DNA from: Actinacidiphila yanglinensis
GTDB lineage: Bacteria; Actinomycetota; Actinomycetes; Streptomycetales; Streptomycetaceae
NCBI RefSeq assembly: GCF_900107965.1
Contig: NZ_FNVU01000025.1
Location: 62,001 to 126,000, forward strand
Reading direction: 5' to 3'
DNA: 64,000 nt
Below, one piece after another: positions 1 to 64,000 of the stretch. The position numbers and the translations under genes were made by a program. Each line of letters starts with the position of its first letter. Positions within the stretch are counted from its first letter, which is position 1. The notes beneath the pieces were generated by a model. That model did no database searches, had not been told where the DNA came from, and was given only the letters and a program-made list of their open reading frames with translations.

Positions 1-1463
1 TCGACCCACGCGGTCAGCGCGCCGAGCCCGTCGGTCGAGCCGTCCTGGCCGTTGAGACCGCAGTGGCTGGTGCCCGGGGCGAGGAAGAGGCGGTAGAAGT
101 CGTCGACCTTCTGCGAGCCGCCCATCTTCTGGTCGACCTGCTGGCGGTAGGCCACGGTGCCCTGGGCGGGGATGTACTGGTCGGACTCACCGTGCCAGGT
201 CAGGAGCTTGCCGCCGGCCTTGCGGAACCCCGACAGGTCGGGGTCGTCGGAGCCGATGACCTTGTCGTACTCGGCCTCGGACTGCTTGAACAGCTGCGTG
301 AACCGGCTGTAGGTGATCTTCGACAGGTCCAGCGAGGGGTTCTTCGCCACCCAGAGCTTGACCCAGTCGGCGGGCACCTGGAAGGGCGCTCCGGCGACGT
401 TGCCGTTCGCGTCGGGCTGGGTGAGACCCGCAAGTCCCGTCAGGTCGGCGCCGATCGGCACACCGGACCACAGCTTCTTGCCCGACGTGGTGCGCGGGCC
501 GTCCCAGATCTTGCGGACCACGGTGGCGTCGGCCGCCGTGATGGTCAGCGTCTTGCCGTTGCACTCCACCGTGGTCCCGATGAGCTTGCGGGGGTCGAAG
601 TCGCAGCGGTTCGGGTCCTCGATCAGCCCGTCCTTGACGCCGTCGAGCGGGTCGCAGGCCTTGACCGCCGCTGCGGTGAAGGCGTTGAACTCGCAGGTGG
701 TCGGGAAGGTCTTCTCGTTGTTCATGACGACCTGCGGCCACAAGGTGGCCACCTCGAACTCGTCCCAGTTGACGGCCGGGGCGTCCGCGAGGATGCCGTC
801 GTAGTCGTCGGGGTACTGCTGGGCCTCCACGTAGCCCTCGCGCCCACCGGTGGAGCAGCCGTTGAAGTAGGAGTACGTCGGGCCCTTGCCGTAGATCCCG
901 TCCACGACCTCCTTGCCGACGATCGACGCCTCGTGCTGGGAACGGGAGGCGAAGTTCTGCAGCAGCGCGGTGTTGACCTTGCCCTTGCTGTTCAGGGCCC
1001 AGCTCGTGTCGAGGGCGTCCCCGACCCCGGCGTCGGTGCTGACACCGGCGTAGCCGCTCTTGACGGCGTTGCCCAGGCCGACCCCGTTGTCGCCGGCCAG
1101 GTAGGCGCTGCCGCCCAGGGCCTCGAAGCGGCCGTTCCAGCCGCTGACGGGCAGCCAGGTCTGCACCTTGGCGTGGTCGCCGTCGCCCGGGTGGGTGAGG
1201 GTGACGGTCACGTCGCAGTAGGCGGGGACACCCGTGGCCGAGCCGCCGAGGACGCCGGTTCCCTGAATGGTGCCGCCCGCCTCGGCGACCGCCGTCACGG
1301 ACTCGACCTTGGTGCCCGACGGCGCCTTCACGGACGGCGCCGAGCAGGAGAAGGGGGCGGGGGTGAGGGTGGCGGCGTGCGGCTCGGCGGACGCGCTCGG
1401 CAGGTACACCACCGCCGCGGCCAGCGGCACGCCCGCCGCGAGGACGGTCAGCAGTCGTTTCAT
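1..1463 (-). CDS. Secreted tannase/feruloyl esterase family hydrolase (C-terminus cut by window edge)
   Basis: The frame opens at ATG 1463, behind a GGAGA box about 6 nt upstream, and runs off the left edge without a stop, so roughly 487 residues are visible. A basic start, hydrophobic stretch and ASA-type cleavage site within about 26 residues indicate Sec export. The nucleophile motif GCSTGG lies near residue 200, and HCGLNG near the visible C-terminus supplies the catalytic His with its neighbouring Cys. Paired Cys next to Ser and His is the signature of the tannase/feruloyl esterase family, whose fold is shared with MHETase. The family cleaves ester bonds in gallate or hydroxycinnamate esters. 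The exact substrate cannot be told from sequence. The gene is transcribed alone, with a 370-base gap upstream. Confidence 0.88.
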   Translation of the reverse strand, partial: MKRLLTVLAAGVPLAAAVVYLPSASAEPHAATLTPAPFSCSAPSVKAPSGTKVESVTAVAEAGGTIQGTGVLGGSATGVPAYCDVTVTLTHPGDGDHAKVQTWLPVSGWNGRFEALGGSAYLAGDNGVGLGNAVKSGYAGVSTDAGVGDALDTSWALNSKGKVNTALLQNFASRSQHEASIVGKEVVDGIYGKGPTYSYFNGCSTGGREGYVEAQQYPDDYDGILADAPAVNWDEFEVATLWPQVVMNNEKTFPTTCEFNAFTAAAVKACDPLDGVKDGLIEDPNRCDFDPRKLIGTTVECNGKTLTITAADATVVRKIWDGPRTTSGKKLWSGVPIGADLTGLAGLTQPDANGNVAGAPFQVPADWVKLWVAKNPSLDLSKITYSRFTQLFKQSEAEYDKVIGSDDPDLSGFRKAGGKLLTWHGESDQYIPAQGTVAYRQQVDQKMGGSQKVDDFYRLFLAPGTSHCGLNGQDGSTDGLGALTAWV

Positions 1464-1638
1464 TCGCTTCTCTCCAAGGAATAGGTGTGCAACCGGCGAT
1501 GCCGACACATGTGCACGATGCATGTTACGTGAGTGCCGGGTCACGGGCCCGCCGCAGAGGCGATCTGCGCGCATGTAACCAATGACCTGGGACAAAGAAT
1601 CAAAGTGGCTTGGTTCCCCGAAGCCTTCGGCCTCACAG

Positions 1639-1661
1639 TATCACCTGTTAAGCAGGTGATA
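1639..1661. promoter_or_regulatory. Palindromic operator candidate upstream of the tannase gene
   Basis: The perfect 9-bp arms TATCACCTG/CAGGTGATA with a 5-nt AT-rich centre are unusual against the surrounding GC-rich DNA. The site lies 176 bases upstream of the tannase start. The symmetry and AT content suit a dimeric repressor of the MarR/GntR/PadR size class. A weak hairpin terminator is the alternative. Confidence 0.4.
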
Positions 1662-1681
1662 AAAGGGGGAGCTCTCGGTGT

Positions 1682-1702
1682 GTCGGGACGGGGCGTCCCG
1701 AC
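1682..1702 (-). terminator. Hairpin downstream of the GPP34 operon
   Basis: A perfect 9-bp stem (GTCGGGACG / CGTCCCGAC, 3-nt loop) lies about 135 bases past the GPP34 stop on the transcribed strand. It has no clear U tract, as is common for actinobacterial terminators. Confidence 0.4.
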
Positions 1703-1835
1703 CAGAGTCCACTGTGGCCGGGCCCCGTCCTCCGCCACCACCGTCAAGTGACTGCCGGCGACGGGGGACCCGGCCGCGCCCCCGTCGGGTCATCCGACCG
1801 CCGCGGGCCGAGTCCTGTGCACACGTGTGGCGCAA

Positions 1836-2498
1836 CTACGCGCGCCACATGTTGTCGAACGCGGCGTCCTCGACCTCCCGCCGCAGCCGCAGCGCCTCCA
1901 GGTCGGTGACCGCGTCCCCGACGGCGGCCAGTACGGTCGCCACCGCGTCGCCGGCCGGGTCCTCGGTCCCATCTCCGGCTACGTCCGCGGTCGCGTCCTG
2001 CGCCTTTTCCTCGGCCTCCTCGTCGGCCTCTTCCGGCAGGGCGTCGACGCCCCTGAGGACGGCCAGCAGCTCGCCGACCAGGGGATCGTCCGCACCGCGG
2101 TGTTCCTCCGCCGGGTGAGCGACGGGCAGGTCGGCCGGCGCGTGCCGCGCGAACCGGGCCCGGAGCCCGTGCCCCGTGGCATGGCCGATGCCCTCCGCCC
2201 GGCCCAGGTCGTCGACGTAAGCGGCGGCAAGTCCGTTGCCCCGGCGCCACAGCCAGTCCTCGACCTTCTCGTACGGCTCCTGCCGGACGAGTGCGGCCGC
2301 CGCCTGGTCCAGCAGGCGGTCACCGGTCATCGCGGGCGGCCCGGGCACCAGGACGTCGCCGACCAGGGTCAGCGCGCCGCCCTTCAGAAGATCGGCCGCC
2401 TCGGCGCCGGCGAGCGCGAGGGACAGGTCCCCCTGCTCCGGGGCACGTTCGGCCGGCAGGCTCAGGGCGGCGCGCGCGAGATCGCGGGCGGTACTCAT
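1836..2498 (-). CDS. GPP34 (GOLPH3/Vps74-like) family protein
   Basis: This 220-residue protein matches the bacterial GPP34 family: an EQGDLSLALAGAE-like N-terminal segment, a RLLDQAA helix, the W-rich EDWLWRRG segment near residue 80, and a C-terminal helix ending EVEDAAFDNMWRA. Eukaryotic members bind phosphatidylinositol-4-phosphate. The bacterial role is unknown, and the many Streptomyces copies are presumed membrane-associated. The middle (about residues 95-135) is His/Arg-rich and diverges from typical members. A DE/EE-rich stretch near residues 145-165 is probably a linker. The ATG overlaps the stop of the upstream flavoprotein gene as ATGA, so the two are probably translationally coupled. 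Confidence 0.8.
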   Translation of the reverse strand: MSTARDLARAALSLPAERAPEQGDLSLALAGAEAADLLKGGALTLVGDVLVPGPPAMTGDRLLDQAAAALVRQEPYEKVEDWLWRRGNGLAAAYVDDLGRAEGIGHATGHGLRARFARHAPADLPVAHPAEEHRGADDPLVGELLAVLRGVDALPEEADEEAEEKAQDATADVAGDGTEDPAGDAVATVLAAVGDAVTDLEALRLRREVEDAAFDNMWRA

Positions 2499-3937
2499 GA
2501 CTGACTCCTTGTCTCCAGCAGGCGCAACCAGACCTCGCTGATGGTGGGAAACGCGGGAACGGCGTGCCACAGGCGCTCGACGGGCACTTCCCCGGCGATG
2601 GCGACGGTCGCCGAGTACAGCAGTTCGGCGACCCCCGGTCCGGCGAAGGTGGCGCCGACGACGACCTGGCGTTCGGGGTCCAGCAGGATGCGGGCCCTGC
2701 CCTGGTAGCCGGGGCGGTACTGGTGGGCGCCGGCGAGCTGCCCGAGGTCGTGGTCGACGACCTCGACGACGCGGCCGGTGCGCAGCGCCTCGTCGGAGGT
2801 CAGGCCGACGGAGGCGACCTCGGGGTCGGTGAAGACGACGCCCGGTACGGCCTCGTGGTCGGCCGTGCTGCGGTGCGGGGACCAGCGGCCGGGCGCGGGC
2901 TGCTCGCCCCGGGCCCGTGCGGCGATCACGGCGCCGGCGATGCGGGCCTGGTACTTGCCCTGGTGGGTGTACAGCGCCCGGCCGTTGACGTCGCCGACGG
3001 CGTACAGCCACTCGCCCGGGACGGCGGCGACGGTCAGGGTGTCGTCGGCGGCGAGCCAATCGCCGGGGATGAGCCCCACGGTGTCGAGCCCGATGTCCAC
3101 CGAGCGCGGGGCGCGTCCGGTGGCGAACAGGATCTCGTCGGCGAGGAGTTCGCCCCCGTCCGACAGCGTGATCGCGACCTCGCCGCCGGGGGTCCGCTCC
3201 GCGGCGGCGACCTCGACGCCGAAGCGGACGACCGCACCGGCCTCCCGCAGCCGCTCGGTGACCAGTTCACCCGCGAAGCGCTCCATGCGCGGCAACACGC
3301 GCTCGCCGCGTGCGAGCAGGGTGACCTGGCTGCCCAAAGCCTGCCAGGCGGTGGCCATTTCGACGCCCACCACGCCGGCGCCGACGATCGCCAGGCGCCG
3401 CGGTACCTGCTGGGCGCTGGTCGCCTCCCGGTTCGTCCAGGGCCGCAGGGCCTCGATGCCCGGCAGCCGGGGCAGCGCCGGGCCGCTGCCGGTGCACACC
3501 GCGACGGCGTGCCGCGCCCGCAGGCGCACGGTGCCGCCGTCGGGGCCTTCCACCGTCACCTCGCGCTCCCCCGCCAGGCGGGCGTGGCCGCGCAGGAAGT
3601 CGATGCCGGCCGAGGCGATCCACTCGACCTGACCGTCGTCCTTCCAGTCGCCGGCCATCCGGTCCCGGTGGGCCAGGACCGCCTTGGCGTCGAGGGCGTT
3701 GCCGACGGCGGGATCGAGTCCCGGCATGTGCACCGCGTCGGCCCGCAGCAACGCGGGGCGCAGCAGTGCCTTGCTCGGTTCGCACGCCCAGTACGAGCAT
3801 TCGCCGCCGGCGAGTTCGCTCTCCACGAGCACGGTGCTCAAGCCCGCGGCGGTGGTGCGGTCGGCGACGTTCTCGCCGACCGGTCCCGCGCCGATGACGA
3901 TGACGTCGTAGGCCCGGGTGGTGGTATCGGTGGGCAT
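2495..3937 (-). CDS. FAD-dependent pyridine nucleotide-disulfide oxidoreductase (mercuric/dihydrolipoamide reductase-like)
   Basis: The protein has 480 residues, starting at ATG 3937 behind a GGAGGAG box. It shows the FAD dinucleotide fold GAGPVG (residues 16-21), redox-active Cys47 and Cys52 in a CSYWAC (CX4C) active site, a second Rossmann motif GAGVVG near 180 for NAD(P)H, a VGD motif near 310, and the C-terminal HAVPAFPTISE segment that supplies the catalytic His-Glu of the partner subunit. It lacks an N-terminal heavy-metal domain and C-terminal cysteine pair, so it is not a typical MerA. General disulfide or quinone reduction in the cytoplasm is more likely. Its stop overlaps the GPP34 start by ATGA. 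Confidence 0.88.
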   Translation of the reverse strand: MPTDTTTRAYDVIVIGAGPVGENVADRTTAAGLSTVLVESELAGGECSYWACEPSKALLRPALLRADAVHMPGLDPAVGNALDAKAVLAHRDRMAGDWKDDGQVEWIASAGIDFLRGHARLAGEREVTVEGPDGGTVRLRARHAVAVCTGSGPALPRLPGIEALRPWTNREATSAQQVPRRLAIVGAGVVGVEMATAWQALGSQVTLLARGERVLPRMERFAGELVTERLREAGAVVRFGVEVAAAERTPGGEVAITLSDGGELLADEILFATGRAPRSVDIGLDTVGLIPGDWLAADDTLTVAAVPGEWLYAVGDVNGRALYTHQGKYQARIAGAVIAARARGEQPAPGRWSPHRSTADHEAVPGVVFTDPEVASVGLTSDEALRTGRVVEVVDHDLGQLAGAHQYRPGYQGRARILLDPERQVVVGATFAGPGVAELLYSATVAIAGEVPVERLWHAVPAFPTISEVWLRLLETRSQS

Positions 3938-4022
3938 GGTCTCCTCCGTAAGGTGTTGGGTGGCCCGGAAGGGCCGGGACCCAGCCGCCGGATCTCGACG
4001 GCCGGATCTCAGCGGCCGGATC

Positions 4023-4463
4023 TCAGCGGCCGGGGGCGCGCTCGGTGATCTCCTGGAGGAACCACTCGTTGCCGTCGGGGTCCGCGAAGGCGGCGAACGT
4101 GCCGTAGCTGGACCGCTCCGGGTGGAGGCCGGGGACCCGGTGCGCGGCACCGGCGTGCCGGAAGGCGCCGGTGGCGTCGCGGAACGGCCCGGCGACCCGC
4201 ACCCCTCGGGAGGTCAACTCCTCCTGGGCGGCGACGATGTCGGTGACGGTCAGCTGCAGGCCGTGCAGCGTGCCCGCGGTCTGCTCGGTGAGGCCCTCGC
4301 CGAAGATGACCGAGCACGCGGAGCCGGGCGGGGTCACCTGCACGATCCGGTAGCCGTCCTGGATCGGAAAGTCGGCGTCGAGGCGCCAACCGAGCCGCTG
4401 CACGTAGAAGTCCCTGGCACGGTCCACGTCGGACACCGGCAGGACGACGACCTCGAGTTTCAT
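4023..4463 (-). CDS. VOC (glyoxalase/bleomycin-resistance fold) family protein
   Basis: The product has 146 residues from ATG 4463; a GTG two codons upstream is also possible. The sequence shows the beta-alpha-beta-beta-beta module twice: DVDRARDFYVQRLGW near the N-terminus and FADPDGNEWFLQEI at the C-terminus, the latter carrying the usual Glu metal ligand. VOC proteins include glyoxalases, dioxygenases and drug-binding proteins; the substrate here is not predictable. It lies about 85 bases upstream of the flavoprotein gene on the same strand and may be its operon leader. The 4464-4709 interval holds divergent promoters, with CACGTG elements at 4672-4687. Confidence 0.8.
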   Translation of the reverse strand: MKLEVVVLPVSDVDRARDFYVQRLGWRLDADFPIQDGYRIVQVTPPGSACSVIFGEGLTEQTAGTLHGLQLTVTDIVAAQEELTSRGVRVAGPFRDATGAFRHAGAAHRVPGLHPERSSYGTFAAFADPDGNEWFLQEITERAPGR

Positions 4464-4709
4464 GTCCACAGCTGTTGCTCTCTCTTTCGACGGCTCGGGC
4501 ACGGGGGCCGGAGCAGCGGTCCCCCGACGACGTCGCCCACTGTGATCCGCCGGTGTCGTCCCCCACATCAGTCTTTTGACTGTCCGCCCGGCCGACGGTG
4601 GCTGATTCGTTATCGGCCGAGGCGAAACGTCAGGGGTGCCGGGAGCGTGTTGGTGAGGAACACCACTCACTCACGTGTGGACACGTGCGGAACGAAAGGA
4701 CCTGAATTG

Positions 4710-5612
4710 GTGAGGAAACTCCTCCCTCGCTCCCTGGCGGGACGCGGACTGACGATGGGCGCGGCCCTGCTGTGTGCCGGCGCGGTGCTCGCCCCGGCGG
4801 GAACCGCGGCGGCGAGCACGGGGACCGGGAGCCGGCACGCGGTGGACTACGTCGCCCTCGGCGACTCGTACGCCTCGGCGCCGGTCGTACCCACCCAGAT
4901 CGACGCCACCTGCCTGCGCTCCAGCCAGAACTACCCCTCGCTGGTGGCGCAGGAGCGGTCCGCGGCGCTGACCGACGTCAGCTGCTCGGGTGCCACCACC
5001 GCCGACATGACGGCCTCCCAGGAGGACGGCGTGGCGCCGCAACTGGCCGCGCTGGACCGGCGGACCGACCTGGTCACGGTCACCATCGGCGGCAACGACA
5101 TCGGCTTCTCGACGGTGCTGGGCACCTGCGCGCAGCTGACGTCCACCGACGCGGCCGGGGCGCCCTGCGAGGCCCACTTCGCGGGCGGGGGCACGGACCG
5201 GATATCGGCGGCGATCGACCAGACCGCGTCGAAGGTCGCGGGGGTGCTGCGCGACGTCCACCGGCGGGCGCCGCACGCCCGCGTCGTGGTGGTCGGCTAC
5301 CCCGACCTCTTCCCCGACGACGGGGTCGGCTGCACCAGTGCTTCGGTGCCGCTGGCCGCGGGTGACTTCGCCTGGCTGCGCGACAAGGAGAAGGAGCTCA
5401 ACGCGATGCTGGCCGGCCAGGCGCGGCACGGCCGGGCCCGGTACGCGGACACCTACACGCCGACCGTCGGGCATGACCTGTGCCGGCCGACCGGCGAGCG
5501 GTGGATCGAGACCTTCGCCCCGCAGACGCCGGCCGCGCCCGTGCACCCGAACGCCGCGGGTGAGCGCGCGATGGCGACCGCCGTCGAGAAGGCGGTCGGC
5601 CGCCACGTGTGA
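4710..5612 (+). CDS. Secreted SGNH/GDSL hydrolase (Streptomyces extracellular lipase type)
   Basis: The protein has 300 residues from GTG 4710, with an AAAGGA box 9 nt upstream. A basic N-terminus, hydrophobic core and AAA cleavage region around residue 35 indicate secretion. Catalytic features are GDS with nucleophile Ser53 (block I), GGND near residue 127 for the oxyanion hole (block III), and HPNAAGE near residue 279 for the catalytic His (block V). Several Cys residues could form the disulfides typical of Streptomyces SGNH lipases. It should hydrolyse carboxylic esters or lipids outside the cell. It is monocistronic and convergent with the GMC gene, with a hairpin between them. Confidence 0.87.
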   Translation: MRKLLPRSLAGRGLTMGAALLCAGAVLAPAGTAAASTGTGSRHAVDYVALGDSYASAPVVPTQIDATCLRSSQNYPSLVAQERSAALTDVSCSGATTADMTASQEDGVAPQLAALDRRTDLVTVTIGGNDIGFSTVLGTCAQLTSTDAAGAPCEAHFAGGGTDRISAAIDQTASKVAGVLRDVHRRAPHARVVVVGYPDLFPDDGVGCTSASVPLAAGDFAWLRDKEKELNAMLAGQARHGRARYADTYTPTVGHDLCRPTGERWIETFAPQTPAAPVHPNAAGERAMATAVEKAVGRHV

Positions 5613-5672
5613 CCGGCCGCTTTCCGGCCACGGCCTGATCGCTGGCTGATCGCGGCCCGGCCCCGTCCGAAC

Positions 5673-5710
5673 GCGGCCCGGGTCCCGGCTCGGTCCGGGG
5701 CCCGGGCCGC
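5673..5710. terminator. Bidirectional hairpin between convergent genes
   Basis: A 16-bp stem (5673-5688 with 5695-5710, one G-T wobble) closes a 6-nt loop between the SGNH gene and the convergent GMC gene. Confidence 0.65.
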
Positions 5711-5723
5711 CGGCCCGGCCCGC

Positions 5724-7319
5724 TCAGGCGGACGCGCGCAGGAGGTCCGCGGCGCGCTCCGCGATCGCGTACACCGTCGCATTGGTGTTGTTGGACGGGA
5801 TCGAGGGGATGACCGAGCCGTCCGCGACCCGCAGTCCGGCGAGGCCGCGCACCCGCAGCTCGGAGTCCACCACGCAGGTGTCGTCCTCGCCGAGGGCGCA
5901 GGTGCCGACCGGGTGGCAGTAGGACGTGAACGCCGTACGGGCGTACGCGGCGAGCGATCCGGCATCGGCCGCCCCCGCGCCCGGGGCGACCTCCTCCGCA
6001 CCCCAGGCGGCGAGCGCCGAGGAACGGGCGATCGCGCGCGCCGCGTTGATCCCGGACAGCACCGCGGCGACGTCCCGCCGGTCGGTGAAGTAGCCCGGGT
6101 CGAGCACCGGCGGCGCGTACGGGTCGGCGGAGGTGATCCGCAGGGTGCCGCGGCTGTACGGCCGCATCGGCGAGACGCCGATGGTGAAGCCGTTCTCCAC
6201 CGGGGCGACCGGGTTCGGGACGGGGATGTCGATGAAGATGATCTGGAGGTCGGGGCCGTCCAGCTCGGGCGCGCTGCGCAGCAGGCCGATGATCTCGCCG
6301 TGGTTGCCGCGGCCTGGCGGCACCGCGCGGCTGGTGCGGTGCACGAGGTTGACGCGCGGGTGGTCGTGCAGGTTGCGGCCCACGCCGGGCAGGTCGTGGC
6401 GGACCTCCACGCCGGCCGCGCGCAGCTCCTGCGCCGGGCCGATCCCGGAGCGCAGCAGGAGCTGCGCGCTGCCGATCGCGCCGGCGGTGAGGACGACCTC
6501 GCGCGCGGACCGGGCGGTGTGCGTGCGGCCGTCGACGCCGTACTCCACGCCGACGCAGCGTTCGCCCTCGAAGAGCAGCCGGTGCGCGGTGGCACCGGTG
6601 ACCACGGAAAGGTTCGGTCGGTCCAGCGCGGGAGTGAGGTAGGCGTCGGCCGCGCTCTGCCGGCGACCGGCGACGACGTTGAGGTCGACCGGGGCGAAGC
6701 CCTCCTCCAGGCCGCCGCTGATGTCGCGGGCCCGTTGCTGACCGGTCTCCAACGCCCCGTCCAGGCAGGCGAGCAGCACCTCGTTCGGCTCGGCGGCCGG
6801 CGCCACGAGCAGGGGGCCCTGCGTGCCGCGGCCGGGTGCGCCGGAGGCGGCGGTCTCGGTGCGCTGGAAGTAGGGCACCAGGTCGTCGTACGCCCAGCCC
6901 TTGGCGCCGCGCTCGCTCCAGCCGGCGTAGCCGGTGCGGTGGCCGCGGGCGAAGACCATGGCGTTGATGGCCGAGGAGCCGCCGAGGCCGCGGCCGCGCG
7001 GCAGCATGATGCGCGGGCCCGGGGCGGCGGAGGGGGAGCCGGTCTGCTGCGGGACGGTCGTGTCACCCCAGCTCGCGGCGGTCTTCCCCAGGCCGGGCCA
7101 GGCCGGCGGGTGCGCGACGGCGTCCGGCAGGCCGGCCGCCGCGGTGCCCGCCTCCAGGAGCAGGACGCGCACGCCGGCGTCCTCGGTGAGGCGGGCGGCC
7201 AGGACGCAGCCGGCGGAGCCGCCTCCCACCAGGACGATGTCGTAGGTCCCGGGCTGTTCGGGCGGTGCGGTCTGCTCGGGGTGTGCGGCGGGTGAACTCA
7301 CTGCGTGCCGGCGTTCCAT
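5724..7319 (-). CDS. GMC-family FAD-dependent oxidoreductase (choline dehydrogenase-like)
   Basis: The protein has 531 residues, with a GGAG box 8 nt before ATG 7319. It shows the N-terminal FAD motif GGGSAGC, the GMC signature PRGRGLGGSSAINAM near residue 105, the second GMC signature around GAIGSAQLLLRSGIG near 290, and the C-terminal active-site pair His (SYCHPVGTC) and Asn (SNNTNAT). GMC enzymes oxidise primary alcohols or sugars and pass electrons to oxygen or an acceptor. It resembles the BetA/alkanol dehydrogenase branch, but the substrate is open. It is divergent from a TetR regulator and shares a short operator-rich region with it, which points to substrate-responsive control. Confidence 0.9.
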   Translation of the reverse strand: MERRHAVSSPAAHPEQTAPPEQPGTYDIVLVGGGSAGCVLAARLTEDAGVRVLLLEAGTAAAGLPDAVAHPPAWPGLGKTAASWGDTTVPQQTGSPSAAPGPRIMLPRGRGLGGSSAINAMVFARGHRTGYAGWSERGAKGWAYDDLVPYFQRTETAASGAPGRGTQGPLLVAPAAEPNEVLLACLDGALETGQQRARDISGGLEEGFAPVDLNVVAGRRQSAADAYLTPALDRPNLSVVTGATAHRLLFEGERCVGVEYGVDGRTHTARSAREVVLTAGAIGSAQLLLRSGIGPAQELRAAGVEVRHDLPGVGRNLHDHPRVNLVHRTSRAVPPGRGNHGEIIGLLRSAPELDGPDLQIIFIDIPVPNPVAPVENGFTIGVSPMRPYSRGTLRITSADPYAPPVLDPGYFTDRRDVAAVLSGINAARAIARSSALAAWGAEEVAPGAGAADAGSLAAYARTAFTSYCHPVGTCALGEDDTCVVDSELRVRGLAGLRVADGSVIPSIPSNNTNATVYAIAERAADLLRASA

Positions 7320-7337
7320 GGCTCGGACTCCTCACTG

Positions 7338-7407
7338 TGAATCGTTGATCCGGTATCGACGGTATCACCGATACGATCAGCGATTCATAAAGACTGATAC
7401 CGTCGAT
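7338..7407. promoter_or_regulatory. Nested operator region between the GMC and TetR genes
   Basis: Three inverted repeats lie in the 90-base divergent region. TGAATCG (7338-7344) pairs with CGATTCA (7381-7387). ATCGACGGTATCA (7355-7367) pairs with TGATACCGTCGAT (7395-7407), a perfect 13-bp match. GTATC-ACC-GATAC is a compact palindrome at 7362-7374. The adjacent TetR protein is the obvious ligand and would control both directions. Confidence 0.7.
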
Positions 7408-7409
7408 CC

Positions 7410-8153
7410 ATGACAAGGGAGACGGCGCCGGAGCAGACAGGTCCCACGCTGCGGCAGAAGATCGTCCTGGCCGCCGCGGAGCTGCTGGAGGAGGCGGGCC
7501 TGGAGGCCGTCTCGACCCGGGCCGTCGCCGCGCGCGCCGGTGTGCCGACCCCGTCGATCTTCCGGATCTTCGGGGACAAGGACGGGCTGCTCGAAGAGGT
7601 CGCCGAGCACGGCTTCGGCCGCTACCTGGCGGCGAAGGCCGAACTGCTCACCGGGGACGACCCGGTCCGGGTGCTGCGCGAGGTCTGGGACCTGCACATC
7701 CGCTTCGGGGTCGAGCATCCCGCGTACTACACGCTCGTCTACGGCCAGGTCCGCCCCGGCCACATGCCGCAGGCCGGCCGCCGGGCCGTCGCCGACCTGC
7801 GCGGCGCGCTCGTCCGCGTCGCCGCCGCCGGACGGCTGCGGATGAGCGTCGACCTCGCCACCGAGGTCATGCACTCCGCCGGGGTGGGCACGATCCTCGC
7901 CCTGACGGCGCTTCCCGAGGACGCGCGCGACCTGCGGACCGCCGACACCGTCCGCGAGATGGTGGTCGACACCCTCACGCTCCCGCCCCCGCCGGACGGG
8001 GCCGCCGCCCCCGGGATCACCGTGGCGAGCTCCGCGACGACCCTGGCGGCCGCCCTCGGCCGCGACGGCACGTCCGCCCTCACCCCCGGCGAGCTCACCC
8101 TCCTCACGGAATGGCTCGACCGCCTGGCCGACCCGACCACCACCGCGGGCTGA
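7410..8153 (+). CDS. TetR-family transcriptional regulator
   Basis: The protein has 247 residues. An N-terminal TetR HTH covers about residues 12-60 (helix IVLAAAELLEEAGLE, recognition helix VPTPSIFRIFG). A C-terminal ligand domain follows, resembling WHG-type TetR domains, with a C-terminal extension beyond about residue 190. It is divergent from the GMC oxidoreductase, with palindromes in between, so autoregulation and control of that gene are likely. The ATG falls 2 bases after the right arm of the 13-bp repeat, so a bound repressor would cover the ribosome site as well. The ligand is unknown. Confidence 0.88.
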   Translation: MTRETAPEQTGPTLRQKIVLAAAELLEEAGLEAVSTRAVAARAGVPTPSIFRIFGDKDGLLEEVAEHGFGRYLAAKAELLTGDDPVRVLREVWDLHIRFGVEHPAYYTLVYGQVRPGHMPQAGRRAVADLRGALVRVAAAGRLRMSVDLATEVMHSAGVGTILALTALPEDARDLRTADTVREMVVDTLTLPPPPDGAAAPGITVASSATTLAAALGRDGTSALTPGELTLLTEWLDRLADPTTTAG

Positions 8154-8300
8154 CCACCCGCGCTCTCGCAACACGTGTGCGTGGGCTCGACGGGTTTGCG
8201 GTGCGGGTGTGCGGGCAGGCGGGCGGTAGGTGTCGCGGGCGGGACACACGCGTGGCCGGGGCGGCGCCGGCGGATGATCACCCGCTGTTAGGGTTTCGCC

Positions 8301-8933
8301 ATGACTTCCCCGCGTACCGGCCTCCTCCTCGACTTCGGCGGCGTGCTGACCACCCCGCTGCTCCCCGCCGTCCTCGCCTTCGAGCGGCGTGAGGGGCTGG
8401 CCGAGATGGCCGCGGCGCGGGCGCTGTTCGGGGACGCCGAGACGGTGCGGCGCACCCAGGACCTCGAACGCGGCACGCTCACCCAGGCGGAGTGGAACGC
8501 GGGCGCGGCGCCCCTGCTGGGCGTCCCGGCGGAGAACCTGATGGGCCGGCTCTTCGCCGACCTGCGCCCGGAGCCCTCGGTGATCGCCGCCGCGGCCGCC
8601 GCCCGCCGGGCCGGGGTGAAGGTCGGCGTGCTGTCCAACTCCGTCGGCGCCGACCCGTTCGACCTCTACGCCGGGTACGACCTGGACCGCTCGTACGACG
8701 CGGTCGTGATCTCCGAACGGCACGGCCTGCGCAAGCCCGAGCCGGAGATCTTCCGGCTGGCGCTGTCGATGCTCGAACTGCCCGCCGAGGCGTGCGTGTT
8801 CGTCGACGACACCCCCGAGTACGTCGCCGCCGCAGAGGAGTTGGGCTTCGCCGCGGTGGTGGCGAAGGACCCGGCCGAGACCGTCGCCCGACTGGAGTCC
8901 CTGCTCGGCGTCCCGCTGGCGCAGGCCGCCTGA
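8301..8933 (+). CDS. HAD-superfamily hydrolase (subfamily IA)
   Basis: The protein has 210 residues. Motif I is LLDFGGVLT with nucleophile Asp11. The second motif-I Asp is replaced by Gly, as in the DFGGV branch that Streptomyces carries widely. Motif II is LSNS near residue 114, the motif III Lys lies in GLRKPEPEIF, and motif IV is VFVDDTPEYV. A helical cap occupies about residues 20-90. It is probably a small-molecule phosphatase or an epoxide-hydrolase-like N-terminal domain relative in the cytoplasm. It stands alone between the TetR gene and a very strong terminator. Confidence 0.85.
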   Translation: MTSPRTGLLLDFGGVLTTPLLPAVLAFERREGLAEMAAARALFGDAETVRRTQDLERGTLTQAEWNAGAAPLLGVPAENLMGRLFADLRPEPSVIAAAAAARRAGVKVGVLSNSVGADPFDLYAGYDLDRSYDAVVISERHGLRKPEPEIFRLALSMLELPAEACVFVDDTPEYVAAAEELGFAAVVAKDPAETVARLESLLGVPLAQAA

Positions 8934-8944
8934 CCGCGGAAAAA

Positions 8945-9016
8945 GCGGGCGGGGCGACCGGGCTGTTTCCCGGTCGCCCCGCCCGCAGCCCTTTTCCCGG
9001 CTGCGAGGGAAAAGGG
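8945..9016 (+). terminator. Tandem terminator hairpins after the HAD gene
   Basis: The first hairpin has a perfect 18-bp GC stem (8945-8962 with 8969-8986, 6-nt loop CTGTTT). A second 10-bp stem (CCCTTTTCCC 8989-8998 with GGGAAAAGGG 9007-9016) follows at once. Together they give an efficient stop before the S53 peptidase gene. The rest of the gap to 9311 shows no gene and should hold the peptidase promoter. Confidence 0.85.
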
Positions 9017-9311
9017 AAATGCCGTACGCATTCCCGAGATGACCGGTTCCGAATTACGGGAGCGCACCCGCCCCGCCTCCTGATCATGCCGCCGGAGCTG
9101 CACGGGAGCAACCCAACGGCCCGGCCGGTATGCGCACTTGCACACATGAGAACCGTCGGCAGGCCGCGGAAACACCGTGCCATCAACTCGAAACATACGG
9201 AGCATTGACAGCCGGTTTCCCGGCGGACGCTAATGAATCGGCTGCGCTTTCGCGTGACCGTCCCGTTTGTTTTCGGTCCTGATCCGGGGACCCGCAACGA
9301 CAGGAAATTCG

Positions 9312-11948
9312 ATGCCGACTCCTCGCGCGCACACGGGCGCTGCTGTGTCCCGTGCCCTGCGCCGCGGCGCCGCGGCGGTGGGGCTCTCAGCCCTGATCCT
9401 CCTCGGCGTCCACCCGTCCGCCCAGGCCGCGACGCCCGCCCCGCCCGGCTCGGTGAGCACGACGGCCCCGGCGGCCGCCACCGACACGGAAACCGACACC
9501 GGCACCGGCACCCCGGCGACCGGCGACCTGGCCCCGGTGTGCGGCGCCCCCGCTCCCGGCCACGCCGCCTGCTTCGCCATGCGCGACACGCGGCGCGGGC
9601 CCACCCTGCGGCTCAGCGCGGGGCAGGCGCCGGCGGGCCTGAGCCCCCAGGACCTCCAGAGCGCCTACGCCCTGCCCTCCGACGGCGGCGCCGGGCAGAC
9701 CATCGCCATCGTCGACGCCTACGACGACCCCTCGGCCGAGGCGGATCTGGCGGTCTACCGGCAGCAGTACGGCCTTCCGGCGTGCACCAGCGACAGCGGC
9801 TGCTTCCGGAAGGTGGACCAGCGCGGCGGCACGTCCCTGCCCCAGACCAGCGACAGTTGGGCGTCGGAGATCGCCCTCGACCTGGACATGGTCTCCGCCG
9901 CCGCGCCCCAGGCGCACATCCTGCTGGTGGAGACGGACAGCGACGGCCTGGACGCCCTGGGCGCGGGGGTGAACGAAGCGGTGGCCCTGGGCGCGAAGTA
10001 CGTGTCCAACTCCTACGGGCGCCTGGGCGACTTCGTCACCGACCAGGCGACCTACGGGGCGGCCTTCGACCACCCGGGCGTGGCCGTCGTCGCGGCGACC
10101 GGCGACTACGGCTACGGGGTGTCCTTCCCCTCGGACCTCGCCACCGTGACCGCGGTCGGCGGCACCACGCTGACGCCCGACAGCGGGAGCGCGCGCGGCT
10201 GGAGCGAGGACGTGTGGCAGCAGGGCGTCAACGGGCCCGGCTCCGGATGCGCGGCCAACCAGCCCAAGCCCGCCTTCCAGACGGACACCGGCTGCACCGG
10301 CCGCAGCGAGGCGGACGTCTCCGCGGTCGCCGACGACCTTGCCGTCTACTCGACGTTCGGCGCGTACGGCAACGGCTGGGACACCTGGGGAGGCACCAGC
10401 GCGGCCACTCCCCTGATCACCTCGATATACGCGCTGGCCGGCGCCCCGCGGCCGGGCAGCTACCCCAACGCGTACCCCTATGCCACCGGCGGCGTGGGGC
10501 TCAACGACATCACCTCCGGCACCAACGGCGACTGCGCCGTGAGCTACCTGTGCACCGCGGGCCCCGGCTACGACGGGCCCACGGGCCTGGGCACCCCCGC
10601 CGGGCTGGCCGCCTTCCGCTACGGCCCCAGCGGCACTCTGGTCGGCACCGTGAAGGACGCCTCGACCGGTGAGCCGATCGCGAAGGCGACCGTGAGCGAC
10701 GGCGTCGACATCGCCACCACCGGCGCGGACGGCACCTACAGCCTGTCCCTGCCCGCGGGGCCGGCGAGCGGCCTGACGGTCACCGCCTTCGGCTACACCT
10801 CCAGCGAACCGGTCACCCTGGACATCACCGCCGACACGACCACCACGCACGACGCGGCGCTGCGGCCCGTACCCCGCCGCCGGGTGCACGGCGTGGTGAC
10901 GGACGGCTCGGGCCACGGCTGGCCGCTGTACGCGCGGGTCTCGGTGGAGGGATCGCCCGAGGCGCCGGTCTGGACCGACCCGGTCGACGGCGGCTACGAC
11001 CTCCAACTGCCGCAGGACGCCGCGTACACGCTCGACATCAGCGCCGTCCAGCCCGGCTACGAGCCACTGGCCAGGCCGGTGACCGTCGGGCACCGCACCA
11101 CCACCGCCGACGCGGCCCTCACCGCCGACCCGGACCTGGCCACGGCGGCCGGCTACGCCCTCGATGTCCACGCCAGCACCGAATCCTTCGACGCCACCAC
11201 CGCGGCGCCGCAGGGCTGGACGGTCGCCGACGCCGCCGGCACCGGCAACGGCTGGGAGTTCGACGACCCGATCCAGCGCGGCAACTCCACCGGCGGCACT
11301 GGTGCCTTCGCGGTCGTCGAGAGCGACCAGGGGCCCTTCGGCCCGCACCAGGACACCACGCTGACCAGCCCCGACTACGACCTGTCGACCGCGCAGTCCG
11401 CCCAACTGGCCTTCAGAACCGCCTACATCAGCAACCCGACGCAGCAGCACATGAGCGTCGACGCCAGTGCCGACGGCGGCGCCACCTGGCAGACCCTGTG
11501 GACCAACCCCAAGTCGTCGGACTCGCAGGACCACCTGAGCGTGCAGGTGCCGCTGGGCGACCTGGCGGGCCGCTCCTCGGTGCGGCTGCGCTTCCACTTC
11601 CAGGCCGACTGGGGCTACTTCTGGGCGATCGACGACGTCGGCGTGACCGGTCGCACGCTCGCGCCGACACCGGGCGGGCTCGTCGTCGGCACCGTGAAGG
11701 ACACCGCCGGCCACGGCGTGACCGGGGCGACCGTCGCCGATGCCTCGGCTCCGGGCACCGGCGTGCTCAGCGCCGCCACCCCGCAGGACCCGGGCGTCGG
11801 GGACGGGCTGTACACGCTGTTCGTGCCGTCCCCCGGCCGGCACGCCCTGAGCGTGACCGCCCCCGGCTACCGGACGGCCACCCGCCAGGTCACGGTGCAC
11901 GCGGACCGGGTCACCCACCGGAACGTCACGCTCGCCCGCTCCACCTGA
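9312..11948 (+). CDS. Secreted S53 (sedolisin/kumamolisin-like) serine-carboxyl peptidase with carboxypeptidase-regulatory repeats
   Basis: The protein has 878 residues from ATG 9312, with an AGGAAA box. A signal peptide ends near residue 38. The peptidase domain follows almost directly: the SEIALDLDM segment carries catalytic Glu (about 185) and Asp (about 189), ATGDYG near 262 holds the oxyanion Asp, and GGTSAATP near 364 holds the nucleophile Ser. The usual long propeptide is very short. C-terminal modules are two CarboxypepD-regulatory-like beta domains (about 440-605), a MAM/jelly-roll-like domain ending WAIDDVGVTG (about 615-780), and a third regulatory-like domain to the end. Export and acid-tolerant protein digestion outside the cell are expected. 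Confidence 0.88.
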   Translation: MPTPRAHTGAAVSRALRRGAAAVGLSALILLGVHPSAQAATPAPPGSVSTTAPAAATDTETDTGTGTPATGDLAPVCGAPAPGHAACFAMRDTRRGPTLRLSAGQAPAGLSPQDLQSAYALPSDGGAGQTIAIVDAYDDPSAEADLAVYRQQYGLPACTSDSGCFRKVDQRGGTSLPQTSDSWASEIALDLDMVSAAAPQAHILLVETDSDGLDALGAGVNEAVALGAKYVSNSYGRLGDFVTDQATYGAAFDHPGVAVVAATGDYGYGVSFPSDLATVTAVGGTTLTPDSGSARGWSEDVWQQGVNGPGSGCAANQPKPAFQTDTGCTGRSEADVSAVADDLAVYSTFGAYGNGWDTWGGTSAATPLITSIYALAGAPRPGSYPNAYPYATGGVGLNDITSGTNGDCAVSYLCTAGPGYDGPTGLGTPAGLAAFRYGPSGTLVGTVKDASTGEPIAKATVSDGVDIATTGADGTYSLSLPAGPASGLTVTAFGYTSSEPVTLDITADTTTTHDAALRPVPRRRVHGVVTDGSGHGWPLYARVSVEGSPEAPVWTDPVDGGYDLQLPQDAAYTLDISAVQPGYEPLARPVTVGHRTTTADAALTADPDLATAAGYALDVHASTESFDATTAAPQGWTVADAAGTGNGWEFDDPIQRGNSTGGTGAFAVVESDQGPFGPHQDTTLTSPDYDLSTAQSAQLAFRTAYISNPTQQHMSVDASADGGATWQTLWTNPKSSDSQDHLSVQVPLGDLAGRSSVRLRFHFQADWGYFWAIDDVGVTGRTLAPTPGGLVVGTVKDTAGHGVTGATVADASAPGTGVLSAATPQDPGVGDGLYTLFVPSPGRHALSVTAPGYRTATRQVTVHADRVTHRNVTLARST

Positions 11949-11973
11949 CCGAACGGGCAGGCCGCAACCGGCC

Positions 11974-12013
11974 GCCGCACCGCGGGGGAGCCGCCGCTCC
12001 CCCGCGGTGCGGC
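11974..12013 (+). terminator. Terminator after the S53 peptidase gene
   Basis: A perfect 17-bp stem (11974-11990 with 11997-12013, loop CCGCCG) lies 25 bases past the stop codon. Confidence 0.8.
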
Positions 12014-12115
12014 CCTGTCATGAGCACCCGGACACCCGTAGGATCGGGGGCGGACGCACACCGGCCGCGCACACGTATGCGTCCCGGCCCGCAGCGCACA
12101 GGAGTGTCAGACCGT

Positions 12116-13147
12116 ATGGAAGCAACCGGCGGCCCGTGGTCGGGGACCGGTCTCGACCCGCTCGGCGAGCGGGTACTGGAGCACCTGGTGGGCGTGCCGT
12201 CGGCGGACGCCGCCGAGGTCGCCAGGGTGGTGGCGGTGCCCGTGGCGCAGGCGGAGGCCGCGCTGCGGCAGCTGGCCGAGGCGTCGCTGGTGCTGCGGGT
12301 CCAGGACCGGCCGGCCCGCTGGGCGGCCGCTCCGCCGCGGTTCTCGCTCGGCGCGGCGCTGGCCCGCGGGCGGGCCGAACTCACCCGCGCGGAAAGCCTC
12401 GTGGAGCGGCTGCACGAGGTGTACGAGGGAGTCTCCGCCCCGCGCACCGCGCACCTGGTGGAGTCGCTGGCCGGCGGCCTGGAGGTCGCCGCACGCTACG
12501 GCCAGCTGCTGGAGGCGACATCGGCGGAGGTGCTGCACCTGGCGAAGCCCCCGTACGTCACGGTCCCGGACGTCCCCGGGAAGCAGCCCGCGGTGGCCCC
12601 CGGGGTGCGGATGCGCTCGGTGTACGACACGGAGGGGTTCACCGACGCGCAGTCGCTCAGCACCGCCCTGCGCGGGGTGGCCCAGGGCGGCCGGTTACGC
12701 CTGGCCGACCGACTGCCGGTGAAACTGGTGGTGTTCGACCGGAAGGCCGCGCTGCTGCCGGTGCTCGGCGACCGGCCCGCGAACGGCTCGCTCGTGGTGC
12801 ACTCCCCCGCCCTGGTGCAGGCGCTGGCGGCGCTGTTCGAGAGCGTGTGGGAGCGGGCGGCCCCGCTGGCGCCGGACGGCCGGGCGGGCCTGTCGGCCGC
12901 GGAAGGCGGCGCGCCGCCCCCGCCGGACCGGCGCACGCGGGAGATCCTGCATCTGATGGCCGGCGGGATGAAGGACGAGACGATCGCGCGGCTGCTCCAT
13001 GTGAGCCGCCGTACGGTGCAGAAGCACGTCAGCGAGGCGGGCGCGGCGCTGGGCGCCCGGACCCGGTTCCAGATCGCGCTGCTGGCCCGGGACCGGGGGT
13101 GGCTGGACGCCCCGTCCCCGGCCGAGGAGGCCGGCGCCGGCCGGTGA
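12116..13147 (+). CDS. TrmB/LuxR-type HTH transcriptional regulator containing a TTA codon
   Basis: The protein has 343 residues from ATG 12116 (AGGAG box 11 nt upstream); an in-frame ATG at 12020 lacks a ribosome site and sits in the terminator. A TrmB-like winged-helix start (about 10-60) is followed by a phospholipase-D-like or sensor middle region. A C-terminal LuxR HTH spans about 280-330 (RTREILHLMAGGMKDETIAR, then VSRRTVQKHVSE). This architecture is common in Streptomyces as solitary regulators. A leucine TTA codon at 12695-12697 (codon 194) makes translation likely to depend on the bldA tRNA, tying expression to late growth. Targets are unknown; it neighbours the SsgA-like gene. Confidence 0.85.
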   Translation: MEATGGPWSGTGLDPLGERVLEHLVGVPSADAAEVARVVAVPVAQAEAALRQLAEASLVLRVQDRPARWAAAPPRFSLGAALARGRAELTRAESLVERLHEVYEGVSAPRTAHLVESLAGGLEVAARYGQLLEATSAEVLHLAKPPYVTVPDVPGKQPAVAPGVRMRSVYDTEGFTDAQSLSTALRGVAQGGRLRLADRLPVKLVVFDRKAALLPVLGDRPANGSLVVHSPALVQALAALFESVWERAAPLAPDGRAGLSAAEGGAPPPPDRRTREILHLMAGGMKDETIARLLHVSRRTVQKHVSEAGAALGARTRFQIALLARDRGWLDAPSPAEEAGAGR

Positions 13148-13425
13148 GAACCGGAGTCGACGCGTGAGGCGGTCCGGCGGCCGGGGACAGTCGGTTGACT
13201 GAGGGGGACCGCGGGCGGCGCCTGCCACCGCCGGCGACGCCCGGACCCCGCCCACGTCCGGGGAACCGCGACCACCGGGGCAGCCGGTCCCGGCAGGGGG
13301 TGCGCCGCCCGGCCACCTCACCGTCGGACGGCATGATCCGGCACCGTCAGGTGACTGATGTACGCGGGTCCGGGGCGGGCAAGAGTAGCGGTCAGCAGCC
13401 ATCGTCCAACAGGAGAGTTCCCGTT

Positions 13426-13902
13426 ATGAGCGGCAATCGACACGACGAAGGGCGGTCCCGGGCCCGGGCGGCGCGCCTGCCTTCACTGTCCCTGAACGTC
13501 CAGCGCGTGCTGGAATCGAGCTCCTGCCGGCAGACCGTCCGGGCCACCTTCCGCTACGACCCGGACACCCCCCTGGTCGTGACCGTGGTCTTCCGCGTCC
13601 ACAGCGGCCAGCAGGTCACCTGGCACCTCGGCCGGGACCTGCTGTACGAGGGCATGTACGCGCTCAGCGGCATCGCGGACGTGCAGGTCTGGCCGACGGA
13701 GCACGACGACGAGCGGCCGACCGCGTGGCTGAAGATCTCCTCCCGCACCACCGCGGCCCTCTTCGAACTCCCGGTGCCGCCCCTGGCCGAGTGGCTGGAG
13801 GACACCTACGCACTCGTACCGCCCGGGCAGGAGAGCACGGAGCTGGACTGGGACGCGTTCGCCGCGGGCCTCACCGCCGACCCCGACGTGTCGGCGGGCT
13901 GA
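13426..13902 (+). CDS. SsgA-like protein (SALP), sporulation and septum control
   Basis: The protein has 158 residues, with an AGGAG box before ATG 13426. The fold pattern of the SsgA/SsgB family is visible: FRYDPDTPLVVTVVF, then VTWHLGRDLLYEGMY (the conserved RDLL.EG segment), ADVQVWPTE, and a C-terminal amphipathic region. SALPs are confined to sporulating actinobacteria and guide FtsZ and peptidoglycan remodelling in aerial hyphae. It differs from SsgB in its N-terminal 18 residues (Arg-rich) and C-terminus, so it is probably an auxiliary paralogue. This gene is strong taxonomic evidence for Streptomyces or a close relative. Confidence 0.88.
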   Translation: MSGNRHDEGRSRARAARLPSLSLNVQRVLESSSCRQTVRATFRYDPDTPLVVTVVFRVHSGQQVTWHLGRDLLYEGMYALSGIADVQVWPTEHDDERPTAWLKISSRTTAALFELPVPPLAEWLEDTYALVPPGQESTELDWDAFAAGLTADPDVSAG

Positions 13903-13910
13903 GCCCCGGC

Positions 13911-13942
13911 GCGCCGGCCGGCGGAGGCGTGCCGGCCGGCGC
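13911..13942. terminator. Bidirectional terminator between the SALP and ECF sigma genes
   Basis: A perfect 12-bp stem (GCGCCGGCCGGC, 13911-13922, with its complement at 13931-13942) and 8-nt loop lie between the convergent genes. Confidence 0.7.
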
Positions 13943-13962
13943 GGACACCTGTGCGGGCCGGC

Positions 13963-14496
13963 TCAGGCGGCCTCGGCCGTCGCGGCGTGGCGCAGCTTGC
14001 GCAGGGCGTTGTGCTGCCGGGACTTCACCGTCCCGGCGGGTACGCCGAGGATGTCGGCCGTCTCCTGGATGGTGCGGTCGCGCAGGTAGATGTGCACCAG
14101 CACCGCGCGGTGCTCCGGTGACAGCCGCTGGAGCAGCGGCCTGACGACCATGGCGTGCCGCACGGTCTCCGTCTCGTCCCTCGCCGTCGCGGCGTCGACG
14201 TAGGTGACGCCCACGATCTCCTTGCGGGCGTGCGGCTTGCGCACCCAGTCGATGACCAGGTGCCGGGTCACCGTGAAGAGCCAGCTCCGCAGCGAACCCT
14301 CCATCCCCGTCAGCCGATCGATGTTCCGCCAGGCCCGGATCATGGTCTCCTGGACGACGTCTTCGGCGAGACCGCGGTCGTTCAGCATCCTCTCCGCGTA
14401 CGAGACGAGCCCGTCCCGGTGCTCCCGCACCAGAGCACGGAGCACGTCCGGTCCATTCACGGCCCTGGGGGGCGTAGTCATGGGGTTCTGAGCCAT
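13963..14496 (-). CDS. ECF-family RNA polymerase sigma factor (SigL/SigK-like)
   Basis: The protein has 177 residues from ATG 14496; an in-frame ATG at 14481 is a shorter option. Region 2 is clear: GLAEDVVQETMIRAWRN and SWLFTVTRHLVIDWVR. Region 4 follows with LSPEHRAVLVHIYLRDRTIQ and the recognition helix VPAGTVKSRQHNALRKL. No anti-sigma gene with a zinc-finger or membrane segment lies beside it. It is divergent, across 440 bases, from a winged-helix regulator gene. Control by an unlinked anti-sigma, or by transcription alone, is likely. Confidence 0.88.
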   Translation of the reverse strand: MAQNPMTTPPRAVNGPDVLRALVREHRDGLVSYAERMLNDRGLAEDVVQETMIRAWRNIDRLTGMEGSLRSWLFTVTRHLVIDWVRKPHARKEIVGVTYVDAATARDETETVRHAMVVRPLLQRLSPEHRAVLVHIYLRDRTIQETADILGVPAGTVKSRQHNALRKLRHAATAEAA

Positions 14497-14938
14497 CCTG
14501 GTTCTCTGTCGCGCAACAAACGGAAGGCTGGACACAGCCTTCTCTTCCGCACCATGGCAGGGCCGAGTGCCAGAAGAATGCTGCACTTGTGTCACCGCGG
14601 GGCAGGCGGTGACACATGGAGGGCACTCGCCGTCACCACGCGGGGGGGAGGCGGTCCCCGTCACCGCACCAGGGCCTTCGGCTGCGGGCACCGCTGGTCG
14701 CCAGGTGTGCCGCCGCACCGGCTGCCGGATGCGGCACACGGGGAATCGGGCCGTCCGCCGCATCCGTCCCCCGCACGACTGAATCCGCACAATTGCCACC
14801 CTCACACGTGCGGGGAATGATAGATGTGCAGGAGGAGGCACCTTTCCCGCACACCGCACGCCGCCGCGCGCTCACGGCGTGGGTCTGCCGGGGTGGGTAG
14901 CATGCGCAGCATCAATAACACCAAGGGAGTGAACGGTT
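14497..14938. promoter_or_regulatory. Divergent regulatory region with a repeated GTCACCGC element
   Basis: No gene is supported here. The main element is a perfect 11-bp inverted repeat at 14588-14616 (arms TGTGTCACCGC and GCGGTGACACA, 7-nt loop). Related half sites GTCACCACGC and GTCACCGCACC follow downstream, near 14632 and 14660. The spacing and repetition look like a multi-site operator for a dimeric regulator acting on the ECF sigma gene, the winged-helix gene, or both. A CACACGTG element lies near 14803-14810. Confidence 0.5.
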
Positions 14939-15511
14939 GTGACCAGCCAGTCAACCGCCACGCTCCGGTCGCGGTATGTCGAGCAGGCCGCGTCGGATCT
15001 GGAAGAAATCCGTCGACAGCAGCAGGAACTGACCGAGAGGATCAGGGTGCTTCAGCAGGAGGAGGCACTGCTCGTCGACATCCTGACCCTTGCCGAGCGC
15101 ACCCCCTCCGAGGAGGCGTCCCCGCTGCCCGAGCAGGCACAGGACGAGCCGACGCTCGCCCCGGCCCGGTCATCCGCGGCCGGCGCGCCCCGGGCCGCGG
15201 GCGGGCGGGCCACCGGTTCCGGTGCCACGCGCGGTCGCGCCGCCGGGGGTTCCGCCGGCAAGAAGGGGCGGCAGCCGTTGCTCGGTGATCTGCTGATGGA
15301 GTTGCTCGGTTCCCATGACGAGCCGCGTCTGGCGAAGGAGTTGCGGGACGAGCTGATGGAGCAGCACCCGGACCGGGAGCCGACGCCCCAGGTGGTGCGC
15401 AACACGCTGGAGTCGCTGGTCGCCAAGGGCCGCATCCGCCGGCACCGGCAGCAGCGCTCGGTGATGTACTCCCTCGTCCAGTCCGCGAAGCCGGCGGCAG
15501 CGAAGAGCTGA
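14939..15511 (+). CDS. Coiled-coil plus winged-helix regulatory protein conserved in Streptomyces
   Basis: The protein has 190 residues from GTG 14939 with a GGGAG box. Residues 10-55 form a heptad-rich coiled coil (SDLEEIRRQQQELTERIR). Residues 60-100 are an Ala/Gly/Arg-rich disordered linker. Residues 110-180 form a BlaI/MecI-like winged helix (LLGDLLMELLGSHDEPR, TPQVVRNTLESLVAKGRIRR). I recognise the layout as a Streptomyces protein usually annotated only as a regulatory protein. It probably binds DNA as a coiled-coil dimer. It faces the repeated GTCACCGC region, so autoregulation is plausible. Confidence 0.78.
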   Translation: MTSQSTATLRSRYVEQAASDLEEIRRQQQELTERIRVLQQEEALLVDILTLAERTPSEEASPLPEQAQDEPTLAPARSSAAGAPRAAGGRATGSGATRGRAAGGSAGKKGRQPLLGDLLMELLGSHDEPRLAKELRDELMEQHPDREPTPQVVRNTLESLVAKGRIRRHRQQRSVMYSLVQSAKPAAAKS

Positions 15512-15713
15512 TCCGGCCGCGGCTCCCCGGTGCTGCGGGTGCGGCTCCGTACGGTGGTCCGTGCGGACCCGCACCCGCGCCGGGGTGCGGGGGTGCCGCC
15601 CGCGGGGGTGTGGCCTGCGAGGTTCTCCCACGTGCGGCCGGGAGAGCGGCGCACATGTACCGGCGTGCTCACACGTGTCACCACGGTCGCGTCGTACCCG
15701 CACGCCTCACTCC

Positions 15714-16760
15714 TCATGTCCTGCCCTGGGCCATCGCGGCATCGATGACGCGTCGCGTGGTCCGGTGGCTCACCCAGGTGGCGAGCCGGCGCAGTTCCTC
15801 CCGGGAGGCGGGGTCGTCCTGCCGTGCCAGCGCGATCACGGCGGCATGGGCCAGCTTCGGGCTGCGCGGCCCGTGCCGGGGTACGGTCCGCAGGCCGACG
15901 CCGACGAGGCGGACCAGGGTGTGCGCGGAATCCTCGTCCGCCTCCGTGAAGGACAGCAGGCAGATCAGTCCCCGTGCGGCATTCACGTTGACGGGGTCGA
16001 GCCGCTCGTTGACCGCCGCGCCCGTGCCGTCGGCCGGCTCGGCCAGCGGGCGGGTCCTCGGGCGGCCGGCCAACGCCAGCCAGGAAAGGATGCGGGTCCG
16101 CGCCGCGCGCACGCCGAGGGCGTCCAGCAGGGTCCGGCCCACCTTCTCCCAGCGCGCGCCGGGCTCGCCGGCGTTGAGCGTCACCGCGTGCGCCAGCAGC
16201 GCGGGCCAGCCCTCCCCCAGGGCCGCGGTCTCGGCGAGAGCGGTGTCGGCCCACAGCTCCCCCACGTTGAGCGCTGGGCCGCGAAGGGAACCCGCGAGGC
16301 CCCTCCACGCGCGGTCCCCCACGAGCTGCGCGGTACGGCGCACGGTGGCAACTGTGGCGGGCGGCAGGTTCCTGCCCGCGGCCACCTCCGCCCGGACCAG
16401 GTGCAGGTAGGTGTGGTTCTGGAGGACCCAGTGCTCCCCCACCGATGCCACGGCCGCACGCCGCTCGTCGGCCAGGATGTCGACCGGGAGGCCCTCCGAC
16501 AGCGCGACGCACAGGTGCAGCAGCCCGTGCCCGAGACCCGGGCCCGCCGGCGCCTGCACGACCCGGCCGGGCAGGGCGGCCACCAGGCGGACCCGTACCT
16601 CGGCCGGTTGCGCGGCCAGGTGCTCGACGACGTCGCCCCACACCATCCGGAGGTCGCCCAGGCTCGCGTGGAAGGCGTCTGACGCCACGTCCAGCGCGCC
16701 CTCCGGGAACCCGCCGCGCAAGGCCGCGTCCACGCGCTCCCGGTAGCTCGGCCCGGCCAT
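15714..16760 (-). CDS. Uncharacterised alpha-helical protein
   Basis: The protein has 348 residues from ATG 16760 with an AGGGAAGG box close upstream. I do not recognise a family. It is rich in Leu/Ala helices (LRMVWGDVVEHLAAQPAEVR, WPALLAHAVTLNAGEPGA, SAHTLVRLVGVGLR) with no signal peptide or membrane segment, suggesting a HEAT/ARM-like or TPR-like scaffold. Codon use is normal for the region, supporting a real gene. It is convergent with the winged-helix gene and preceded by a gap with four strong hairpins. Confidence 0.6.
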   Translation of the reverse strand: MAGPSYRERVDAALRGGFPEGALDVASDAFHASLGDLRMVWGDVVEHLAAQPAEVRVRLVAALPGRVVQAPAGPGLGHGLLHLCVALSEGLPVDILADERRAAVASVGEHWVLQNHTYLHLVRAEVAAGRNLPPATVATVRRTAQLVGDRAWRGLAGSLRGPALNVGELWADTALAETAALGEGWPALLAHAVTLNAGEPGARWEKVGRTLLDALGVRAARTRILSWLALAGRPRTRPLAEPADGTGAAVNERLDPVNVNAARGLICLLSFTEADEDSAHTLVRLVGVGLRTVPRHGPRSPKLAHAAVIALARQDDPASREELRRLATWVSHRTTRRVIDAAMAQGRT

Positions 16761-17118
16761 CGCCTTCCTTCCCTGCTCACGTGTGGGTGACTGCCTCAGG
16801 TGCCGTATCCGGCCCCGCCCCCGCTCTTCCGCCGCGCACGACGGAGGAGGCCCTGCCCCGGACAAGAAGGGCAGGGCCGTGTCGGAAAGCTCCAGCCATG
16901 GCTTTTCCGACGGTCGGACGGAGAAGGGGGGTTCTCCGTCCGGTCAGGTCCGGCTCGCCTGCGCGCGAGCACGCGGGCGGACCGGTCCTGGTGCCGTCCG
17001 GCCGGGAGTGGGCAAACCGGACGGCGCCTTCCCCGCGGCCCGTGCCGGGTTCGCGGGAGTCTGCAACCTTCAAACGTGGGCGAGCGGCCCGGAGTTCACG
17101 ACGGAAGCGGTGAGCGAG
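16761..17118. other. Non-coding region with four consecutive strong hairpins
   Basis: No convincing gene is seen. Four stems follow each other. 16849-16858 pairs with 16869-16878 (10 bp). The segment around 16881-16913 forms a near-perfect stem (GTCGGAAAGC with GCTTTTCCGAC, one bulge). 16915-16925 pairs with 16932-16942 (11 bp, G6 loop). 16990-17001 pairs with 17017-17028 (12 bp, one wobble). The array lies downstream of the ohr transcript and upstream of the 348-residue gene. It could be a compound terminator or a structured RNA. Confidence 0.55.
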
Positions 17119-17415
17119 TCAACTCGATCGCGGCGCGGGGCAGACCGGCCCCCGAAGGAAGCTGTCCGCGGTCGGGCCGTAACCCGACATCATCGCGGTC
17201 TCGGCCCAGGAAAGGACCAGTTCGGGAGCGGGCCACCCGCCGGCGGCGCAGTCAGCGGGAAACAGTGCGCCGGGAGAGACGGCCGGACGTTGGCGGCGGG
17301 AGGAGAGCCGCCGCCACAGCCGGGCGGGGGCTCCCGCCGGGGCTGCGTCCTGGCGCCGGGCGGGAGGCCGCGCCGGTGACGCGCCGGCCGGCCACGGGGA
17401 GCCCTGGGTGGACAT
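17119..17415 (-). CDS. Small ORF coupled to ohr, unknown function
   Basis: This is a 98-codon frame whose ATG overlaps the ohr stop as TGATG. No family is recognised. The first 45 residues are Ala/Pro/Arg-rich. The second half is more protein-like (ELVLSWAETAMMSGYG, then TADSFLRGPVCP). Third codon positions are strongly GC-biased, as in real genes here, but that is not decisive in such DNA. If real, it is co-translated with Ohr and may act in the same peroxide response. A chance open frame is the alternative. Confidence 0.35.
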   Translation of the reverse strand: MSTQGSPWPAGASPARPPARRQDAAPAGAPARLWRRLSSRRQRPAVSPGALFPADCAAGGWPAPELVLSWAETAMMSGYGPTADSFLRGPVCPAPRSS

Positions 17416-17840
17416 CAGGCGGCGAGCGCGTTGATCGTGACGGGGATGTTGTTGCGGGTCGCCTTGGAGTACGGGCAGGTCTGCTCGGCCGCAGCGGCGA
17501 GCTCCTCGGCGGTGGCCTGGTCGACGCCGCCGAGCACCGGGCTGAGGACGGCCGAGAGACCGAACTCGCCGTCCTCGCCGTGCGTGAGGGTGACCTCGGC
17601 GGTGATCTCGGTGCTGGTGAGCCGGATCTTCCGCTGGGCCGCCACCCGGCGCAGCGCACCGAGGAAGCACGCCCCCCAGCCGGCCGCGAACAGCTGCTCG
17701 GGGTTGGTGGCGTCGCCGGGCCCGCCGAGCTCCTTGGGGAAGGCCAGGGTGGTGTCGATCAGCCCGTCGTCGGAGCGGACCGTGCCGCCGTTGCGACCCT
17801 CGCCGGTGACGTTGACGCGGGCGGTGTAGGTGACGGTCAT
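17415..17840 (-). CDS. ohr: Ohr/OsmC family organic hydroperoxide reductase
   Basis: The protein has 141 residues from ATG 17840 (GGGA box 6-7 nt upstream); ATG 17852 would add four residues. Ohr features: YTARVNVTGEGRNG start, PKELGG, TNPEQLFAAGWGACFLGAL with the first reactive Cys, and EQTCPYSKATRNNI with the second. Ohr reduces organic and lipid hydroperoxides with a Cys pair, using lipoylated proteins as reductant. No ohrR (MarR) gene is adjacent, although a palindrome overlaps the promoter. A small ORF overlaps the stop codon. Confidence 0.92.
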   Translation of the reverse strand: MTVTYTARVNVTGEGRNGGTVRSDDGLIDTTLAFPKELGGPGDATNPEQLFAAGWGACFLGALRRVAAQRKIRLTSTEITAEVTLTHGEDGEFGLSAVLSPVLGGVDQATAEELAAAAEQTCPYSKATRNNIPVTINALAA

Positions 17841-17941
17841 GGTCTTTCCCATCTCGGTATGTGTGTGAACTGTCTGCGGGAGCAGGACCAGCCATTTCGG
17901 CCGGGCGGTGAACTTTCGTCACCCGCTCAGGCAGTGACTTG

Positions 17942-17980
17942 ACTATGTCACCCAATCTCGTCACCAGTCAAGCTAGTGAC
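17942..17980 (-). promoter_or_regulatory. Candidate ohr promoter with overlapping palindrome
   Basis: On the minus strand, TTGACT (17971-17966) and CATAGT (17947-17942) are separated by 18 nt, a plausible sigma-70-like -35/-10 pair about 100 bases upstream of ohr. The -35 sits between GTCAC and GTGAC arms (17976-17980 and 17960-17964), an operator-like arrangement suited to a peroxide-sensing repressor. Confidence 0.5.
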
Positions 17981-18024
17981 GAATGAGGAGGCCTCTGCCG
18001 GGCCCGTCCTGCGGGCAGCACGAA

Positions 18025-18059
18025 GCGGGGCAGGGGCTCGATGCGTGCCCCTGCCCCGC
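18025..18059 (-). terminator. Terminator after the beta-helix gene
   Basis: A perfect 13-bp stem (18025-18037 with 18047-18059, 9-nt loop) lies 36 bases beyond the stop codon of the secreted beta-helix gene. Confidence 0.8.
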
Positions 18060-18094
18060 CTGCGCGTCCGCGCGTCCGCGCGACCGCTCGCTCG

Positions 18095-20899
18095 CTAGGG
18101 TGCGGTCAGGCTGTAGACGCCCAGCTCGCTGATCCCCATCTGGCCGCCGGTCTGGCCGCCCTGGTCGGGGCGGTCGACGATCAGCCGGAGGTAGCGTGCC
18201 GTCACCGGCTTGTCGAGCTGCACACCGGTGACGCCCCCGGCGCTGCCGGAGTGTCGGCCCACCGTGTACCAGGTCGAGGCGTCGGTGGACACGTCGATGT
18301 GGAAGTCGGTGGCGAACTTGTCGTCCGGCTGCAGGAGCGTGACGAGGCTGATCGGCTGCGGGGCCCGCAGATCGACCTGCTGGATCCAGCGGTACTGGCC
18401 GGTCACCTGGGACCAGGTCGCCGGGTCGCCGTCGGTGGCGTAGGACGGCAGCGAGTTCGGCTGCATGTCCGCCTGGGTGCCGTCGACGAACAGCGCCTGG
18501 GTGGGTGCGTCGAGGGCCAGGTTCGCCGCTGCGGACGCGGGCGCGTAGGCGCCGACCTCGCTGATGGCCATCTGGTCGCCGCGCTGTCCCCAGTCGTCGG
18601 GCTTGTCCGCGACGATCCGCAGGTAGCGCGCGTGCAGCGGTGCGGAGAACTCCACCGGCACGGTTCCCGCGTTGGCGTCGTGGACGGTGCCGGCCGTCGT
18701 CCAGTCGGTGCCGTCGGTGGAGGCGTCCACGTGGAAGTCGGTGGCGTAGTGGGGTTGCGGCATCCCGACCGTCGCGGAGCCGAGCGTGTCCACCGTCCCC
18801 AGGTCGACCACCAGTTGCCAGCGGAACTGACCGCTTGCCTGCACCCAGGTGTTCGGGTCGCCGTCGGTGGCGTCGGACGGCTGGGTGCCCGGCTGGAGGT
18901 CGGCGGTACTGCCGTCGACGAACTGCGCCTGCGCGGGCCGGTGCAGGGCGAGGTTCCTCGGGGCGGGGCCGGCCGGGGCGGCGGCCAGGTGGGCGTACTG
19001 CGGCTCCAGCCCGGCGTTGGCGACGAGGGACGCCGGCACGCCGGTGCCGTCGGCGGCGATCTGGGTGTTGTCCAGCGTCAGGTTGTCCGGCGTACCGCAC
19101 GGCCAGTCCGGTGTGGTGTTCTCGACGTAGTTGCCGGTGAAGGAGAAGCCGCCGTACGGGAGGGAGTCCTCCTTGCAACCGCCCATGGAGAAGGTGCCGT
19201 TGGCGAACATGGCGTTGCCGGTCATGGTGATGTTCGTGCTGCCGCCGTCGGTGTAGATGGCGTGGCCGCCGTCCGCCCCGTTGTCGTTGCGGACGATGTT
19301 CCCGCTGATCAGCAGGCCGTCGGCGAGCGAGTCGCCCTCCTGGCCGAGCACGTAGATGCCGCCGCCGTCGGAGCGCAGCTGCATGGCGTCGAAGACCAGG
19401 TTGTCGAGGATCTTGTTGCCGGCGGTCTTGGTCGGGGTGTGGCCCCAGCCCCAGTTGGAGCTGATGCCGCTGTACGGGACGTCGTTGACCTGGTTGTGCT
19501 CGATCACGTCGTCGCGCGTGTAGCTCTGGAAGATGCCGACACCGCCGGTGTATTCGGAGGCGACGTCGTGCACCCAGTTGTCGGCGACGGTGTTGCGGGC
19601 CGGCAGCAGCGTGACGTCCGCGGGAGCCGCGTCGGCGCCGTTGCCGATCTCGACGCCGTTGCCCGAGATGTCGGTGAACTCGTTGCCCTTGAGCACGGAG
19701 TCATCGACGTTGCGGCCGAGTTGGAGTCCGGCCGCGCCCAGGTGCTGGAAGGTGCTGCCGGTGACGGTCAGCCCCTGGGTGTGGTCGAAGACGACGTTGC
19801 CGGGTGTCATCGTCCAGTTGCCGTAGGGGCAGGTGCCGGGGTCGGTGGAGGAGTAGCGATCGCACGATCCCTGCTTCTCCCAGGCGTCGTCACCGGTCAG
19901 GTGCATGTTGGCCTGCACCTCGGAGAAGCCGTCGGGTCCGTTGGGCTGCGTCCAGCCGCCGTACTCGAAGGAGATCCCCTGGAACGCCACGTCCTTCAGG
20001 GGACTGGCCTCGGTGCCGGTTCCGGAGACCAGGGTCTGCAGCCGCGGGATCTCGACGTCGGCGGTCCTGAGGTCCTGGCCCTCACGGGGTTTGTAGTAGA
20101 CGGTGTGCGCCGTCTTGTCGAGATACCACTCGCCGGGGTCGTTCAGCAGTTCCCTGGCGTTCTCGACGTAAGTCGGCGTATCGGCGTTGACGCCGTACGG
20201 CTTCTTGGTGGAGTTGTCGAAGCAGGGCTGGTCCATGGTGACGGCGGTGCCCGACACGGACGCCACGCCGCAGTAGATCTCGGTCCAGCCGACGTCGTAG
20301 ACGAACTGGACGTCGGAGATGTTCTTCCAGCTGTCGAGGGTCGTGTCGGAGGTGGTGTAACCGGTGGCGGTGCGGGTGAAGCCGGTCGGGTGGGCGCCCC
20401 GGGCGCGTATGCCGCGTACTCCGTCGACGTACATCTGGCGGGTGTCGGTGCCGGCCGGCACCTTGGCCTCCCAGACCCCGTCGGCGTCCTGCGTCCAGCC
20501 CTGGACGCGCTCGCCGCCGCTGAGGACCGGGTGCGCGCCGGGCGCGGCCTCGTAGGTGACGTGGTGGCCGGACGTCCCGCCGTCGCCCTTCGCGGCGTCG
20601 AGCGCGAGGGTGCTCCCGAGCCGGTAGGTCCCGCCGGCGAGGACCACGTCGATGTCGGCCTGGGCCGTGCGGCTCGCGGACCGCACCTCGCTCTGGGCCG
20701 TCGTCAGGGCGCACGGGTCGTGGGACGAGCAGGTCCGGCCGTGTCCGTCCGGGGACACGGAGAGCGTGATGGCCGGCAGGGCCGAGTGGGACGGGGCGGC
20801 GGCCGCGGTCCAGCCGGTGGACAGGAAACCGGCGAGCAGGGCGACGGCGGCGCCCGCGCTCACCGCGAGACCACGCCGGCGTGGTCGGGTCTTCTTCAT
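18095..20899 (-). CDS. Secreted right-handed beta-helix glycosidase-like protein with two discoidin (F5/8C) domains
   Basis: The protein has 934 residues from ATG 20899 (GGGAG box 8 nt upstream); a GTG three codons earlier leaves no room for that box. The basic RPRRRG start, hydrophobic core and TAAAA site mark a signal peptide. Residues about 120-620 carry many N-x-(I/V)-x-(D/G/N) turns typical of parallel beta-helices (GNEFTDISGNGVEIGNG, HNQVNDVPYSGISS). Two F5/8C/CBM32-like domains follow, each starting NLAL and ending near ISE(V/L)G.Y. The fold fits GH110/GH141-like alpha-galactosidases or fucosidases, or a lyase. It ends the sugar-transport gene run, which supports glycan cleavage outside the cell. 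Confidence 0.8.
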   Translation of the reverse strand: MKKTRPRRRGLAVSAGAAVALLAGFLSTGWTAAAAPSHSALPAITLSVSPDGHGRTCSSHDPCALTTAQSEVRSASRTAQADIDVVLAGGTYRLGSTLALDAAKGDGGTSGHHVTYEAAPGAHPVLSGGERVQGWTQDADGVWEAKVPAGTDTRQMYVDGVRGIRARGAHPTGFTRTATGYTTSDTTLDSWKNISDVQFVYDVGWTEIYCGVASVSGTAVTMDQPCFDNSTKKPYGVNADTPTYVENARELLNDPGEWYLDKTAHTVYYKPREGQDLRTADVEIPRLQTLVSGTGTEASPLKDVAFQGISFEYGGWTQPNGPDGFSEVQANMHLTGDDAWEKQGSCDRYSSTDPGTCPYGNWTMTPGNVVFDHTQGLTVTGSTFQHLGAAGLQLGRNVDDSVLKGNEFTDISGNGVEIGNGADAAPADVTLLPARNTVADNWVHDVASEYTGGVGIFQSYTRDDVIEHNQVNDVPYSGISSNWGWGHTPTKTAGNKILDNLVFDAMQLRSDGGGIYVLGQEGDSLADGLLISGNIVRNDNGADGGHAIYTDGGSTNITMTGNAMFANGTFSMGGCKEDSLPYGGFSFTGNYVENTTPDWPCGTPDNLTLDNTQIAADGTGVPASLVANAGLEPQYAHLAAAPAGPAPRNLALHRPAQAQFVDGSTADLQPGTQPSDATDGDPNTWVQASGQFRWQLVVDLGTVDTLGSATVGMPQPHYATDFHVDASTDGTDWTTAGTVHDANAGTVPVEFSAPLHARYLRIVADKPDDWGQRGDQMAISEVGAYAPASAAANLALDAPTQALFVDGTQADMQPNSLPSYATDGDPATWSQVTGQYRWIQQVDLRAPQPISLVTLLQPDDKFATDFHIDVSTDASTWYTVGRHSGSAGGVTGVQLDKPVTARYLRLIVDRPDQGGQTGGQMGISELGVYSLTAP

Positions 20900-21028
20900 G
20901 CGTGTCACTCCCGAGGCTTCGTTGATTCGAGGCGTTTCGTGGTGGAAAGAGACGTCATGGGGTACGGAGAGGTGGAGTTGGAGGGGGATGTGCGGCGGCG
21001 CCGACCGGCGCGGGCGCGGCCCCGCGGG

Positions 21029-21943
21029 TCATTCCTTGGTCGCGCCCGCGAGCATTCCCGAGACGAGGGTGCGCTGGGAGAAAAGGAAGAGCACCAGCAC
21101 CGGCAGGATCGCCACGATGATGGCCAGCGACAGCTCGGGGATGGTGATGTTGAGGCCCGCGCCGGCCACCGGGTTGAAGGACGGCGTGGACGTCAGGAGC
21201 TGGTTCAGGCCGACCTGGATCGGGAACTCGTCGCTGTTGGGCAGTACCAGGTAGGGCAGGAAGAAGTTGTTCCAGTTGCCCACGAAGCTGAAGAACGCGA
21301 CCAGGCCGACCACGGGCTTCGCCAGAGGCAGCGCGATCCGGGTGAACAGCTGCCACTGCGTGCAGCCGTCGATGCGTGCGGCGGACAGCAGGTCGCGGGG
21401 CAGGCTGGTGGCGAAGTAGATGTACACCAGGTACACGCCGAACGGGTAGAACGAGAAGGGCAGGATCACCGACCAGACGGTGCCGATCAGGTGGAAGCGG
21501 TTCAGCTCCAGGAAGATCGGCAGCACCAGGGTGGCCGACGGCATGATCATGGTGACCAGGGTGGCGATCAGCAGCGTCTTGCGGCCGCGGAAGCGGGTCA
21601 GCGCCAGCGCGTAGCCGGCCGGCAGGCTGGTGACCAGGGTGAGCACGAGCGAACCGAGCGAGTAGACCGCGGAGTTGCGCAGCCAGGTCAGCAGCGCGTG
21701 GTCCTGGAAGTCGTACAGGTGCCGCCAGGCGGTGCCCACCTGGTGGAAGGAGCCGAACGACAACGGGTTGTCGTGCACGATCTGCCCGGCGGTCTTGGTC
21801 GGCGCGAGGAGCAGCCAGACCACCGGGAGCACGAAGAACACCAGCAGCGCGGCCAGCAGCACCCCGACGACCAGGACGGAGACCGCCTTGGACGGGGTGG
21901 CACGGCGGACGGCCGGGCGCTGCGCGGGGGCGGAGGTGGTCAT
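21029..21943 (-). CDS. Carbohydrate ABC transporter permease (MalG-like)
   Basis: The protein has 304 residues with about six membrane segments. The first is LVVGVLLAALLVFFVLPVVW. The EAA loop that contacts the ATPase reads AARIDGCTQWQLFTRIALPLAKP. A large periplasm-side loop after the first segment is typical of MalG relatives. It starts 4 bases after the stop of the partner permease, so they are in one operon. No ATP-binding subunit is encoded here. In Streptomyces such sugar importers commonly share the MsiK ATPase, so an unlinked subunit is expected. Confidence 0.9.
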   Translation of the reverse strand: MTTSAPAQRPAVRRATPSKAVSVLVVGVLLAALLVFFVLPVVWLLLAPTKTAGQIVHDNPLSFGSFHQVGTAWRHLYDFQDHALLTWLRNSAVYSLGSLVLTLVTSLPAGYALALTRFRGRKTLLIATLVTMIMPSATLVLPIFLELNRFHLIGTVWSVILPFSFYPFGVYLVYIYFATSLPRDLLSAARIDGCTQWQLFTRIALPLAKPVVGLVAFFSFVGNWNNFFLPYLVLPNSDEFPIQVGLNQLLTSTPSFNPVAGAGLNITIPELSLAIIVAILPVLVLFLFSQRTLVSGMLAGATKE

Positions 21944-21947
21944 GGCG

Positions 21948-22880
21948 TCATTTCTCTTCGATCGTGAACATGTTCGAGCGCCAGACCAGCAGGCCCGCGC
22001 ACAGCAGGCCGAGGGCCAGCAGGAAGACCGAGATGGCGGCGGCGCCGTTGAAGTCGCCCTGCTGGAAGGCGTAGACGTAGGCGAGCTGGTTGGGCGACCA
22101 GGTGGGGCTGATCCGGCCCAGGCTCGCGGTCTGCAGCAGTTGCGGCTCCACGAAGAGCTGGGTGCCGCCGGCGAACGCGAGGATGGTCATGTAGGCGATC
22201 CACTGGCGGATCATCGGGATCTGGATGTGCCAGGCGCTGCGCCAGGGTCCCGCGCCGTCCATCTTCGCGGCTTCCAGGACCTCGTCGGGGATGTTGTTCA
22301 GCGCCCCGTACATCACCACCATCCAGCCGCCCGCGCCGGTCCAGAACGCGATCAGCATGAAGATCACCGGCAGGTCGCCGGGGGCGAGCACCGCCGCGAA
22401 GCTGTCCAGGCCGATCGCCCTGAGCAGCCAGGAGACCGGGCTGACGTCCGGGTCGAGCATGAACAGCCAGACCAGCACGCTGGCGACGCCGGCGAGCGCG
22501 CCGGGGATGTAGTAGAGGAACCGCAGCAGCGCCGACAGGCCCGGCCTGACGCGGCTGCGCAGCACGACGGCCGCGAGCACGGTGAGCACCACCAGGGTGA
22601 CCAGCCACAGCACCAGGTAGAGCAGCACGTGGCTGAAGGCCGGGCCGAACCGGTAGTCACGGGCGACCTTGGTGAACTGGTTGATGCCGGTGAACTGCCC
22701 CGCGTCGTTGGTGAACGCCAGGTAGAAGGCGTAGCAGGTGGGGAACACGCCGAAGGCGAGCAGCAGCACGGTGTAGCCGCCGGCGAAGAGCCAGCCGGCG
22801 AGGCCGGCGGCCCGCCGCCGCGGCTGGGTGCCGCGGCGGCGAGCGGGTGCGGCGACGGGCGGGGTGTCCACGAGCGTCAT
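21948..22880 (-). CDS. Carbohydrate ABC transporter permease (MalF/UgpA-like)
   Basis: The protein has 310 residues with six membrane segments, beginning after a basic Arg-rich cytoplasmic tail. The EAA motif is EAAKMDGAGPWRSAWHIQIP near residue 220. It pairs with the MalG-like permease to form the membrane channel for a sugar or oligosaccharide. Its ATG overlaps the stop of the binding-protein gene (ATGA at 22880-22877), indicating translational coupling. Confidence 0.9.
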   Translation of the reverse strand: MTLVDTPPVAAPARRRGTQPRRRAAGLAGWLFAGGYTVLLLAFGVFPTCYAFYLAFTNDAGQFTGINQFTKVARDYRFGPAFSHVLLYLVLWLVTLVVLTVLAAVVLRSRVRPGLSALLRFLYYIPGALAGVASVLVWLFMLDPDVSPVSWLLRAIGLDSFAAVLAPGDLPVIFMLIAFWTGAGGWMVVMYGALNNIPDEVLEAAKMDGAGPWRSAWHIQIPMIRQWIAYMTILAFAGGTQLFVEPQLLQTASLGRISPTWSPNQLAYVYAFQQGDFNGAAAISVFLLALGLLCAGLLVWRSNMFTIEEK

Positions 22881-24274
22881 TCGTTGGTCACCTTGTATCC
22901 GTCGGCCTTGGCCTCGTTGCTGATCGTCTTCTGCCAGGCGGGCAGGGTGGAGGTCAGCGACTTGCCGGCGGTCAGCGCGGGCAGGACGACGCTGGACCAG
23001 GCGGTGGCGTCGGAGAACTTGGTGTTCGACCAGCCCGTCCACACCTCGTCGGCGGCCTGCTGGAAGGGTCCGCTGACGTCGTCGGCGAAGTAGGAGCTGT
23101 TGGCCGGGTTGGACAGCCACGCCTTGGCCGCCGGGGCGTAGGCGGGGTAGGTCGGCGCGGCGGTCTGGTTGGCGTCGGAGGTGGTCAGCCAGGTGGCCAG
23201 GTCGGTGGACGCCTTCAGGTTCTTGCTGTGCGAGGAGACCATCCACACGCCGCCGCCGACGTTGCCGGTGGTGGGGGTGGACTCGCCCGGCCAGGTCAGC
23301 GGGGCGGCGGCGGCGATCTGCCCGGCGGGGGTCTTGAACGCGGTCTTGAACAGGTACTGGCCGTACCAGGACGGCCCGTAGGCCATCAGGACCTTGGAGC
23401 CGCTGTCCTTGGCGAAGCCCTGGCTGAAGAAGCCCTCGGTGCTGACCGACTTGGCCGAGATCAGCTTGTCCAGCAGGGTCGACATCCGGGTGCAGTCCGG
23501 GTCCTTCAGCGCCACCCGCAGGGTGCCGGGCTGGGTCTCCTGGAAGGCCGGGCACTGGCTGGACCAGAGGTACGACTCCTGGGAGTTGGTGTCGCCGACC
23601 GAGCCGACCAGGTAGCCGGGGTGCTCCTTCGCGACCTTCTCCCCCAGCGCCTCGTACTGCGCCCAGGTGGTGGGGACGGTGTAGCCCCACTGGTCCATCA
23701 GTTTCTTGTTGTACCAGAGCACGACCTGCGCGATGTCGTTGCGCAGGCAGTAGGTGTGCCCGTTGAACTGGCACGGCGTCAGCGAGCCCTTGGCGAAGCC
23801 GCCCAGGGTACTGGCGGGTACCAGCTTCTGGTCCAGCGGGGCCGCGAACGGGGTCGCGCCGGGCTTGGTGGGAGCCGACGCCCAGGTGACGTCGGTGGGC
23901 GAGCCGAACACGACGTCCGGCCAGCCGCTGCCGGTGCGGTCGAAGAGCTGCACCTTGGTCTGGAGGTAGGTGGAGCCGTCGGCGCCGCCGTCGTAGGTGA
24001 CGATCTTCATCTTCACGTCGGGATGCGACTTCTGGTACGCCTGCACCGCGGGCAGCCGGGTGGAGTCGGCCCATACGGTGATGGTCGAGCCGGCCTTCTG
24101 GGCGACCGGCTGGAACGCGGAGTGCCCGGACTGCTTGGCGGGGCTGCTGCTGGTGTCGGCGCTGGCGCCGCAGCCGGCCACCAGTGCGGCGGCCGCGGCC
24201 AGGGCGGTGGCCGCCGACGCGGTACGGGCCACGCGGCGGCGCGGGGCCGTTCTCGGAGATCCGGAAGACCTCAT
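22877..24274 (-). CDS. Sugar-binding lipoprotein of ABC importer
   Basis: The protein has 465 residues. A basic N-terminus and hydrophobic stretch lead to lipobox LVAGC with Cys35 as the lipidation site. The rest matches cluster-1 sugar-binding proteins: ITVWADSTRLPAVQAYQK, then VVLWYNKKLMDQWGYTVPTT and AQYEALGEKVA. Several Cys residues within the mature chain are unusual and could form two disulfides. It delivers a sugar to the two permeases encoded directly downstream. Clustering with a dehydratase and an aldo/keto reductase suggests a monosaccharide such as L-fucose, by inference only. Confidence 0.9.
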   Translation of the reverse strand: MRSSGSPRTAPRRRVARTASAATALAAAAALVAGCGASADTSSSPAKQSGHSAFQPVAQKAGSTITVWADSTRLPAVQAYQKSHPDVKMKIVTYDGGADGSTYLQTKVQLFDRTGSGWPDVVFGSPTDVTWASAPTKPGATPFAAPLDQKLVPASTLGGFAKGSLTPCQFNGHTYCLRNDIAQVVLWYNKKLMDQWGYTVPTTWAQYEALGEKVAKEHPGYLVGSVGDTNSQESYLWSSQCPAFQETQPGTLRVALKDPDCTRMSTLLDKLISAKSVSTEGFFSQGFAKDSGSKVLMAYGPSWYGQYLFKTAFKTPAGQIAAAAPLTWPGESTPTTGNVGGGVWMVSSHSKNLKASTDLATWLTTSDANQTAAPTYPAYAPAAKAWLSNPANSSYFADDVSGPFQQAADEVWTGWSNTKFSDATAWSSVVLPALTAGKSLTSTLPAWQKTISNEAKADGYKVTNE

Positions 24275-24316
24275 CGTCTTGCCTCTCTGTTCTCTGTGCT
24301 CACGTGCGGCTGTTGT

Positions 24317-25414
24317 TCAGCGGGGCTGCTCGACGAAGGCACGGAGTTCCGCGCCGTAGCCGTAGTCGAGCGGCAGGGCGATGCCGGGCCCGGTGGGGGC
24401 GTGCACGAGTCCCTGGTCGTCCACGTGGCGCTCGCGCACGACGGTCGTTGCGGTGACCAGGGACTCGTAGTAGGTGGTGTTCGAAATGGCCATGCACAGG
24501 TGGTGGTTGGGGATGTCGGAGCCGTGCACCTCGGCGCGCACCCGGAAGGCGTCGGCGAGGTGCGCGGTGCGCATGGCGCCGGTGACGCCGCCGCGCAGCG
24601 TGGTGCTCGCGCGCACGCCGAAGGTGGCGGCGCCGGCCCGGATGAAGTCGGCGGAGTTCATGTGTGCGCCGTCGGAGGTCTCGGCCACCAGCAGGGGGAC
24701 GTCCACGCGTTCGGCCAGCTGCCGGTAGGCGCTGACGCTGAACTCCCGCATCGGCTCCTCGTACCAGAGGTAGTCGGCCTCGGCCAGCGCCTTGCCCAGG
24801 AAGATCGCATCGGGCAGGTCGAAGCCCGCCGACCCGTCGTACATCAGCGGGACGTCGGGGCCCACGTGCCGGCGCAGCGCCAGGCACAGGGCGGCGTCGC
24901 GGCGGGCGTCGCCCCAGGCATGGAGCTTGATGCCCCGGTAGCCCAGGGCCAGGCACTGGTCGGCGACGTCGAGGAACTCCTCGGTGGTGTCGAAGGTGGA
25001 CGTGGAGGCGTAGGCGGGTATCGCGTCGCGGAACCCGCCGAGCAGCTGCCACACGGGCTGGTCGGTGACCCGCCCGGCGAGGTCCCACAGGGCGGTGTCG
25101 ATCAGGCCGAGGGTCGGGAGGGGTAGTTCGTGGATGCGGTCGAGTTCCCACATCCGGTGCCACAGCCACTCCCGCTGGAAGGGGTCGGCTCCCATCAGCT
25201 CGTCGCGGAAGACGCGGTCGACGAGATCACGCAGGGTGACGGCTGCTCCGGGACGGGCGAGCAGCGCCACTCCCTCGGCTCCTTCGTCCGTGCCGATGTG
25301 CAGGACCGCGCCGTCGCCGACCGGAGGGCTGCCGGCCAGGCCGCGCCGCCACCGGAAGGGCGGGTCGGCCGCGGGGACGTCGATCCGGTGGACCTCGACA
25401 TGAGTGATCTTCAT
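24317..25414 (-). CDS. Enolase-superfamily (mandelate racemase subgroup) sugar-acid dehydratase
   Basis: The protein has 365 residues from ATG 25414. The N-terminal capping domain begins KITHVEVHRIDVP. In the barrel, the first active-site strand reads GIKLHAWG near residue 163. Metal ligands are Asp in LMYDGSAGFD, Glu in LWYEEPM and Glu in VAETS. A His-rich segment EVHGSDIPNHHL near 295 should supply the general base. Members dehydrate acid sugars such as fuconate, rhamnonate or galactarate. KxH instead of the commoner KxK means the substrate should not be copied from L-fuconate dehydratase. It sits between the GntR gene and the importer genes. Confidence 0.85.
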   Translation of the reverse strand: MKITHVEVHRIDVPAADPPFRWRRGLAGSPPVGDGAVLHIGTDEGAEGVALLARPGAAVTLRDLVDRVFRDELMGADPFQREWLWHRMWELDRIHELPLPTLGLIDTALWDLAGRVTDQPVWQLLGGFRDAIPAYASTSTFDTTEEFLDVADQCLALGYRGIKLHAWGDARRDAALCLALRRHVGPDVPLMYDGSAGFDLPDAIFLGKALAEADYLWYEEPMREFSVSAYRQLAERVDVPLLVAETSDGAHMNSADFIRAGAATFGVRASTTLRGGVTGAMRTAHLADAFRVRAEVHGSDIPNHHLCMAISNTTYYESLVTATTVVRERHVDDQGLVHAPTGPGIALPLDYGYGAELRAFVEQPR

Positions 25415-25415
25415 C
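25400..25415 (-). promoter_or_regulatory. Fourth copy of the GATGA-N4-TCAT-type box at the dehydratase start
   Basis: On the minus strand GATGAAGATCACTCAT overlaps the ATG of the enolase-superfamily gene. It matches the three boxes near the GntR/aldo-keto reductase promoters at 10 of the 12 conserved positions. It is partly coding, so the resemblance could be chance. Confidence 0.35.
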
Positions 25416-25593
25416 CGTGCTTTCTGTTTCTGTGAACGGACCGGCTGGGGAGGGCACAAGGGCATGCGGAACCACGGCCCGAGGAGACGACGGCCCGCGG
25501 AGACGATGTGCCGCAGGCCTGTTCGACGCCGCGGCGGCCGGGCCGCAGGGGTCCGGACACGGCGCCTTGGGAGGGTGGTGGGCGCCGGAGGGG

Positions 25594-26385
25594 TCAGCGC
25601 CGGGGCACGCGAGCGGGCACCGGTGGAGTCAGGCTGAACAGCCGGTCGCGGATCTTGCGTTCGACCTGGTGGCGTGTGGTGTCGATGTGGGCCTGCATCA
25701 GTTCGGCGGCCTCCTCCGCGTCGCCGGAGGAGACGGCCTCCGCGATGGCGAGGTGCTGCTTGCCCGCCGCCTCCATGGACCCCGGCACGTCTCCGTGCAG
25801 GAGGAGGATGTCGGTCTGGGACATCAGCCGGCGGATGGTGCCGACGCTGGACCGCAGGAACAGGTTGTGCGCCGCGGTCCCGACCGCGTCGTGGAACTGC
25901 TCGTCCGCGAGGGCGAACGCCTGGACGTCGTCGGAGAGAGCGGCGTCGAGGGACGACCTCGCGCTCCTGGCGATGGCGCGGACCTCCAAGGGGGTGGCGA
26001 GCGCGGCGGCCTTGCGGGCGGTGTCGGACTCGATGAGCTGCCGGTAGTCGATCAGCATCATCACGTGGTCCATCTGGGTCGGCTGGAAGTGCGCGAGCCG
26101 GTCGTCGTTGAGCGCCCCGGGCGAGGCGGCGACGAAGATGCCCGCGCCCCTGCGTACGCTGAGCCGGCCGATCGCGGCCAGCACCTTGATCGCCTCCCGC
26201 GTGACGTTGCGCGTGGCGCCGAGGATCTGCGCGAGCCCCTGCTCGGTCGGCAGGCGGTCTCCCGGTTTCATGTTCTGCTCGGCGATGTAGGTGAGCAGTT
26301 GCTCGGCCACCAGCTCGTAGCCCGGACGGTAGGGCGCGGCCGGCTTCTCGGCTCCCTCCGACGGCACGGCACGTTCGCCAGGCAC
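25594..26385 (-). CDS. GntR-family (FadR subfamily) transcriptional regulator
   Basis: The protein has 263 residues from GTG 26385, which has a GGGGGAAG box 8 nt upstream; GTG 26391 and ATG 26424 are in-frame alternatives. The N-terminal winged helix reads LPTEQGLAQILGATRNVTREA with the wing GRLSVRRGAGIFV. The C-terminal all-helical FCD domain carries the metal-binding pattern (DEQFHDAV, then HLAIAEAV and MQAHIDTT). FCD regulators usually respond to sugar acids or keto acids, fitting the dehydratase next door. It is divergent from the aldo/keto reductase, with repeated palindromic boxes in between. Confidence 0.88.
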   Translation of the reverse strand: MPGERAVPSEGAEKPAAPYRPGYELVAEQLLTYIAEQNMKPGDRLPTEQGLAQILGATRNVTREAIKVLAAIGRLSVRRGAGIFVAASPGALNDDRLAHFQPTQMDHVMMLIDYRQLIESDTARKAAALATPLEVRAIARSARSSLDAALSDDVQAFALADEQFHDAVGTAAHNLFLRSSVGTIRRLMSQTDILLLHGDVPGSMEAAGKQHLAIAEAVSSGDAEEAAELMQAHIDTTRHQVERKIRDRLFSLTPPVPARVPRR

Positions 26386-26408
26386 ACCCACAACTTCCCC
26401 CTCGGCTC

Positions 26409-26648
26409 GATGAGTCGGATTCATTTGCGCCGTCACTATGACACCCGGATGACACGGAGGGAAGAGTCGGGTCAATTTTTCTTCCGACCGGCAACGAGCG
26501 GCCCCGATCACGCTACTTGCGAGGGTGCGCAGCAGCACCGGTCCAACCCGTTGCGCCGCCCACGGGCCCCGCTTATCGTGCTCCCGGCGCGATGAAGCAG
26601 ATTCATCCGCCGAGGATCGAGCCGCCGAGGACGATGAAGGAGATCCAT
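26409..26648. promoter_or_regulatory. Divergent GntR/aldo-keto reductase control region with three repeated boxes
   Basis: Three 16-base boxes of form GATGANNNNGATYCAT lie at 26409-26424, 26591-26606 and 26633-26648. The middle copy is a perfect ATGAA-N5-TTCAT inverted repeat, and the last two start 42 bases apart, about four helical turns. A direct repeat ATGACAC occurs at 26438-26444 and 26449-26455. The GntR protein encoded beside it is the natural candidate ligand, although the boxes do not match the textbook FadR core GTNNNAC. Confidence 0.5.
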
Positions 26649-26676
26649 GAGAGCCCCATCCGGCGCCGCGAGGTGA
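26647..26676 (+). CDS. Nine-residue leader ORF coupled to the aldo/keto reductase
   Basis: ATG 26647 has a perfect AAGGAG box 5 nt upstream and encodes MRAPSGAAR. Its TGA at 26674-26676 overlaps the GTG start (26673-26675) of the reductase. The reductase start itself has no recognisable ribosome site, so termination-reinitiation from this leader is a sound explanation. Confidence 0.45.
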   Translation: MRAPSGAAR

Positions 26677-27632
26677 ACAGCAACCCGCTCGGCCGTACCG
26701 GCGTCACGGTCACCGCGCTCGGGTTCGGAGCCGCGCCCCTCGGCAACCTCTACCGCCCGCTGGCCGCACCCGACGCGCTCGCCGCCGTCGACGCCGCCTG
26801 GGACAGCGGAGTCCGCTACTTCGACACCGCCCCGCACTACGGACTCGGCCTGTCCGAACGCCGGTTGGGCGACGCGCTCGCCGGACGCCCGCGGCACGAG
26901 TACGCCGTCTCCACCAAGGTCGGCCGCCTGCTGACGCCCAACCGGGCACCCACCGGCTCGGACCTGGCCGCGGGCTTCGCCGTACCCGACACGCTGACCC
27001 GCAGGCCCGACTACTCCCGTGACGGTGTGCTGCGCAGCCTGGAGGACAGCCTGCGGCAGCTGCGCCTGGACCGGGTGGACATCGTGTACGTCCACGACCC
27101 CGACGACCACCTGGACGAAGCCCTGGACCAGGCGCTGCCCGCCCTCGCGGACCTGCGGGACCAGGGCGTCGTCGGTGCGATCGGCGCGGGCATGAACACG
27201 GTGGCACCGCTGTCCCGGATCGCGGCGGAGGCGGACGTCGACGTGCTCATGGTGGCCGGGCGCTGGACCCTGGTCGACCGGAGCGCGGCCGCGCTGCTCG
27301 ACCTGTGCGTGCGGCGCGGGATCTCCGTGGTGGCCGCCGCCCCCTTCAACTCCGGCCTGCTCAGCCGGCCTTGGCCGACGGACGACGCGTCGTACGACTA
27401 CGGTCCCGCCCCCGGGGCGGTACTCGATCGCGCCCGCGCGCTCGCCGAGGTGTGCCGGCGGCACGGTACGGTCCTGCCGCACGCCGCGATCCGCTTCCCG
27501 CTGCGCCACCCGGCCGTGGCCTCCGTTGTGGTGGGCACCCGCACAGCGGCGGAGGCGACGTCGGCCACCGGCTGGGCGATGTCCGAGCTGCCCCCGGGCA
27601 CCTGGCCGGAGTTGGACGCGCTCATCCCCTGA
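26673..27632 (+). CDS. Aldo/keto reductase, L-fucose (D-threo-aldose) 1-dehydrogenase type
   Basis: The protein has 319 residues from GTG 26673, where the canonical AKR start NPLGRTGVTVTALGFG begins; ATG 26634 would add 13 residues. Catalytic features are Asp in FDTAPHYG with Tyr (GLGLSERRLG follows), Lys in STKVGRL, and His in VYVHDPDDH. The N-terminal AAPLGNLYRP and the DPDDH segment are typical of the D-threo-aldose/L-fucose 1-dehydrogenase branch, which oxidises aldoses to lactones with NAD(P). It is divergent from the GntR gene and presumably induced with the importer and dehydratase. No lactonase or later pathway gene is in the window. Confidence 0.85.
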   Translation: MNSNPLGRTGVTVTALGFGAAPLGNLYRPLAAPDALAAVDAAWDSGVRYFDTAPHYGLGLSERRLGDALAGRPRHEYAVSTKVGRLLTPNRAPTGSDLAAGFAVPDTLTRRPDYSRDGVLRSLEDSLRQLRLDRVDIVYVHDPDDHLDEALDQALPALADLRDQGVVGAIGAGMNTVAPLSRIAAEADVDVLMVAGRWTLVDRSAAALLDLCVRRGISVVAAAPFNSGLLSRPWPTDDASYDYGPAPGAVLDRARALAEVCRRHGTVLPHAAIRFPLRHPAVASVVVGTRTAAEATSATGWAMSELPPGTWPELDALIP

Positions 27633-27673
27633 CGGCACCGCGCGCCGCACGCGTCTCCCAAGATTCTTGGCAC

Positions 27674-28189
27674 GTGGTGGAGGCGACCGTGGCGGCCCGC
27701 AGACCGGAACGTGCGGAGGCGTTCGCCCGGCGGGCGGCCGGGGAGTTGGGCATCAGGGTACGGGCGGTGCGAACGGTGGAGGAGGCCGCGCGTGACCACG
27801 ATGTCGTGGTCGTCGCCACGGACAGCGCGGCGCCCGTCCTGGCCGCCGACTGGATCGCGCCCGGGACACATGTGACGACGCTCGGACCCAAGACGGCCTC
27901 GCGCCATGAAGTGCCCGCGGCCCTGGCCGACCGGGCCCACGTGATCGTCACCGACTCCCTCGCTCAGGCGGCCGGCTACACCGAGCCGCACATCTTCCCC
28001 GCCGGCCGGATGGTCGACCTGGGTGCCGTCCTGTGCGGCGCGGCGACGGGCCGGACCGAGCCCGACCAGATCACCCTCTTCTGGTCCGTCGGTCCCGCCG
28101 GCACGGAGGTCGCCGTCGCCGCCGCACTGTGGGAAGCAGCACATCAGGCACAGCACGGCCACGGTTCGCCCGCGCGCGAAACCGGGTGA
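27674..28189 (+). pseudogene. 5'-truncated ornithine cyclodeaminase/mu-crystallin family remnant
   Basis: Only the second half of the family is present: ARRPERAEAFARRAAGE, then DVVVVATDSAAPVL, WIAPGTHVTTLGP and a C-terminal DQITLFWSVG segment. The N-terminal domain and the glycine-rich NAD-binding motif that normally precede VAARRPERAEAF are missing. The upstream DNA is the end of the aldo/keto reductase gene. The remaining frame of about 171 codons is open, so a short product from GTG 27674 is conceivable, but it would lack the cofactor site. Confidence 0.7.
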
Positions 28190-28329
28190 TCCGCGTCGCC
28201 CGCACCTCGCCCGCACCTCGCCGGCACCGATGTGGGACGGTGAAGCCCTGTCGACATCGCCGCGCAGCGCGTCCTCCTCGATCGCGGTGATTGAATGGAC
28301 CACGCTTTCGATCCGACAAGGAGAGTCCT

Positions 28330-29103
28330 GTGCCCCTGGTGTCTGTCGTGATGCCCGTGTACAACTCGGCAGCCACCCTCGGCTCAGCCGTACGATCGGT
28401 ACTCACCCAGACCCATGGCGACCTGGAACTGCTGGTCACCGACGACGAGTCCACCGACGGCTCCATGGACCTGCTGCGCGAGTTCGCCGAGCAGGACAAG
28501 CGCGTGCTGCCGGAGTCTGCGCCCGAACGGGGCGGTGCGGGCCGTGCACGCAACCTCGCGATCCAGCGGGCCCGCGGGGACTACATCGCCTTTCTCGACA
28601 GCGACGACATGTGGCTTCCGGAGAAGACCGAGAAGCAGCTCGCCTTCGCCGCGGAGGCCACCGCACCCTTGACGTTCACCTCGTACTTCAAGATGGACGC
28701 CGACCACGACGGCGAGAGCACCGACTGGGTCCCGAACGGGCGGGTGATCCGTGCGCGGGAGCACGTGGACTACCGCGCGATGCTTGTTCAGGACCACATC
28801 GGTGCGCTCACCGCCATGTACGACCGCAATGTCCTCGGCACCCGGCTGATGCCGGAGATGCGCAAGCGCCAGGACTACGCCCTCTGGCTGTCGATCATGC
28901 GGGACGGCGCCGACGCCCGGGGGCTGGCCGAGCCGCTTGCGGTGTACAGGGCCCACCAGGCGGGATCGCTGTCCTCCAACAAGCTGTCGCTGGTGGAGTA
29001 CAACTGGGCCCTCTACCGCGAGCACGAGCAGCTGTCGGTCCCGCGGGCGACGCGGGCCCTGGCCGGCGCGGTATGGCAGTCACTGCGCAACTCACGCATC
29101 TAG
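28330..29103 (+). CDS. Family 2 glycosyltransferase
   Basis: The protein has 257 residues from GTG 28330 (AGGAGAG box 5 nt upstream); an ATG at 28291 is in frame but lacks a box. The GT-A start LVSVVMPVYNSAATLGSAVR, the ESTDGS segment, and the DXD-like FLDSDDMW near residue 90 are clear. RKRQDYALWLSIMRDG contains the (Q/R)xDY..W acceptor motif. It transfers a sugar from a nucleotide sugar to a cell-surface glycan or secondary product. It has no membrane segment and stands alone between two gene remnants. Confidence 0.87.
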   Translation: MPLVSVVMPVYNSAATLGSAVRSVLTQTHGDLELLVTDDESTDGSMDLLREFAEQDKRVLPESAPERGGAGRARNLAIQRARGDYIAFLDSDDMWLPEKTEKQLAFAAEATAPLTFTSYFKMDADHDGESTDWVPNGRVIRAREHVDYRAMLVQDHIGALTAMYDRNVLGTRLMPEMRKRQDYALWLSIMRDGADARGLAEPLAVYRAHQAGSLSSNKLSLVEYNWALYREHEQLSVPRATRALAGAVWQSLRNSRI

Positions 29104-29125
29104 ATCGGCCGGCAGGCCGGCACTC

Positions 29126-29291
29126 ATGGCCGAGCCCGTGACCACTGGACAGCGACTCGCCGCGCGCCAGCTCCAACCGGCCCTGCGCGGCGAGGACTTC
29201 ACCGGACAGAACGTGGTCTCGGCCAGGACATCGCGATGGCGATCCACCCTGTGCTCCTTCGTGGACGCCGACCTGCGCCACGCCGCACGGT
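29126..29291 (+). pseudogene. N-terminal fragment of a pentapeptide-repeat protein
   Basis: ATG 29126 opens a frame whose first 55 codons look like the start of a pentapeptide-repeat protein (QLQPALRGEDFTGQNVV, then LCSFVDADLRHA). The similarity stops at about 29285 and the frame continues as antisense of the XRE gene. It is a 3'-deleted remnant. Confidence 0.35.
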
Positions 29292-29513
29292 TCATTCGTC
29301 CGCGGCGTCGTCGGCCTCCCAGCGCAGCAGGTCGCCCGGCTGGCACTGGAGCGCCTCGCAGAGCGCGGCGAGCGTCGCGAAACGCACCGCCTTGGCGCGG
29401 CCGTTCTTGAGTACCGCCAGGTTGGCGGGCGTGATGCCCACGCGATCCGCGAGTTCGCCCACGGACATCTTCCGCTTGGCCAGCATCACGTCGATGTCGA
29501 CGGCGATCGGCAT
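29292..29513 (-). CDS. Small XRE/Cro-type HTH regulator (YozG-like)
   Basis: The protein has 73 residues. The Cro/CI HTH is complete: VMLAKRKMSVGELADRVGIT, then PANLAVLKNGRAKAVRF and TLAALCEALQCQPGDLL. Its ATG overlaps the stop of the DUF2975 gene as TGATG. This partnership of a DUF2975 membrane protein with a small XRE regulator recurs in many Gram-positive bacteria. The role is unknown, probably membrane-linked sensing. Confidence 0.87.
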   Translation of the reverse strand: MPIAVDIDVMLAKRKMSVGELADRVGITPANLAVLKNGRAKAVRFATLAALCEALQCQPGDLLRWEADDAADE

Positions 29514-30004
29514 CAGATCACCTGGTCCAACTCCGCCTGCATCTGCGTGGCTTCGACGTCGCGCGCGACTGCCTGGGCGAGCAGCGTCCGCAGCACGAAC
29601 ACGATGAGGGCCACTCCCAGGATGGCCACGCCGACCCCGCCCATGATGAGGCTCACGCCCGGGTCGTCCCGCTGACCCGGTGCGTTGACGATCGTGACCG
29701 CGAACCACAGGAGAGCCGCCACCACGATCGCGCCGATCACGGCGTCGACGTACCGGAAGGCGGTGTGCGAGAACACCGTCCCGCGTCGCACCATCGTCAC
29801 CAGCCGCCAGACGCAGATCAGGGCGATCTGCGCCGACACCATGCCCAGGATCGTGATCACGCGCAGCGCGGTCAGCGGAGCGGACCCGTCCTCGGGGTCA
29901 CTTCCGCTGACCAGCACCCACACCATCGACGCCTGTACGAACACGGTGCCGACGAGCACCACCCCGAGCACGGCGCGCAACGCACGCACGGCCAGCTTTC
30001 CCAT
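29513..30004 (-). CDS. DUF2975 family membrane protein
   Basis: The protein has 163 residues with four predicted membrane segments (LRAVLGVVLVGTVFVQASMV; VITILGMVSAQIALICVW; AVIGAIVVAALLWFAVTIV; GVGVAILGVALIVFVLRTLL). It is coupled to the XRE gene by overlapping stop and start. The short charged C-terminus would face the cytoplasm. Two inverted repeats immediately upstream suggest autoregulation by the XRE partner. Confidence 0.85.
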   Translation of the reverse strand: MGKLAVRALRAVLGVVLVGTVFVQASMVWVLVSGSDPEDGSAPLTALRVITILGMVSAQIALICVWRLVTMVRRGTVFSHTAFRYVDAVIGAIVVAALLWFAVTIVNAPGQRDDPGVSLIMGGVGVAILGVALIVFVLRTLLAQAVARDVEATQMQAELDQVI

Positions 30005-30014
30005 GACGCGTCCT

Positions 30015-30053
30015 CCCATCGACTTGCGATGGGAATCTATCGAATGTCGATAG
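30015..30053. promoter_or_regulatory. Two operator-like palindromes upstream of the DUF2975/XRE pair
   Basis: CCCATCG-N5-CGATGGG (30015-30033) and CTATCGA-ATG-TCGATAG (30037-30053) are both perfect 7-bp inverted repeats sharing an ATCG core. They lie 10-50 bases upstream of the DUF2975 start, where a Cro-like repressor would bind. Confidence 0.6.
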
Positions 30054-30109
30054 GTCGGGCAAGGGTCGGACCGGGAGACAGGCGACAGGCGCCTACGGCT
30101 CGACCCTTC

Positions 30110-30772
30110 TCACTCACCGCTCAGTTGCGCCCAGGTGTAGCTGTCCATGCTGTCGTGGGGGCCGATCCTGGAGAGTTCCGCGCCGTCGCGGCCCACCGCC
30201 ACGATCAACGGTCGCGTCCCGCCTTGACTCGTGGACGGGGACCTCCAGGCGACGATGAGCGCGCCGTGCGGAGGTACGTCGATGCGGCGTTCGCCGAGAA
30301 GGAGGTGGTCCACTTCGGCGGCCACGTGGATCTCGTCGGCCCCGACCCAGTGGGACGTCTCGCCGAGCTCCGGGCGATGCCGCCGAAGGCTGTCGGCGCG
30401 GCTCAGACCGCCCATGCCTCCCCCGAATTCGATCATCCCGACCTGCCCGGACCGGCCCACCGCCCGCCGTTCCGCCGGCAGGCCGGCGCTGGACCCTGCG
30501 CCTCCGCCGGTGGAGCGCCACTCCCGACCGCAGCGCTCGAACAGCCCGGTGTACGCCTCCGCTCCCGCCGAGCCGGGACGCCACACCACCCAGACCGCTC
30601 CGATCCCCGCGTCGAGGTCGAGGTCGCTCGACACCACCGTCAGCCAACGGCGCGGCAGCCAACCGGGCTGGGTCGGCTCGCCGTTGGTCACCCGACGCAC
30701 CACCCTGGGCAGGAGGACGTTCATCCTGCGCTCGATCCGGCGCATCCGGCGTAACTCCGCGCGACTCGGCAT
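30110..30772 (-). CDS. Hypothetical protein with an early TTA codon
   Basis: The protein has 220 residues. No family is recognised. It starts with an Arg-rich amphipathic helix (ELRRMRRIERRMNVLLP), followed by beta-rich stretches (AVWVVWRPG, EIHVAAEVDHLLLGER, GALIVAWRSPS), with no export signal. Codon 7 (30754-30752) is the leucine codon TTA, rare in Streptomyces, so bldA-dependent translation is likely. Genes on either side are unrelated. Confidence 0.6.
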   Translation of the reverse strand: MPSRAELRRMRRIERRMNVLLPRVVRRVTNGEPTQPGWLPRRWLTVVSSDLDLDAGIGAVWVVWRPGSAGAEAYTGLFERCGREWRSTGGGAGSSAGLPAERRAVGRSGQVGMIEFGGGMGGLSRADSLRRHRPELGETSHWVGADEIHVAAEVDHLLLGERRIDVPPHGALIVAWRSPSTSQGGTRPLIVAVGRDGAELSRIGPHDSMDSYTWAQLSGE

Positions 30773-30964
30773 GTTCGTAGGTTACCGGGATGAAACGGGG
30801 TCCGGCGAAGCCGGTGACGATACGTCAGATCAGCTTACGTCCCGATTCGTGTGATTGTCTGCGCCCAAAGGATGACTTGTGGGAACGTGACCGTACCCGA
30901 CCGCGCCGAGGGGAGGCGCGGCAGGAGACCGGGGCGGGAGGCAGATCCCGCCGGAGGAGGGTCC

Positions 30965-31780
30965 GTGCTCATCGACGGGAGCAACACCTACACCAACGCC
31001 ACCGCCGTCCATGGTGTCGAGCCGGCCGTGAAGGCCCTGGGCGCCGAAGCGCCGAAGGCGGCCACCATCAGGCGCCGGCTGCTGACCGTGCTGGTCATCA
31101 ACGCCGCGAGCGACGCGTCGCAGTTCGACATGGCGGACGTGGTACGCGTCTACCGCGACCTGATCGCCCAGGCGGTCCAGGAAGAGCCTGTGACGAGCGC
31201 CGCCCGTCACTGGTGCCAGGCGCGGATGGGCAACGACGCCGCTCTCGCGGCCGAACTGGAGCTGGCGTTGAACCGCCAACCCACCAAGCTGGCCGAGCTG
31301 AGGAGCCGGCAGAACGTCGTGATCGCCCGGGGCTGCGGGCCCCGGCAGGCCAAGGAGATCCTCACCCACGTGACGTTCGGCGGGCTTGCCGCCAACCTCG
31401 TCCTGCAGGGGCCGCCGACGGCGGATGACGCCGACCGTCAGACCGGCCTCGGCGAGAAGGACACCGCGAACGGCCCGATCGAGGAGTGGTCGCTCGGCCA
31501 GCAGAAGGGCTTCTCCAGCGACGGCTTCATGCTGATCGCCGAGGCCGCCGTCGCGAAGGTGACACTGCCGCGGTCCGACGCGGCCGCCGTCGAAGGCGAG
31601 GCGGGCGTCTGCGGGTACGCAGCGGCCTCGTTGGAACGGGTCGCGATCCTGAGCGAGGGCCCACCGGTCACCGACCCGCTGGAGCGGGAGGTCCAGCGGA
31701 TCAACGACCGACTCTCCGTCAGATCGAATCCCGGCGTAGCCCTCCTCAAGGAGGCAAGGCGCCAGCGCATCGAACAGTAG
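30965..31780 (+). CDS. Hypothetical protein
   Basis: The protein has 271 residues from GTG 30965, which has a strong GGAGGAG box 6 nt upstream; longer in-frame starts lack one. I do not recognise the family. The first third reads LIDGSNTYTNATAVHGVEPA with predicted helices after it. The rest is mixed alpha/beta, with no signal peptide, membrane segment or known active-site motif. It lies in a stretch with several gene remnants, and no partner is evident. Confidence 0.6.
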   Translation: MLIDGSNTYTNATAVHGVEPAVKALGAEAPKAATIRRRLLTVLVINAASDASQFDMADVVRVYRDLIAQAVQEEPVTSAARHWCQARMGNDAALAAELELALNRQPTKLAELRSRQNVVIARGCGPRQAKEILTHVTFGGLAANLVLQGPPTADDADRQTGLGEKDTANGPIEEWSLGQQKGFSSDGFMLIAEAAVAKVTLPRSDAAAVEGEAGVCGYAAASLERVAILSEGPPVTDPLEREVQRINDRLSVRSNPGVALLKEARRQRIEQ

Positions 31781-31917
31781 CCAAGGCGCCACCACGGGTA
31801 CGACCTGCCTGACTCGTGCCTCGACGTTCGACCCGGCGCCCCCGCCAAGCCGGTCGGGGACGCCGGGGCCGGACCCCGCGCCGTGGAAAAGGGTTCCCGC
31901 CCCGGGCCTGACGGCAG

Positions 31918-32100
31918 TTGCCGTTCCAGGACGTGATCCGGGACGTGGACCCCGAGCAGCTGACAGCCGTCCGGATCTACCCGCTCTTCTGGGACGAGGC
32001 CGGCGCCCTGGAATGGGTACGCGGGTGGTTCGACCCGCTCGTCCCGTTCTTCGGCGCCGCCGCCCGAGCGGGCGAGGCCATGCTGGTCTGGCTCGACTGA
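31918..32100 (+). pseudogene. C-terminal fragment of a DUF1877 (YfbM-like) protein
   Basis: The 60-codon frame is closed upstream by TGA at 31909. It matches the end of DUF1877 proteins: the DPEQL segment, the YP.FWDE core, then LEWVRGWFDPLVPFF and AGEAMLVWLD. The N-terminal two thirds are absent. It is a 5'-deleted remnant. Confidence 0.55.
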
Positions 32101-32192
32101 ACTTCCGCGCCCCCGGATGGCAGAGGCACAGATCCCCCCGGATCCCCGCAGCAGCCAGCGGCGGAGCCGGACACGCCTGGCCACCGCTCAAT

Positions 32193-32213
32193 ATTCCGCA
32201 TTCACTGCGAAAT
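32193..32213. promoter_or_regulatory. Operator-like inverted repeat upstream of the esterase gene
   Basis: ATTCCGCA-N5-TGCGAAAT (7 of 8 bases symmetric) lies 48 bases before the alpha/beta hydrolase start in an AT-enriched stretch, which is where the promoter should be. Confidence 0.35.
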
Positions 32214-32260
32214 GTGATGGACTGGGGTGATATGTGATAGCTCCGTAGGAGGAAATCGCC

Positions 32261-32947
32261 ATGGCGGGCAAACCCAGCATCGTCTTCGCTCACGGGCTCT
32301 GGGCGGACGGGTCGTGTTTCAACAAGCTCATCCCCACCCTCCAGGCCGAAGGCCACGAGGTGTTCGCCTCGCAGCACGGCCTCAACTCGCTCGAGAGCGA
32401 CGTGGCGTGCGTCAACTTCACGCTGAACCACGTCCCCGGCCCGATCGTGCTCGTCGGTCACTCCTACGGCGGGACGCTGATCACCAAGGCGGGCACCCAT
32501 GACCGCGTAGGTGCCCTCGTGTACATCTCCGCGCTCGCGCCGGACGAGGACGAGACGTCGCAGCAGCAGCAGGACAAGTTCCCGCCCACGCCGATCTTCG
32601 AACAGGTGGAGGTCGTCGACGGCCGCGTGTGGATGAAGCCGTCGGGCGTCCCGCACTTCTGCGGCGACCTCCCGGAAGCGGAGCAGAAGCTCGTCCTGGC
32701 AACGGGCGCCGTTCCCGTGGCCGACCTGTTCAACCAGCAGGTTCCCGGCACCGCCTGGCGGACCAAGCCGAGCTGGTTCATCGTCGCCAACAACGACGAG
32801 ACGGTGCATCCCGACCTGGAGCGGGCCGCCGCCGAGCGCATGGGCGCGCAGGTCCGCCCCGTGGACAGCAGCCACGTTCCGATGCTGTCGCATCCCGACT
32901 TCGTCCTCGATGTGATCCGCGAGGCCGCGAAGTCGCTCCAGGGGTAG
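32261..32947 (+). CDS. Alpha/beta hydrolase (small esterase of the salicylate-esterase-like group)
   Basis: The protein has 228 residues with a TAGGAGG box before ATG 32261. The nucleophile elbow GHSYGG near residue 68, FAHGLWADGS near the N-terminus (oxyanion region), and the C-terminal His in SSHVPMLSHPDFV make up the triad. There is no signal peptide, so it acts in the cytoplasm. The short, lidded form with DE-rich linker resembles plant-type methylsalicylate esterase relatives common in actinobacteria. The natural substrate is unknown. Confidence 0.87.
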   Translation: MAGKPSIVFAHGLWADGSCFNKLIPTLQAEGHEVFASQHGLNSLESDVACVNFTLNHVPGPIVLVGHSYGGTLITKAGTHDRVGALVYISALAPDEDETSQQQQDKFPPTPIFEQVEVVDGRVWMKPSGVPHFCGDLPEAEQKLVLATGAVPVADLFNQQVPGTAWRTKPSWFIVANNDETVHPDLERAAAERMGAQVRPVDSSHVPMLSHPDFVLDVIREAAKSLQG

Positions 32948-32984
32948 ACCCGCGGCGCTGCCTCCCCACGCAGCTGAAGCAGGC

Positions 32985-33015
32985 GCGGCGGCCCGCGTGT
33001 GACCCGGGCCGCCGC
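32985..33015. terminator. Terminator between convergent genes
   Basis: A perfect 11-bp stem (GCGGCGGCCCG 32985-32995 with 33005-33015) lies between the hydrolase gene and the convergent hypothetical gene. Confidence 0.65.
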
Positions 33016-33050
33016 AGGCTTCCCCCGGGCCGGCCGTAAGGCGCCGGGCG

Positions 33051-33629
33051 TCACGCCTTCAGGGCGCTGAGCGGGAATCCGGTGCGCGCGTCGACGGCGT
33101 AGGCCGACCAGTCGTCGACCGGACGGACGCGGAACCGGGCCGGATCGAGCTGCACGGCCACGACGAAGACGACGACATCGCCGAGCCGCTGGTAGCCCAT
33201 CGAGAACCCGTCCGCCGTGGCGGTCTCGGCGCGATCCTCTTCCGTACCCGGTCCGCTTCCGGACCCGGCGATCCCCGTCCCGGTTCGCGTCCAGAGAGCC
33301 TCGGAGTTCGCGAGCGCGTCGATGGCCTGGTGGGTGGCGAGCGGTCCCCGCGGCCGTGCGGCCAGGGGAAGCGCGTCACCGCCGAGGGCCAGGTGAGCCG
33401 CCCGGAACCTCGCCTCCGCTCGGTCGTAGCGGCGACCCGACGTGCACACGATCACGACGGAGCCGGCCGCCGCCCACCCGAGATGCACCTCCTCCGCGGG
33501 CGCACCGATCAGCCCGTCCCAGTGGCTGAACCACCGCCGGGCGGCCGCACCCCCGCCTGCCGCGACGTCGCCGTCGTCGAACTCGTGGAGACCGAACTCC
33601 GCCGGAACGAAGCGTTGTTCCTCGACCAT
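33051..33629 (-). CDS. Hypothetical protein
   Basis: The protein has 192 residues from ATG 33629 with a GGGGGAA box. No family is recognised. Patterns are mixed: WFSHWDGLIGAPAEEVHLGW, VVIVCTSGRRYDRAEARFRA, and a C-terminal VVVFVVAVQLDPARFRVRP strand region. No export signal or catalytic motif was found. It is divergent from the ECF sigma gene, with about 185 bases between them. Confidence 0.55.
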   Translation of the reverse strand: MVEEQRFVPAEFGLHEFDDGDVAAGGGAAARRWFSHWDGLIGAPAEEVHLGWAAAGSVVIVCTSGRRYDRAEARFRAAHLALGGDALPLAARPRGPLATHQAIDALANSEALWTRTGTGIAGSGSGPGTEEDRAETATADGFSMGYQRLGDVVVFVVAVQLDPARFRVRPVDDWSAYAVDARTGFPLSALKA

Positions 33630-33814
33630 GGTTCCCCCTGTCGTTCCCCCGAGGCTACTGAACTCGTCGGCGGGTGGCGGATGTTGCCCGACGGTCCCGG
33701 CGGACCGCGTCGTCAACGGGGAATGGAACTCGATGCGGTCGAGCGGCGAAGGATGGGTGAACCACCCGAACAAGCCCAAGCCTTCGAGGCGTTCAGACGA
33801 CGGAAGGAGCCCCG

Positions 33815-34438
33815 ATGGCCGTCGAGTCCCCGGGCGTCAGTGCCCGCGAGGAGAATCGCGAGGACGACGACGCCCGCGTGATCGCGCGGTCCCGGGATGA
33901 GCCCGAGCAGTTCGCCGCGCTGTTCGACCGGTACGCCGACGCCGTGCACCGTTACGTGGCCCGGCGGATCGGTCCCGAGACGGCGGAGGATCTGGTGGCC
34001 GAGACGTTCATGACCGCGTTCCAGCGACGCCACACCTACGACCCCCTGCGTGCGGACGCCCGCCCGTGGCTGTTCGGCATCGCGACCAACCTCATGAGCC
34101 GGCACCGCAGAGCCGAAGCACGCCGTTTCAAGGCGCTCGCGAAGGTTCCGGAGCCGGTGGAGGACGAGGAGCCGGTCGCGGACCGCGCGGTCGCCAGGGT
34201 CGGCGCCACGGGGGTGCGCCGGGAGCTGTCCGCGGCCCTGGCCAAGCTGTCCGCCCGGCACCGGGACGTCGTCCTGCTGGTGGCGTGGGGCGACCTCGGC
34301 TACGAGGAAGTGGCCCAGGCGCTCGGGGTACCGGTCGGCACCGTCAGATCTCGGCTGAACCGGGCTCGCAGCAGGTTACGCGAAGCATTGGGCGGGTCCG
34401 ATCCGACAGCTTTCCGGGAGGAAGACGCCCATGCGTGA
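33815..34438 (+). CDS. ECF sigma factor with TTA codon, paired with CU044_5270-type protein
   Basis: The protein has 207 residues. Region 2: FAALFDRYADAVHRYVARRIG and EDLVAETFMTAFQRRHTY, then RPWLFGIATNLMSRHRR. Region 4: LSARHRDVVLLVAWGDLGYEE and VPVGTVRSRLNRARSRLREAL. It overlaps the next gene by 8 bases. That partner plays the membrane anti-sigma role in this ECF group, as inferred from recurring gene pairing. A TTA leucine codon at 34376-34378 near the 3' end makes the sigma factor a bldA-dependent candidate. Confidence 0.9.
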   Translation: MAVESPGVSAREENREDDDARVIARSRDEPEQFAALFDRYADAVHRYVARRIGPETAEDLVAETFMTAFQRRHTYDPLRADARPWLFGIATNLMSRHRRAEARRFKALAKVPEPVEDEEPVADRAVARVGATGVRRELSAALAKLSARHRDVVLLVAWGDLGYEEVAQALGVPVGTVRSRLNRARSRLREALGGSDPTAFREEDAHA

Positions 34439-35447
34439 CATCGACGAACTGGAAGAACTGCGGGAGTACGACGCGGGGGCTCCCCCGCTCGACAACGCCA
34501 CCCGGGGACGGATGCGGGCACGGCTGCTCACCGCGATGGACCCCGAGAACGCCGCCGCCCCGGCGCCGGCCGTCCGCCATCGCCGCCCCGTCCTGCGCAT
34601 CGCCCTGACCGTCATGGTCGCCGCCGCGGTCGCCGGCAGTGTCCTGGTCGCCGTGCACGACGACGGCCGCGCCAAGGGGGGGACGGCGGCACCGTCGTCG
34701 ACCGGTTCCCCGGCCCTGCGGAACGTCAGCGCGCAGGTGGTGCTCGACGGCGCGGCCACCTACGCCCGGCAGCACGAGCAGCCGGCCAGCCCGAGGAACG
34801 ACCAGTTCATCTACACCAAGGAGATCATCAAGGAGACCAACCAGCGGACCGGCGCCACCAGGACCTACACCGACGAGAACTGGCGGTCGGTGGACAACTC
34901 GAAGCCCTCCTGGGTCATGGAGATCGGCAAGGGCTGGTGGTCGCCTCCGCCGCCGAAGAACGAGACCGTGTGGCCCCCGGAGGACTGGGCAACGCTGAAG
35001 AAGCTTCCGACCGATCCCACGCAACTGATCCTTTGGCTCGTCGAGGGACCCAACGGCAAGGACCACTCCCTCAGCCGGCTCAACAACATCGACTGGTCGC
35101 TGGCCCACTTCGAGCTTTCCGGGCTGCTCAAGCTGGTCCCGGTGATGCCCGCGGGGCTGCGCCCGGCGGCGTACGAGGCGCTCGGCATGTTCCCCGGGGT
35201 GAAGGTGGTGCCGAACCAGAAGGACGCCAAGGGCCGTACCGGCGTGGCCGTCACCTACGACGACCCGACGCGTCCGAAGGGGTCGACGGGCTTCGGCGGC
35301 TACTTCATCTTCAACCCGAAGACCTACGAGTTCCTCGGCTTTCGTGACCAGAGCACCTCGGGCAGCGGAAAGAACAGGAAGACGTACACCCAGCTCTCCT
35401 CCCTCGACACCTGGGCCGTCGTCGACAAGGTCAAGGAGCGGCCGTAG
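34431..35447 (+). CDS. CU044_5270 family membrane-anchored protein (putative anti-sigma partner)
   Basis: The protein has 338 residues. The N-terminal cytoplasmic part (about 50 residues, EELREYDAGAPPL) is followed by one membrane segment (VLRIALTVMVAAAVAGSVLV) and a large extracytoplasmic domain with conserved YTKEI, WWSPPPP and FNPKTYEFLGFR elements. The family name comes from its consistent pairing with ECF sigma factors. The overlap with the sigma gene supports co-translation. The external domain would sense an unknown envelope signal. Confidence 0.85.
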   Translation: MRDIDELEELREYDAGAPPLDNATRGRMRARLLTAMDPENAAAPAPAVRHRRPVLRIALTVMVAAAVAGSVLVAVHDDGRAKGGTAAPSSTGSPALRNVSAQVVLDGAATYARQHEQPASPRNDQFIYTKEIIKETNQRTGATRTYTDENWRSVDNSKPSWVMEIGKGWWSPPPPKNETVWPPEDWATLKKLPTDPTQLILWLVEGPNGKDHSLSRLNNIDWSLAHFELSGLLKLVPVMPAGLRPAAYEALGMFPGVKVVPNQKDAKGRTGVAVTYDDPTRPKGSTGFGGYFIFNPKTYEFLGFRDQSTSGSGKNRKTYTQLSSLDTWAVVDKVKERP

Positions 35448-35559
35448 CCGGGGATGGCCCCGGCGGTCCCCTGAGGGCGGCCCGGGCCGGAGGGTCCCGC
35501 GGCCGCCCTCGGCGTACTCGACCCCTCACGGGACGGACGGCGGCCCGTATGCTGCGATC

Positions 35560-36258
35560 ATGGATGACCCCGTACTCACCGCCCGCGAACTGGTGCGGGA
35601 CCGATTTCCCGCCGCCCGGGCGGTCTTCCTCGCCGGCAGCGTGCTGACCGGCCGCCGGACGCCCACCTCCGATCTGGACATCGTGGTCGTCATGGACGGG
35701 CCGCCCGCCCCCTGCCGGGAGAACCTGGTGTACCGGGGCTGGCCGGTGGAGCTGTTCGTGCAGACGGAGGCCGTGTGGCACGGCTTCGCCGACGAGGAGA
35801 CCGCGAAGCGGAACTCGCCGTTGCTCGCCATGTGCGCCGACGGCATGCTCCTGGTCGACGCGGACGGGCTCGGCGCCGCGCTCCAGGACGAGGCGCGCCG
35901 GCGGCTGGCCGCGGGTCCGGCGCCGTTCTCGGATCCCGAGCGCGACTACCAGCGGTACATCCTGACCGACCTGCTCGACGACCTCCGCGGCTGCACCGAC
36001 CCTGCCGAGCGGACGTACCTGGTCGCGTACACGCTGCAGCGCGCATCGGAGCTGGTCCTCCTGCTCGGCGGGCACTGGCTCGGCGCGGGCAAGTGGCTGT
36101 CCCGGCGCCTGGCCGACGCCGCCCCCGAGGTGCACCACGCGTTGTCCGAGGCGGCCGCGGAGGCGATCGCCGGGGACACGAAGCGCTTCGCCGAGGTCGT
36201 GACAGGCGTACTGGACCTGGCCGGCGGCCCGCTGTGGGACGGGTACGCGGTCCGATGA
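35560..36258 (+). CDS. Nucleotidyltransferase-domain protein (aminoglycoside adenylyltransferase/MNT-like)
   Basis: The protein has 232 residues from ATG 35560. The polymerase-beta nucleotidyltransferase motif is intact: AGSVLTGRRTPTSDLDIVVV, i.e. GS followed by DxD. The C-terminal helical region (TYLVAYTLQRASELVLLLGG) resembles HEPN/substrate-binding helices. It could transfer a nucleotide to a small molecule or a protein. No antitoxin-type partner is adjacent, so a housekeeping or resistance-like role is as likely as a toxin role. Confidence 0.8.
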   Translation: MDDPVLTARELVRDRFPAARAVFLAGSVLTGRRTPTSDLDIVVVMDGPPAPCRENLVYRGWPVELFVQTEAVWHGFADEETAKRNSPLLAMCADGMLLVDADGLGAALQDEARRRLAAGPAPFSDPERDYQRYILTDLLDDLRGCTDPAERTYLVAYTLQRASELVLLLGGHWLGAGKWLSRRLADAAPEVHHALSEAAAEAIAGDTKRFAEVVTGVLDLAGGPLWDGYAVR

Positions 36259-36386
36259 GTCGGTAAGGGCGATCACACTGACCGACGCCGAAAGGGCCAG
36301 GCACGAACCGTGTTCCAGCTACCTGCCTCCGCGCCTGACCTCCTGAACGCGGGGCCCGGTCCACATTCATCCACCACGTCGACGGA

Positions 36387-36821
36387 CTACTGATACCAGT
36401 CGTCGCTGCCGTCGGCCAGTGAACGGCCCAGGTAGTCCGTCAGGTCCCCCGCCACCCAGCGGCGGCTGTCGGTCTCGTGCTCCCAGACGAAGATGTCCGG
36501 CCGCTGGGGTGTCTGCACGAAGGCGAACTGGTCCCCGCCTCCGTTGTCCCCGAAGAAGAGCAGAGCATCGAACGGCATGTACAGCTGGGCGAAGGAGCTG
36601 TCCGTGCGGAAGAGCAGGTTCTGCTCCACGATCTGCTCGACCGGCCAGACGGTGTCCACCGCGGAGTGCCCGATCATGCCGTCGCACTCCAGGAGCAGCT
36701 GCCTCAGAGCGCCAGGCAGCTCACGTCCGAGACGGTGCTCCGCGTCAGCGAGGGCCGCCATATGTGCGGGGCTCCGCAACTCTGTCCCAGGAAAGGCTTC
36801 GAGAGCCGCTTCTCGCCACAT
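36387..36821 (-). CDS. SUKH (SMI1/KNR4) superfamily protein
   Basis: The protein has 144 residues. The pattern fits SMI1/KNR4 (SUKH-1): LADAEHRLGRELPGALRQLL, then the LLECDG turn, FFGDNGGGDQFAF with the conserved GDNGGGD core, and a C-terminal DLTDYLGRSLADG helix. These proteins are typical immunity proteins of contact-dependent or polymorphic toxins, and also occur as orphans. No toxin gene lies nearby. A barstar-family gene follows upstream on the same strand, 166 bases away. Confidence 0.85.
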   Translation of the reverse strand: MWREAALEAFPGTELRSPAHMAALADAEHRLGRELPGALRQLLLECDGMIGHSAVDTVWPVEQIVEQNLLFRTDSSFAQLYMPFDALLFFGDNGGGDQFAFVQTPQRPDIFVWEHETDSRRWVAGDLTDYLGRSLADGSDDWYQ

Positions 36822-36987
36822 GGCCCGAAGGGTACTGATTACCCGGGTGACGGTGGGGTCGTGGGGTAACAGAGCACTCCGGCGAGGGGGTCGCCGGACT
36901 GTCGCGCGGGCCGCCGGACGACCATCCCGTGCTCCTCCTCCCACCGTCCGGCGCCAGGGAATCGGCGAACGGGACCGGCCTCATCAT

Positions 36988-37725
36988 TCAGTTCCCCGCA
37001 CCTTCACCGCGCAAGAATGCAGAGCGGGACCGGACGATGTCCAGTCCCTCGTGGATCGAGCAACCGAGTTGGTCCCGGAACGACTTGATGGCCGTGAGGG
37101 TCATACCGCTGCGGATCTCCTCGTCCGCGAAGGACAGCGGGCCGGCCGTCCAGGGGGCGGACGCGGGATCTCCACCGGGCCAGTCGACATCGGTCAGGGT
37201 GACGAGCAGGCGGCCGTCCGAGAGCGCCACCGCCACGTCCCTACCGCGGGCCGCCTTCTCCGTGAAGGCAACGGGTGCGGTCCGGTCCAGGAGGAAGAGG
37301 AAGTGCTGGGCGAAACGCTGGCGCCCCTCATGGGGTTCTCCGTCGGCGTCCAGGCGCAGGTTGGAGTTCCAGGCCGCCTGGGCGAGAACCGACACGAACA
37401 GCCCGAGGAAGTCCGACGTCAGCAGGTCGTCCGCGTGCTCGATCAGGATCGCGAGATCCTGGTCCCCGTGGCCGGGACCGTGCCAGTCGTGGAGGCAGTC
37501 CACGAGCGCGTCCCAGTTGTGGCCGAAGCAACCGAGGAACGAGAGCTCCCGGGCGAAGGTGCGGAAGACGGATGCCGGATCCCGCATCTCCCGGCCGTCC
37601 AGTCGCAGGACCAGACCGTTCCGCTGCACGAGCGCGGCCGTTTCCGACGCCAGCCATGGGTCCGACGAGGAGGTGAACACGACCCACGGGGAACGGCGTT
37701 CCGTCAGAGCGGGCACGGTCGTCAT
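36988..37725 (-). CDS. Barstar-family protein with C-terminal extension
   Basis: The protein has 245 residues. The barstar core is seen in the middle: LDGREMRDPASVFRTFARE, then GCFGHNWDALVDCLHDWHG, which carries the conserved GxNWDAL element that inhibits barnase-type ribonucleases. It is longer than barstar (about 90 residues). The C-terminal 35 residues (TAIKSFRDQLGCSIHEGLD) resemble the ribosomal L7/L12 C-terminal helix pattern. No ribonuclease gene is adjacent. With the SUKH gene it forms a pair of orphan immunity-family genes. Confidence 0.8.
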   Translation of the reverse strand: MTTVPALTERRSPWVVFTSSSDPWLASETAALVQRNGLVLRLDGREMRDPASVFRTFARELSFLGCFGHNWDALVDCLHDWHGPGHGDQDLAILIEHADDLLTSDFLGLFVSVLAQAAWNSNLRLDADGEPHEGRQRFAQHFLFLLDRTAPVAFTEKAARGRDVAVALSDGRLLVTLTDVDWPGGDPASAPWTAGPLSFADEEIRSGMTLTAIKSFRDQLGCSIHEGLDIVRSRSAFLRGEGAGN

Positions 37726-37846
37726 GGGCGAGATCCTCGCACGGCACGGGCTCGGAGCCGGAGCGATTGACGGAGGTCGATCGTGCTCGGCGGACGACGC
37801 CCGCCCGGGGCAAGGAGGTTGGGGTCGCTCGCGCCGGCGCCCCGGC

Positions 37847-38071
37847 CTATGGGGAAGGTCGGCTGCCGGTCAGGAGGGTGCGGACGTAGACGGTGTGGGC
37901 GTGGAGGAGTGTGACGGTGCGCTCGGTTCCGCCCGGCAGGAACGGCAGGGTGAGCAGGGCGGGGACCATCGCAAGCAGGGACAGCAGGACGGCCGGGGCG
38001 AGCAGGGCGACCAGGAGCACGCGCTGGAGGGCGCCGGCGGTGCGGGGCGAAGGCAGCGGAAGAAGGGTCAT
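37847..38071 (-). CDS. Small membrane protein
   Basis: The protein has 74 residues with one long hydrophobic hairpin (LLVALLAPAVLLSLLAMVPALLTL in two halves) and basic ends. No family or strong ribosome site is seen, and support comes from codon bias and position only. It is divergent from the DnaJ-like gene. Confidence 0.4.
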   Translation of the reverse strand: MTLLPLPSPRTAGALQRVLLVALLAPAVLLSLLAMVPALLTLPFLPGGTERTVTLLHAHTVYVRTLLTGSRPSP

Positions 38072-38287
38072 GTCGGCAAGTACAGGCCCTGGAGGATCCG
38101 TTCACCCAGCGTGAGGAACGGACTCGGTGAACCTCCGCCGACTGCGAACGATCCGGTACGGGAGCCGGTGTTCCGCGCGGGCCGGACATGGAACCGCGGG
38201 GTGTTCCGGATCGTTCCGTCAAGTCCAACACCGCTCCGCGCGCTGCCCTTTAGCCTGAGGCCATGCATCGCCGGCGGGGGGAAGGAC

Positions 38288-39889
38288 ATGGGTGACAGCG
38301 CCAGCCCGGACAGCGGCGAGCCGCACGTCCAGGAGAGCTTCGCCCGGGAACTGTCGCTGTTCGCAAAGCAGTTGCGTGATCTGCGGCTGGATCGGGGGAA
38401 CCCGTCGCTGCGGGACATCGCGCGCCGTGCCGAACAGGTCCAGGTCCTGCGGCCGTTGCCGCTCGGAACGCTCAGCGACGTCTTCAACGGGAAACGGCTG
38501 CCCCGCCTGGAACTGCTGCTCACCCTGGTCCGCACCCTGCTGGCCTTCGACGAGGACGGCCGGCCGTGCCAGGCCCTCACCCCCCGGTCGGCGGAGCTCG
38601 ACGTCTGGCGCAGCCGCTGGCGCGCGCTCGAGGCGCTGCGCACCGCAGCCCGGGTGGCGTCCCCACCGCCCGATCCGCCCGCGCCGGACCTGTCGGGCGC
38701 CGACGCCACCCCGCATGTGCCAGACACGGATGCCACCCCGACCGATCCCGCGGCATCCGACGCGCAGGACGCCGCATCCCTGTTGCATGCCGCTCGTACG
38801 GAGGCGGCGGGCATCAGGGAGGTGGCCGGCGCCCGGGCCGACCAGCTCATCGCCGAAGCCCAGGCCGAAAGGGATCAGGCCGCCACCGAACTGGCGCGGC
38901 TCCGCGGCAGGGTGGCCGAGGAACTGGCCACCGCCCGGGAGGAGGCGCAGCGGGAACGGGAGCGGGCCGTCGCCGACGCGGCACGCATCCGCGAGCAGGC
39001 GCGGGCACAGGCCGCGGCACCCGGCAGCGGTCCGGACGACCAGGCGGGCGCCGAGGACGTCGAGTCCTCTCCGGGGCCGCGGGACCGGTCCGGCGACGAC
39101 GTCGTGATCCCCCTGGAAATCGCGCTCGAAGAAGCCGCTTTCGGCGTCACCAAGGACGTCGAGGTGGACACCGCGGTCGCCTGCGACAGGTGCGGGAGCC
39201 AGGTCCCCCCGGCGCGGAAGTGCGACGTGTGCCGCGGCCGCGGCGAGGTCTCCGGGATCACCCGATCCCTCCTCGGTCAGGTCATGGAATCGCGGACCTG
39301 CGCGCGATGCCGTGGCCTCGGCACGGTGCTGCCCGAGCCGTGCCCGCAGTGCGCCGGCGAGGGGCGGGTGCGCTCGCGCCGCACCCGGACCGTCCGGCTT
39401 CCCGCCGGTATCGACAGCGGTACCCGGATCCAACTGGTCGGCGAGGGCGCGGCCGGGGCCGGCGGCGGCCCGCCCGGCAACGTGTACCTGGAGATCCACG
39501 TGCGGCCGCACGAGATCTTCGAGCGCCGCGGCGACGACCTGCACTGCACCATCACCATCCCGATGACCGCGGCCGCGCTCGGCACCATGATCCCGCTGGA
39601 GACGCTCGACGGCGCGGCGGAGGTGGCCATCCGGCCAGGCACCCAGTACGGCCGGACCATCCCCTTCCCCGAACGGGGCGTCACCCACCTCAACGGCGAC
39701 GGCCGCGGCGACCTCGTCGTCCATGTCGAGGTCACCGTCGCGGCCGGGCTCGACTCCGTCCAGGAGGACCTGCTGCGCCGACTCGCCAGAGCCCGCGGCG
39801 AGGAGCACCCGACCGGTGAATTGACCCCCGGGGCGCAGGGGTTCTTCTCCCGGCTGAAGGACGCCTTCAACGGCCACCAGCCCATGTGA
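38288..39889 (+). CDS. J-domain-less DnaJ-type chaperone fused to an HTH-like N-terminus and coiled coil
   Basis: The protein has 533 residues from ATG 38288 (GGGGGGAAGG box). Residues about 15-120 form an HTH-like module common at the start of Streptomyces multidomain signalling proteins (LRDIARRAEQVQVL, GTLSDVFNGKRLPRLELLL). Residues 155-260 are a long charged coiled coil (AEAQAERDQAATELARLRG). From about 285 it is a DnaJ C-terminal part: zinc-binding CxxC pairs at 299/302, 312/315, 338/341 and 352/355, then beta-domains with GGPPGNVYLEIHV and PGTQYGRTIPFP. The HPD-bearing J domain is absent, so it should bind clients but not stimulate DnaK in the usual way. Confidence 0.82.
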   Translation: MGDSASPDSGEPHVQESFARELSLFAKQLRDLRLDRGNPSLRDIARRAEQVQVLRPLPLGTLSDVFNGKRLPRLELLLTLVRTLLAFDEDGRPCQALTPRSAELDVWRSRWRALEALRTAARVASPPPDPPAPDLSGADATPHVPDTDATPTDPAASDAQDAASLLHAARTEAAGIREVAGARADQLIAEAQAERDQAATELARLRGRVAEELATAREEAQRERERAVADAARIREQARAQAAAPGSGPDDQAGAEDVESSPGPRDRSGDDVVIPLEIALEEAAFGVTKDVEVDTAVACDRCGSQVPPARKCDVCRGRGEVSGITRSLLGQVMESRTCARCRGLGTVLPEPCPQCAGEGRVRSRRTRTVRLPAGIDSGTRIQLVGEGAAGAGGGPPGNVYLEIHVRPHEIFERRGDDLHCTITIPMTAAALGTMIPLETLDGAAEVAIRPGTQYGRTIPFPERGVTHLNGDGRGDLVVHVEVTVAAGLDSVQEDLLRRLARARGEEHPTGELTPGAQGFFSRLKDAFNGHQPM

Positions 39890-40193
39890 GCGTCTGCGGC
39901 CGGGGCGCTGCCGTCCCGTCACGGTCGCATGCGGCGCGACGTCTCGGCAGGTCAGCCGGCGGGACGTCCCGTAATCCCCTCAAGTCCTCGTCGCTGCTGG
40001 CCGATCGCTGGCGGTGACCGGCAGTCTCGATGGTGCACGACGGACGGCGCGGCCCACCCGGTGGGACGGTCCGTACCGGCCGGCGGCCGCGCCGGCCGGC
40101 AGGACCGGGAGCGTGCCGCGCCGGACCCCTCGACCATCGACGGGGTGCCGATCGGATCGGAGATCCGACCGGGCACCCGAGAGAGCGGGAACC
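39890..40193. other. Intergenic region with terminator and leader hairpin
   Basis: No gene is seen. A terminator hairpin lies at 40076-40099. A second dyad (GGTGCC near 40143 with GGCACC near 40171, plus an inner CGGATC/GATCCG pair) lies just upstream of the small secreted-protein start and may structure its leader. Confidence 0.5.
40076..40099 (+). terminator. Terminator hairpin after the DnaJ-like gene
   Basis: A perfect 10-bp stem (40076-40085 with 40090-40099, loop GCCG) made only of G-C pairs. Confidence 0.55.
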
Positions 40194-40580
40194 ATGACGA
40201 ACAGGAAGACGGCGGCGGCCCTGGCCGCAGCAGCGCTGACCCTCGTGCTCGGCGCCACGGTGCCGGCAGCGGCGGCGCAGGCGCCGGGAGTTGCCACGGC
40301 GGGCGTGTCGGCGGCGTCGCGGACGGGGACGTTCTACGGTACCTACCAGCACTCCGACGGATGCGTGTACCTGCGGTCCGCAGCCGGGTACCACTACCTG
40401 CTGGTGGGCTACACGATGGGCGGCAACGGCGGCCTGTACAAGAAGGGCGGCGGCTTCATCGCCTACCCGGGCTGGCGGATCGCCGCGCACGGCACCCAGT
40501 ACAACAAGTCCGGCACGACCGTGTGCACGACGTGGGGCGCCTACCGCCGCATCAAGGCGACGTCCATCCACTCCTACTGA
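40194..40580 (+). CDS. Small secreted protein
   Basis: The protein has 128 residues with a GGGA box before ATG 40194. The signal peptide ends near AAAAQA (residue 29). The mature part of about 90 residues is Gly/Tyr-rich (GTYQHSDGCVYLRSAAGYH, YTMGGNGGLYKKGGG) with two Cys that could pair. No catalytic motif or named family is recognised. It is transcribed alone and convergent with the RpiR gene. Confidence 0.75.
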   Translation: MTNRKTAAALAAAALTLVLGATVPAAAAQAPGVATAGVSAASRTGTFYGTYQHSDGCVYLRSAAGYHYLLVGYTMGGNGGLYKKGGGFIAYPGWRIAAHGTQYNKSGTTVCTTWGAYRRIKATSIHSY

Positions 40581-40694
40581 GCCGGCGCCGGTGAGGGGGT
40601 GGGCCCCTCCCCCAGTGTGACGGTCCCGCAGCCCCGCTCCTCCCCTCGCGGATCTTCCGCCGCGCACGCGTGCGCCGGCGCGGCCTTCCGCTCG

Positions 40695-41591
40695 TCAGGG
40701 GGTGGGCGGGGGCTGCTTGTAGGGGCGGACGGCCTCCGCGGTGGCGGCCATCGCCTCGGTGGACTGGTCGTAGGTGCGCTGGGCGACCGCGACGTACAGC
40801 AGGTCGAGGACGGCCATCTGGGCATGCCGGCTGAGGATGCTCGCGTGGCCGGGGGCGTCGGTGGGGACCGCGGTGGTGAGGAGCAGGTCGACGCGGCGGG
40901 CGAGGGGTGAGCGGGGGTCGTTGGTGAGGGCGATGGTGGTGGCGCCGCGGGCGGCCGCCTCCGCGGCCAGGTCGGTGACCTCGCGGGTGGTCCCGCTGTG
41001 GGAGATGGCGAGCATGACGTCCAGCGGGCCGAGCAGCGCGGCGCCGGTGAGGGAGACCTGGGTGTCGCTCCACGACCAGGCGGGGACGCCGATCCGGAAG
41101 ATGCGGTGCTGGAACTCGGTACCCATCCCGGCGCTGCCGCCCGTGCCGCAGATCTCCACCCGCCGGGCGCCGGCGATCGCCGAGGCGGCCCGCTCCACGG
41201 CGGGCAGGTCGAGCCGGTCGAGGGTCTCACCGACCGAGTGGCGGACCGCGGCGGAGATCGCGCCGGCGACCTGGGCGAGGCCGTCGTTCTCGGAGATCTG
41301 CCGCCCGATGTTCTCCTGCCACGTCTCGCGCCCGGTGCGGCCGCTGTCCGAGGCGAGCGCGATGCGCAGCGCCGCGTAGCCGGGCAGGCCGAGCGACCGG
41401 CAGAAGCGGGTGATGCTCCCGGTGGACACCCCGCACGCCTCGGCGAGGTCGAGGATGGTCATCCGGGCGACGGAGGCGGGATCGTCGAGGATCAGCGCGG
41501 CGGTCGCGCGCTGCGCTTCGGGCAGTTCGGGCATGAGCCCGCGGATGCGCTCGACGACTCCGTCGTCGGTGGCATCGAAAGCTGTACGCAT
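40695..41591 (-). CDS. RpiR/MurR-family regulator with SIS domain
   Basis: The protein has 298 residues with a GGAGGA box before ATG 41591. The N-terminal RpiR HTH spans about 15-90 (MTILDLAEACGVSTGSITR, then FCRSLGLPGYAALR). The C-terminal SIS phosphosugar-binding domain has GTGGSAGMGTEFQHR and AISHSGTTREV. Such regulators sense sugar phosphates, often amino-sugar phosphates. It is divergent from the GH20-GH29 operon, with two related palindromes between them, so it is the likely regulator of that operon and of itself. Confidence 0.9.
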   Translation of the reverse strand: MRTAFDATDDGVVERIRGLMPELPEAQRATAALILDDPASVARMTILDLAEACGVSTGSITRFCRSLGLPGYAALRIALASDSGRTGRETWQENIGRQISENDGLAQVAGAISAAVRHSVGETLDRLDLPAVERAASAIAGARRVEICGTGGSAGMGTEFQHRIFRIGVPAWSWSDTQVSLTGAALLGPLDVMLAISHSGTTREVTDLAAEAAARGATTIALTNDPRSPLARRVDLLLTTAVPTDAPGHASILSRHAQMAVLDLLYVAVAQRTYDQSTEAMAATAEAVRPYKQPPPTP

Positions 41592-41614
41592 GGGGGCGAT
41601 TCCTCCCGGACTGG

Positions 41615-41726
41615 CGGAGAATTATTCTCCGTTACCTCCTTTCGGCGTGTCAACGCCGCTGAACGACCCTTGACTTGGCTGGTGGCTCACCTGCAGAGTC
41701 CTTCGGCGGAGAATAATTTTTCTTCG
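41615..41726. promoter_or_regulatory. RpiR-type operator pair between the regulator and GH20 genes
   Basis: CGGAGAATTATTCTCCG at 41615-41631 is a perfect 17-base palindrome. A related box CGGAGAATAATTTTTCTTCG lies at 41707-41726, with 6 of 7 arm positions symmetric. Their AT-rich cores stand out from the GC-rich background. One box is next to each start codon, as expected for regulation of both directions. Confidence 0.75.
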
Positions 41727-41739
41727 ACGGGAGCATGTG

Positions 41740-43797
41740 ATGACATCGTTGGACGAGGATCGCCCCGGCGGCACGAGGCGAACCGCACCACCGCCGGCGT
41801 GGCGGCGACACGCCGCCGCCGTTCTGAGGAGACCCTCGGCAGGGGCCGCCGCGGTCTGCCTGGGGCTGACCGCGGCACTGCTGGCCGGCGCGGGCACGGG
41901 TACCGCCTCGGCCGGCACCGCGCCGGCCACCGCCACCGCGGCAGCGGACTCCGCGACGCCCGCGCTGATCCCGGCGCTGGACAACTGGAAGGCGGCGGAC
42001 GGCTCGCTGCGGCTGGGCCCCACCTCGCGGATCGACACCGACGCGGCGAACCGCGCGACGGCGGTCACCCTCGCCGCCGACCTGCGGGACGCACACGGCT
42101 GGCGGCTGCCCGTGGTGGGCGGACCCGCCCGGCCCGGCGACATCGTGCTGCGCACCGACGCGAAGCGCACCGACCTGGGGGCGGAGGGGTACGAGCTCGG
42201 TGTCGGCGCCGAGGCGAGCGTCACCGGCCGCACCGGCGACGGCGTGTTCTACGGCACCCGCACCATCCTCCAACTGCTGGCGACCAGCGCGGCGTTGCCG
42301 CACGGCAGCACCACCGACGTGCCCGCCGCACGGGAGCGCGCGGTCGGCGTGTGCGCCTGCTACACGTACAACACCGACGCCTGGTTCGACCGCCTCATCA
42401 AGGACATGGCGTACCTGAAACTCAACACGCTGCACCTGGAGTTGAAGGTCCGCAACGACGAGTACCCGGCCGTCAACACCTTCTCGTACTACACCAAACC
42501 GGAAGTGCGCGCGCTGGTGGCGCTCGCCGCGAAGTACCACATCACCGTCATCCCGGAGATCAACTCGCCGGGCCACGTGGACCCGTACATCACGCCGTAC
42601 CCGGATCTGCAGCTCACCAACGCCGACGGCGTGAAGGACCCGACCCGGCTGGACGTCACCAACCCGGCGTCGTTCACCTTCTACACGCACCTGATCGACA
42701 ACGACCTGAGCGTGTTCCCCGGGCCGTACTTCCACATGGGCGCGGACGAGTACATGGTCAACTCCGCCTACGGCAACTTCCCGCAACTGCTCACCTACGC
42801 GCGGCAGAAGTTCGGGCCGAACGCCACGGCGCAGGACGCGTACATCGACTTCGTCAACCGGGTGGACGCCTACGTCCGTTCCAAGGGCCGCACGCTGCGC
42901 ATCTGGAACGACGGCCTGACCGGTGACAACACCGTCCCGCTCAACAAGGACATCGTCATCGAGCACTGGCTGCCGGAGAAGGTCACCACGCAGCAACTGC
43001 TGGACGACGGCTACCAGGTGATGAACGCCACCGACGCCTGGTACTACGTCAGGGGCGGCTACCAGCCCGACGCCGAGCGGCTGTACGACGCGGACTGGTC
43101 GCCGCTGGACTTCGCGGACCAGACCGTCACCGACACCGGCTCCCGCGTGACCGGCGCCGAGTACATGGTCTGGCCGGACAACTACGGCAAGGAGAACGAG
43201 AACGCCGTCCAGAACGGCATGTTCACCTCGCTGCGCGCCTTCGCCCAGGGCGTGTGGGGCAGCCCCCGGCCCACCGCCGACTACACCGGCTTCACCGCGC
43301 TCGCCAATGCGCTGGGCCACGCGCCCGGTTGGGGTCCGCAGTGGGTCCAGCCGCTGCCGGAGGGCAGCTACCGGCTGAGCGACTCGGGTGGCGCGCTGTC
43401 CGCTCCGGCCTCCTCCACGGGCGCGGCTCCCGCACCCGGAACCGCGCTGATCACCGGCCACAGCGCGGGCACCTGGCACCTGGTGCCCACCTCCGACGGC
43501 TACTACCAGCTCGTCGACACCGACGGCGGGCTGTGCGCCGACATGAGCCGCGGCACGACGAACAACATGCACGTGGTGGAGCAGGCGGATGCCGGCGCGA
43601 CCGCGGAGAGCTGCGTGGCGAGCTCCGAGAGCCAGAAGTGGCAGCTGGAACCCGTGCCCGGCGGCTACCGCGTGGTCAACGCCATCACCCAGCTCACGCT
43701 GCAGTCGCCGCGTGCCTGGGGCCCGGTCGTCCAGGAGCCGCGCGACATCGCGACCGGCGACGTGTGGCGGTTCACCGCGGTGAAGGGGCAGTCATGA
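41740..43797 (+). CDS. Secreted GH20 hexosaminidase/lacto-N-biosidase-like enzyme with ricin-type lectin domain
   Basis: The protein has 685 residues from ATG 41740 (GGGAG box; GTG 41737 is also possible). A long N-terminus with a late hydrophobic core and AGTGTASAG cleavage region exports it. An N-terminal GH20b-like domain is followed by the GH20 barrel with FHMGADEY at 331-338; Asp336 and Glu337 are the catalytic pair for substrate-assisted cleavage of N-acetylhexosamine glycosides. Residues about 545-680 form a ricin-B-like lectin. Its stop overlaps the GH29 start as ATGA. Coupling to a fucosidase suggests fucosylated lacto- or mucin-type glycans; plain chitobiase activity is the alternative. 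Confidence 0.87.
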   Translation: MTSLDEDRPGGTRRTAPPPAWRRHAAAVLRRPSAGAAAVCLGLTAALLAGAGTGTASAGTAPATATAAADSATPALIPALDNWKAADGSLRLGPTSRIDTDAANRATAVTLAADLRDAHGWRLPVVGGPARPGDIVLRTDAKRTDLGAEGYELGVGAEASVTGRTGDGVFYGTRTILQLLATSAALPHGSTTDVPAARERAVGVCACYTYNTDAWFDRLIKDMAYLKLNTLHLELKVRNDEYPAVNTFSYYTKPEVRALVALAAKYHITVIPEINSPGHVDPYITPYPDLQLTNADGVKDPTRLDVTNPASFTFYTHLIDNDLSVFPGPYFHMGADEYMVNSAYGNFPQLLTYARQKFGPNATAQDAYIDFVNRVDAYVRSKGRTLRIWNDGLTGDNTVPLNKDIVIEHWLPEKVTTQQLLDDGYQVMNATDAWYYVRGGYQPDAERLYDADWSPLDFADQTVTDTGSRVTGAEYMVWPDNYGKENENAVQNGMFTSLRAFAQGVWGSPRPTADYTGFTALANALGHAPGWGPQWVQPLPEGSYRLSDSGGALSAPASSTGAAPAPGTALITGHSAGTWHLVPTSDGYYQLVDTDGGLCADMSRGTTNNMHVVEQADAGATAESCVASSESQKWQLEPVPGGYRVVNAITQLTLQSPRAWGPVVQEPRDIATGDVWRFTAVKGQS

Positions 43798-45719
43798 TCA
43801 GCCGCAGGGACGTACTGCGCGGCGGGACCGCCGCGACCGCGGCCGTCGCGGCGGCCGGCCTCACCGCCGGCCGGGCGGGCGCCGCGCCCGCACCGGGATC
43901 CGCGCCCGCACCGGAATCGGCACCCGCCGCCGCCTCGACCGTCACCTCGGGGGGCACGGGAGCGATCCGGCCCGCACCGATCATCGCCGTCGACCCGGCC
44001 GACACGCCGCAACGCATCGTCGCCAAGGCCGCCGCCGTCGTACCGCGGCCACCGCAAGTGAGCTGGCAGCAGCGGGAGGTGACGGGGTTCACCCACTTCG
44101 GGATGAACACCTTCACCGACCGCGAGTGGGGCTCGGGCTGCGAGGACGAGGTGACCTTCGCCCCGACCGCCGTCGACATCGACCAGTGGATGGACGCCTA
44201 CCGGGCGGCCGGCATGAAGCAGGTCATGCTCACCGCCAAGCACCACGACGGGTTCGTGGTCTACCCCACCCGCTACACCAACCACAGCGTGATCGCGAGC
44301 CCGTGGTGGTACCGCGACGGCGGCCCGGACGCCACCGCCCGCGCCGCACGGGCCACCGCCACCGCTCAACGGGGCGACGACTACGCGGCGTTCTGGCGGA
44401 TCCGCGGAGAGGGCAACGTCAATCCGGCGGGCGACATCCTGGGCACCTACCTGGCGGCCGCCCGCAAGGCCGGCCTGAAGGTCGGCGTCTACCTCTCCCC
44501 CGCCGACGGCGCGGAACTCCCGCACGCCTGGCACGAGACCTTCGTGGCCGGGATCGTCGCCAAGCACGACGCCGGCGGTCAGCTGGACACCGAGGAGCAG
44601 TCGACGTACGACGACCGCGACCGGGCCCCGTCGGGTATGGGGCGCTACGGCAGCGGCAGCGCGGTCACCGCGCGGACCGTCCCCACCCTGGTCGAGGGCG
44701 ACGACCGGGCCGAAGCGCTCGCCGCCGGCCGGCTGCCCCGCTTCCAGGTCATGGCGGACGACTACAACGCCTACTACCTCAACCAGCTCTACGAGCTGTT
44801 CACGCAGTACGGCCCCATCGACGAGCTGTGGCTCGACGGCGCCAACCCCTGGACGTCCAGCGGGATCACCGAGACGTACGACTTCACCACCTGGTTCGCG
44901 CTGATCCGCGCGCTCTCCCCGGACACCGTCACCTTCGCCGGGCCGCAGGGCACGCGGTGGGTCGGCAACGAGGCGGGGCAGGCGCGGTTGACGGAGTGGA
45001 GCGTCACCCCGGCGACCGCCGACCCCGCCACGGCACACGGCGAGGGGCTGCTGCCGAACGGGGCGCAGGCGGAGGACATCGGCTCGGACGCGGCGATCAC
45101 CGCGCCCGGGGTGAAGTTCCTCCAGTGGTTCCCGGCCGAGGCGGACGTGTCGATCCGGCCCGGCTGGTTCTGGCACGCGTCCGAACAGCCCAAGACCGCC
45201 GAGCAGTTGACGGAGCTGTACCGCACGTCCGTGGGGCGCAACGCCGTACTGCTGCTCAACGTGCCGCCCAGCACCGGCGGCCGGGTCGACGACGCGGATG
45301 TCGCCGCGCTGACGGGCTTCGGACGCGCCGTCGCCGCGACCTACGGCCGCAACCTGCTCGCCGGGGCCCGACCCGGCTCGCTGGCACGGACGTTGACCGA
45401 CGGCCGGCTGGAGACCGCGTGGTCGCCGTCGGGCGGCGCGGCGACCGGCTCCTTCGAACTGCGCCTGCCGAAGGGCCTGTCCTTCGACCAGGTGCGGCTC
45501 GGCGAGGACATCCGGCGCGGGCAGCACGTCGAGGAGTTCACGGTGGACGTCTGGGACGGGACGGCCTGGACCACCATCGCCGAGGGCACCACCATCGGCT
45601 ACTCCCGGATCCTCGCGGTGCCCGCGCAGAGCGCCGCCCGGTCCCTGCGGATCACCGTCGGCCGCGCCCGGGCCACCCCGCGCCTGGCGATGCTGGGGCT
45701 GTACCGCACGCCCGCGTAA
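43794..45719 (+). CDS. Tat-exported GH29 alpha-L-fucosidase with C-terminal F5/8C-like domain
   Basis: The protein has 641 residues. The N-terminus ISRRDVLRGG is a twin-arginine signal, followed by a Pro/Ala-rich linker. The GH29 barrel shows FTHFGMNTFTDREWG, the KHHDGF motif (MLTAKHHDGFVVYPT), and ELWLDGANPW with nucleophile Asp348. The C-terminal 130 residues are a beta-sandwich carbohydrate-binding module. The barrel is of the plant-like GH29 type that favours alpha-1,3/4-linked fucose, as an inference from the WLDG context. The start overlaps the GH20 stop, so both are made in step. Folding before export fits a metal- or disulfide-independent enzyme. Confidence 0.87.
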   Translation: MISRRDVLRGGTAATAAVAAAGLTAGRAGAAPAPGSAPAPESAPAAASTVTSGGTGAIRPAPIIAVDPADTPQRIVAKAAAVVPRPPQVSWQQREVTGFTHFGMNTFTDREWGSGCEDEVTFAPTAVDIDQWMDAYRAAGMKQVMLTAKHHDGFVVYPTRYTNHSVIASPWWYRDGGPDATARAARATATAQRGDDYAAFWRIRGEGNVNPAGDILGTYLAAARKAGLKVGVYLSPADGAELPHAWHETFVAGIVAKHDAGGQLDTEEQSTYDDRDRAPSGMGRYGSGSAVTARTVPTLVEGDDRAEALAAGRLPRFQVMADDYNAYYLNQLYELFTQYGPIDELWLDGANPWTSSGITETYDFTTWFALIRALSPDTVTFAGPQGTRWVGNEAGQARLTEWSVTPATADPATAHGEGLLPNGAQAEDIGSDAAITAPGVKFLQWFPAEADVSIRPGWFWHASEQPKTAEQLTELYRTSVGRNAVLLLNVPPSTGGRVDDADVAALTGFGRAVAATYGRNLLAGARPGSLARTLTDGRLETAWSPSGGAATGSFELRLPKGLSFDQVRLGEDIRRGQHVEEFTVDVWDGTAWTTIAEGTTIGYSRILAVPAQSAARSLRITVGRARATPRLAMLGLYRTPA

Positions 45720-45725
45720 CCCGGT

Positions 45726-45817
45726 ACGGGGCGGGCCGGCGCACCTCGCCCGGCCCGCCCCGTTTCCGGCAACCCGGACCCTGACGCCCACACGCCGGCG
45801 TCAGGGTCCGGGTTGCC
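45726..45817. terminator. Two tandem long hairpins ending the GH20-GH29 operon
   Basis: The first stem is a perfect 14 bp (45726-45739 with 45750-45763). The second is a perfect 21 bp (45768-45788 with 45797-45817, 8-nt loop), and its right arm overlaps the last codons of the convergent membrane-protein gene. Both should work in either direction. Confidence 0.88.
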
Positions 45818-46352
45818 CCATGCGGGGCCCGCGGCGGACCGTGCCGAAGGGCTTGACGTAGGAGAGCACGACGGTCGCGATCAGCACGCAGCAGGCCGCC
45901 CCGGCGTCGCGGACCAGGCCGGTCGGGTCGGCGACGGGCTGCCCGGCCAGGGCCGACGAGGCCGCATCGCCCAGGCCCGGGACCAGCACGAGCGCGCCCA
46001 GGACGGTGCCCGCGGCCGTGAACGCGAGGCTCAGCGCCACCCACCAGTGGCGCAGCAGGCCCCACGGGGTGAGCAGGCCGAGCGCGACGCCGGTGGCCAG
46101 TGCCAGCACGGCCAGCGGCAGGAGCAGCAGCTCGCTGATCAGGTGGGCGGCCGGGTAGACGGTGACCGGGTCGCTGCCCAGCCGGCCCGCCGCGGCCAGG
46201 ACCAGCACGGCGGCGTCGCTGCCGAGCAGGCCGATCGAGACCGTCACGTGCACGGCCCGCAGCGCTCTGCGCCACCGGGGCGGCAGCCGGGTGCCACGGC
46301 GGCGGGGGCGGCTCGCCCCGAGCGGGGCGGGTTTCGGCGGCTGGGTGTCCAC
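45801..46352 (-). CDS. Four-segment membrane protein of unknown function
   Basis: The protein has 183 residues from GTG 46352 (GAGGA box 8 nt upstream). A basic proline-rich tail precedes four hydrophobic segments (VSIGLLGSDAAVLVLAAAG; LISELLLLPLAVLALATGVAL; WWVALSLAFTAAGTVLGALVL; ACCVLIATVVLSYVKPFG). The layout resembles DUF2269-like small membrane proteins common in actinobacteria. No partner gene is evident. Confidence 0.72.
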   Translation of the reverse strand: MDTQPPKPAPLGASRPRRRGTRLPPRWRRALRAVHVTVSIGLLGSDAAVLVLAAAGRLGSDPVTVYPAAHLISELLLLPLAVLALATGVALGLLTPWGLLRHWWVALSLAFTAAGTVLGALVLVPGLGDAASSALAGQPVADPTGLVRDAGAACCVLIATVVLSYVKPFGTVRRGPRMGQPGP

Positions 46353-46514
46353 GGTCTCGCGTCCTCGGTGTCCGGTGTGCGTCCTTCCGGGTGTCGGGCG
46401 GACGTCGCCTACGATCCTGGACCCGATCGGCGCGGAGATCGTCGTCCCGGGGGCGGCACGCGGCCTACTCCGCGGGAAGTACCGGGCGACCGGTGAGGAC
46501 ACCCGCGAAAAGAC

Positions 46515-46555
46515 ACCCGGGCCCCGGCCGCGCCTCGTGCGGCCGGGGCCCGGGT
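46515..46555 (-). terminator. Terminator after the GH76 gene
   Basis: A perfect 17-bp stem (46515-46531 with 46539-46555, 7-nt loop) lies 16 bases beyond the GH76 stop. Confidence 0.85.
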
Positions 46556-46571
46556 AGGCGGGCGGCGGGGG

Positions 46572-47792
46572 TCACAGCAGCAGGTGGTAGTCGCGCGGGC
46601 TCCACGCCGCCAGCGCCTGCGTTTCGACCAGCGCGGCCTGGGCGTTGACGGCGAGGCCGCCGTCCGTGGGCAGCAGGCCGGTGGCGGGGTCGACCGTCGC
46701 CCACAGGGTGTCGGCGTACTCCCGCTGACGGCGGCGGTAGCTCTCGTCGGGGTGCACGGAGTGGAGGAGGAAGAGGTTCTTGAAGAACGTCACGGCGCCC
46801 GGGACGTCGGAGGAGAGGGTCGGGCTGGAGCCGTAGACCTCCAGCGCGGTCCCGGCGATGTCGATCGCCTGCGTGAGGTAGGCGCGTTCGCCGGTGGCCA
46901 GGTGCAACAGGGTCGCCGCGCCGAGCATGTTGCCCTGGTTGTACGCCAACTGGGCCGTGTTCACGGTGCCGTCGAGGTCGACGTGGTCCCAGTACAGGCC
47001 GTTGGGGGCCCGCAGGTAGCGGTCGACCCAGGCGAACTGCCGGAGCGACCGGTCGAGGTGGGTCCGCTTGCCGGTGAGCAGGTACAGGCGGCTGGCGATC
47101 TCCGAACCGAGGCCGTTGGAAACGGTGTTGCGGTCGTGGCTGTACGTGGCCTGGGTCCAGAACGTGCCCCCGGGGTCGGGGTGGCTCGGGTCGTCGTCCC
47201 AACCGTAGGCGACCAGCGTGTTGATGAGCTCGGCACGCCTCAGGGCCGCCCTGTCCCCGGTCGTCCGGTACTGCTGCAGGGCGGCGAGCGCGAGCCACTC
47301 GTTGTCGTCGTAGAAGAGGTCGCCGCTGCCGCCCAACGGGGGCAGCACGTAGGAGGCGTAGCCGGGCGGGCTGGCCGGGGCGGGTGGGCTCAGCGGGTTG
47401 GCCGAGGCCGGTGCCGGATTGTAGTAGGCGGCCAGCGCCTCGTCCCGGTCCCGCAGGGCCGAGGCGTAACCGCGGTCGAGCCGCAGCAGGTCGAGCGTGG
47501 CCGTGATGACCCCGGCGTACGGATACACGTACGCGTAGGGGTTGTCGCCGGGCTGGGCGGGGAAGTTGGGCGCGTAGAGCTTCGTCTTCGCGTCGTAGAA
47601 GGTGCGTTGCAGGGCGTCGTACGCGGTGACCGCGCGCTGCGCGTACGCCCCGGGGGCGGCCGGTGACCCGGGCGTCCGCGCGAGCGCGGGTGTCGCGGAC
47701 AGTCCCAGTGCGAGCGAACCGCCCGCGACCAGGGCGGCCCTGCCGAATGTCCTGCGGCTCGGGCGTGATCCGGATCGATCGTCGATGGACAA
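46572..47792 (-). CDS. Tat-exported GH76 alpha-1,6-mannanase-like glycosidase
   Basis: The protein has 406 residues from TTG 47792 (GAGGAG box 9 nt upstream); ATG 47846 is in frame but would place that box inside the gene. The twin-arginine motif PSRRTFGRAAL is followed by a hydrophobic stretch and TPALA. GH76 features: YDDNEWLALA at 161-170 with the tandem Asp162-Asp163 catalytic pair, AYNQGNMLGAA, and the helical repeats of an (alpha/alpha)6 barrel. GH76 cleaves alpha-1,6-mannan of yeast walls or bacterial lipomannan. A LacI-type box overlaps the start region, like the one in the GH97 gene upstream. Confidence 0.85.
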   Translation of the reverse strand: MSIDDRSGSRPSRRTFGRAALVAGGSLALGLSATPALARTPGSPAAPGAYAQRAVTAYDALQRTFYDAKTKLYAPNFPAQPGDNPYAYVYPYAGVITATLDLLRLDRGYASALRDRDEALAAYYNPAPASANPLSPPAPASPPGYASYVLPPLGGSGDLFYDDNEWLALAALQQYRTTGDRAALRRAELINTLVAYGWDDDPSHPDPGGTFWTQATYSHDRNTVSNGLGSEIASRLYLLTGKRTHLDRSLRQFAWVDRYLRAPNGLYWDHVDLDGTVNTAQLAYNQGNMLGAATLLHLATGERAYLTQAIDIAGTALEVYGSSPTLSSDVPGAVTFFKNLFLLHSVHPDESYRRRQREYADTLWATVDPATGLLPTDGGLAVNAQAALVETQALAAWSPRDYHLLL

Positions 47793-47799
47793 CGTCGTC
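47788..47799. promoter_or_regulatory. LacI-type box overlapping the GH76 start codon
   Basis: GACAACGTCGTC (plus strand) differs by one base from the perfect palindrome at the GH97 start. It covers the TTG start codon of GH76 and part of the upstream spacer. Confidence 0.45.
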
Positions 47800-47843
47800 A
47801 ACTCCTCGTCCTCGCAGGGTCGATGGGTTCGAATTGCGCCGCG

Positions 47844-47891
47844 CACCGCGGGCCGCCGCCCGTCTCGCCGGGGAGGCGGCGGCCCGCGGTG
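47844..47891 (-). terminator. Terminator between the GH97 and GH76 genes
   Basis: A perfect 17-bp stem (47844-47860 with 47875-47891, 14-nt loop) directly follows the GH97 gene, so GH76 probably has its own promoter within the remaining 50 bases or depends on read-through. Confidence 0.8.
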
Positions 47892-47913
47892 GTGGCGTCG
47901 GGGCCGGCGGGTG

Positions 47914-50673
47914 TCAGTCCGCGCAGGTGAGGACGGCCTGTCCCCAGTCCGCGTGGTCGAAGGCGTTGCCGTCGCCTCCGTCGCCGACGGACAGCGTCAG
48001 CGTGTGGACGCCGGTGACGTCCGCGCCGAGGTCGACCGCGGCCTGGCCGCCGACCACCACGCCGGTGGCGGCGAGTTGCTTCCCGTCGCCCTGCACGATG
48101 AACGTCACGCTGCCCTTGCCGGCCACCTCGTCGTCGACACCGACCTTCGCGTCGAAGCGGGTGCAGCGGCCCTGGATGTCGACCTGCACCTGGGAGGTGG
48201 CGTTGGCGCCCAGCCCCTTGGAGTAGACGGTGCCGTCGACGGTGAGCGGGTTGCCGTCCTGGGCACCGGTCTCACCGTTGGACCGGTCGCGCTCCACCGG
48301 CCCCCAGCCGTTGGTCTGGCTGAGGAAGGGCAGATCGCTGGCGTAGACCGTGCCGTGCAGCGGGATGTCGACGTGGACGACCTGCTCCACGTGGACCGGC
48401 GGGGCGTTCTTCCCGGCGGGGTTGGCGTACTCGACCCAGACGGGCACGTCCACGGCGCCGCCCGGCTGGTCCTTGCCGACCGTCACCGTCCAGTCCCCGC
48501 CGAGCACGTGGCCCGCGCTCAGGGATCCCGCCGTGACGTCCCGGCCGGTCGCGGTCCAGCCCGCGGGCAGCCGGTCGCGGTCCAGCGTCATCCGCACACC
48601 ATGCAGCGCGGCGCCCTGCGGCAGCGTGAACTGCGCGTCGACCGTGATCTGCGCGCCCGGTGCCGCCGTCGTGGTGGACGGGTCCAGGACCAGGCTGGTG
48701 GACGGCGCGGTGACGACCGGCTCGTCGCAGTCGGTGCGGCCCTTGACGGCCGGGCAGACGATCGCGGCGAAGCCGCCGTTGGCGGCCGCGGGCACGCTGA
48801 GGGCGTCCGCGGAGGTCACGGTGCGCACGGAGCGCTGCAGGCTGCCGCCGTTGTCCTCGACGGTCTGCAGCAGCCACGTCCCCTTGCCGAGGAAGCCGAG
48901 CGGGGCCTTCATGGTGTCGCTCGCGCCGGCCAGGATTCCGCCGACGAACCAGCGGTCCCCGCTGCGGCGTGCCATGACGACCTGCCGGTCGCCGGCGGCC
49001 TGCTGCTCCGGGCTGCCGGAGACCAGGTGCGTCTCGTCCCAGACGGTGGGCAGTTGCTCGAGGTACTCCTCGGCGAGCGGCTGCGCGGCGAAGCCCTCGG
49101 GGTTGTCGCCGAGGCTGGTCCAGCCGGACTCGAAGACCACCGGCAGCGCGAGTTCGCGGGCCAGGGTGTCCTGCCGGCCGGGCCGGGAGAACCAGGTGGG
49201 GGTGTAGTCCATCGACCCGACGACGTTGCGGGTGAAGGCGAGGAAGATGTCGCGGGTCGGGTTCTGCCCGTTCTCCTCACCGCGGACCGCCTCGACGCTC
49301 ATCACCTGCGGCCAGGTGCGCTGGAGGCCGCGCGGGATGGTCGCACCGTGGAAGTCGATCATCAGCTTCAGCTTCGCGGTGTCCTGGAGGATCGCGTCGT
49401 ACCACTGGAAGGTGGACTGGGAGTCGGAGTACATGTAGTCGACCTTCACGCCCGCCACGCCCCACGCCTTGACCTTGGGCAGCCAGGCGTCGCGCTGGGC
49501 CTGGGTCTTCAGGTCGTTCCAGTCGAACCACAGCAGCACGTTGACGCCGCGGGCCCGTGCGTAGCGGACGAGTTCGGGGACCCAGCTCTCCTGCCAGCCG
49601 GCGTCCACGAGCGTGTACTCCAGGCCGTGGGCGGCCGCGTAGTCCACGAAGTCCTTCTGCCGGTCGAAGTTGCCGGGGCTGTTGCCGTCGCTCAGCCAGG
49701 ACCAGTCGTCGACGCCGGGCCGGATCCAGGAGGTGTCCTTCACCTTCGACGGCGGCGCGAGGTCGTTCACCAGCGTGGAGCCGACGAGCGTGTCCAGGCT
49801 CCCCACGATCGCGGTGCGCCACGGCGTGCTCAGCGGTCCGGTCGAGGTCACGGGCGCGTCGTCCGCCAGCGCGACGGAGTACGACGTGCTGCCGTCCTTG
49901 TGGTCGAGGTGGCTGCCGGAGTAGCGGCCGTCGACGTCGGCCTCCGTCAGCAGGACGTAGCTGCCGCCGACGTCGAAGAGCGTGGGGTAGCCGAAGGAGC
50001 AGGTGTCGCCGGTGCAGGTCTTCGGCTGCGCCTCGTTGGCGGTGCCCGCGGTGGTCTCGGTGCGCTCGGTCTCGTAGCTCGGCTGGTACGGCTGCACCCA
50101 CGCCTTCGCGTCCGTGGGCACCTCGAAGGTGGAGGCCTCGGACTCCACGGTCACCTGGCCGGAGCCGCCGAGCTGGTACCGGTAGGCGACTCCGTCGTGG
50201 GAGACCCGGACGACGACGCCGAGGCTCGCGCCGTCAGCGCCCCGGAAGGTGAAGGTGGCCTCCTGCATCGTGACGGACTGGCGGAGTTGCTTGCCCGTGG
50301 TCATCGTGTAGGACTCGTGGACGGTACGTTCCCGCTTGCTGACGAAGCTCAGGCCGGTGGTCAGGTCGTGCGCGTCGGTGCGGATGCCGAGGCGTCCCGG
50401 CAGCAGGACCGGCAGCCCGTCGCGGTCGACCGCGAGGCGCAGGTCGCCGGCGCTGTCGACGCTCAGTTCGGCGCTCAGATCGGTGTGGGCCGGGCCGGTC
50501 ACCGTCCATGTGCCGTCGGCGTGCGGGTCTCCGGCGGAGGGTGCCGCAGCGATGGAGGACGCGGTGGAGGGGGCTGCCGCCGCCACGACCAGCGCGCCGG
50601 CCGCGAGCGCGGCGGCGGCCGTCGCGGCCACCGCCCGCCTCAGTCCTTGACGCCTTTGACAACGTTGTCTCAT
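47914..50673 (-). CDS. Secreted GH97 glycosidase with C-terminal NPCBM-type module
   Basis: The protein has 919 residues from ATG 50673 (GAGGAA box). A signal peptide with basic start and STASS site is followed by the GH97 N-terminal beta-sandwich, the barrel (TLVDAGWQESWVPELVRYAR, GVNVLLWFDWNDL), and Asp412 in AGVKVDYMYSD. That Asp matches the nucleophile of retaining GH97 alpha-galactosidases rather than the Glu base of inverting alpha-glucosidases. LMIDFHGATIPRG follows. An Ig-like linker domain leads to an NPCBM module near 780-919 (GLGANATSQVQVDI). It probably trims alpha-linked galactose or a related sugar from external glycans. A LacI-type palindrome lies in its first codons. Confidence 0.87.
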   Translation of the reverse strand: MRQRCQRRQGLRRAVAATAAAALAAGALVVAAAAPSTASSIAAAPSAGDPHADGTWTVTGPAHTDLSAELSVDSAGDLRLAVDRDGLPVLLPGRLGIRTDAHDLTTGLSFVSKRERTVHESYTMTTGKQLRQSVTMQEATFTFRGADGASLGVVVRVSHDGVAYRYQLGGSGQVTVESEASTFEVPTDAKAWVQPYQPSYETERTETTAGTANEAQPKTCTGDTCSFGYPTLFDVGGSYVLLTEADVDGRYSGSHLDHKDGSTSYSVALADDAPVTSTGPLSTPWRTAIVGSLDTLVGSTLVNDLAPPSKVKDTSWIRPGVDDWSWLSDGNSPGNFDRQKDFVDYAAAHGLEYTLVDAGWQESWVPELVRYARARGVNVLLWFDWNDLKTQAQRDAWLPKVKAWGVAGVKVDYMYSDSQSTFQWYDAILQDTAKLKLMIDFHGATIPRGLQRTWPQVMSVEAVRGEENGQNPTRDIFLAFTRNVVGSMDYTPTWFSRPGRQDTLARELALPVVFESGWTSLGDNPEGFAAQPLAEEYLEQLPTVWDETHLVSGSPEQQAAGDRQVVMARRSGDRWFVGGILAGASDTMKAPLGFLGKGTWLLQTVEDNGGSLQRSVRTVTSADALSVPAAANGGFAAIVCPAVKGRTDCDEPVVTAPSTSLVLDPSTTTAAPGAQITVDAQFTLPQGAALHGVRMTLDRDRLPAGWTATGRDVTAGSLSAGHVLGGDWTVTVGKDQPGGAVDVPVWVEYANPAGKNAPPVHVEQVVHVDIPLHGTVYASDLPFLSQTNGWGPVERDRSNGETGAQDGNPLTVDGTVYSKGLGANATSQVQVDIQGRCTRFDAKVGVDDEVAGKGSVTFIVQGDGKQLAATGVVVGGQAAVDLGADVTGVHTLTLSVGDGGDGNAFDHADWGQAVLTCAD

Positions 50674-50779
50674 TCGTTCCTCTGCCCTTTCAGCCACACT
50701 TCGGCGGGCGGCCGGGTTTCATGGGCGCCGCCGCCTCGGATGACAGGTACGAACAACATCGAACGTTTCTCAACGAAAC
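50658..50779. promoter_or_regulatory. LacI-type operators at the GH97 start
   Basis: GACAACGTTGTC at 50658-50669 is a perfect 12-base palindrome covering codons 2-5. GTTTC-N5-GAAAC at 50765-50779 is a second dyad in the promoter zone. Both have the CG-centred or GAAAC-type look of LacI-family sites in Streptomyces glycosidase genes. No LacI gene is present in the window. Confidence 0.6.
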
Positions 50780-51204
50780 CCTGCACATGAGACCCCCGTC
50801 GGCTGGCGAGGTCAAGGGTCCGGACCGGATCGGCGGTCGACCGCATCCAAGGAGGGGCGGGCAAAAGCGACATGGGGTGATCTGGCGGCGGTGCGGGGTT
50901 GGCTGACACCGCGTCAGGGATGGGGCGGGCGGGGCCGGCCGTGAGGGAATCCGCCGCCTTCCGAGGGAGCCGCCGGACTTGCCTCCGGTGACGCCTTGTC
51001 AGGGCGGGAGGACGTGGGAGGTTGTGGCGCGGGTTCGGCTCGGAAGGACCCCGCCTCCACCCGCAGGTCGACCGATTCATTCTGCTTTGTTCGCTCGATG
51101 CCGGCCTCGGTATCTGGTTGCGGAGCGCTCACTCCATAACTGTTATGTTCTGCCTGGTGGTCGCTGGAGTGACGTCGACACTGGCAGCGGAGGGTGGCCC
51201 GGGA
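50780..51204. other. Intergenic region without recognisable gene
   Basis: This is a divergent gap between GH97 and the XRE/NB-ARC remnant. It should hold the remnant's old promoter; AT-richer sequence occurs at 51128-51150. Nothing else is supported. Confidence 0.5.
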
Positions 51205-52130
51205 ATGGGGACGGACGGCAACACGTTCGGCCGGTTGCTGCGCGAGGTACGGCAGCGCTCGCTGCTGACGCTGGAGAGCCTCGCGGAGACGTCGGGGGTG
51301 AGCGTCCGGGCGATCAGCGACGAGGAACGCGGCCGGTGCCTGCCGCGACGCGCGACGCTCGGTGAGCTGATGGACGCGCTGGACCTCGACGAGGTTCAGC
51401 GGCGGCGGCTGGTGCAGGCTTCCACGCGGCACGCGGTCCGGGTACCCCAGCAGTTGCCACCCGACCTCGCGGCCTTCCACTGCCGGGAGGAGACGCCGCG
51501 GATCGTCCGCGGGCACAGCGAGCAGGCCGCGGCGAAGGGCGGCCACGTCGTCATCTCCGCCATCGGCGGCATGGCGGGCGTGGGCAAGGCGGCCCTCGCC
51601 GCGCACTGGGCAACATGGTGCTGGAGTGGGTGCGCTACGACGAGGTCATGGGGCGCTGGACCGAGGAGATCACCGCGGCCCGCATCGCGCTCCGCGACGC
51701 CTGCGCGCTCGACCACCCCGTCGCCGTCGTCATGAGCGGCTACAACCCGGCCCGCGCGCTGATCGAGACGGGACGTGCCGACGAAGCCCGCGAGCCGCTC
51801 GACCTGAGGGTCGGTCACCTGGACCGGCAGCCGCACGAGGCGCGCGCCCGCACCGATCGCCTTGCCGGCCGGCTGTGCAGCCGCACGGACCGCAATCCCG
51901 AGGCCCTGCAGCATGCCCGGAACGCGGTGGCGCCCGCCCGCGAGCCGGGCCGGCGCGGCAAGTGGGGACGCGCGCTGACGGACGCCGGCTGGGAACTGGC
52001 CGCGCTCGGCGCGTACGAGGAGGCCGTCCCCGGTCCGCGGGGAGGCCGCGCGCCGGGAACCGCTGGAAACCAGCTCGGCCGCCGCACCCGCACCGCACGT
52101 CCGAACCACCCACCAGGAGCAGGAACATGA
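51205..52130 (+). pseudogene. Internally deleted XRE-HTH/NB-ARC/TPR regulator remnant
   Basis: ATG 51205 opens an HTH (FGRLLREVRQRSLLTLESLA) and the beginning of an NB-ARC domain (AIGGMAGVGKAALAAHW, with Ala in place of the Walker-A Thr). Around 51605-51615 the homologous frame shifts by two and resumes with TPR-like sequence (RYDEVMGRWTEEITAARIAL, NPEALQHARNAVAPAREPG) ending at 52130. Compared with the intact paralogue at 63342, most of the NTPase domain is missing. It cannot be a working switch. Its stop overlaps the next gene's ATG. Confidence 0.75.
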
Positions 52131-52855
52131 GTTTCGACGACCACCGCGTGGTCATCACCGCCGCGGGCCGCGACTTCGGCCGGACCCTTGCCATCCGCCT
52201 CGCGGACCTCGGCGCCGAGGTCTTCCTCTCCGCGCGCACGCTCGCTGCCGCCGAGCGCACGCGGGACGAGATTCGCGAGCGGGGACACCCGCGGGTCCAC
52301 GCCTTCGCCTGCGACCTGACGGACCCGGCCTCGATCCGCGACTTCGCCGCCGAGGTCGGCCGGCGCACCGACCGCATCGACGTGCTGGTCAACAACGGCT
52401 CCCGCTACCTCGAAGGCCCCGACCTGCTGTCCGCCGCCGACGCCGACATCGTCGACACCCTCGCCTCCGGTGCCACCGGGACCGTCCTGACCGTGAAGAG
52501 CTTCCTTCCCCTCCTGCTCGCCTCGGACAAGCCGGATGTGGTGACCATGATCTCCGCCTGCGGGACGGCCGGTCATCACCGCTCGGACGCGCACGACGCC
52601 TTCTACGCCGCCAAGAGCGCGCAGGCGGGGTTCGCCGAGATCCTGTCCAGGCGGCTGCGGCCGCAGGGGGTGCGGGTGATCTCCCTCTACCCGCCCGACT
52701 TCGACAACCCGGACCCGCTCTCCGCGGAGTGGGATACCACACCGCGCGGAGCCCAGGACGCCCTGACCTCCCAGTCGCTCGTGGACTGCATCCTCTTCGC
52801 CGTCGCCCAGCCCCGCGACTGCTTCATCAAGGCGTTCCACTTCGAACAGGTCTGA
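52127..52855 (+). CDS. Short-chain dehydrogenase/reductase with atypical catalytic motif
   Basis: The protein has 242 residues. The cofactor region reads ITAAGRDFGRTLAIRLADLG, with AGRDFG in place of the usual TGxxxGxG. The NNAG motif is NNGS. The catalytic segment is AFYAAKSA, so the residue four before Lys is Phe and the Tyr is only three before it, unlike the classical YxxxK. The fold is clearly SDR, but activity is uncertain. The ATG overlaps the remnant's stop (ATGA) with an AGGAG-like box before it, so it may have been the downstream gene of the original regulator. Confidence 0.8.
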   Translation: MSFDDHRVVITAAGRDFGRTLAIRLADLGAEVFLSARTLAAAERTRDEIRERGHPRVHAFACDLTDPASIRDFAAEVGRRTDRIDVLVNNGSRYLEGPDLLSAADADIVDTLASGATGTVLTVKSFLPLLLASDKPDVVTMISACGTAGHHRSDAHDAFYAAKSAQAGFAEILSRRLRPQGVRVISLYPPDFDNPDPLSAEWDTTPRGAQDALTSQSLVDCILFAVAQPRDCFIKAFHFEQV

Positions 52856-52957
52856 TTCGAACGGGCCCGACCGCCCCGGGTTACGTCAGCGGGCACCGAT
52901 GAGTTCGGCGCCGTCGAACGGTCCACCGGCGACACGTCCGTTCTCGACAGGAGTGCC

Positions 52958-53326
52958 ATGTCCACCATCCAGCCAGTGATCATCACGGCCGACCACGACG
53001 TGCTGCTCGGCTTCTACACGGAGCTGTTCGGCGCCGAGGAGATCTTCCGGGAGCCGGCGGAGGGCCCGGCCTTCTACGTCGGCCTGCGCATCGGCGACAC
53101 CGACCTCGGGCTGGTGGCGAGGGACGACGTCGACGCCGGGGCGGCGCCGCGGATCCTGCTCAGCATCGGTGTGGACGACGTCGAGGAGACGCTGGGCCGG
53201 GTGACGGCGCTGGGCGGCTCGCTCCACGGCGGCCCCAACGACATGCCGTGGGGACAGCGCGTCGCCCACATCAAGGACCCCGACGGCAACCCGGTGAACC
53301 TCACCCAGCCTGTCCCGCCCCGGTGA
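52958..53326 (+). CDS. VOC family protein
   Basis: The protein has 122 residues with an AGGAG box before ATG 52958. The glyoxalase-fold pattern is TADHDVLLGFYTELFGAEEI, then FYVGLRIGDTDLGLV, and HIKDPDGNPVNLTQP with the typical DPDGN turn. The C-terminal Glu metal ligand is replaced (NLTQ), so binding rather than metal catalysis is possible. It follows the SDR gene on the same strand by 102 bases. Confidence 0.83.
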   Translation: MSTIQPVIITADHDVLLGFYTELFGAEEIFREPAEGPAFYVGLRIGDTDLGLVARDDVDAGAAPRILLSIGVDDVEETLGRVTALGGSLHGGPNDMPWGQRVAHIKDPDGNPVNLTQPVPPR

Positions 53327-53588
53327 AGGGCACGCAGCGCGGTGGAGGAGGGCCGGTCCGTGCCGGAACGGGTCTCCATTGGCGGCCGAGGCCACGCGGG
53401 AGGACCATGGATTGCAGGGCGAAACAGGTGTGCACTCCCACGGGCCCGGTGCCGGCTTCGGTGAGCGTGACCTCATGGCGCGGGGGCCCGACCCCAGCGG
53501 AGCGCACACACCTGTGGGGGGCGATTCGCGCCGGCCGCCTGGCGCCCCGGAGGCGGGCCGCACCCACCCGAACATGTGAAGGCGAGCC

Positions 53589-54620
53589 ATGTCGCACCAT
53601 CTCGACTCAGCGGCAGCCAGGGCGGACGCCCGGTTGAACATCTCCGATGTCTATCTCTTCCGGGGCGATCGCGGAACGGTGTTCGTGATGAACGTCTGTT
53701 CCGACGCGGCCGGACCGGACGCGCCCAAGGGTTTCCGTCACGAGGCGCACTACGACTTCAACATCGACAGCACCGGGGACGCCGTCCAGGACCTCGCGTA
53801 CCGCTTCAGCTTCGAGGCCGCGGAGGCGGACGGCGGCCAGCGGTTGGAGTTGCGGCGCCTGGAGGGCCAGCAGGCCGCCGACGACCATGCCGACGGGACC
53901 GTACTGCTGTCCGGTCCGGTCGAGCAGGAACTCCGGGCCGACGACGGCCTCAGGGTGTGGACCGGCCGGGCGGGCGACCCGTTCTGGATGAACCCCGAGG
54001 TGGTGGAGGCGGTGGGCCAGGCGTTCCAGCACGGCACCGACGTCGAGGTTCCGCCCCAGGACATCACGCAGGTGTCCAGCCTCTTCTCCGGGCAGAAGAT
54101 ACACTCCATCGTTCTGGAGGTGCCGGACGCGGGGCTGCGGCCCCTGACGGAGCGGCCGGACATCGGCGTGTGGGCGACCACGACGCTCGCCACCGACGCC
54201 GGCGGCTGGCACCGCATCAACCGGTGCGGGCTCCCCATGGTCTCCCCGATCTTCGCGCAGTTCGACGACGAGCTGGCCGAGAAGCTCAACCAGACCCCGC
54301 CCGCGCAGGACGAGGAGGCCTTCGGGGACGTGATCACCGAGCGGGTGGCCGCCGTCGTCGCCGCCCGCGGCACGGCCTCCGATCCGCAGAGCTACGGCAG
54401 GGACGTCGCCCGGCGGCTGCTCCCCGACATGCTGCCCTACGAGATCGGCACCCCCGCCGTGTTCGGCTTCGACAGGTTCAACGGCCGGGCGCTGAACGAC
54501 AATGCCGGCGAGGTGATGTTCTCCCTCGCCACCGACAGCGCCCTGAGCATCGGCCTCTCCCAGGACGCGGTCGACTCCCCCGCGACCTCGTACTTCCCCT
54601 ACGTGGCTCCCGCGATCTGA
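53589..54620 (+). CDS. DUF4331 family protein
   Basis: The protein has 343 residues. It starts with the family hallmark MSHHLDSAAARADARLNISD followed by VYLFRGDRGTVFVMNV. Further conserved stretches are FRHEAHYDFNID and the C-terminal YGRDVARRLLPDMLPYEIGT and NDNAGEVMFSL. DUF4331 proteins are often annotated for a calcium/phosphate-binding beta fold, but no reaction is known. There is no signal peptide. The 260-base gap before it shows no gene. Confidence 0.87.
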   Translation: MSHHLDSAAARADARLNISDVYLFRGDRGTVFVMNVCSDAAGPDAPKGFRHEAHYDFNIDSTGDAVQDLAYRFSFEAAEADGGQRLELRRLEGQQAADDHADGTVLLSGPVEQELRADDGLRVWTGRAGDPFWMNPEVVEAVGQAFQHGTDVEVPPQDITQVSSLFSGQKIHSIVLEVPDAGLRPLTERPDIGVWATTTLATDAGGWHRINRCGLPMVSPIFAQFDDELAEKLNQTPPAQDEEAFGDVITERVAAVVAARGTASDPQSYGRDVARRLLPDMLPYEIGTPAVFGFDRFNGRALNDNAGEVMFSLATDSALSIGLSQDAVDSPATSYFPYVAPAI

Positions 54621-54788
54621 CGGTTGTGCCGCGGGATCGGTCGGGGCCGGCTCCTTGCATCTCCCTTTGCCCGCCGGTTCGTTCGTGGGTGCGCTCGCTG
54701 GTCTAGCCTGGGGGCGGCGAGTTGCTCGGCGAGTCCGTCGTTCGGGTCGGACGGTGTCGAGGACGAAGCAGCGGGGAGGGGCCCAGCG

Positions 54789-55730
54789 GTGCCGTATCTG
54801 CCGACGACCGCGGCGCGCGAGTTCAAGGACCCGAGCCTGTTCGGCACCGCGGGTTCGGCGAGCACCCTTGCGTTCGGCGCGGACAGCCGGCTGCTGGCGC
54901 TGGGCGGTACGCGGCGGACGATCGACCTGTGGGACGCCTACGAGGCCCGGCAGGTGGGCGAACTGTCCGGGCACAAGCGCTCCCTGCTCCAGGGCACCGT
55001 CTTCTCGCTCGCGTTCAGCCGCGACGGGCGACTGCTCGCCAGCGGGGGCCAGGACCGGACGGTCCGGCTGTGGCGCGTGACCGACGGCGCGTGCGTCACC
55101 GTGTTCGACGGTTTCACCGGCTACCTGCAACGGCTCGCGTTCAGCCCGGCCGGGACGGTCCTCGCCGCCTCGGACAAGGACTCCGTACGGCTCTTCGATC
55201 TCGCCTCGGGCTCGGTCCTGCCGCTGGGGTTGCCCGAGGGCGGGGTCAACGGGCTCGCGTTCGCCCCGGACGGCTCGCTGCTGGCCGTGGCCCTCGGCGG
55301 CCGGGAGAGGCGCGGCACGCACCCGATCGTGCTGGTGGATCCGGTCGGCGGAACGGTCGTACAGACCCTCGGCGAGGGTGATTTCCTGGCCCGCGCCCTC
55401 GCCTTCAGCCCCGACGGCCGGCTGCTCGCGGTCGCGCCGCGGGAGGGCGGCCGGGTACAGCTGTGGGACACCGCCTCATGGCAGGTCGCCCGCACACTGA
55501 AGGTCGGCTCCCCCACCGTGTACGACCTCGCGTTCAGCTCGCAGGGCGCACTCGGCGCTGCCGTCGGCAACCGGGTCCGCCTGTGGGACCCGGCGGCCTC
55601 CGAGGCGAAGCCGGCCGCGGCGAGGGTGCCGTACCGGCGCTCGGCCCTGGTGGAGACGTTCGCGTTCAGCCCGGACGGGCAGTCGCTGGCGACGTGCAGG
55701 AGAGGACTGAGCGTCCGGATCTACCGCTGA
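54789..55730 (+). CDS. WD40-repeat protein
   Basis: The protein has 313 residues from GTG 54789, with a GGGAGGGG box 8 nt upstream. At least six WD40-like repeats are visible, marked by SLAFSRDGRLLASGGQDRTV, RLAFSPAGTVLAASD, GLAFAPDGSLLAVA, ALAFSPDGRLLAVA, DLAFSSQGALGAAV and TFAFSPDGQSLATC, each closed by a strand ending RLW or similar. They should close into a beta-propeller scaffold. No kinase, HTH or signal sequence is attached, so this is a stand-alone adaptor of unknown partner. Confidence 0.85.
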   Translation: MPYLPTTAAREFKDPSLFGTAGSASTLAFGADSRLLALGGTRRTIDLWDAYEARQVGELSGHKRSLLQGTVFSLAFSRDGRLLASGGQDRTVRLWRVTDGACVTVFDGFTGYLQRLAFSPAGTVLAASDKDSVRLFDLASGSVLPLGLPEGGVNGLAFAPDGSLLAVALGGRERRGTHPIVLVDPVGGTVVQTLGEGDFLARALAFSPDGRLLAVAPREGGRVQLWDTASWQVARTLKVGSPTVYDLAFSSQGALGAAVGNRVRLWDPAASEAKPAAARVPYRRSALVETFAFSPDGQSLATCRRGLSVRIYR

Positions 55731-55843
55731 TCATCCGGTTCACCGTCCGCAGCACGTGGGCCTCGCGAGCAGCGCCGTACCGGCGGACCCTCCGGTGAGA
55801 ACACCCGGAAACGCCGGGAAAACCGAGAACGGAGCCTGGCCGG

Positions 55844-56728
55844 TTGAGTACCCGCGACGACGCGTCGAAGCCCTTGCGGCCCGTGGGGGCGAGCCTGCCG
55901 AGCGGTGTCCTGGCGGACGTCGTGGACGCGGAGCCGCTCGGCGGCGGAGCGGCCAACGACGTCTGGCGCCTGACGCTCGCCGGCGGCACCCGGCTGGTCC
56001 TCAAGGCCTCGACGGGTGTGGCTCCCGACCTGTACATCCGCGAGGCGGAGGGATTGCGGGCCCTGCGTGCCCAAGGGGGCCTGCTGACACCGCGCGTGGT
56101 CGAGGTGAGCCCGGCGCACCTCCTGATCGAGGCGCTGGAGCCGGCCCCGACGGACGATCCTGGCTTCTGGGAATCGGCCGGCCGCGCGGTCGCCGGACTG
56201 CACTCCGTCCGAGGAGACCGGTTCGGCTGGCCCACCGACGGCTGGCTCGGTCTGCTGCCGCAGGAGAACGCGTGGGCGGACGACGGCCACGCGTTCTTCG
56301 CGGTTCGGCGGATCCTGCGCTACGTGCGCGAGCCGAGGGTTCGCAGCGCCCTGGGACCCGGTGACCTGGTGGGTCTGGAGAGCATCTGCGACCGCCTTCC
56401 GACGCTGATCCCGGCCGCCCCCGCCGTGCTGAACCACGGGGACCTGTACCGCGGGAACATCGTCTCCACCGCGGGCGGTGAGCCCGCGTTCATCGACCCG
56501 GCGGTCTGCTGGATGTGGGCCGAGGCGGACCTCAGCATGACGTACTGCGTCGACCGTCCCCCGGAGCGCTTCTTCGCCGCGTACCAGGAGATCCGTCCGC
56601 TGGAGGACGGCTGGCAGGATCGTATGCCACTGCTGCACCTGCGCGAACTGCTCAGCGTCGTCGCCCACTTCGATGGGGTGCCCGACTGCGTGGCCCGGAT
56701 CCGGGAGACCGTCCGCCGATTCTCCTGA
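55844..56728 (+). CDS. Fructosamine kinase/aminoglycoside phosphotransferase-fold protein
   Basis: The protein has 294 residues from TTG 55844 (GGAG box about 10 nt upstream). The kinase-like fold is shown by GGGAANDVWRLTLAGG, the Lys in LVLKASTG, the catalytic loop VLNHGDLYRGN with Asp and downstream Asn, and the metal Asp in PAFIDPAVCW. The YRGN/DPAVC form is typical of fructosamine-3-kinases, which phosphorylate glycated amines for repair. Activity on another small molecule is possible. It stands alone. Confidence 0.85.
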   Translation: MSTRDDASKPLRPVGASLPSGVLADVVDAEPLGGGAANDVWRLTLAGGTRLVLKASTGVAPDLYIREAEGLRALRAQGGLLTPRVVEVSPAHLLIEALEPAPTDDPGFWESAGRAVAGLHSVRGDRFGWPTDGWLGLLPQENAWADDGHAFFAVRRILRYVREPRVRSALGPGDLVGLESICDRLPTLIPAAPAVLNHGDLYRGNIVSTAGGEPAFIDPAVCWMWAEADLSMTYCVDRPPERFFAAYQEIRPLEDGWQDRMPLLHLRELLSVVAHFDGVPDCVARIRETVRRFS

Positions 56729-56761
56729 CCTCCGCCCGCCGCCAACGGCCCCCTGACGGAC

Positions 56762-57394
56762 TCAGGATGTGACGGACGTGTGCGGCAGCGCTTCGGCTTC
56801 CGGCCGGCGCGGAAAGGCGAGGAGTGCGCGGTCGACGACGCGGTGGAGGTCGTCCCGGGCGACGCCGGCCGCGGCCTGGACCGCGAGTCCGGCCGACACG
56901 GTGCTCACGTACTTCGCCAGGGCGGCGGGATTCTCGGAGGCCGGCAGGTCACCGTCCGTGATCGCCTGTGCGAAGCGTGCCGCGAACCGTGCTTCGCCGT
57001 CGGCGCGCCGCTCGGCGAGGTACCGCACGACGCGATCGTCGTCGGGTGAGGCCGACAGTCCCCCTTGGATCGACAGGCAGCCCGCGGGCTTGCCCGGCGT
57101 CGTCACGGCGTCGACGTTGTCCCGGAGGTAGCGGCCGGCGGTCTCGTACGCCGTCGGTGCGGCCAGCGCGGTGGTCACGTAAGCCATGTCGATGCGGGCG
57201 TACCGCTCGACGGCGAGCTTGAACGTCTCCTCCTTGGTGCCGAACGCACCGTAGAGGCTCGGCCGGCTGATGCCCATGGCCCTGGTCAGGTCGCTCAGGC
57301 TGGTGCCGGAGTAGCCCTGCCGCCAGAACACGTCGATCGCCCTGTCGAGCGCGTCCTCCATGTCGAACTCACGGGGCCTGCCCCTCTGCGCCAC
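56762..57394 (-). CDS. TetR-family transcriptional regulator
   Basis: The protein has 210 residues from GTG 57394 (GGAGG box 7 nt upstream). The HTH is RAIDVFWRQGYSGTSLSDLT and GISRPSLYGAFGTKEETF. The C-terminal domain belongs to the TetR_C_16-like group, with PAGCLSIQGGLSAS holding a conserved Cys that in relatives senses electrophiles or oxidants. It lies downstream of a quinone reductase and an SDR on the same strand. It is a candidate repressor of both, through the GTACCG palindromes upstream of the SDR gene. Confidence 0.87.
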   Translation of the reverse strand: MAQRGRPREFDMEDALDRAIDVFWRQGYSGTSLSDLTRAMGISRPSLYGAFGTKEETFKLAVERYARIDMAYVTTALAAPTAYETAGRYLRDNVDAVTTPGKPAGCLSIQGGLSASPDDDRVVRYLAERRADGEARFAARFAQAITDGDLPASENPAALAKYVSTVSAGLAVQAAAGVARDDLHRVVDRALLAFPRRPEAEALPHTSVTS

Positions 57395-57562
57395 GGCCGG
57401 ACCTCCCTTCCGAGCCCATTTAACTACCAACGGGAACAGAAGGCCGACCCCGCTCCACCACGACACCGGTCATCGGAGCGCCTGGTTGCCCCCGCGGAGC
57501 CGGCCGGCCGACCCGGTCACCCTCCCCACGGAACCGGATCAGCAGGCGGGGCAACCGACGGG

Positions 57563-58477
57563 TCAGCTCACGGTCAGTACGATCTTGTCGCGCACCCCGC
57601 CGGACGCGAGCAGACCATGTGCTTCGGCGGCCTGCCGTACGGGAAGTGAGCGATGCCGTTTCAGCCGGAGGGTCCCGGCCGCGAGCATCGGCATGGTGAC
57701 GGCGAGCGCGTCGGGCGCGCGGCCCGGTCCGGGCTGTGACATCAGGGCTCCCGCGGCCGCCGCTCCAGCCGGATCGGCGAGCGTGACGACCCGCGCCGGA
57801 TCGCCGGTCGCCCGCACGGCCTCGGCCAGTCCCCCGCGGCCGGCCGCATCGATGACGGCGTCGACCCGGTCGGAAAACGCCGCCACGCGGTCGAACACGC
57901 CGTCCCCGTACGGCACGAACGCGGCACCGAGTTCCTCGACGAGCTCCTTGTCACGCGCGGCGGCCGATGCGATGACCCGCAGGCCCCAGGCGCGGGCGAG
58001 TTGCACGACGATCATGCCGACCGACCCCGCGGCCCCGAGAACGACCAGCGTCTGCCCCGCGGCCGCGCCCACCTCGCGCAGGGTTCCGACCGCGGCCTCG
58101 GCCGAGGCCGGCAGCGCCGCCGCCTCGGTCCAGCCGACCTGTGGCGGTTTCGGGAACCACACGGGCGTCGCGACCAGCTCGCCGTACCCGCCTTGGCGCG
58201 GGAGGTAGGCCGCGACCTCGTCACCCACGGCAACGCCCTCCACACCCGCACCGACCTGCTCGACGACACCGGCCGCCTCGAATCCCAGCACCGAGCCCGG
58301 GCCCTGCGGGAACACCTTGGCGAGCCGCCCCGCGCGGATGTTGAGGTCCGTGGGCCCCACACCCGCGGCCCTCACCCGGATGAGCACGTCGCCCGGAGCC
58401 GCGACCGGAGCCGGAACCTCCTTCCATGCGAGCACCTCGGGTTCGCCGAAGCCGGTGATCACCATCGCGTAGGACAT
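57563..58477 (-). CDS. Zinc-independent quinone oxidoreductase/NADP-dependent alcohol dehydrogenase (MDR family)
   Basis: The protein has 304 residues with an AAGGAG box before ATG 58477. The N-terminal GroES-like domain reads VLIRVRAAGVGPTDLNIRAG and VLGFEAAGVVEQVGAGVEGV. The Rossmann domain has LVVLGAAGSVGMIVVQLARAWG. No zinc-ligand Cys cluster is present, placing it with the QOR type (NADPH:quinone reductases). It follows the SDR gene by 59 bases, so they probably share a transcript controlled by the palindromes at 59308-59378. Confidence 0.87.
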   Translation of the reverse strand: MSYAMVITGFGEPEVLAWKEVPAPVAAPGDVLIRVRAAGVGPTDLNIRAGRLAKVFPQGPGSVLGFEAAGVVEQVGAGVEGVAVGDEVAAYLPRQGGYGELVATPVWFPKPPQVGWTEAAALPASAEAAVGTLREVGAAAGQTLVVLGAAGSVGMIVVQLARAWGLRVIASAAARDKELVEELGAAFVPYGDGVFDRVAAFSDRVDAVIDAAGRGGLAEAVRATGDPARVVTLADPAGAAAAGALMSQPGPGRAPDALAVTMPMLAAGTLRLKRHRSLPVRQAAEAHGLLASGGVRDKIVLTVS

Positions 58478-58536
58478 CTTCTTCGCTCCTTCTCCCCGTC
58501 GTCGGGTGCTTCTCTTTCCGCCCTGCCGCTGCCCGT

Positions 58537-59286
58537 TCAGATCTGGCTCGCGCCGCCGTCGACGTAGAGCTCGGCTCCTGTCACGAAGGAGCTTCGCGGG
58601 CTTGCGAGGTACAGCACCGCCTCCGCGATCTCCTCCGGGGTGCCGAGCCGCTGCATGGGCACCCCGGCCGCGAGGTTGCCCAGCAGTGCCTCGGCCTGCG
58701 AGGGCTCGGCCGCCAGACCGCTCAGCCCGGGCGTCGCGATGGGGCCCGGGGCGATGGAGTTGACGCGCACGCCGCGGCCGACGAGTTCGGCGGCCCAACT
58801 GCGCGCGAAGCTGCGGATCGCGGCCTTGGACGCGGCGTAGACGCTGAAGGACGGGCTGCCCTTGACGTCGATGTTCGAGCCGGTGAGCACGATGGAGGCG
58901 CCGGGGTTCAGCAGCGGCAGCGCCTTCTGCACCGTGAACACGGTGCCTCCGACGTTCGCCTCGAAGGTGTCGGTGAAGTGCTTCCACGTGACGTCTTCGA
59001 GGGCGGCGAACTCGCCGCCACCCGCGTTGGCGAAGACGATGTCGAGGCCGGCGCCGCGCTTCGCGATGACGCCGAAGACCGCGTCCAGGTCGTCGAGGGA
59101 CGAGATGTCGCCGCGTACCGGGGTGACGGCGTCCCCCAGTTCGGCCTTGACCGCGTCGAGCTTCCCCTGGTTCCGCCCCGTCACCACCACGTGCGCGCCC
59201 TCCGCGACGAACCGGCGCACGACCGCCAGCCCTATACCCGAGGTTCCGCCGGTGACGAGCGCGGTCCTGCTGTCGAGTTCTGCCAT
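58537..59286 (-). CDS. Classical SDR family oxidoreductase
   Basis: The protein has 249 residues. TGGTSGIG (12-19) binds the nucleotide, NAG is in IVFANAGGGEFAAL, Ser lies in VLTGSNIDVKG, and YAASK is in FSVYAASKAAIR. The C-terminus LASPRSSFVTGAELYVDGGA is typical of FabG-like reductases. The second residue after TGR (N rather than Asp at the strand end) suggests NADPH. It is first in the run SDR, quinone reductase, TetR. Confidence 0.9.
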   Translation of the reverse strand: MAELDSRTALVTGGTSGIGLAVVRRFVAEGAHVVVTGRNQGKLDAVKAELGDAVTPVRGDISSLDDLDAVFGVIAKRGAGLDIVFANAGGGEFAALEDVTWKHFTDTFEANVGGTVFTVQKALPLLNPGASIVLTGSNIDVKGSPSFSVYAASKAAIRSFARSWAAELVGRGVRVNSIAPGPIATPGLSGLAAEPSQAEALLGNLAAGVPMQRLGTPEEIAEAVLYLASPRSSFVTGAELYVDGGASQI

Positions 59287-59307
59287 GACCCTGTCCTCCC
59301 AAATTTC

Positions 59308-59378
59308 GTACCGCTCGGTACAAAATAGGAGCGTAGACCTCCCGTCGTCCCTGGTCAAATTTTTGTACCGATCGGTAC
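59308..59378. promoter_or_regulatory. Twin TetR-type palindromes upstream of the SDR operon
   Basis: GTACCGCTCGGTAC (59308-59321) and GTACCGATCGGTAC (59365-59378) are 14-base palindromes with centres 57 bases apart, flanked by T and A runs. The first lies 22 bases upstream of the SDR start, where it would block initiation. Confidence 0.75.
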
Positions 59379-59746
59379 TTTGAAAGTACGAGGATCGCAC
59401 GAGCGGGTTCACGCGTCACGGCAGCGAGCGCGTCAGCCAGACCACCTCACCGTTCTCGACGGCGCGTTCCAGGCGCCGACGGTCGACCAGAGCCGTTTCC
59501 GGCCGGTGGCGATCGCGGCGTCGAGCACCGCGGCTGGTCACGCCCCCACTCTGCCCCCGGCCCATCCCGCGCCCCGGCGGCGGCGCATCCGCATCGGGCA
59601 GAGGACGGGGCTTGATCAACAAGGGTGAAATTCGCGCGGCTCGGGCATGTGACGAGGGAATATGCGAGGCCGGCACGTGTACATCTGTCGACGAGCCCCG
59701 GTGAACCCAGGGGCTCCCCCTCTCGACGACATGAAGGAGATCTCAG
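59379..59746. other. Intergenic region, no convincing gene
   Basis: The sequence shows no frame with a start site and family resemblance. A short minus-strand stretch ending near 59416 (ENGEVVWLTRSLP) looks protein-like and may be the tail of a lost gene. The promoter of the small secreted protein should lie in the right half. Confidence 0.45.
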
Positions 59747-60142
59747 TTGAGCAAGCGCGCGGTGAAGTGCGGTCTCGTCGCAGCGGCGACTGCGGTGATG
59801 CTGGTCGGTTCGGGCGGCTTCGCGTCGGCCGCCGGCACGGGGACCATGGACATCGTGCAGGGCCAGTTGGTCACGCTCCCCGCGTCGCCCGGCGGCGGGT
59901 ACGCGGGGACGGCGGCCGCCTCGGCCACCTGCCCCGCCGGGGAGGTCCTCACGGGCGGCGGCGCCGAGGTCAAGGCCGGGAACTCGTACGTCCAGCGGTA
60001 CAACCTCGCGGCGAGCCGGCCGATCGGCGGGGAGACGTGGTGGGCCTACGGCACCAACTCCGACACCACCAACCCGGGCACCCTCCAGGCCTTCGCCGTC
60101 TGCGCGAAGACGACCAGCCTGGACGTGGTCCACACTCCCTGA
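59747..60142 (+). CDS. Small secreted protein
   Basis: The protein has 131 residues from TTG 59747 with an AAGGAG box 7 nt upstream. The signal peptide ends near FASAAG (about residue 29). The mature part has a pattern seen in Streptomyces exported beta-proteins: ATCPAGEVLTGGGAEVK, then WWAYGTNSDTTNPGTLQAFAVC with two Cys likely to pair. The GGG loop followed by a late Cys resembles H-type-lectin-like or jacalin-like small folds, with no proven function. Confidence 0.75.
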   Translation: MSKRAVKCGLVAAATAVMLVGSGGFASAAGTGTMDIVQGQLVTLPASPGGGYAGTAAASATCPAGEVLTGGGAEVKAGNSYVQRYNLAASRPIGGETWWAYGTNSDTTNPGTLQAFAVCAKTTSLDVVHTP

Positions 60143-60150
60143 CGTAGCGC

Positions 60151-60195
60151 ACGCAGGAGGGGCGGCACCCTCGGAGGGTGCCGCCCCTCCTGCGT
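60151..60195 (+). terminator. Strong terminator after the small secreted protein gene
   Basis: A perfect 20-bp stem (60151-60170 with 60176-60195, 5-nt loop) begins 8 bases past the stop. Confidence 0.9.
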
Positions 60196-60317
60196 CGGGG
60201 CGGGTCGCGCGAAGTGGTGAGGAGCCGTGCACGTTCTGGCGACTCCGGCTCGCCGCCCGGCACTACGGTCGTTCGCTGCACGCCTGTCCCGCGCGACCCC
60301 GACATCGGGAGGCATCC

Positions 60318-60674
60318 ATGAGACTCAGCAGGCGCTTGACGGCCGCGGCCGCCACCGGCGTGGCCCTGGCGGGAACGTTGATCCTCGCATCCGGCCCGGC
60401 GCAGGCCCAGACGGCGGCGCCCGCGTTCTCCTGCCCCTACGGCGCGCTGTGCATCTACGGCAGCGACGGCGGCTGGCACACCCCCTACTTCTTCTGCCAG
60501 ACCTACAACACCGCGGCGGACGGGTGGTACGTGACCAGGTACAACAACAACGAGACCACGAACACGGTGGCCGAGATCCGGAACGACTCGGGTGCCGAAA
60601 TCGATTCCACGGCCCCCAGCGGCGAGCACGCCATCGACCCCGCCCTCAACATGGACCACTTCAAGCCCTGCTGA
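60318..60674 (+). CDS. Small secreted Cys-rich protein (peptidase inhibitor I36-like)
   Basis: The protein has 118 residues. The signal peptide ends at AQAQ (about residue 31). The mature segment AFSCPYGALCIYGSDGGWH, followed by FFCQTYNT and a C-terminal Cys, fits the I36/beta-gamma-crystallin-like small secreted proteins of Streptomyces (CP.G.LC.Y pattern). Such proteins inhibit metallopeptidases or act as structural beta proteins. Four Cys could form two disulfides. It follows a strong terminator, so it has its own promoter. Confidence 0.7.
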   Translation: MRLSRRLTAAAATGVALAGTLILASGPAQAQTAAPAFSCPYGALCIYGSDGGWHTPYFFCQTYNTAADGWYVTRYNNNETTNTVAEIRNDSGAEIDSTAPSGEHAIDPALNMDHFKPC

Positions 60675-60720
60675 ACGGTCCTGCCATCCAGCGCCGATCC
60701 GGACCGCGCCTCCCGACCCG

Positions 60721-61215
60721 TCACGCCCCTTGACCGAGCAGGAGGGCCAGCGCCCCGTCGAGCAGCAAGGGGACGAGGAGGAAGGGCAGCATCAGGTGCG
60801 GACTCCAGGCGCGGACGGGCGGGTGGTGGACGGTAGCCGCTTCGGTCATGCAGCGGAGCAGCAGCCTGCGCGCGTGGTGGCCGCCACGGTGTCGGTGGCG
60901 GATGTTCCCCCTGAAGATCGGGGGCCTGATCCGTTGCCCGTCCACGGTCTCGATGACGAGGTCACCGCGGTCGACCACCACACGCGAGACGTCCTCCACT
61001 CGGACGCGCCGCACCATGAGCGGGTAGTGGACGCTGATCACCCCGGCCTCCAGGCGGATCACGAGCATGCTGCCGACCTGCAGGAAGAGCCAGGCGCACC
61101 CGGTGAAGAACGTTGCGGCGACCGCGCGCGACGGCAGGCTCGGGTCGACTCCGGGATCGACCTGCGCCAGCACCCCTGCGGCCGCGAACACGCCGTAGGC
61201 GACGCGGGTGAACAC
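60721..61215 (-). CDS. Membrane protein with PH-like C-terminal region
   Basis: The protein has 164 residues from GTG 61215; the start is uncertain since no good ribosome site is present and an upstream frame continues. Two hydrophobic segments (VAYGVFAAAGVLAQV; AATFFTGCAWLFLQVGSMLVI) precede a beta-rich stretch (ISVHYPLMVRRVRVEDVSRV, DLVIETVDGQRIRPPIF) like bacterial PH domains, followed by a C-terminal hydrophobic helix. It overlaps nothing but begins 42 bases after the next gene's end. Confidence 0.5.
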   Translation of the reverse strand: MFTRVAYGVFAAAGVLAQVDPGVDPSLPSRAVAATFFTGCAWLFLQVGSMLVIRLEAGVISVHYPLMVRRVRVEDVSRVVVDRGDLVIETVDGQRIRPPIFRGNIRHRHRGGHHARRLLLRCMTEAATVHHPPVRAWSPHLMLPFLLVPLLLDGALALLLGQGA

Positions 61216-61256
61216 CTGCGTGCCGCGCCCGCCGATGGCCGTCGCGGTGGCGCTCC

Positions 61257-61607
61257 CTAGTGGCCGGGGTTCCACAGGGGGTGGCCCGGTTGCGGGGCAA
61301 TCAGGGCGGTGAGGAAGGGGTCGTGGGCGGTGCGGGCGCGGCTCAGGAAGGGGACGGCGACCATCGCGTAGCGGTGCCGGTCCGCCTTGTCCCACACCAC
61401 GACCGGCCACGCCCGCCGGGTGTCGGGGTCGGGGTCGGACGGGCGGCGGGAGGAGGGGCCTGGAGGCATGGGCGCGGCGGGCATGCCGGGCGGCGGGAAC
61501 GGTACTCCCGGCGGGACGCCATCGGCGGCCGGCCGGTGCGGCGGCGGTCCGGGTATGCGGCCCTTGCCCTGCTCTCCGGATTCCGATGGTCCCCGCCGAT
61601 CCGCCAC
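61257..61607 (-). CDS. Hypothetical proline-rich protein
   Basis: The protein has 116 residues. Residues 15-65 are Pro/Gly-rich and disordered. The last 45 residues are more ordered (WPVVVWDKADRHRYAMVAV, ending PLWNPGH). No family is recognised. It lies 41 bases upstream of the membrane-protein gene on the same strand and may be co-transcribed with it. Confidence 0.5.
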   Translation of the reverse strand: MADRRGPSESGEQGKGRIPGPPPHRPAADGVPPGVPFPPPGMPAAPMPPGPSSRRPSDPDPDTRRAWPVVVWDKADRHRYAMVAVPFLSRARTAHDPFLTALIAPQPGHPLWNPGH

Positions 61608-61777
61608 AGCGACTCCCCCACGTGCTTCCGCCGACCCCGGATTCCGAGGAATCCACCGTACCGACGGTTACCACCCGAAGGCCGAACTCCCGTGCATCGC
61701 TGCCGACTTGACACACAGCGGCCCCGAGAACTCCACCGGCCGCACACCGGCGCAGCGGGTTCACCGGCGCGCTCCGA

Positions 61778-62137
61778 TCACCGGGCGAGGGCCAGCCACG
61801 CGGTCACCGCCGCGGTGACGACGAGCCCGATGTTGAGCCCGATCCTGCGGTCCCCACCGGTCAGGTGGACGGGGATCGCGCCGGCCTGCAGGAGGACGAA
61901 GCCGATGGCGGCGGCCGCCGCCAGCCGGGGGGCGATGCCGGTCAGCGGGGGAAGGATCAGGCCGGCCGCGCCGAGTATCTCGACCGTGCCCAGCGCCCTG
62001 ACGGCGGGCAGCGGTACGCGGTCGACCCAGGCCATCATCGGCCGGAGCCGGTCGCGGCTGCGGGCCACCTTCAAGGCGCCCGAGTAGACGTAGAAGAGGG
62101 CGAGCAGCCCCGCGACGATCCAGAAGGCGATGTTCAT
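61778..62137 (-). CDS. DoxX family membrane protein
   Basis: The protein has 119 residues with four membrane segments (IVAGLLALFYVYSGALKVA; VEILGAAGLILPPLTGI; LAAAAAIGFVLLQAGAIPVHL; IGLNIGLVVTAAVTAWLAL). It fits the DoxX-like DUF417/DoxX_2 family of small quinone-associated or unknown membrane proteins. It is divergent from a LysR gene with a palindrome between them, so it is the likely target of that regulator. Confidence 0.87.
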   Translation of the reverse strand: MNIAFWIVAGLLALFYVYSGALKVARSRDRLRPMMAWVDRVPLPAVRALGTVEILGAAGLILPPLTGIAPRLAAAAAIGFVLLQAGAIPVHLTGGDRRIGLNIGLVVTAAVTAWLALAR

Positions 62138-62245
62138 GGTTCCCGTTCGTGATTCCCGTTGCGGGTCACCGGTTGCCGGGAACCCGTCGATGGCACGAGT
62201 GCACCGCCGCGACACCGCCCGTGTCCAAGACCCCTTCCGCGGTGC

Positions 62246-62264
62246 CGATACCGGCTGGGTATCG
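62246..62264. promoter_or_regulatory. LysR-type T-N11-A box
   Basis: CGATACC-N5-GGTATCG is a perfect 7-bp inverted repeat containing T-N11-A. It ends 8 bases before the LysR start codon in the divergent promoter, the classical place for LysR binding. Confidence 0.75.
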
Positions 62265-62271
62265 TGGCAGC

Positions 62272-63129
62272 GTGGAGCTGGAGCTACGGACCTTGCGGTA
62301 CTTCGTGGCGGTCGCCGAGGAGCTTCATTTCGGCCGGGCCGCCACCCGCTTGCACATGAGCCAGCCGCCGCTGAGCCGGGCGATCAAGCACTTGGAGGCC
62401 GACGTCGGGGCCCTGCTGTTCGCCCGCTCACCCGGCGGCGTCACGCTCACCGCGGTGGGCGCGGTGCTGCTCGACGAGGCGCGGGCGCTGCTCGACCACG
62501 CCGAGCGGGCCCGGGTGCGCGTGGGTGCGGCGGCCGGCGTCGCGACCCTCACCGTCGGCATCCTGGGCGACGGCACCGACCCGGGGGTGTCCCGGCTGGC
62601 CGCCGCCTACCGCCGGCGCCACCCCGGCATCGACATCCGCGTCCGCAACACCGACCTGACCGACCCGACGTGCGGGCTGCGTGCCGGCGCGGTCGACGTG
62701 GCGCTGACCCGGGCGCCGTTCGACGAGACCGCCCTGCGGGTGCGTGCGCTGCGGACGGACCCGGTCGGCGTCGTCCTGCGGGCCGACGACCCGCTGGCCC
62801 GCCGCGACCGGCTGCGGCTGGCCGAGCTGAACGACCGCCCCTGGTTCCGGTTCCCGCGCGGCACCGATGCCCGCTGGCAGTCGTACTGGAACGGCGGCCG
62901 GCCGCGCGAGGGCCCGGTCGTGCGCACCGTCCACGAGTGCCTGCAGGCGGTGCTGTGGAACGGCACGGTCGGCCTGGCCCCGCTCGGCCACGACCTGCCC
63001 GCGGAACTGGCCGGGGTACCCCTGGTCGACATGGCACCGAGCCGCATGGTGGCGGTGTGGAACGAAGGCGACGCCAACCCGTTGATCCGTTCCTTCCTCG
63101 ACGTCGCGACCGCCGCGTTCCGCCACTGA
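62272..63129 (+). CDS. LysR-family transcriptional regulator
   Basis: The protein has 285 residues from GTG 62272. The LysR HTH is complete (LRYFVAVAEELHFGRAATRL, MSQPPLSRAIKHLEADVG, LLFARSPGGVTLTAVG). The substrate-binding domain covers about 85-285 with the usual two subdomains (TLTVGILGD.., VDVALTRAPFD, VGVVLRADDPLA). It is divergent from the DoxX gene, with a T-N11-A palindrome in front of its start. It should autoregulate and control DoxX. Confidence 0.9.
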   Translation: MELELRTLRYFVAVAEELHFGRAATRLHMSQPPLSRAIKHLEADVGALLFARSPGGVTLTAVGAVLLDEARALLDHAERARVRVGAAAGVATLTVGILGDGTDPGVSRLAAAYRRRHPGIDIRVRNTDLTDPTCGLRAGAVDVALTRAPFDETALRVRALRTDPVGVVLRADDPLARRDRLRLAELNDRPWFRFPRGTDARWQSYWNGGRPREGPVVRTVHECLQAVLWNGTVGLAPLGHDLPAELAGVPLVDMAPSRMVAVWNEGDANPLIRSFLDVATAAFRH

Positions 63130-63341
63130 ACACCGGGAGCCGCCGGACCGTGCGGGGCCCCGGACCGCGCGGTACGGCCTGCCGTGGCTCGGATCCGTGC
63201 CGGCCGGGCTCGGACCTGGCGCCGGAATCGTGCTCGCCCCGGCGGCGCTCCGTCCGGAAGGACGTTTGCTCCGCTATTGGATCCCGAAAAAGGATGTATG
63301 GAAATATCTGGTCGCAGGGGCTGTCGGCGGCAGAGGTGGGA

Positions 63342-64000
63342 ATGGACGGGAGCACTTTCGGGGAGTTGCTTCGGGCGGCACGGCAGCGTGCCCTGCACAC
63401 CCTGGAGAGCCTTGCCGAGGCGTCCGGGGTGAGCGTGCGCGCCATCAGCGACATGGAGCGGGGCAGGAGCCTGCCGCGGCAGGCGACCCTCGGGGAGCTG
63501 ATGGACGCGCTCGAACTGGGCGAGGACCAGCGGCGGCTCCTCCTCCAGGCCGCGGCCCGGCGGAGCCACCAGGTCCCGCAGCAGCTCCCGCCCGACCTGG
63601 CCGCCTTCCGCGGCCGCGAGGAGGTGCTGAAGGCCGTCCTCGCCTCCACCGACCAGGTCGCCGCCGACGGCGGCCACGTGGTCGTCTCCGCCATCGGCGG
63701 CATGGCCGGGGTCGGCAAGACCGCGCTCGCCGTGCACTGGGCGCACCAGGTGGCCGACCGCTTCCCGCACGGCCAGCTGTACGTGAACCTGCGGGGATTC
63801 GAGCATCCGGGCACGCCGGTCGACCCGGGCGAGGCCCTCGGCGGGTTCCTGCGGGCCCTCGGGGTTCCCAGCAGCGACATCCCGCCCGGCACCGACGAGC
63901 GCAGCGCCCTGTTCCGGGAGCGGACCGCGTCCGCGCGGCTGATCGTCGTCCTGGACAACGCGCGGAACGCCGAGCAGATCCGACCGCTGCTGCCCGCTTC
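63342..64000 (+). CDS. XRE-HTH/NB-ARC signal-transduction ATPase, 5' part (runs off window)
   Basis: Visible are 219 codons from ATG 63342 with a GAGGTGGG box. The XRE HTH occupies about 5-65 (FGELLRAARQRALHTLESLA, SVRAISDMERGRSLPR). An NB-ARC domain follows: Walker A GGMAGVGKTALA with Lys126 and Thr127, and Walker B LIVVLDNA near 205. This is the AfsR/SARP-type STAND regulator group without an N-terminal SARP domain. TPR repeats are expected past the window edge. The gene is the intact paralogue of the remnant at 51205. Confidence 0.9.
   Translation, partial: MDGSTFGELLRAARQRALHTLESLAEASGVSVRAISDMERGRSLPRQATLGELMDALELGEDQRRLLLQAAARRSHQVPQQLPPDLAAFRGREEVLKAVLASTDQVAADGGHVVVSAIGGMAGVGKTALAVHWAHQVADRFPHGQLYVNLRGFEHPGTPVDPGEALGGFLRALGVPSSDIPPGTDERSALFRERTASARLIVVLDNARNAEQIRPLLPA

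Follow-up and report, generated by a model that had tools for sequence, protein, structure and literature searches.

HspR carries an HTH of the MerR-like type, WhiJ-type loci are an example of HTH/DUF397 pairs, and NB-ARC domains belong to the STAND NTPases. In Streptomyces and mycobacteria HspR works with DnaK as its co-repressor, as described in passages of two papers (PMC8223512; PMC2687793). The HTH/DUF397 pairs of actinobacteria are compact mobile units that combine an HTH protein with a second, small protein, and the conflict systems of multicellular bacteria use STAND NTPases and superstructure-forming repeats as parts and exchange sensory and effector halves around constant parts, both according to passages of PMC7159879.

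Our analysis covered a window of 64,000 nucleotides of Actinacidiphila yanglinensis, in which a gene at 38288..39889 (+) encodes a fusion protein of 533 aa composed of an XRE-type HTH, a coiled coil and a J-less DnaJ2. With actinobacterial DnaJ2, a class A J-domain protein (NF010871/PRK14278), the fusion shares the zinc centre, both C-terminal domains and the tail, whereas HTH and coiled coil stand in place of the J domain and the G/F region. Like HspR with DnaK, as far as the cited passages describe them, it would couple a DNA-binding protein to the client-binding ability of a chaperone, but in one chain, with an XRE HTH and with no HAIR-like site in the 64-kb window (0 matches to the HAIR consensus, up to 3 mismatches allowed). 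The cassette to which the gene belongs resembles the HTH/DUF397 pairs of PMC7159879, as its passages present them, in that it too is small, mobile and made up of an HTH gene and the gene of a small protein; it differs in that the partner is a transmembrane (TM) protein without Pfam match and in that the HTH bears WD40, DnaJ, TPR or other halves. Conflict proteins and cassette both exchange halves around a constant part; in the cassette this part is an HTH for DNA binding together with an operator-like array, an architecture that the same passages do not mention. The XRE regulators ClgR, BldD, C.AhdI and HigA have the HTH fold and repeats in the own promoter in common with it, whereas the cassette has 10-bp direct repeats, a large exchangeable C-terminal half and a divergent small TM partner. 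Among the listed titles and abstract openings of the PMC literature (most subscription papers lie outside it) no J-less DnaJ-HTH fusion and no such cassette was described. The parts are of known kinds; as far as these searches reach, neither their combination nor the cassette seems to have been described.

The fusion protein

The reading frame extends from an ATG at 38288 to the stop codon at 39887-39889, and a purine-rich ribosome-binding site, GGGGGGAAGGA, can be read directly upstream (38276..38286, +). The N-terminal module (N-module; residues 11-124, 38318..38659, +) was modelled by AlphaFold from a 12-row alignment as five helices with an XRE-like fold (pLDDT 85), and its neighbours in Foldseek and VIA are mostly XRE/lambda-repressor proteins (ClgR, C.AhdI, HigA, BldD, DdrO). 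Foldseek assigned a probability of 0.99 to ClgR, 5woq and C.AhdI, the latter with an rmsd of 1.5 over 66 columns, yet no E-value below 0.097, and VIA gave a majority of XRE-like proteins among 50 rows with a best Z of 8.1, a value that helical bundles can reach by chance. Such modest E-values and Z scores are expected of small helical domains, and unrelated proteins (MPnS, bromodomains, POU proteins) also occur among the neighbours. In agreement with the fold search, Pfam at E<=1 weakly matches HTH_31 in 7/28 and HTH_3 in 4/28 members of the module; the HTH match of the window protein itself (HTH_3, E 0.042) lies below the cut-off.

The N-module is followed by a predicted helix of 90 residues forming the coiled coil (residues 154-243, 38747..39016, +; pLDDT 91-96 over most of it) and by DnaJ_C (residues 273-484, 39104..39739, +; Pfam E 2.7e-41), which comprises CTD I, the zinc centre and CTD II and aligns to the solved DnaJ 6jzb with E 7.2e-42. 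Four CxxC pairs with 8/8 Cys make up the zinc centre (residues 299-359, 39182..39364, +; Pfam DnaJ_CXXCXGXG E 4.9e-10, and alignment), although its first repeat is a few residues shorter and without its GxG. The C-terminal tail GFFSRLKDAFNG (residues 518-529, 39839..39874, +) resembles by alignment the DnaJ2 tail. Of 78 positions without variation in an alignment of six DnaJ2 and two DnaJ1 rows, the protein retains 66. The full-length AlphaFold model, built on a shallow alignment, is of low confidence over its DnaJ part and was kept out of the fold search.

Pfam found no J domain (PF00226) at E<=1, the HPD tripeptide is absent from the whole sequence, and no G/F region lies between coil and DnaJ_C. 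Since the NCBIfam actinobacterial DnaJ model aligns from model position 99 on only (E 3.6e-100), both the J domain and the G/F region are missing. A hidden J domain can be ruled out on these grounds, the more so as the four other fusions described below likewise have no PF00226 match at E<=0.5. From the missing J domain it follows that the protein would be unable to call DnaK alone. Thus, the domain reading of the first-pass annotation, an HTH-like N-terminus, a long coiled coil and the zinc Cys pairs with both beta-domains of DnaJ but no J domain, agrees with fold models, Pfam and NCBIfam.

Elsewhere in its genome the organism has an ordinary DnaJ2, a DnaJ1 and a CbpA-like protein (L002, L003 and L005), and the DnaJ part of the fusion is 66-68% identical to this resident DnaJ2 (66% over residues 258-530). 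A caspase-like protein of the same genome (L004/L082, G000:C15) also carries a J-less DnaJ_C, as does one of a second genome with a J-less DnaJ C-terminal half (L074, G001:C10); 2/8 zinc Cys align in the former and 8/8 in the latter. The caspase-like motifs were judged by eye, Pfam giving only weak CHAT and C13 matches on the G000 copy. A known defence system was considered and rejected: the sole PADLOC match of the fusion protein, PDC-M01B (E 0.00047), covers the zinc finger region.

A divergent cassette with exchangeable C-terminal halves

The fusion gene is one half of a divergent two-gene cassette, whose other half, recognised from its ORF and homologues, encodes a small membrane protein of 74 aa, type C (37847..38071, -). 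Pfam finds no match for this protein at E<=1, and therefore no DUF397, and PADLOC matches it to no model; one representative of each TM type (A, B and C) has no Pfam match below E 0.17. A Barstar-family protein of 245 aa (36988-37725, -) adjoins the cassette.

The N-module has matches in 41 or more of 394 genomes searched in the family (E<=1e-6) and, at E<=1e-8, in 6 of 70 genomes from one genus and in 29 or more of 392 from a second, the genome sets partly overlapping; the counts of 41 and 29 are lower bounds, as part of the candidates was scored. The loci form 76 rows (41 + 28 + 7) and 73 distinct loci, L100, L102 and L107 of set two being the same as L048, L052 and L055 of set one. Set one (41 loci) is free of the repeats L001, L006-L010 and L013 and of the related-locus copies L045, L047, L049 and L053. 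Set two (28 loci) is free of L092, L098 and L111, already in set one, and of L094, L095 and L124, which together with four plasmid loci make up a third batch of 7. The N-module tree, the WD40 count and the promoter pair-density count refer to 69 rows with three loci counted twice; L041 was left out of A1.

Divergent to the N-module gene, a TM gene is present in 57/73 distinct loci, or 49/65 after dereplication at 85% identity. Set one has it in 33/41 loci (A 17, B 8, C 8), set two, by profiles from set one, in 22/28 rows (A 9, B 11, C 2) or 19/25 without the set-one duplicates, and the third batch in 5/7. On the same strand no match was found in the 35 loci tested. The gene is missing in 16/73 loci, including one DnaJ fusion (G208). 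With "none" as a state, the TM type changes 9 times on the N-module tree against 30 times when shuffled, and thus follows this tree; nine of the 69 rows are absent from it, L011, L012, L014, L041, L056 and L093 as distant and L101, L115 and L117 as short. Types B and C each occur with DnaJ and with WD40 partners. In L060-L062 a type C TM gene lies divergent to different HTH-coiled-coil genes with GTTGTCC-like motifs between, so this TM family is also paired with regulators of other kinds.

The distribution of the architecture, to which the first-pass annotation had pointed, amounts to five J-less DnaJ fusions among the 73 distinct loci: the window, a complete fusion in a second Actinacidiphila species (G006/L045), and three in other Streptomycetaceae (G192/L022, G208/L021 and L126). 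The last lies on plasmid NZ_CP108159.1 of Streptomyces sp. NBC_00161 and is annotated as WP_331718872.1 with a start too late; in this public annotation the start falls inside the HTH module and the divergent TM gene is shortened. With five fusions, the second Actinacidiphila species included, an assembly artefact is ruled out. The zinc centre is not strictly retained among them, since L126 has two CxxC motifs only and G192 7/8 Cys. The DnaJ2 tail SRLKDAFNG is present in 3/4 chromosomal fusions and lost in G208, and the plasmid fusion has a different C-terminal end.

WD40 is the commonest C-terminal partner of the N-module (35/69 rows; on the tree these labels stem from a letter pattern, not from Pfam). 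Further partners are NB-ARC, TPR with TPR-S, coiled coils and, at two loci, a carboxyltransferase. These two (L097, L104) join the N-module to an acyl-CoA carboxylase carboxyltransferase with a type B TM gene divergent; in L104 this enzyme part shares 75% identity with a resident carboxyltransferase. By eye, L032, L054, L055 and L103 carry a TIR-like/deoxyribosyltransferase-like domain, and the three scanned with Pfam (L032, L055, L103) have TPR-S sensor repeats in addition. In PADLOC, L017 matches HEAT-ARM_XIII (E 2.1e-22), and the match of L055 is a TIR effector model (weak, E 9.3e-5). At L052 (= L102), a type C cassette, the N-module frame stops early, apparently marking a broken copy. The HTH keeps its promoter and TM gene while the C-terminal half varies, mostly WD40, otherwise J-less DnaJ2, TPR or carboxyltransferase. 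The first-pass annotation had the domains of the fusion right and missed both its divergent TM partner and the recurrence of the HTH with WD40, TPR, NB-ARC and carboxyltransferase.

Aligned by blastn, window positions 33001-45000 match L045 only at 37863-38643 and 38763-39873, which limits the homology to the two genes and their intergenic region; the Barstar gene lies outside this common block. Between the two Actinacidiphila copies dN / dS are 0.174 / 0.657 for the HTH, 0.384 / 0.790 for the coil, 0.286 / 0.572 for the DnaJ part and 0.138 / 0.436 for the TM gene, so that all three fusion parts and the TM gene are under purifying selection (dN/dS below 1). Cassettes are found on plasmids too. 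No tRNA, and hence no sign of tRNA-linked integration near the gene, was found within 33000-45000.

In a tree of DnaJ parts the Actinacidiphila fusions group with Actinacidiphila DnaJ2 (100/100) and G192 and G208 fall outside. Holding the DnaJ parts of the four fusions together is rejected (p-AU 5.5e-5, to be read with caution given the long branches), whereas one clade of the N-modules of the four chromosomal fusions is not (AU p 0.065). End branches are much longer in the fusions (0.05-0.52) than in DnaJ2 (0-0.011). The rejection of a single origin (AU p 5e-5) suggests that DnaJ was probably captured at least twice. Separate captures are also suggested by the TM type, which is C in the window and in G006 but B in G192. 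A possible alternative is one fusion event followed by gene conversion from the resident dnaJ2.

The promoter repeat array

Between the divergent genes lies an operator-like array of 10-bp direct repeats (38203..38236, +), with GTTCC at 38203, GTTCC at 38213, GTCCA at 38223 and GCTCC at 38233. Directly downstream follows a putative -10-like TAGCCT (38251..38256, +), read directly from the sequence; a similarly placed CTCTAGCCTG is seen in many homologous promoters.

For set one, 32 of the 41 loci entered the promoter count, and 14 of these 32 dereplicated loci have GTTC pairs at 10 bp against 0.2±0.5 in dinucleotide shuffles; 12 have pairs at 20 bp, 8 at 30 bp and one each at 9 and 11 bp. Set two has them at 10 bp and at 20 bp in 9/28 loci each (base shuffles 0.1), all nine of the 10-bp cases being among its 25 independent loci, and the third batch has 10-bp pairs in 6/7 loci. 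When all loci are dereplicated at 85% identity (n=65), 29 have pairs at 10 bp and 27 at 20 bp, compared to two loci each at 9 and 11 bp. Counting three loci twice, the promoters (17.9 kb) contain 66 pairs at 10 bp and the remaining 233.7 kb only 7, and the density on both strands is 3.70 per kb in promoters against 0.030 outside. With three loci again counted twice, a GTTC/GAAC pair at 10, 20 or 30 bp is present in 43/69 loci and absent from 26/69; with the three spacings each one base shorter the count is 4/69, and with each one base longer 22/69.

The triple-repeat pattern has six exact matches in its own genome, one of them the window promoter, against one match in a backward-read control. 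None of the other five stands in front of an N-module gene, and control therefore looks local. A genome-wide regulon of this operator finds no support in this search with one exact pattern, five of whose six matches have no N-module gene behind them. A further GTTC array, its repeats 10 bp apart and with a single mismatch to the pattern, lies at 50741-50774 (-).

Rival readings and the proposed switch

Starting from the architecture, the cassette, the repeat array and the exchange of C-terminal halves demonstrated here, we propose an autoregulator that uses a captured client-binding half of DnaJ2 as sensor and controls its own gene and the TM gene, a reading to which we give roughly an even chance. 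Its best-supported step, by promoter array and XRE fold, is local autoregulation, which is likely judging from the sequence. The XRE HTH would bind the 10-bp GTTC repeats between the divergent genes and regulate, presumably repress, its own gene and that of the small membrane protein. The sensory domain would be the DnaJ half, a J-less copy captured from the resident DnaJ2, and the signal may be unfolded protein or another DnaJ2 ligand bound by this half. Ligand binding could shift the oligomeric state through the coiled coil and the DnaJ dimer region, and the changed oligomer would leave the operator or be rearranged on it. The fusion would thereby be a single-chain counterpart of HspR with DnaK as co-repressor. 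That a DNA-binding head and a client-holding half are joined in one protein suggests that the chaperone piece may act as sensor, as do the swapping of C-terminal halves behind an unchanging head and promoter, the largely retained client-binding half and the HspR/DnaK precedent. Recurrent capture and the restriction of the L045 homology to the two-gene unit also speak for the switch. The TM protein as output effector is a guess.

Several observations speak against this switch. XRE repressors usually bind palindromes, and a direct-repeat array on the same face is unusual for one. Repeat pairs are lacking in 26/69 loci and the TM gene in 16/73, the zinc centre is incomplete in L126 and G192, and the fusions evolve fast. 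At two loci the position of the DnaJ half is taken by a carboxyltransferase, from which sensing of unfolded protein would hardly be expected, and capture may therefore have a different rationale.

An alternative is an integrated decoy, in which copies of housekeeping proteins that phages or antibiotics attack (DnaJ2, an acyl-CoA carboxylase carboxyltransferase) would serve as bait, and interference with them would free the HTH and turn on a TM effector. The high identity of the DnaJ part and of the L104 carboxyltransferase to their resident counterparts would fit bait, as would DnaJ parts of four fusions without common origin, the PADLOC matches of L017 and L055 and the occurrence on plasmids; the other C-terminal halves (WD40, NB-ARC, TPR-S) fit as well, STAND NTPases and repeats being known conflict-system parts in passages of PMC7159879. 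WD40, the commonest partner, is no obvious bait, however, and Pfam gives the TM types no match below E 0.17 and PADLOC the window's TM protein none; we consider this decoy unlikely. A wider version of the captured-target idea is favoured by the carboxyltransferase fusions: a transferable chassis of XRE head, 10-bp repeat promoter and TM gene would repeatedly capture housekeeping copies as bait or as ligand sensors, a one-component analogue of integrated decoys with TM output. We regard this, too, as unlikely.

It is quite unlikely that the fusion instead uses its conserved C-terminal region to form dimers with the resident DnaJ2 and so makes DnaJ2/DnaK the co-repressor at this promoter; the tail retained in three chromosomal fusions and the HspR/DnaK precedent in passages of PMC8223512 would suit such a bridge, whereas its loss in G208 and the different end of the plasmid fusion do not. 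The first-pass annotation had thought of a DNA-associated chaperone. The association with DNA gains strong sequence support from the repeat array in the protein's own promoter, whereas a chaperone acting on DNA is less likely than a transcription switch with a chaperone-derived sensor. A holdase tethered to DNA, protecting bound clients with regulation as an incidental matter, would explain HTH and client-binding half in a single chain, but HTH module, promoter array and TM gene also occur with non-chaperone partners and the five other exact pattern matches do not precede N-module genes, so that we consider it very unlikely. A functionless, decaying chimera would account for the fast evolution and the shortened first zinc repeat; given dN/dS below 1 in the three parts and the TM gene, the retained promoter and five fusions in several lineages, it is highly improbable.

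If the proposed autoregulator with a DnaJ2-derived sensor is true, the substrate-binding half of a chaperone would provide a DNA-binding protein with its sensory domain, uniting the roles of HspR and DnaK in one chain. The small cassette with its clear candidate operator makes the proposal directly testable. On the same reading, the exchangeable C-terminal halves would make up a set of naturally occurring sensors inside the cell, whose output would be a class of small membrane proteins.
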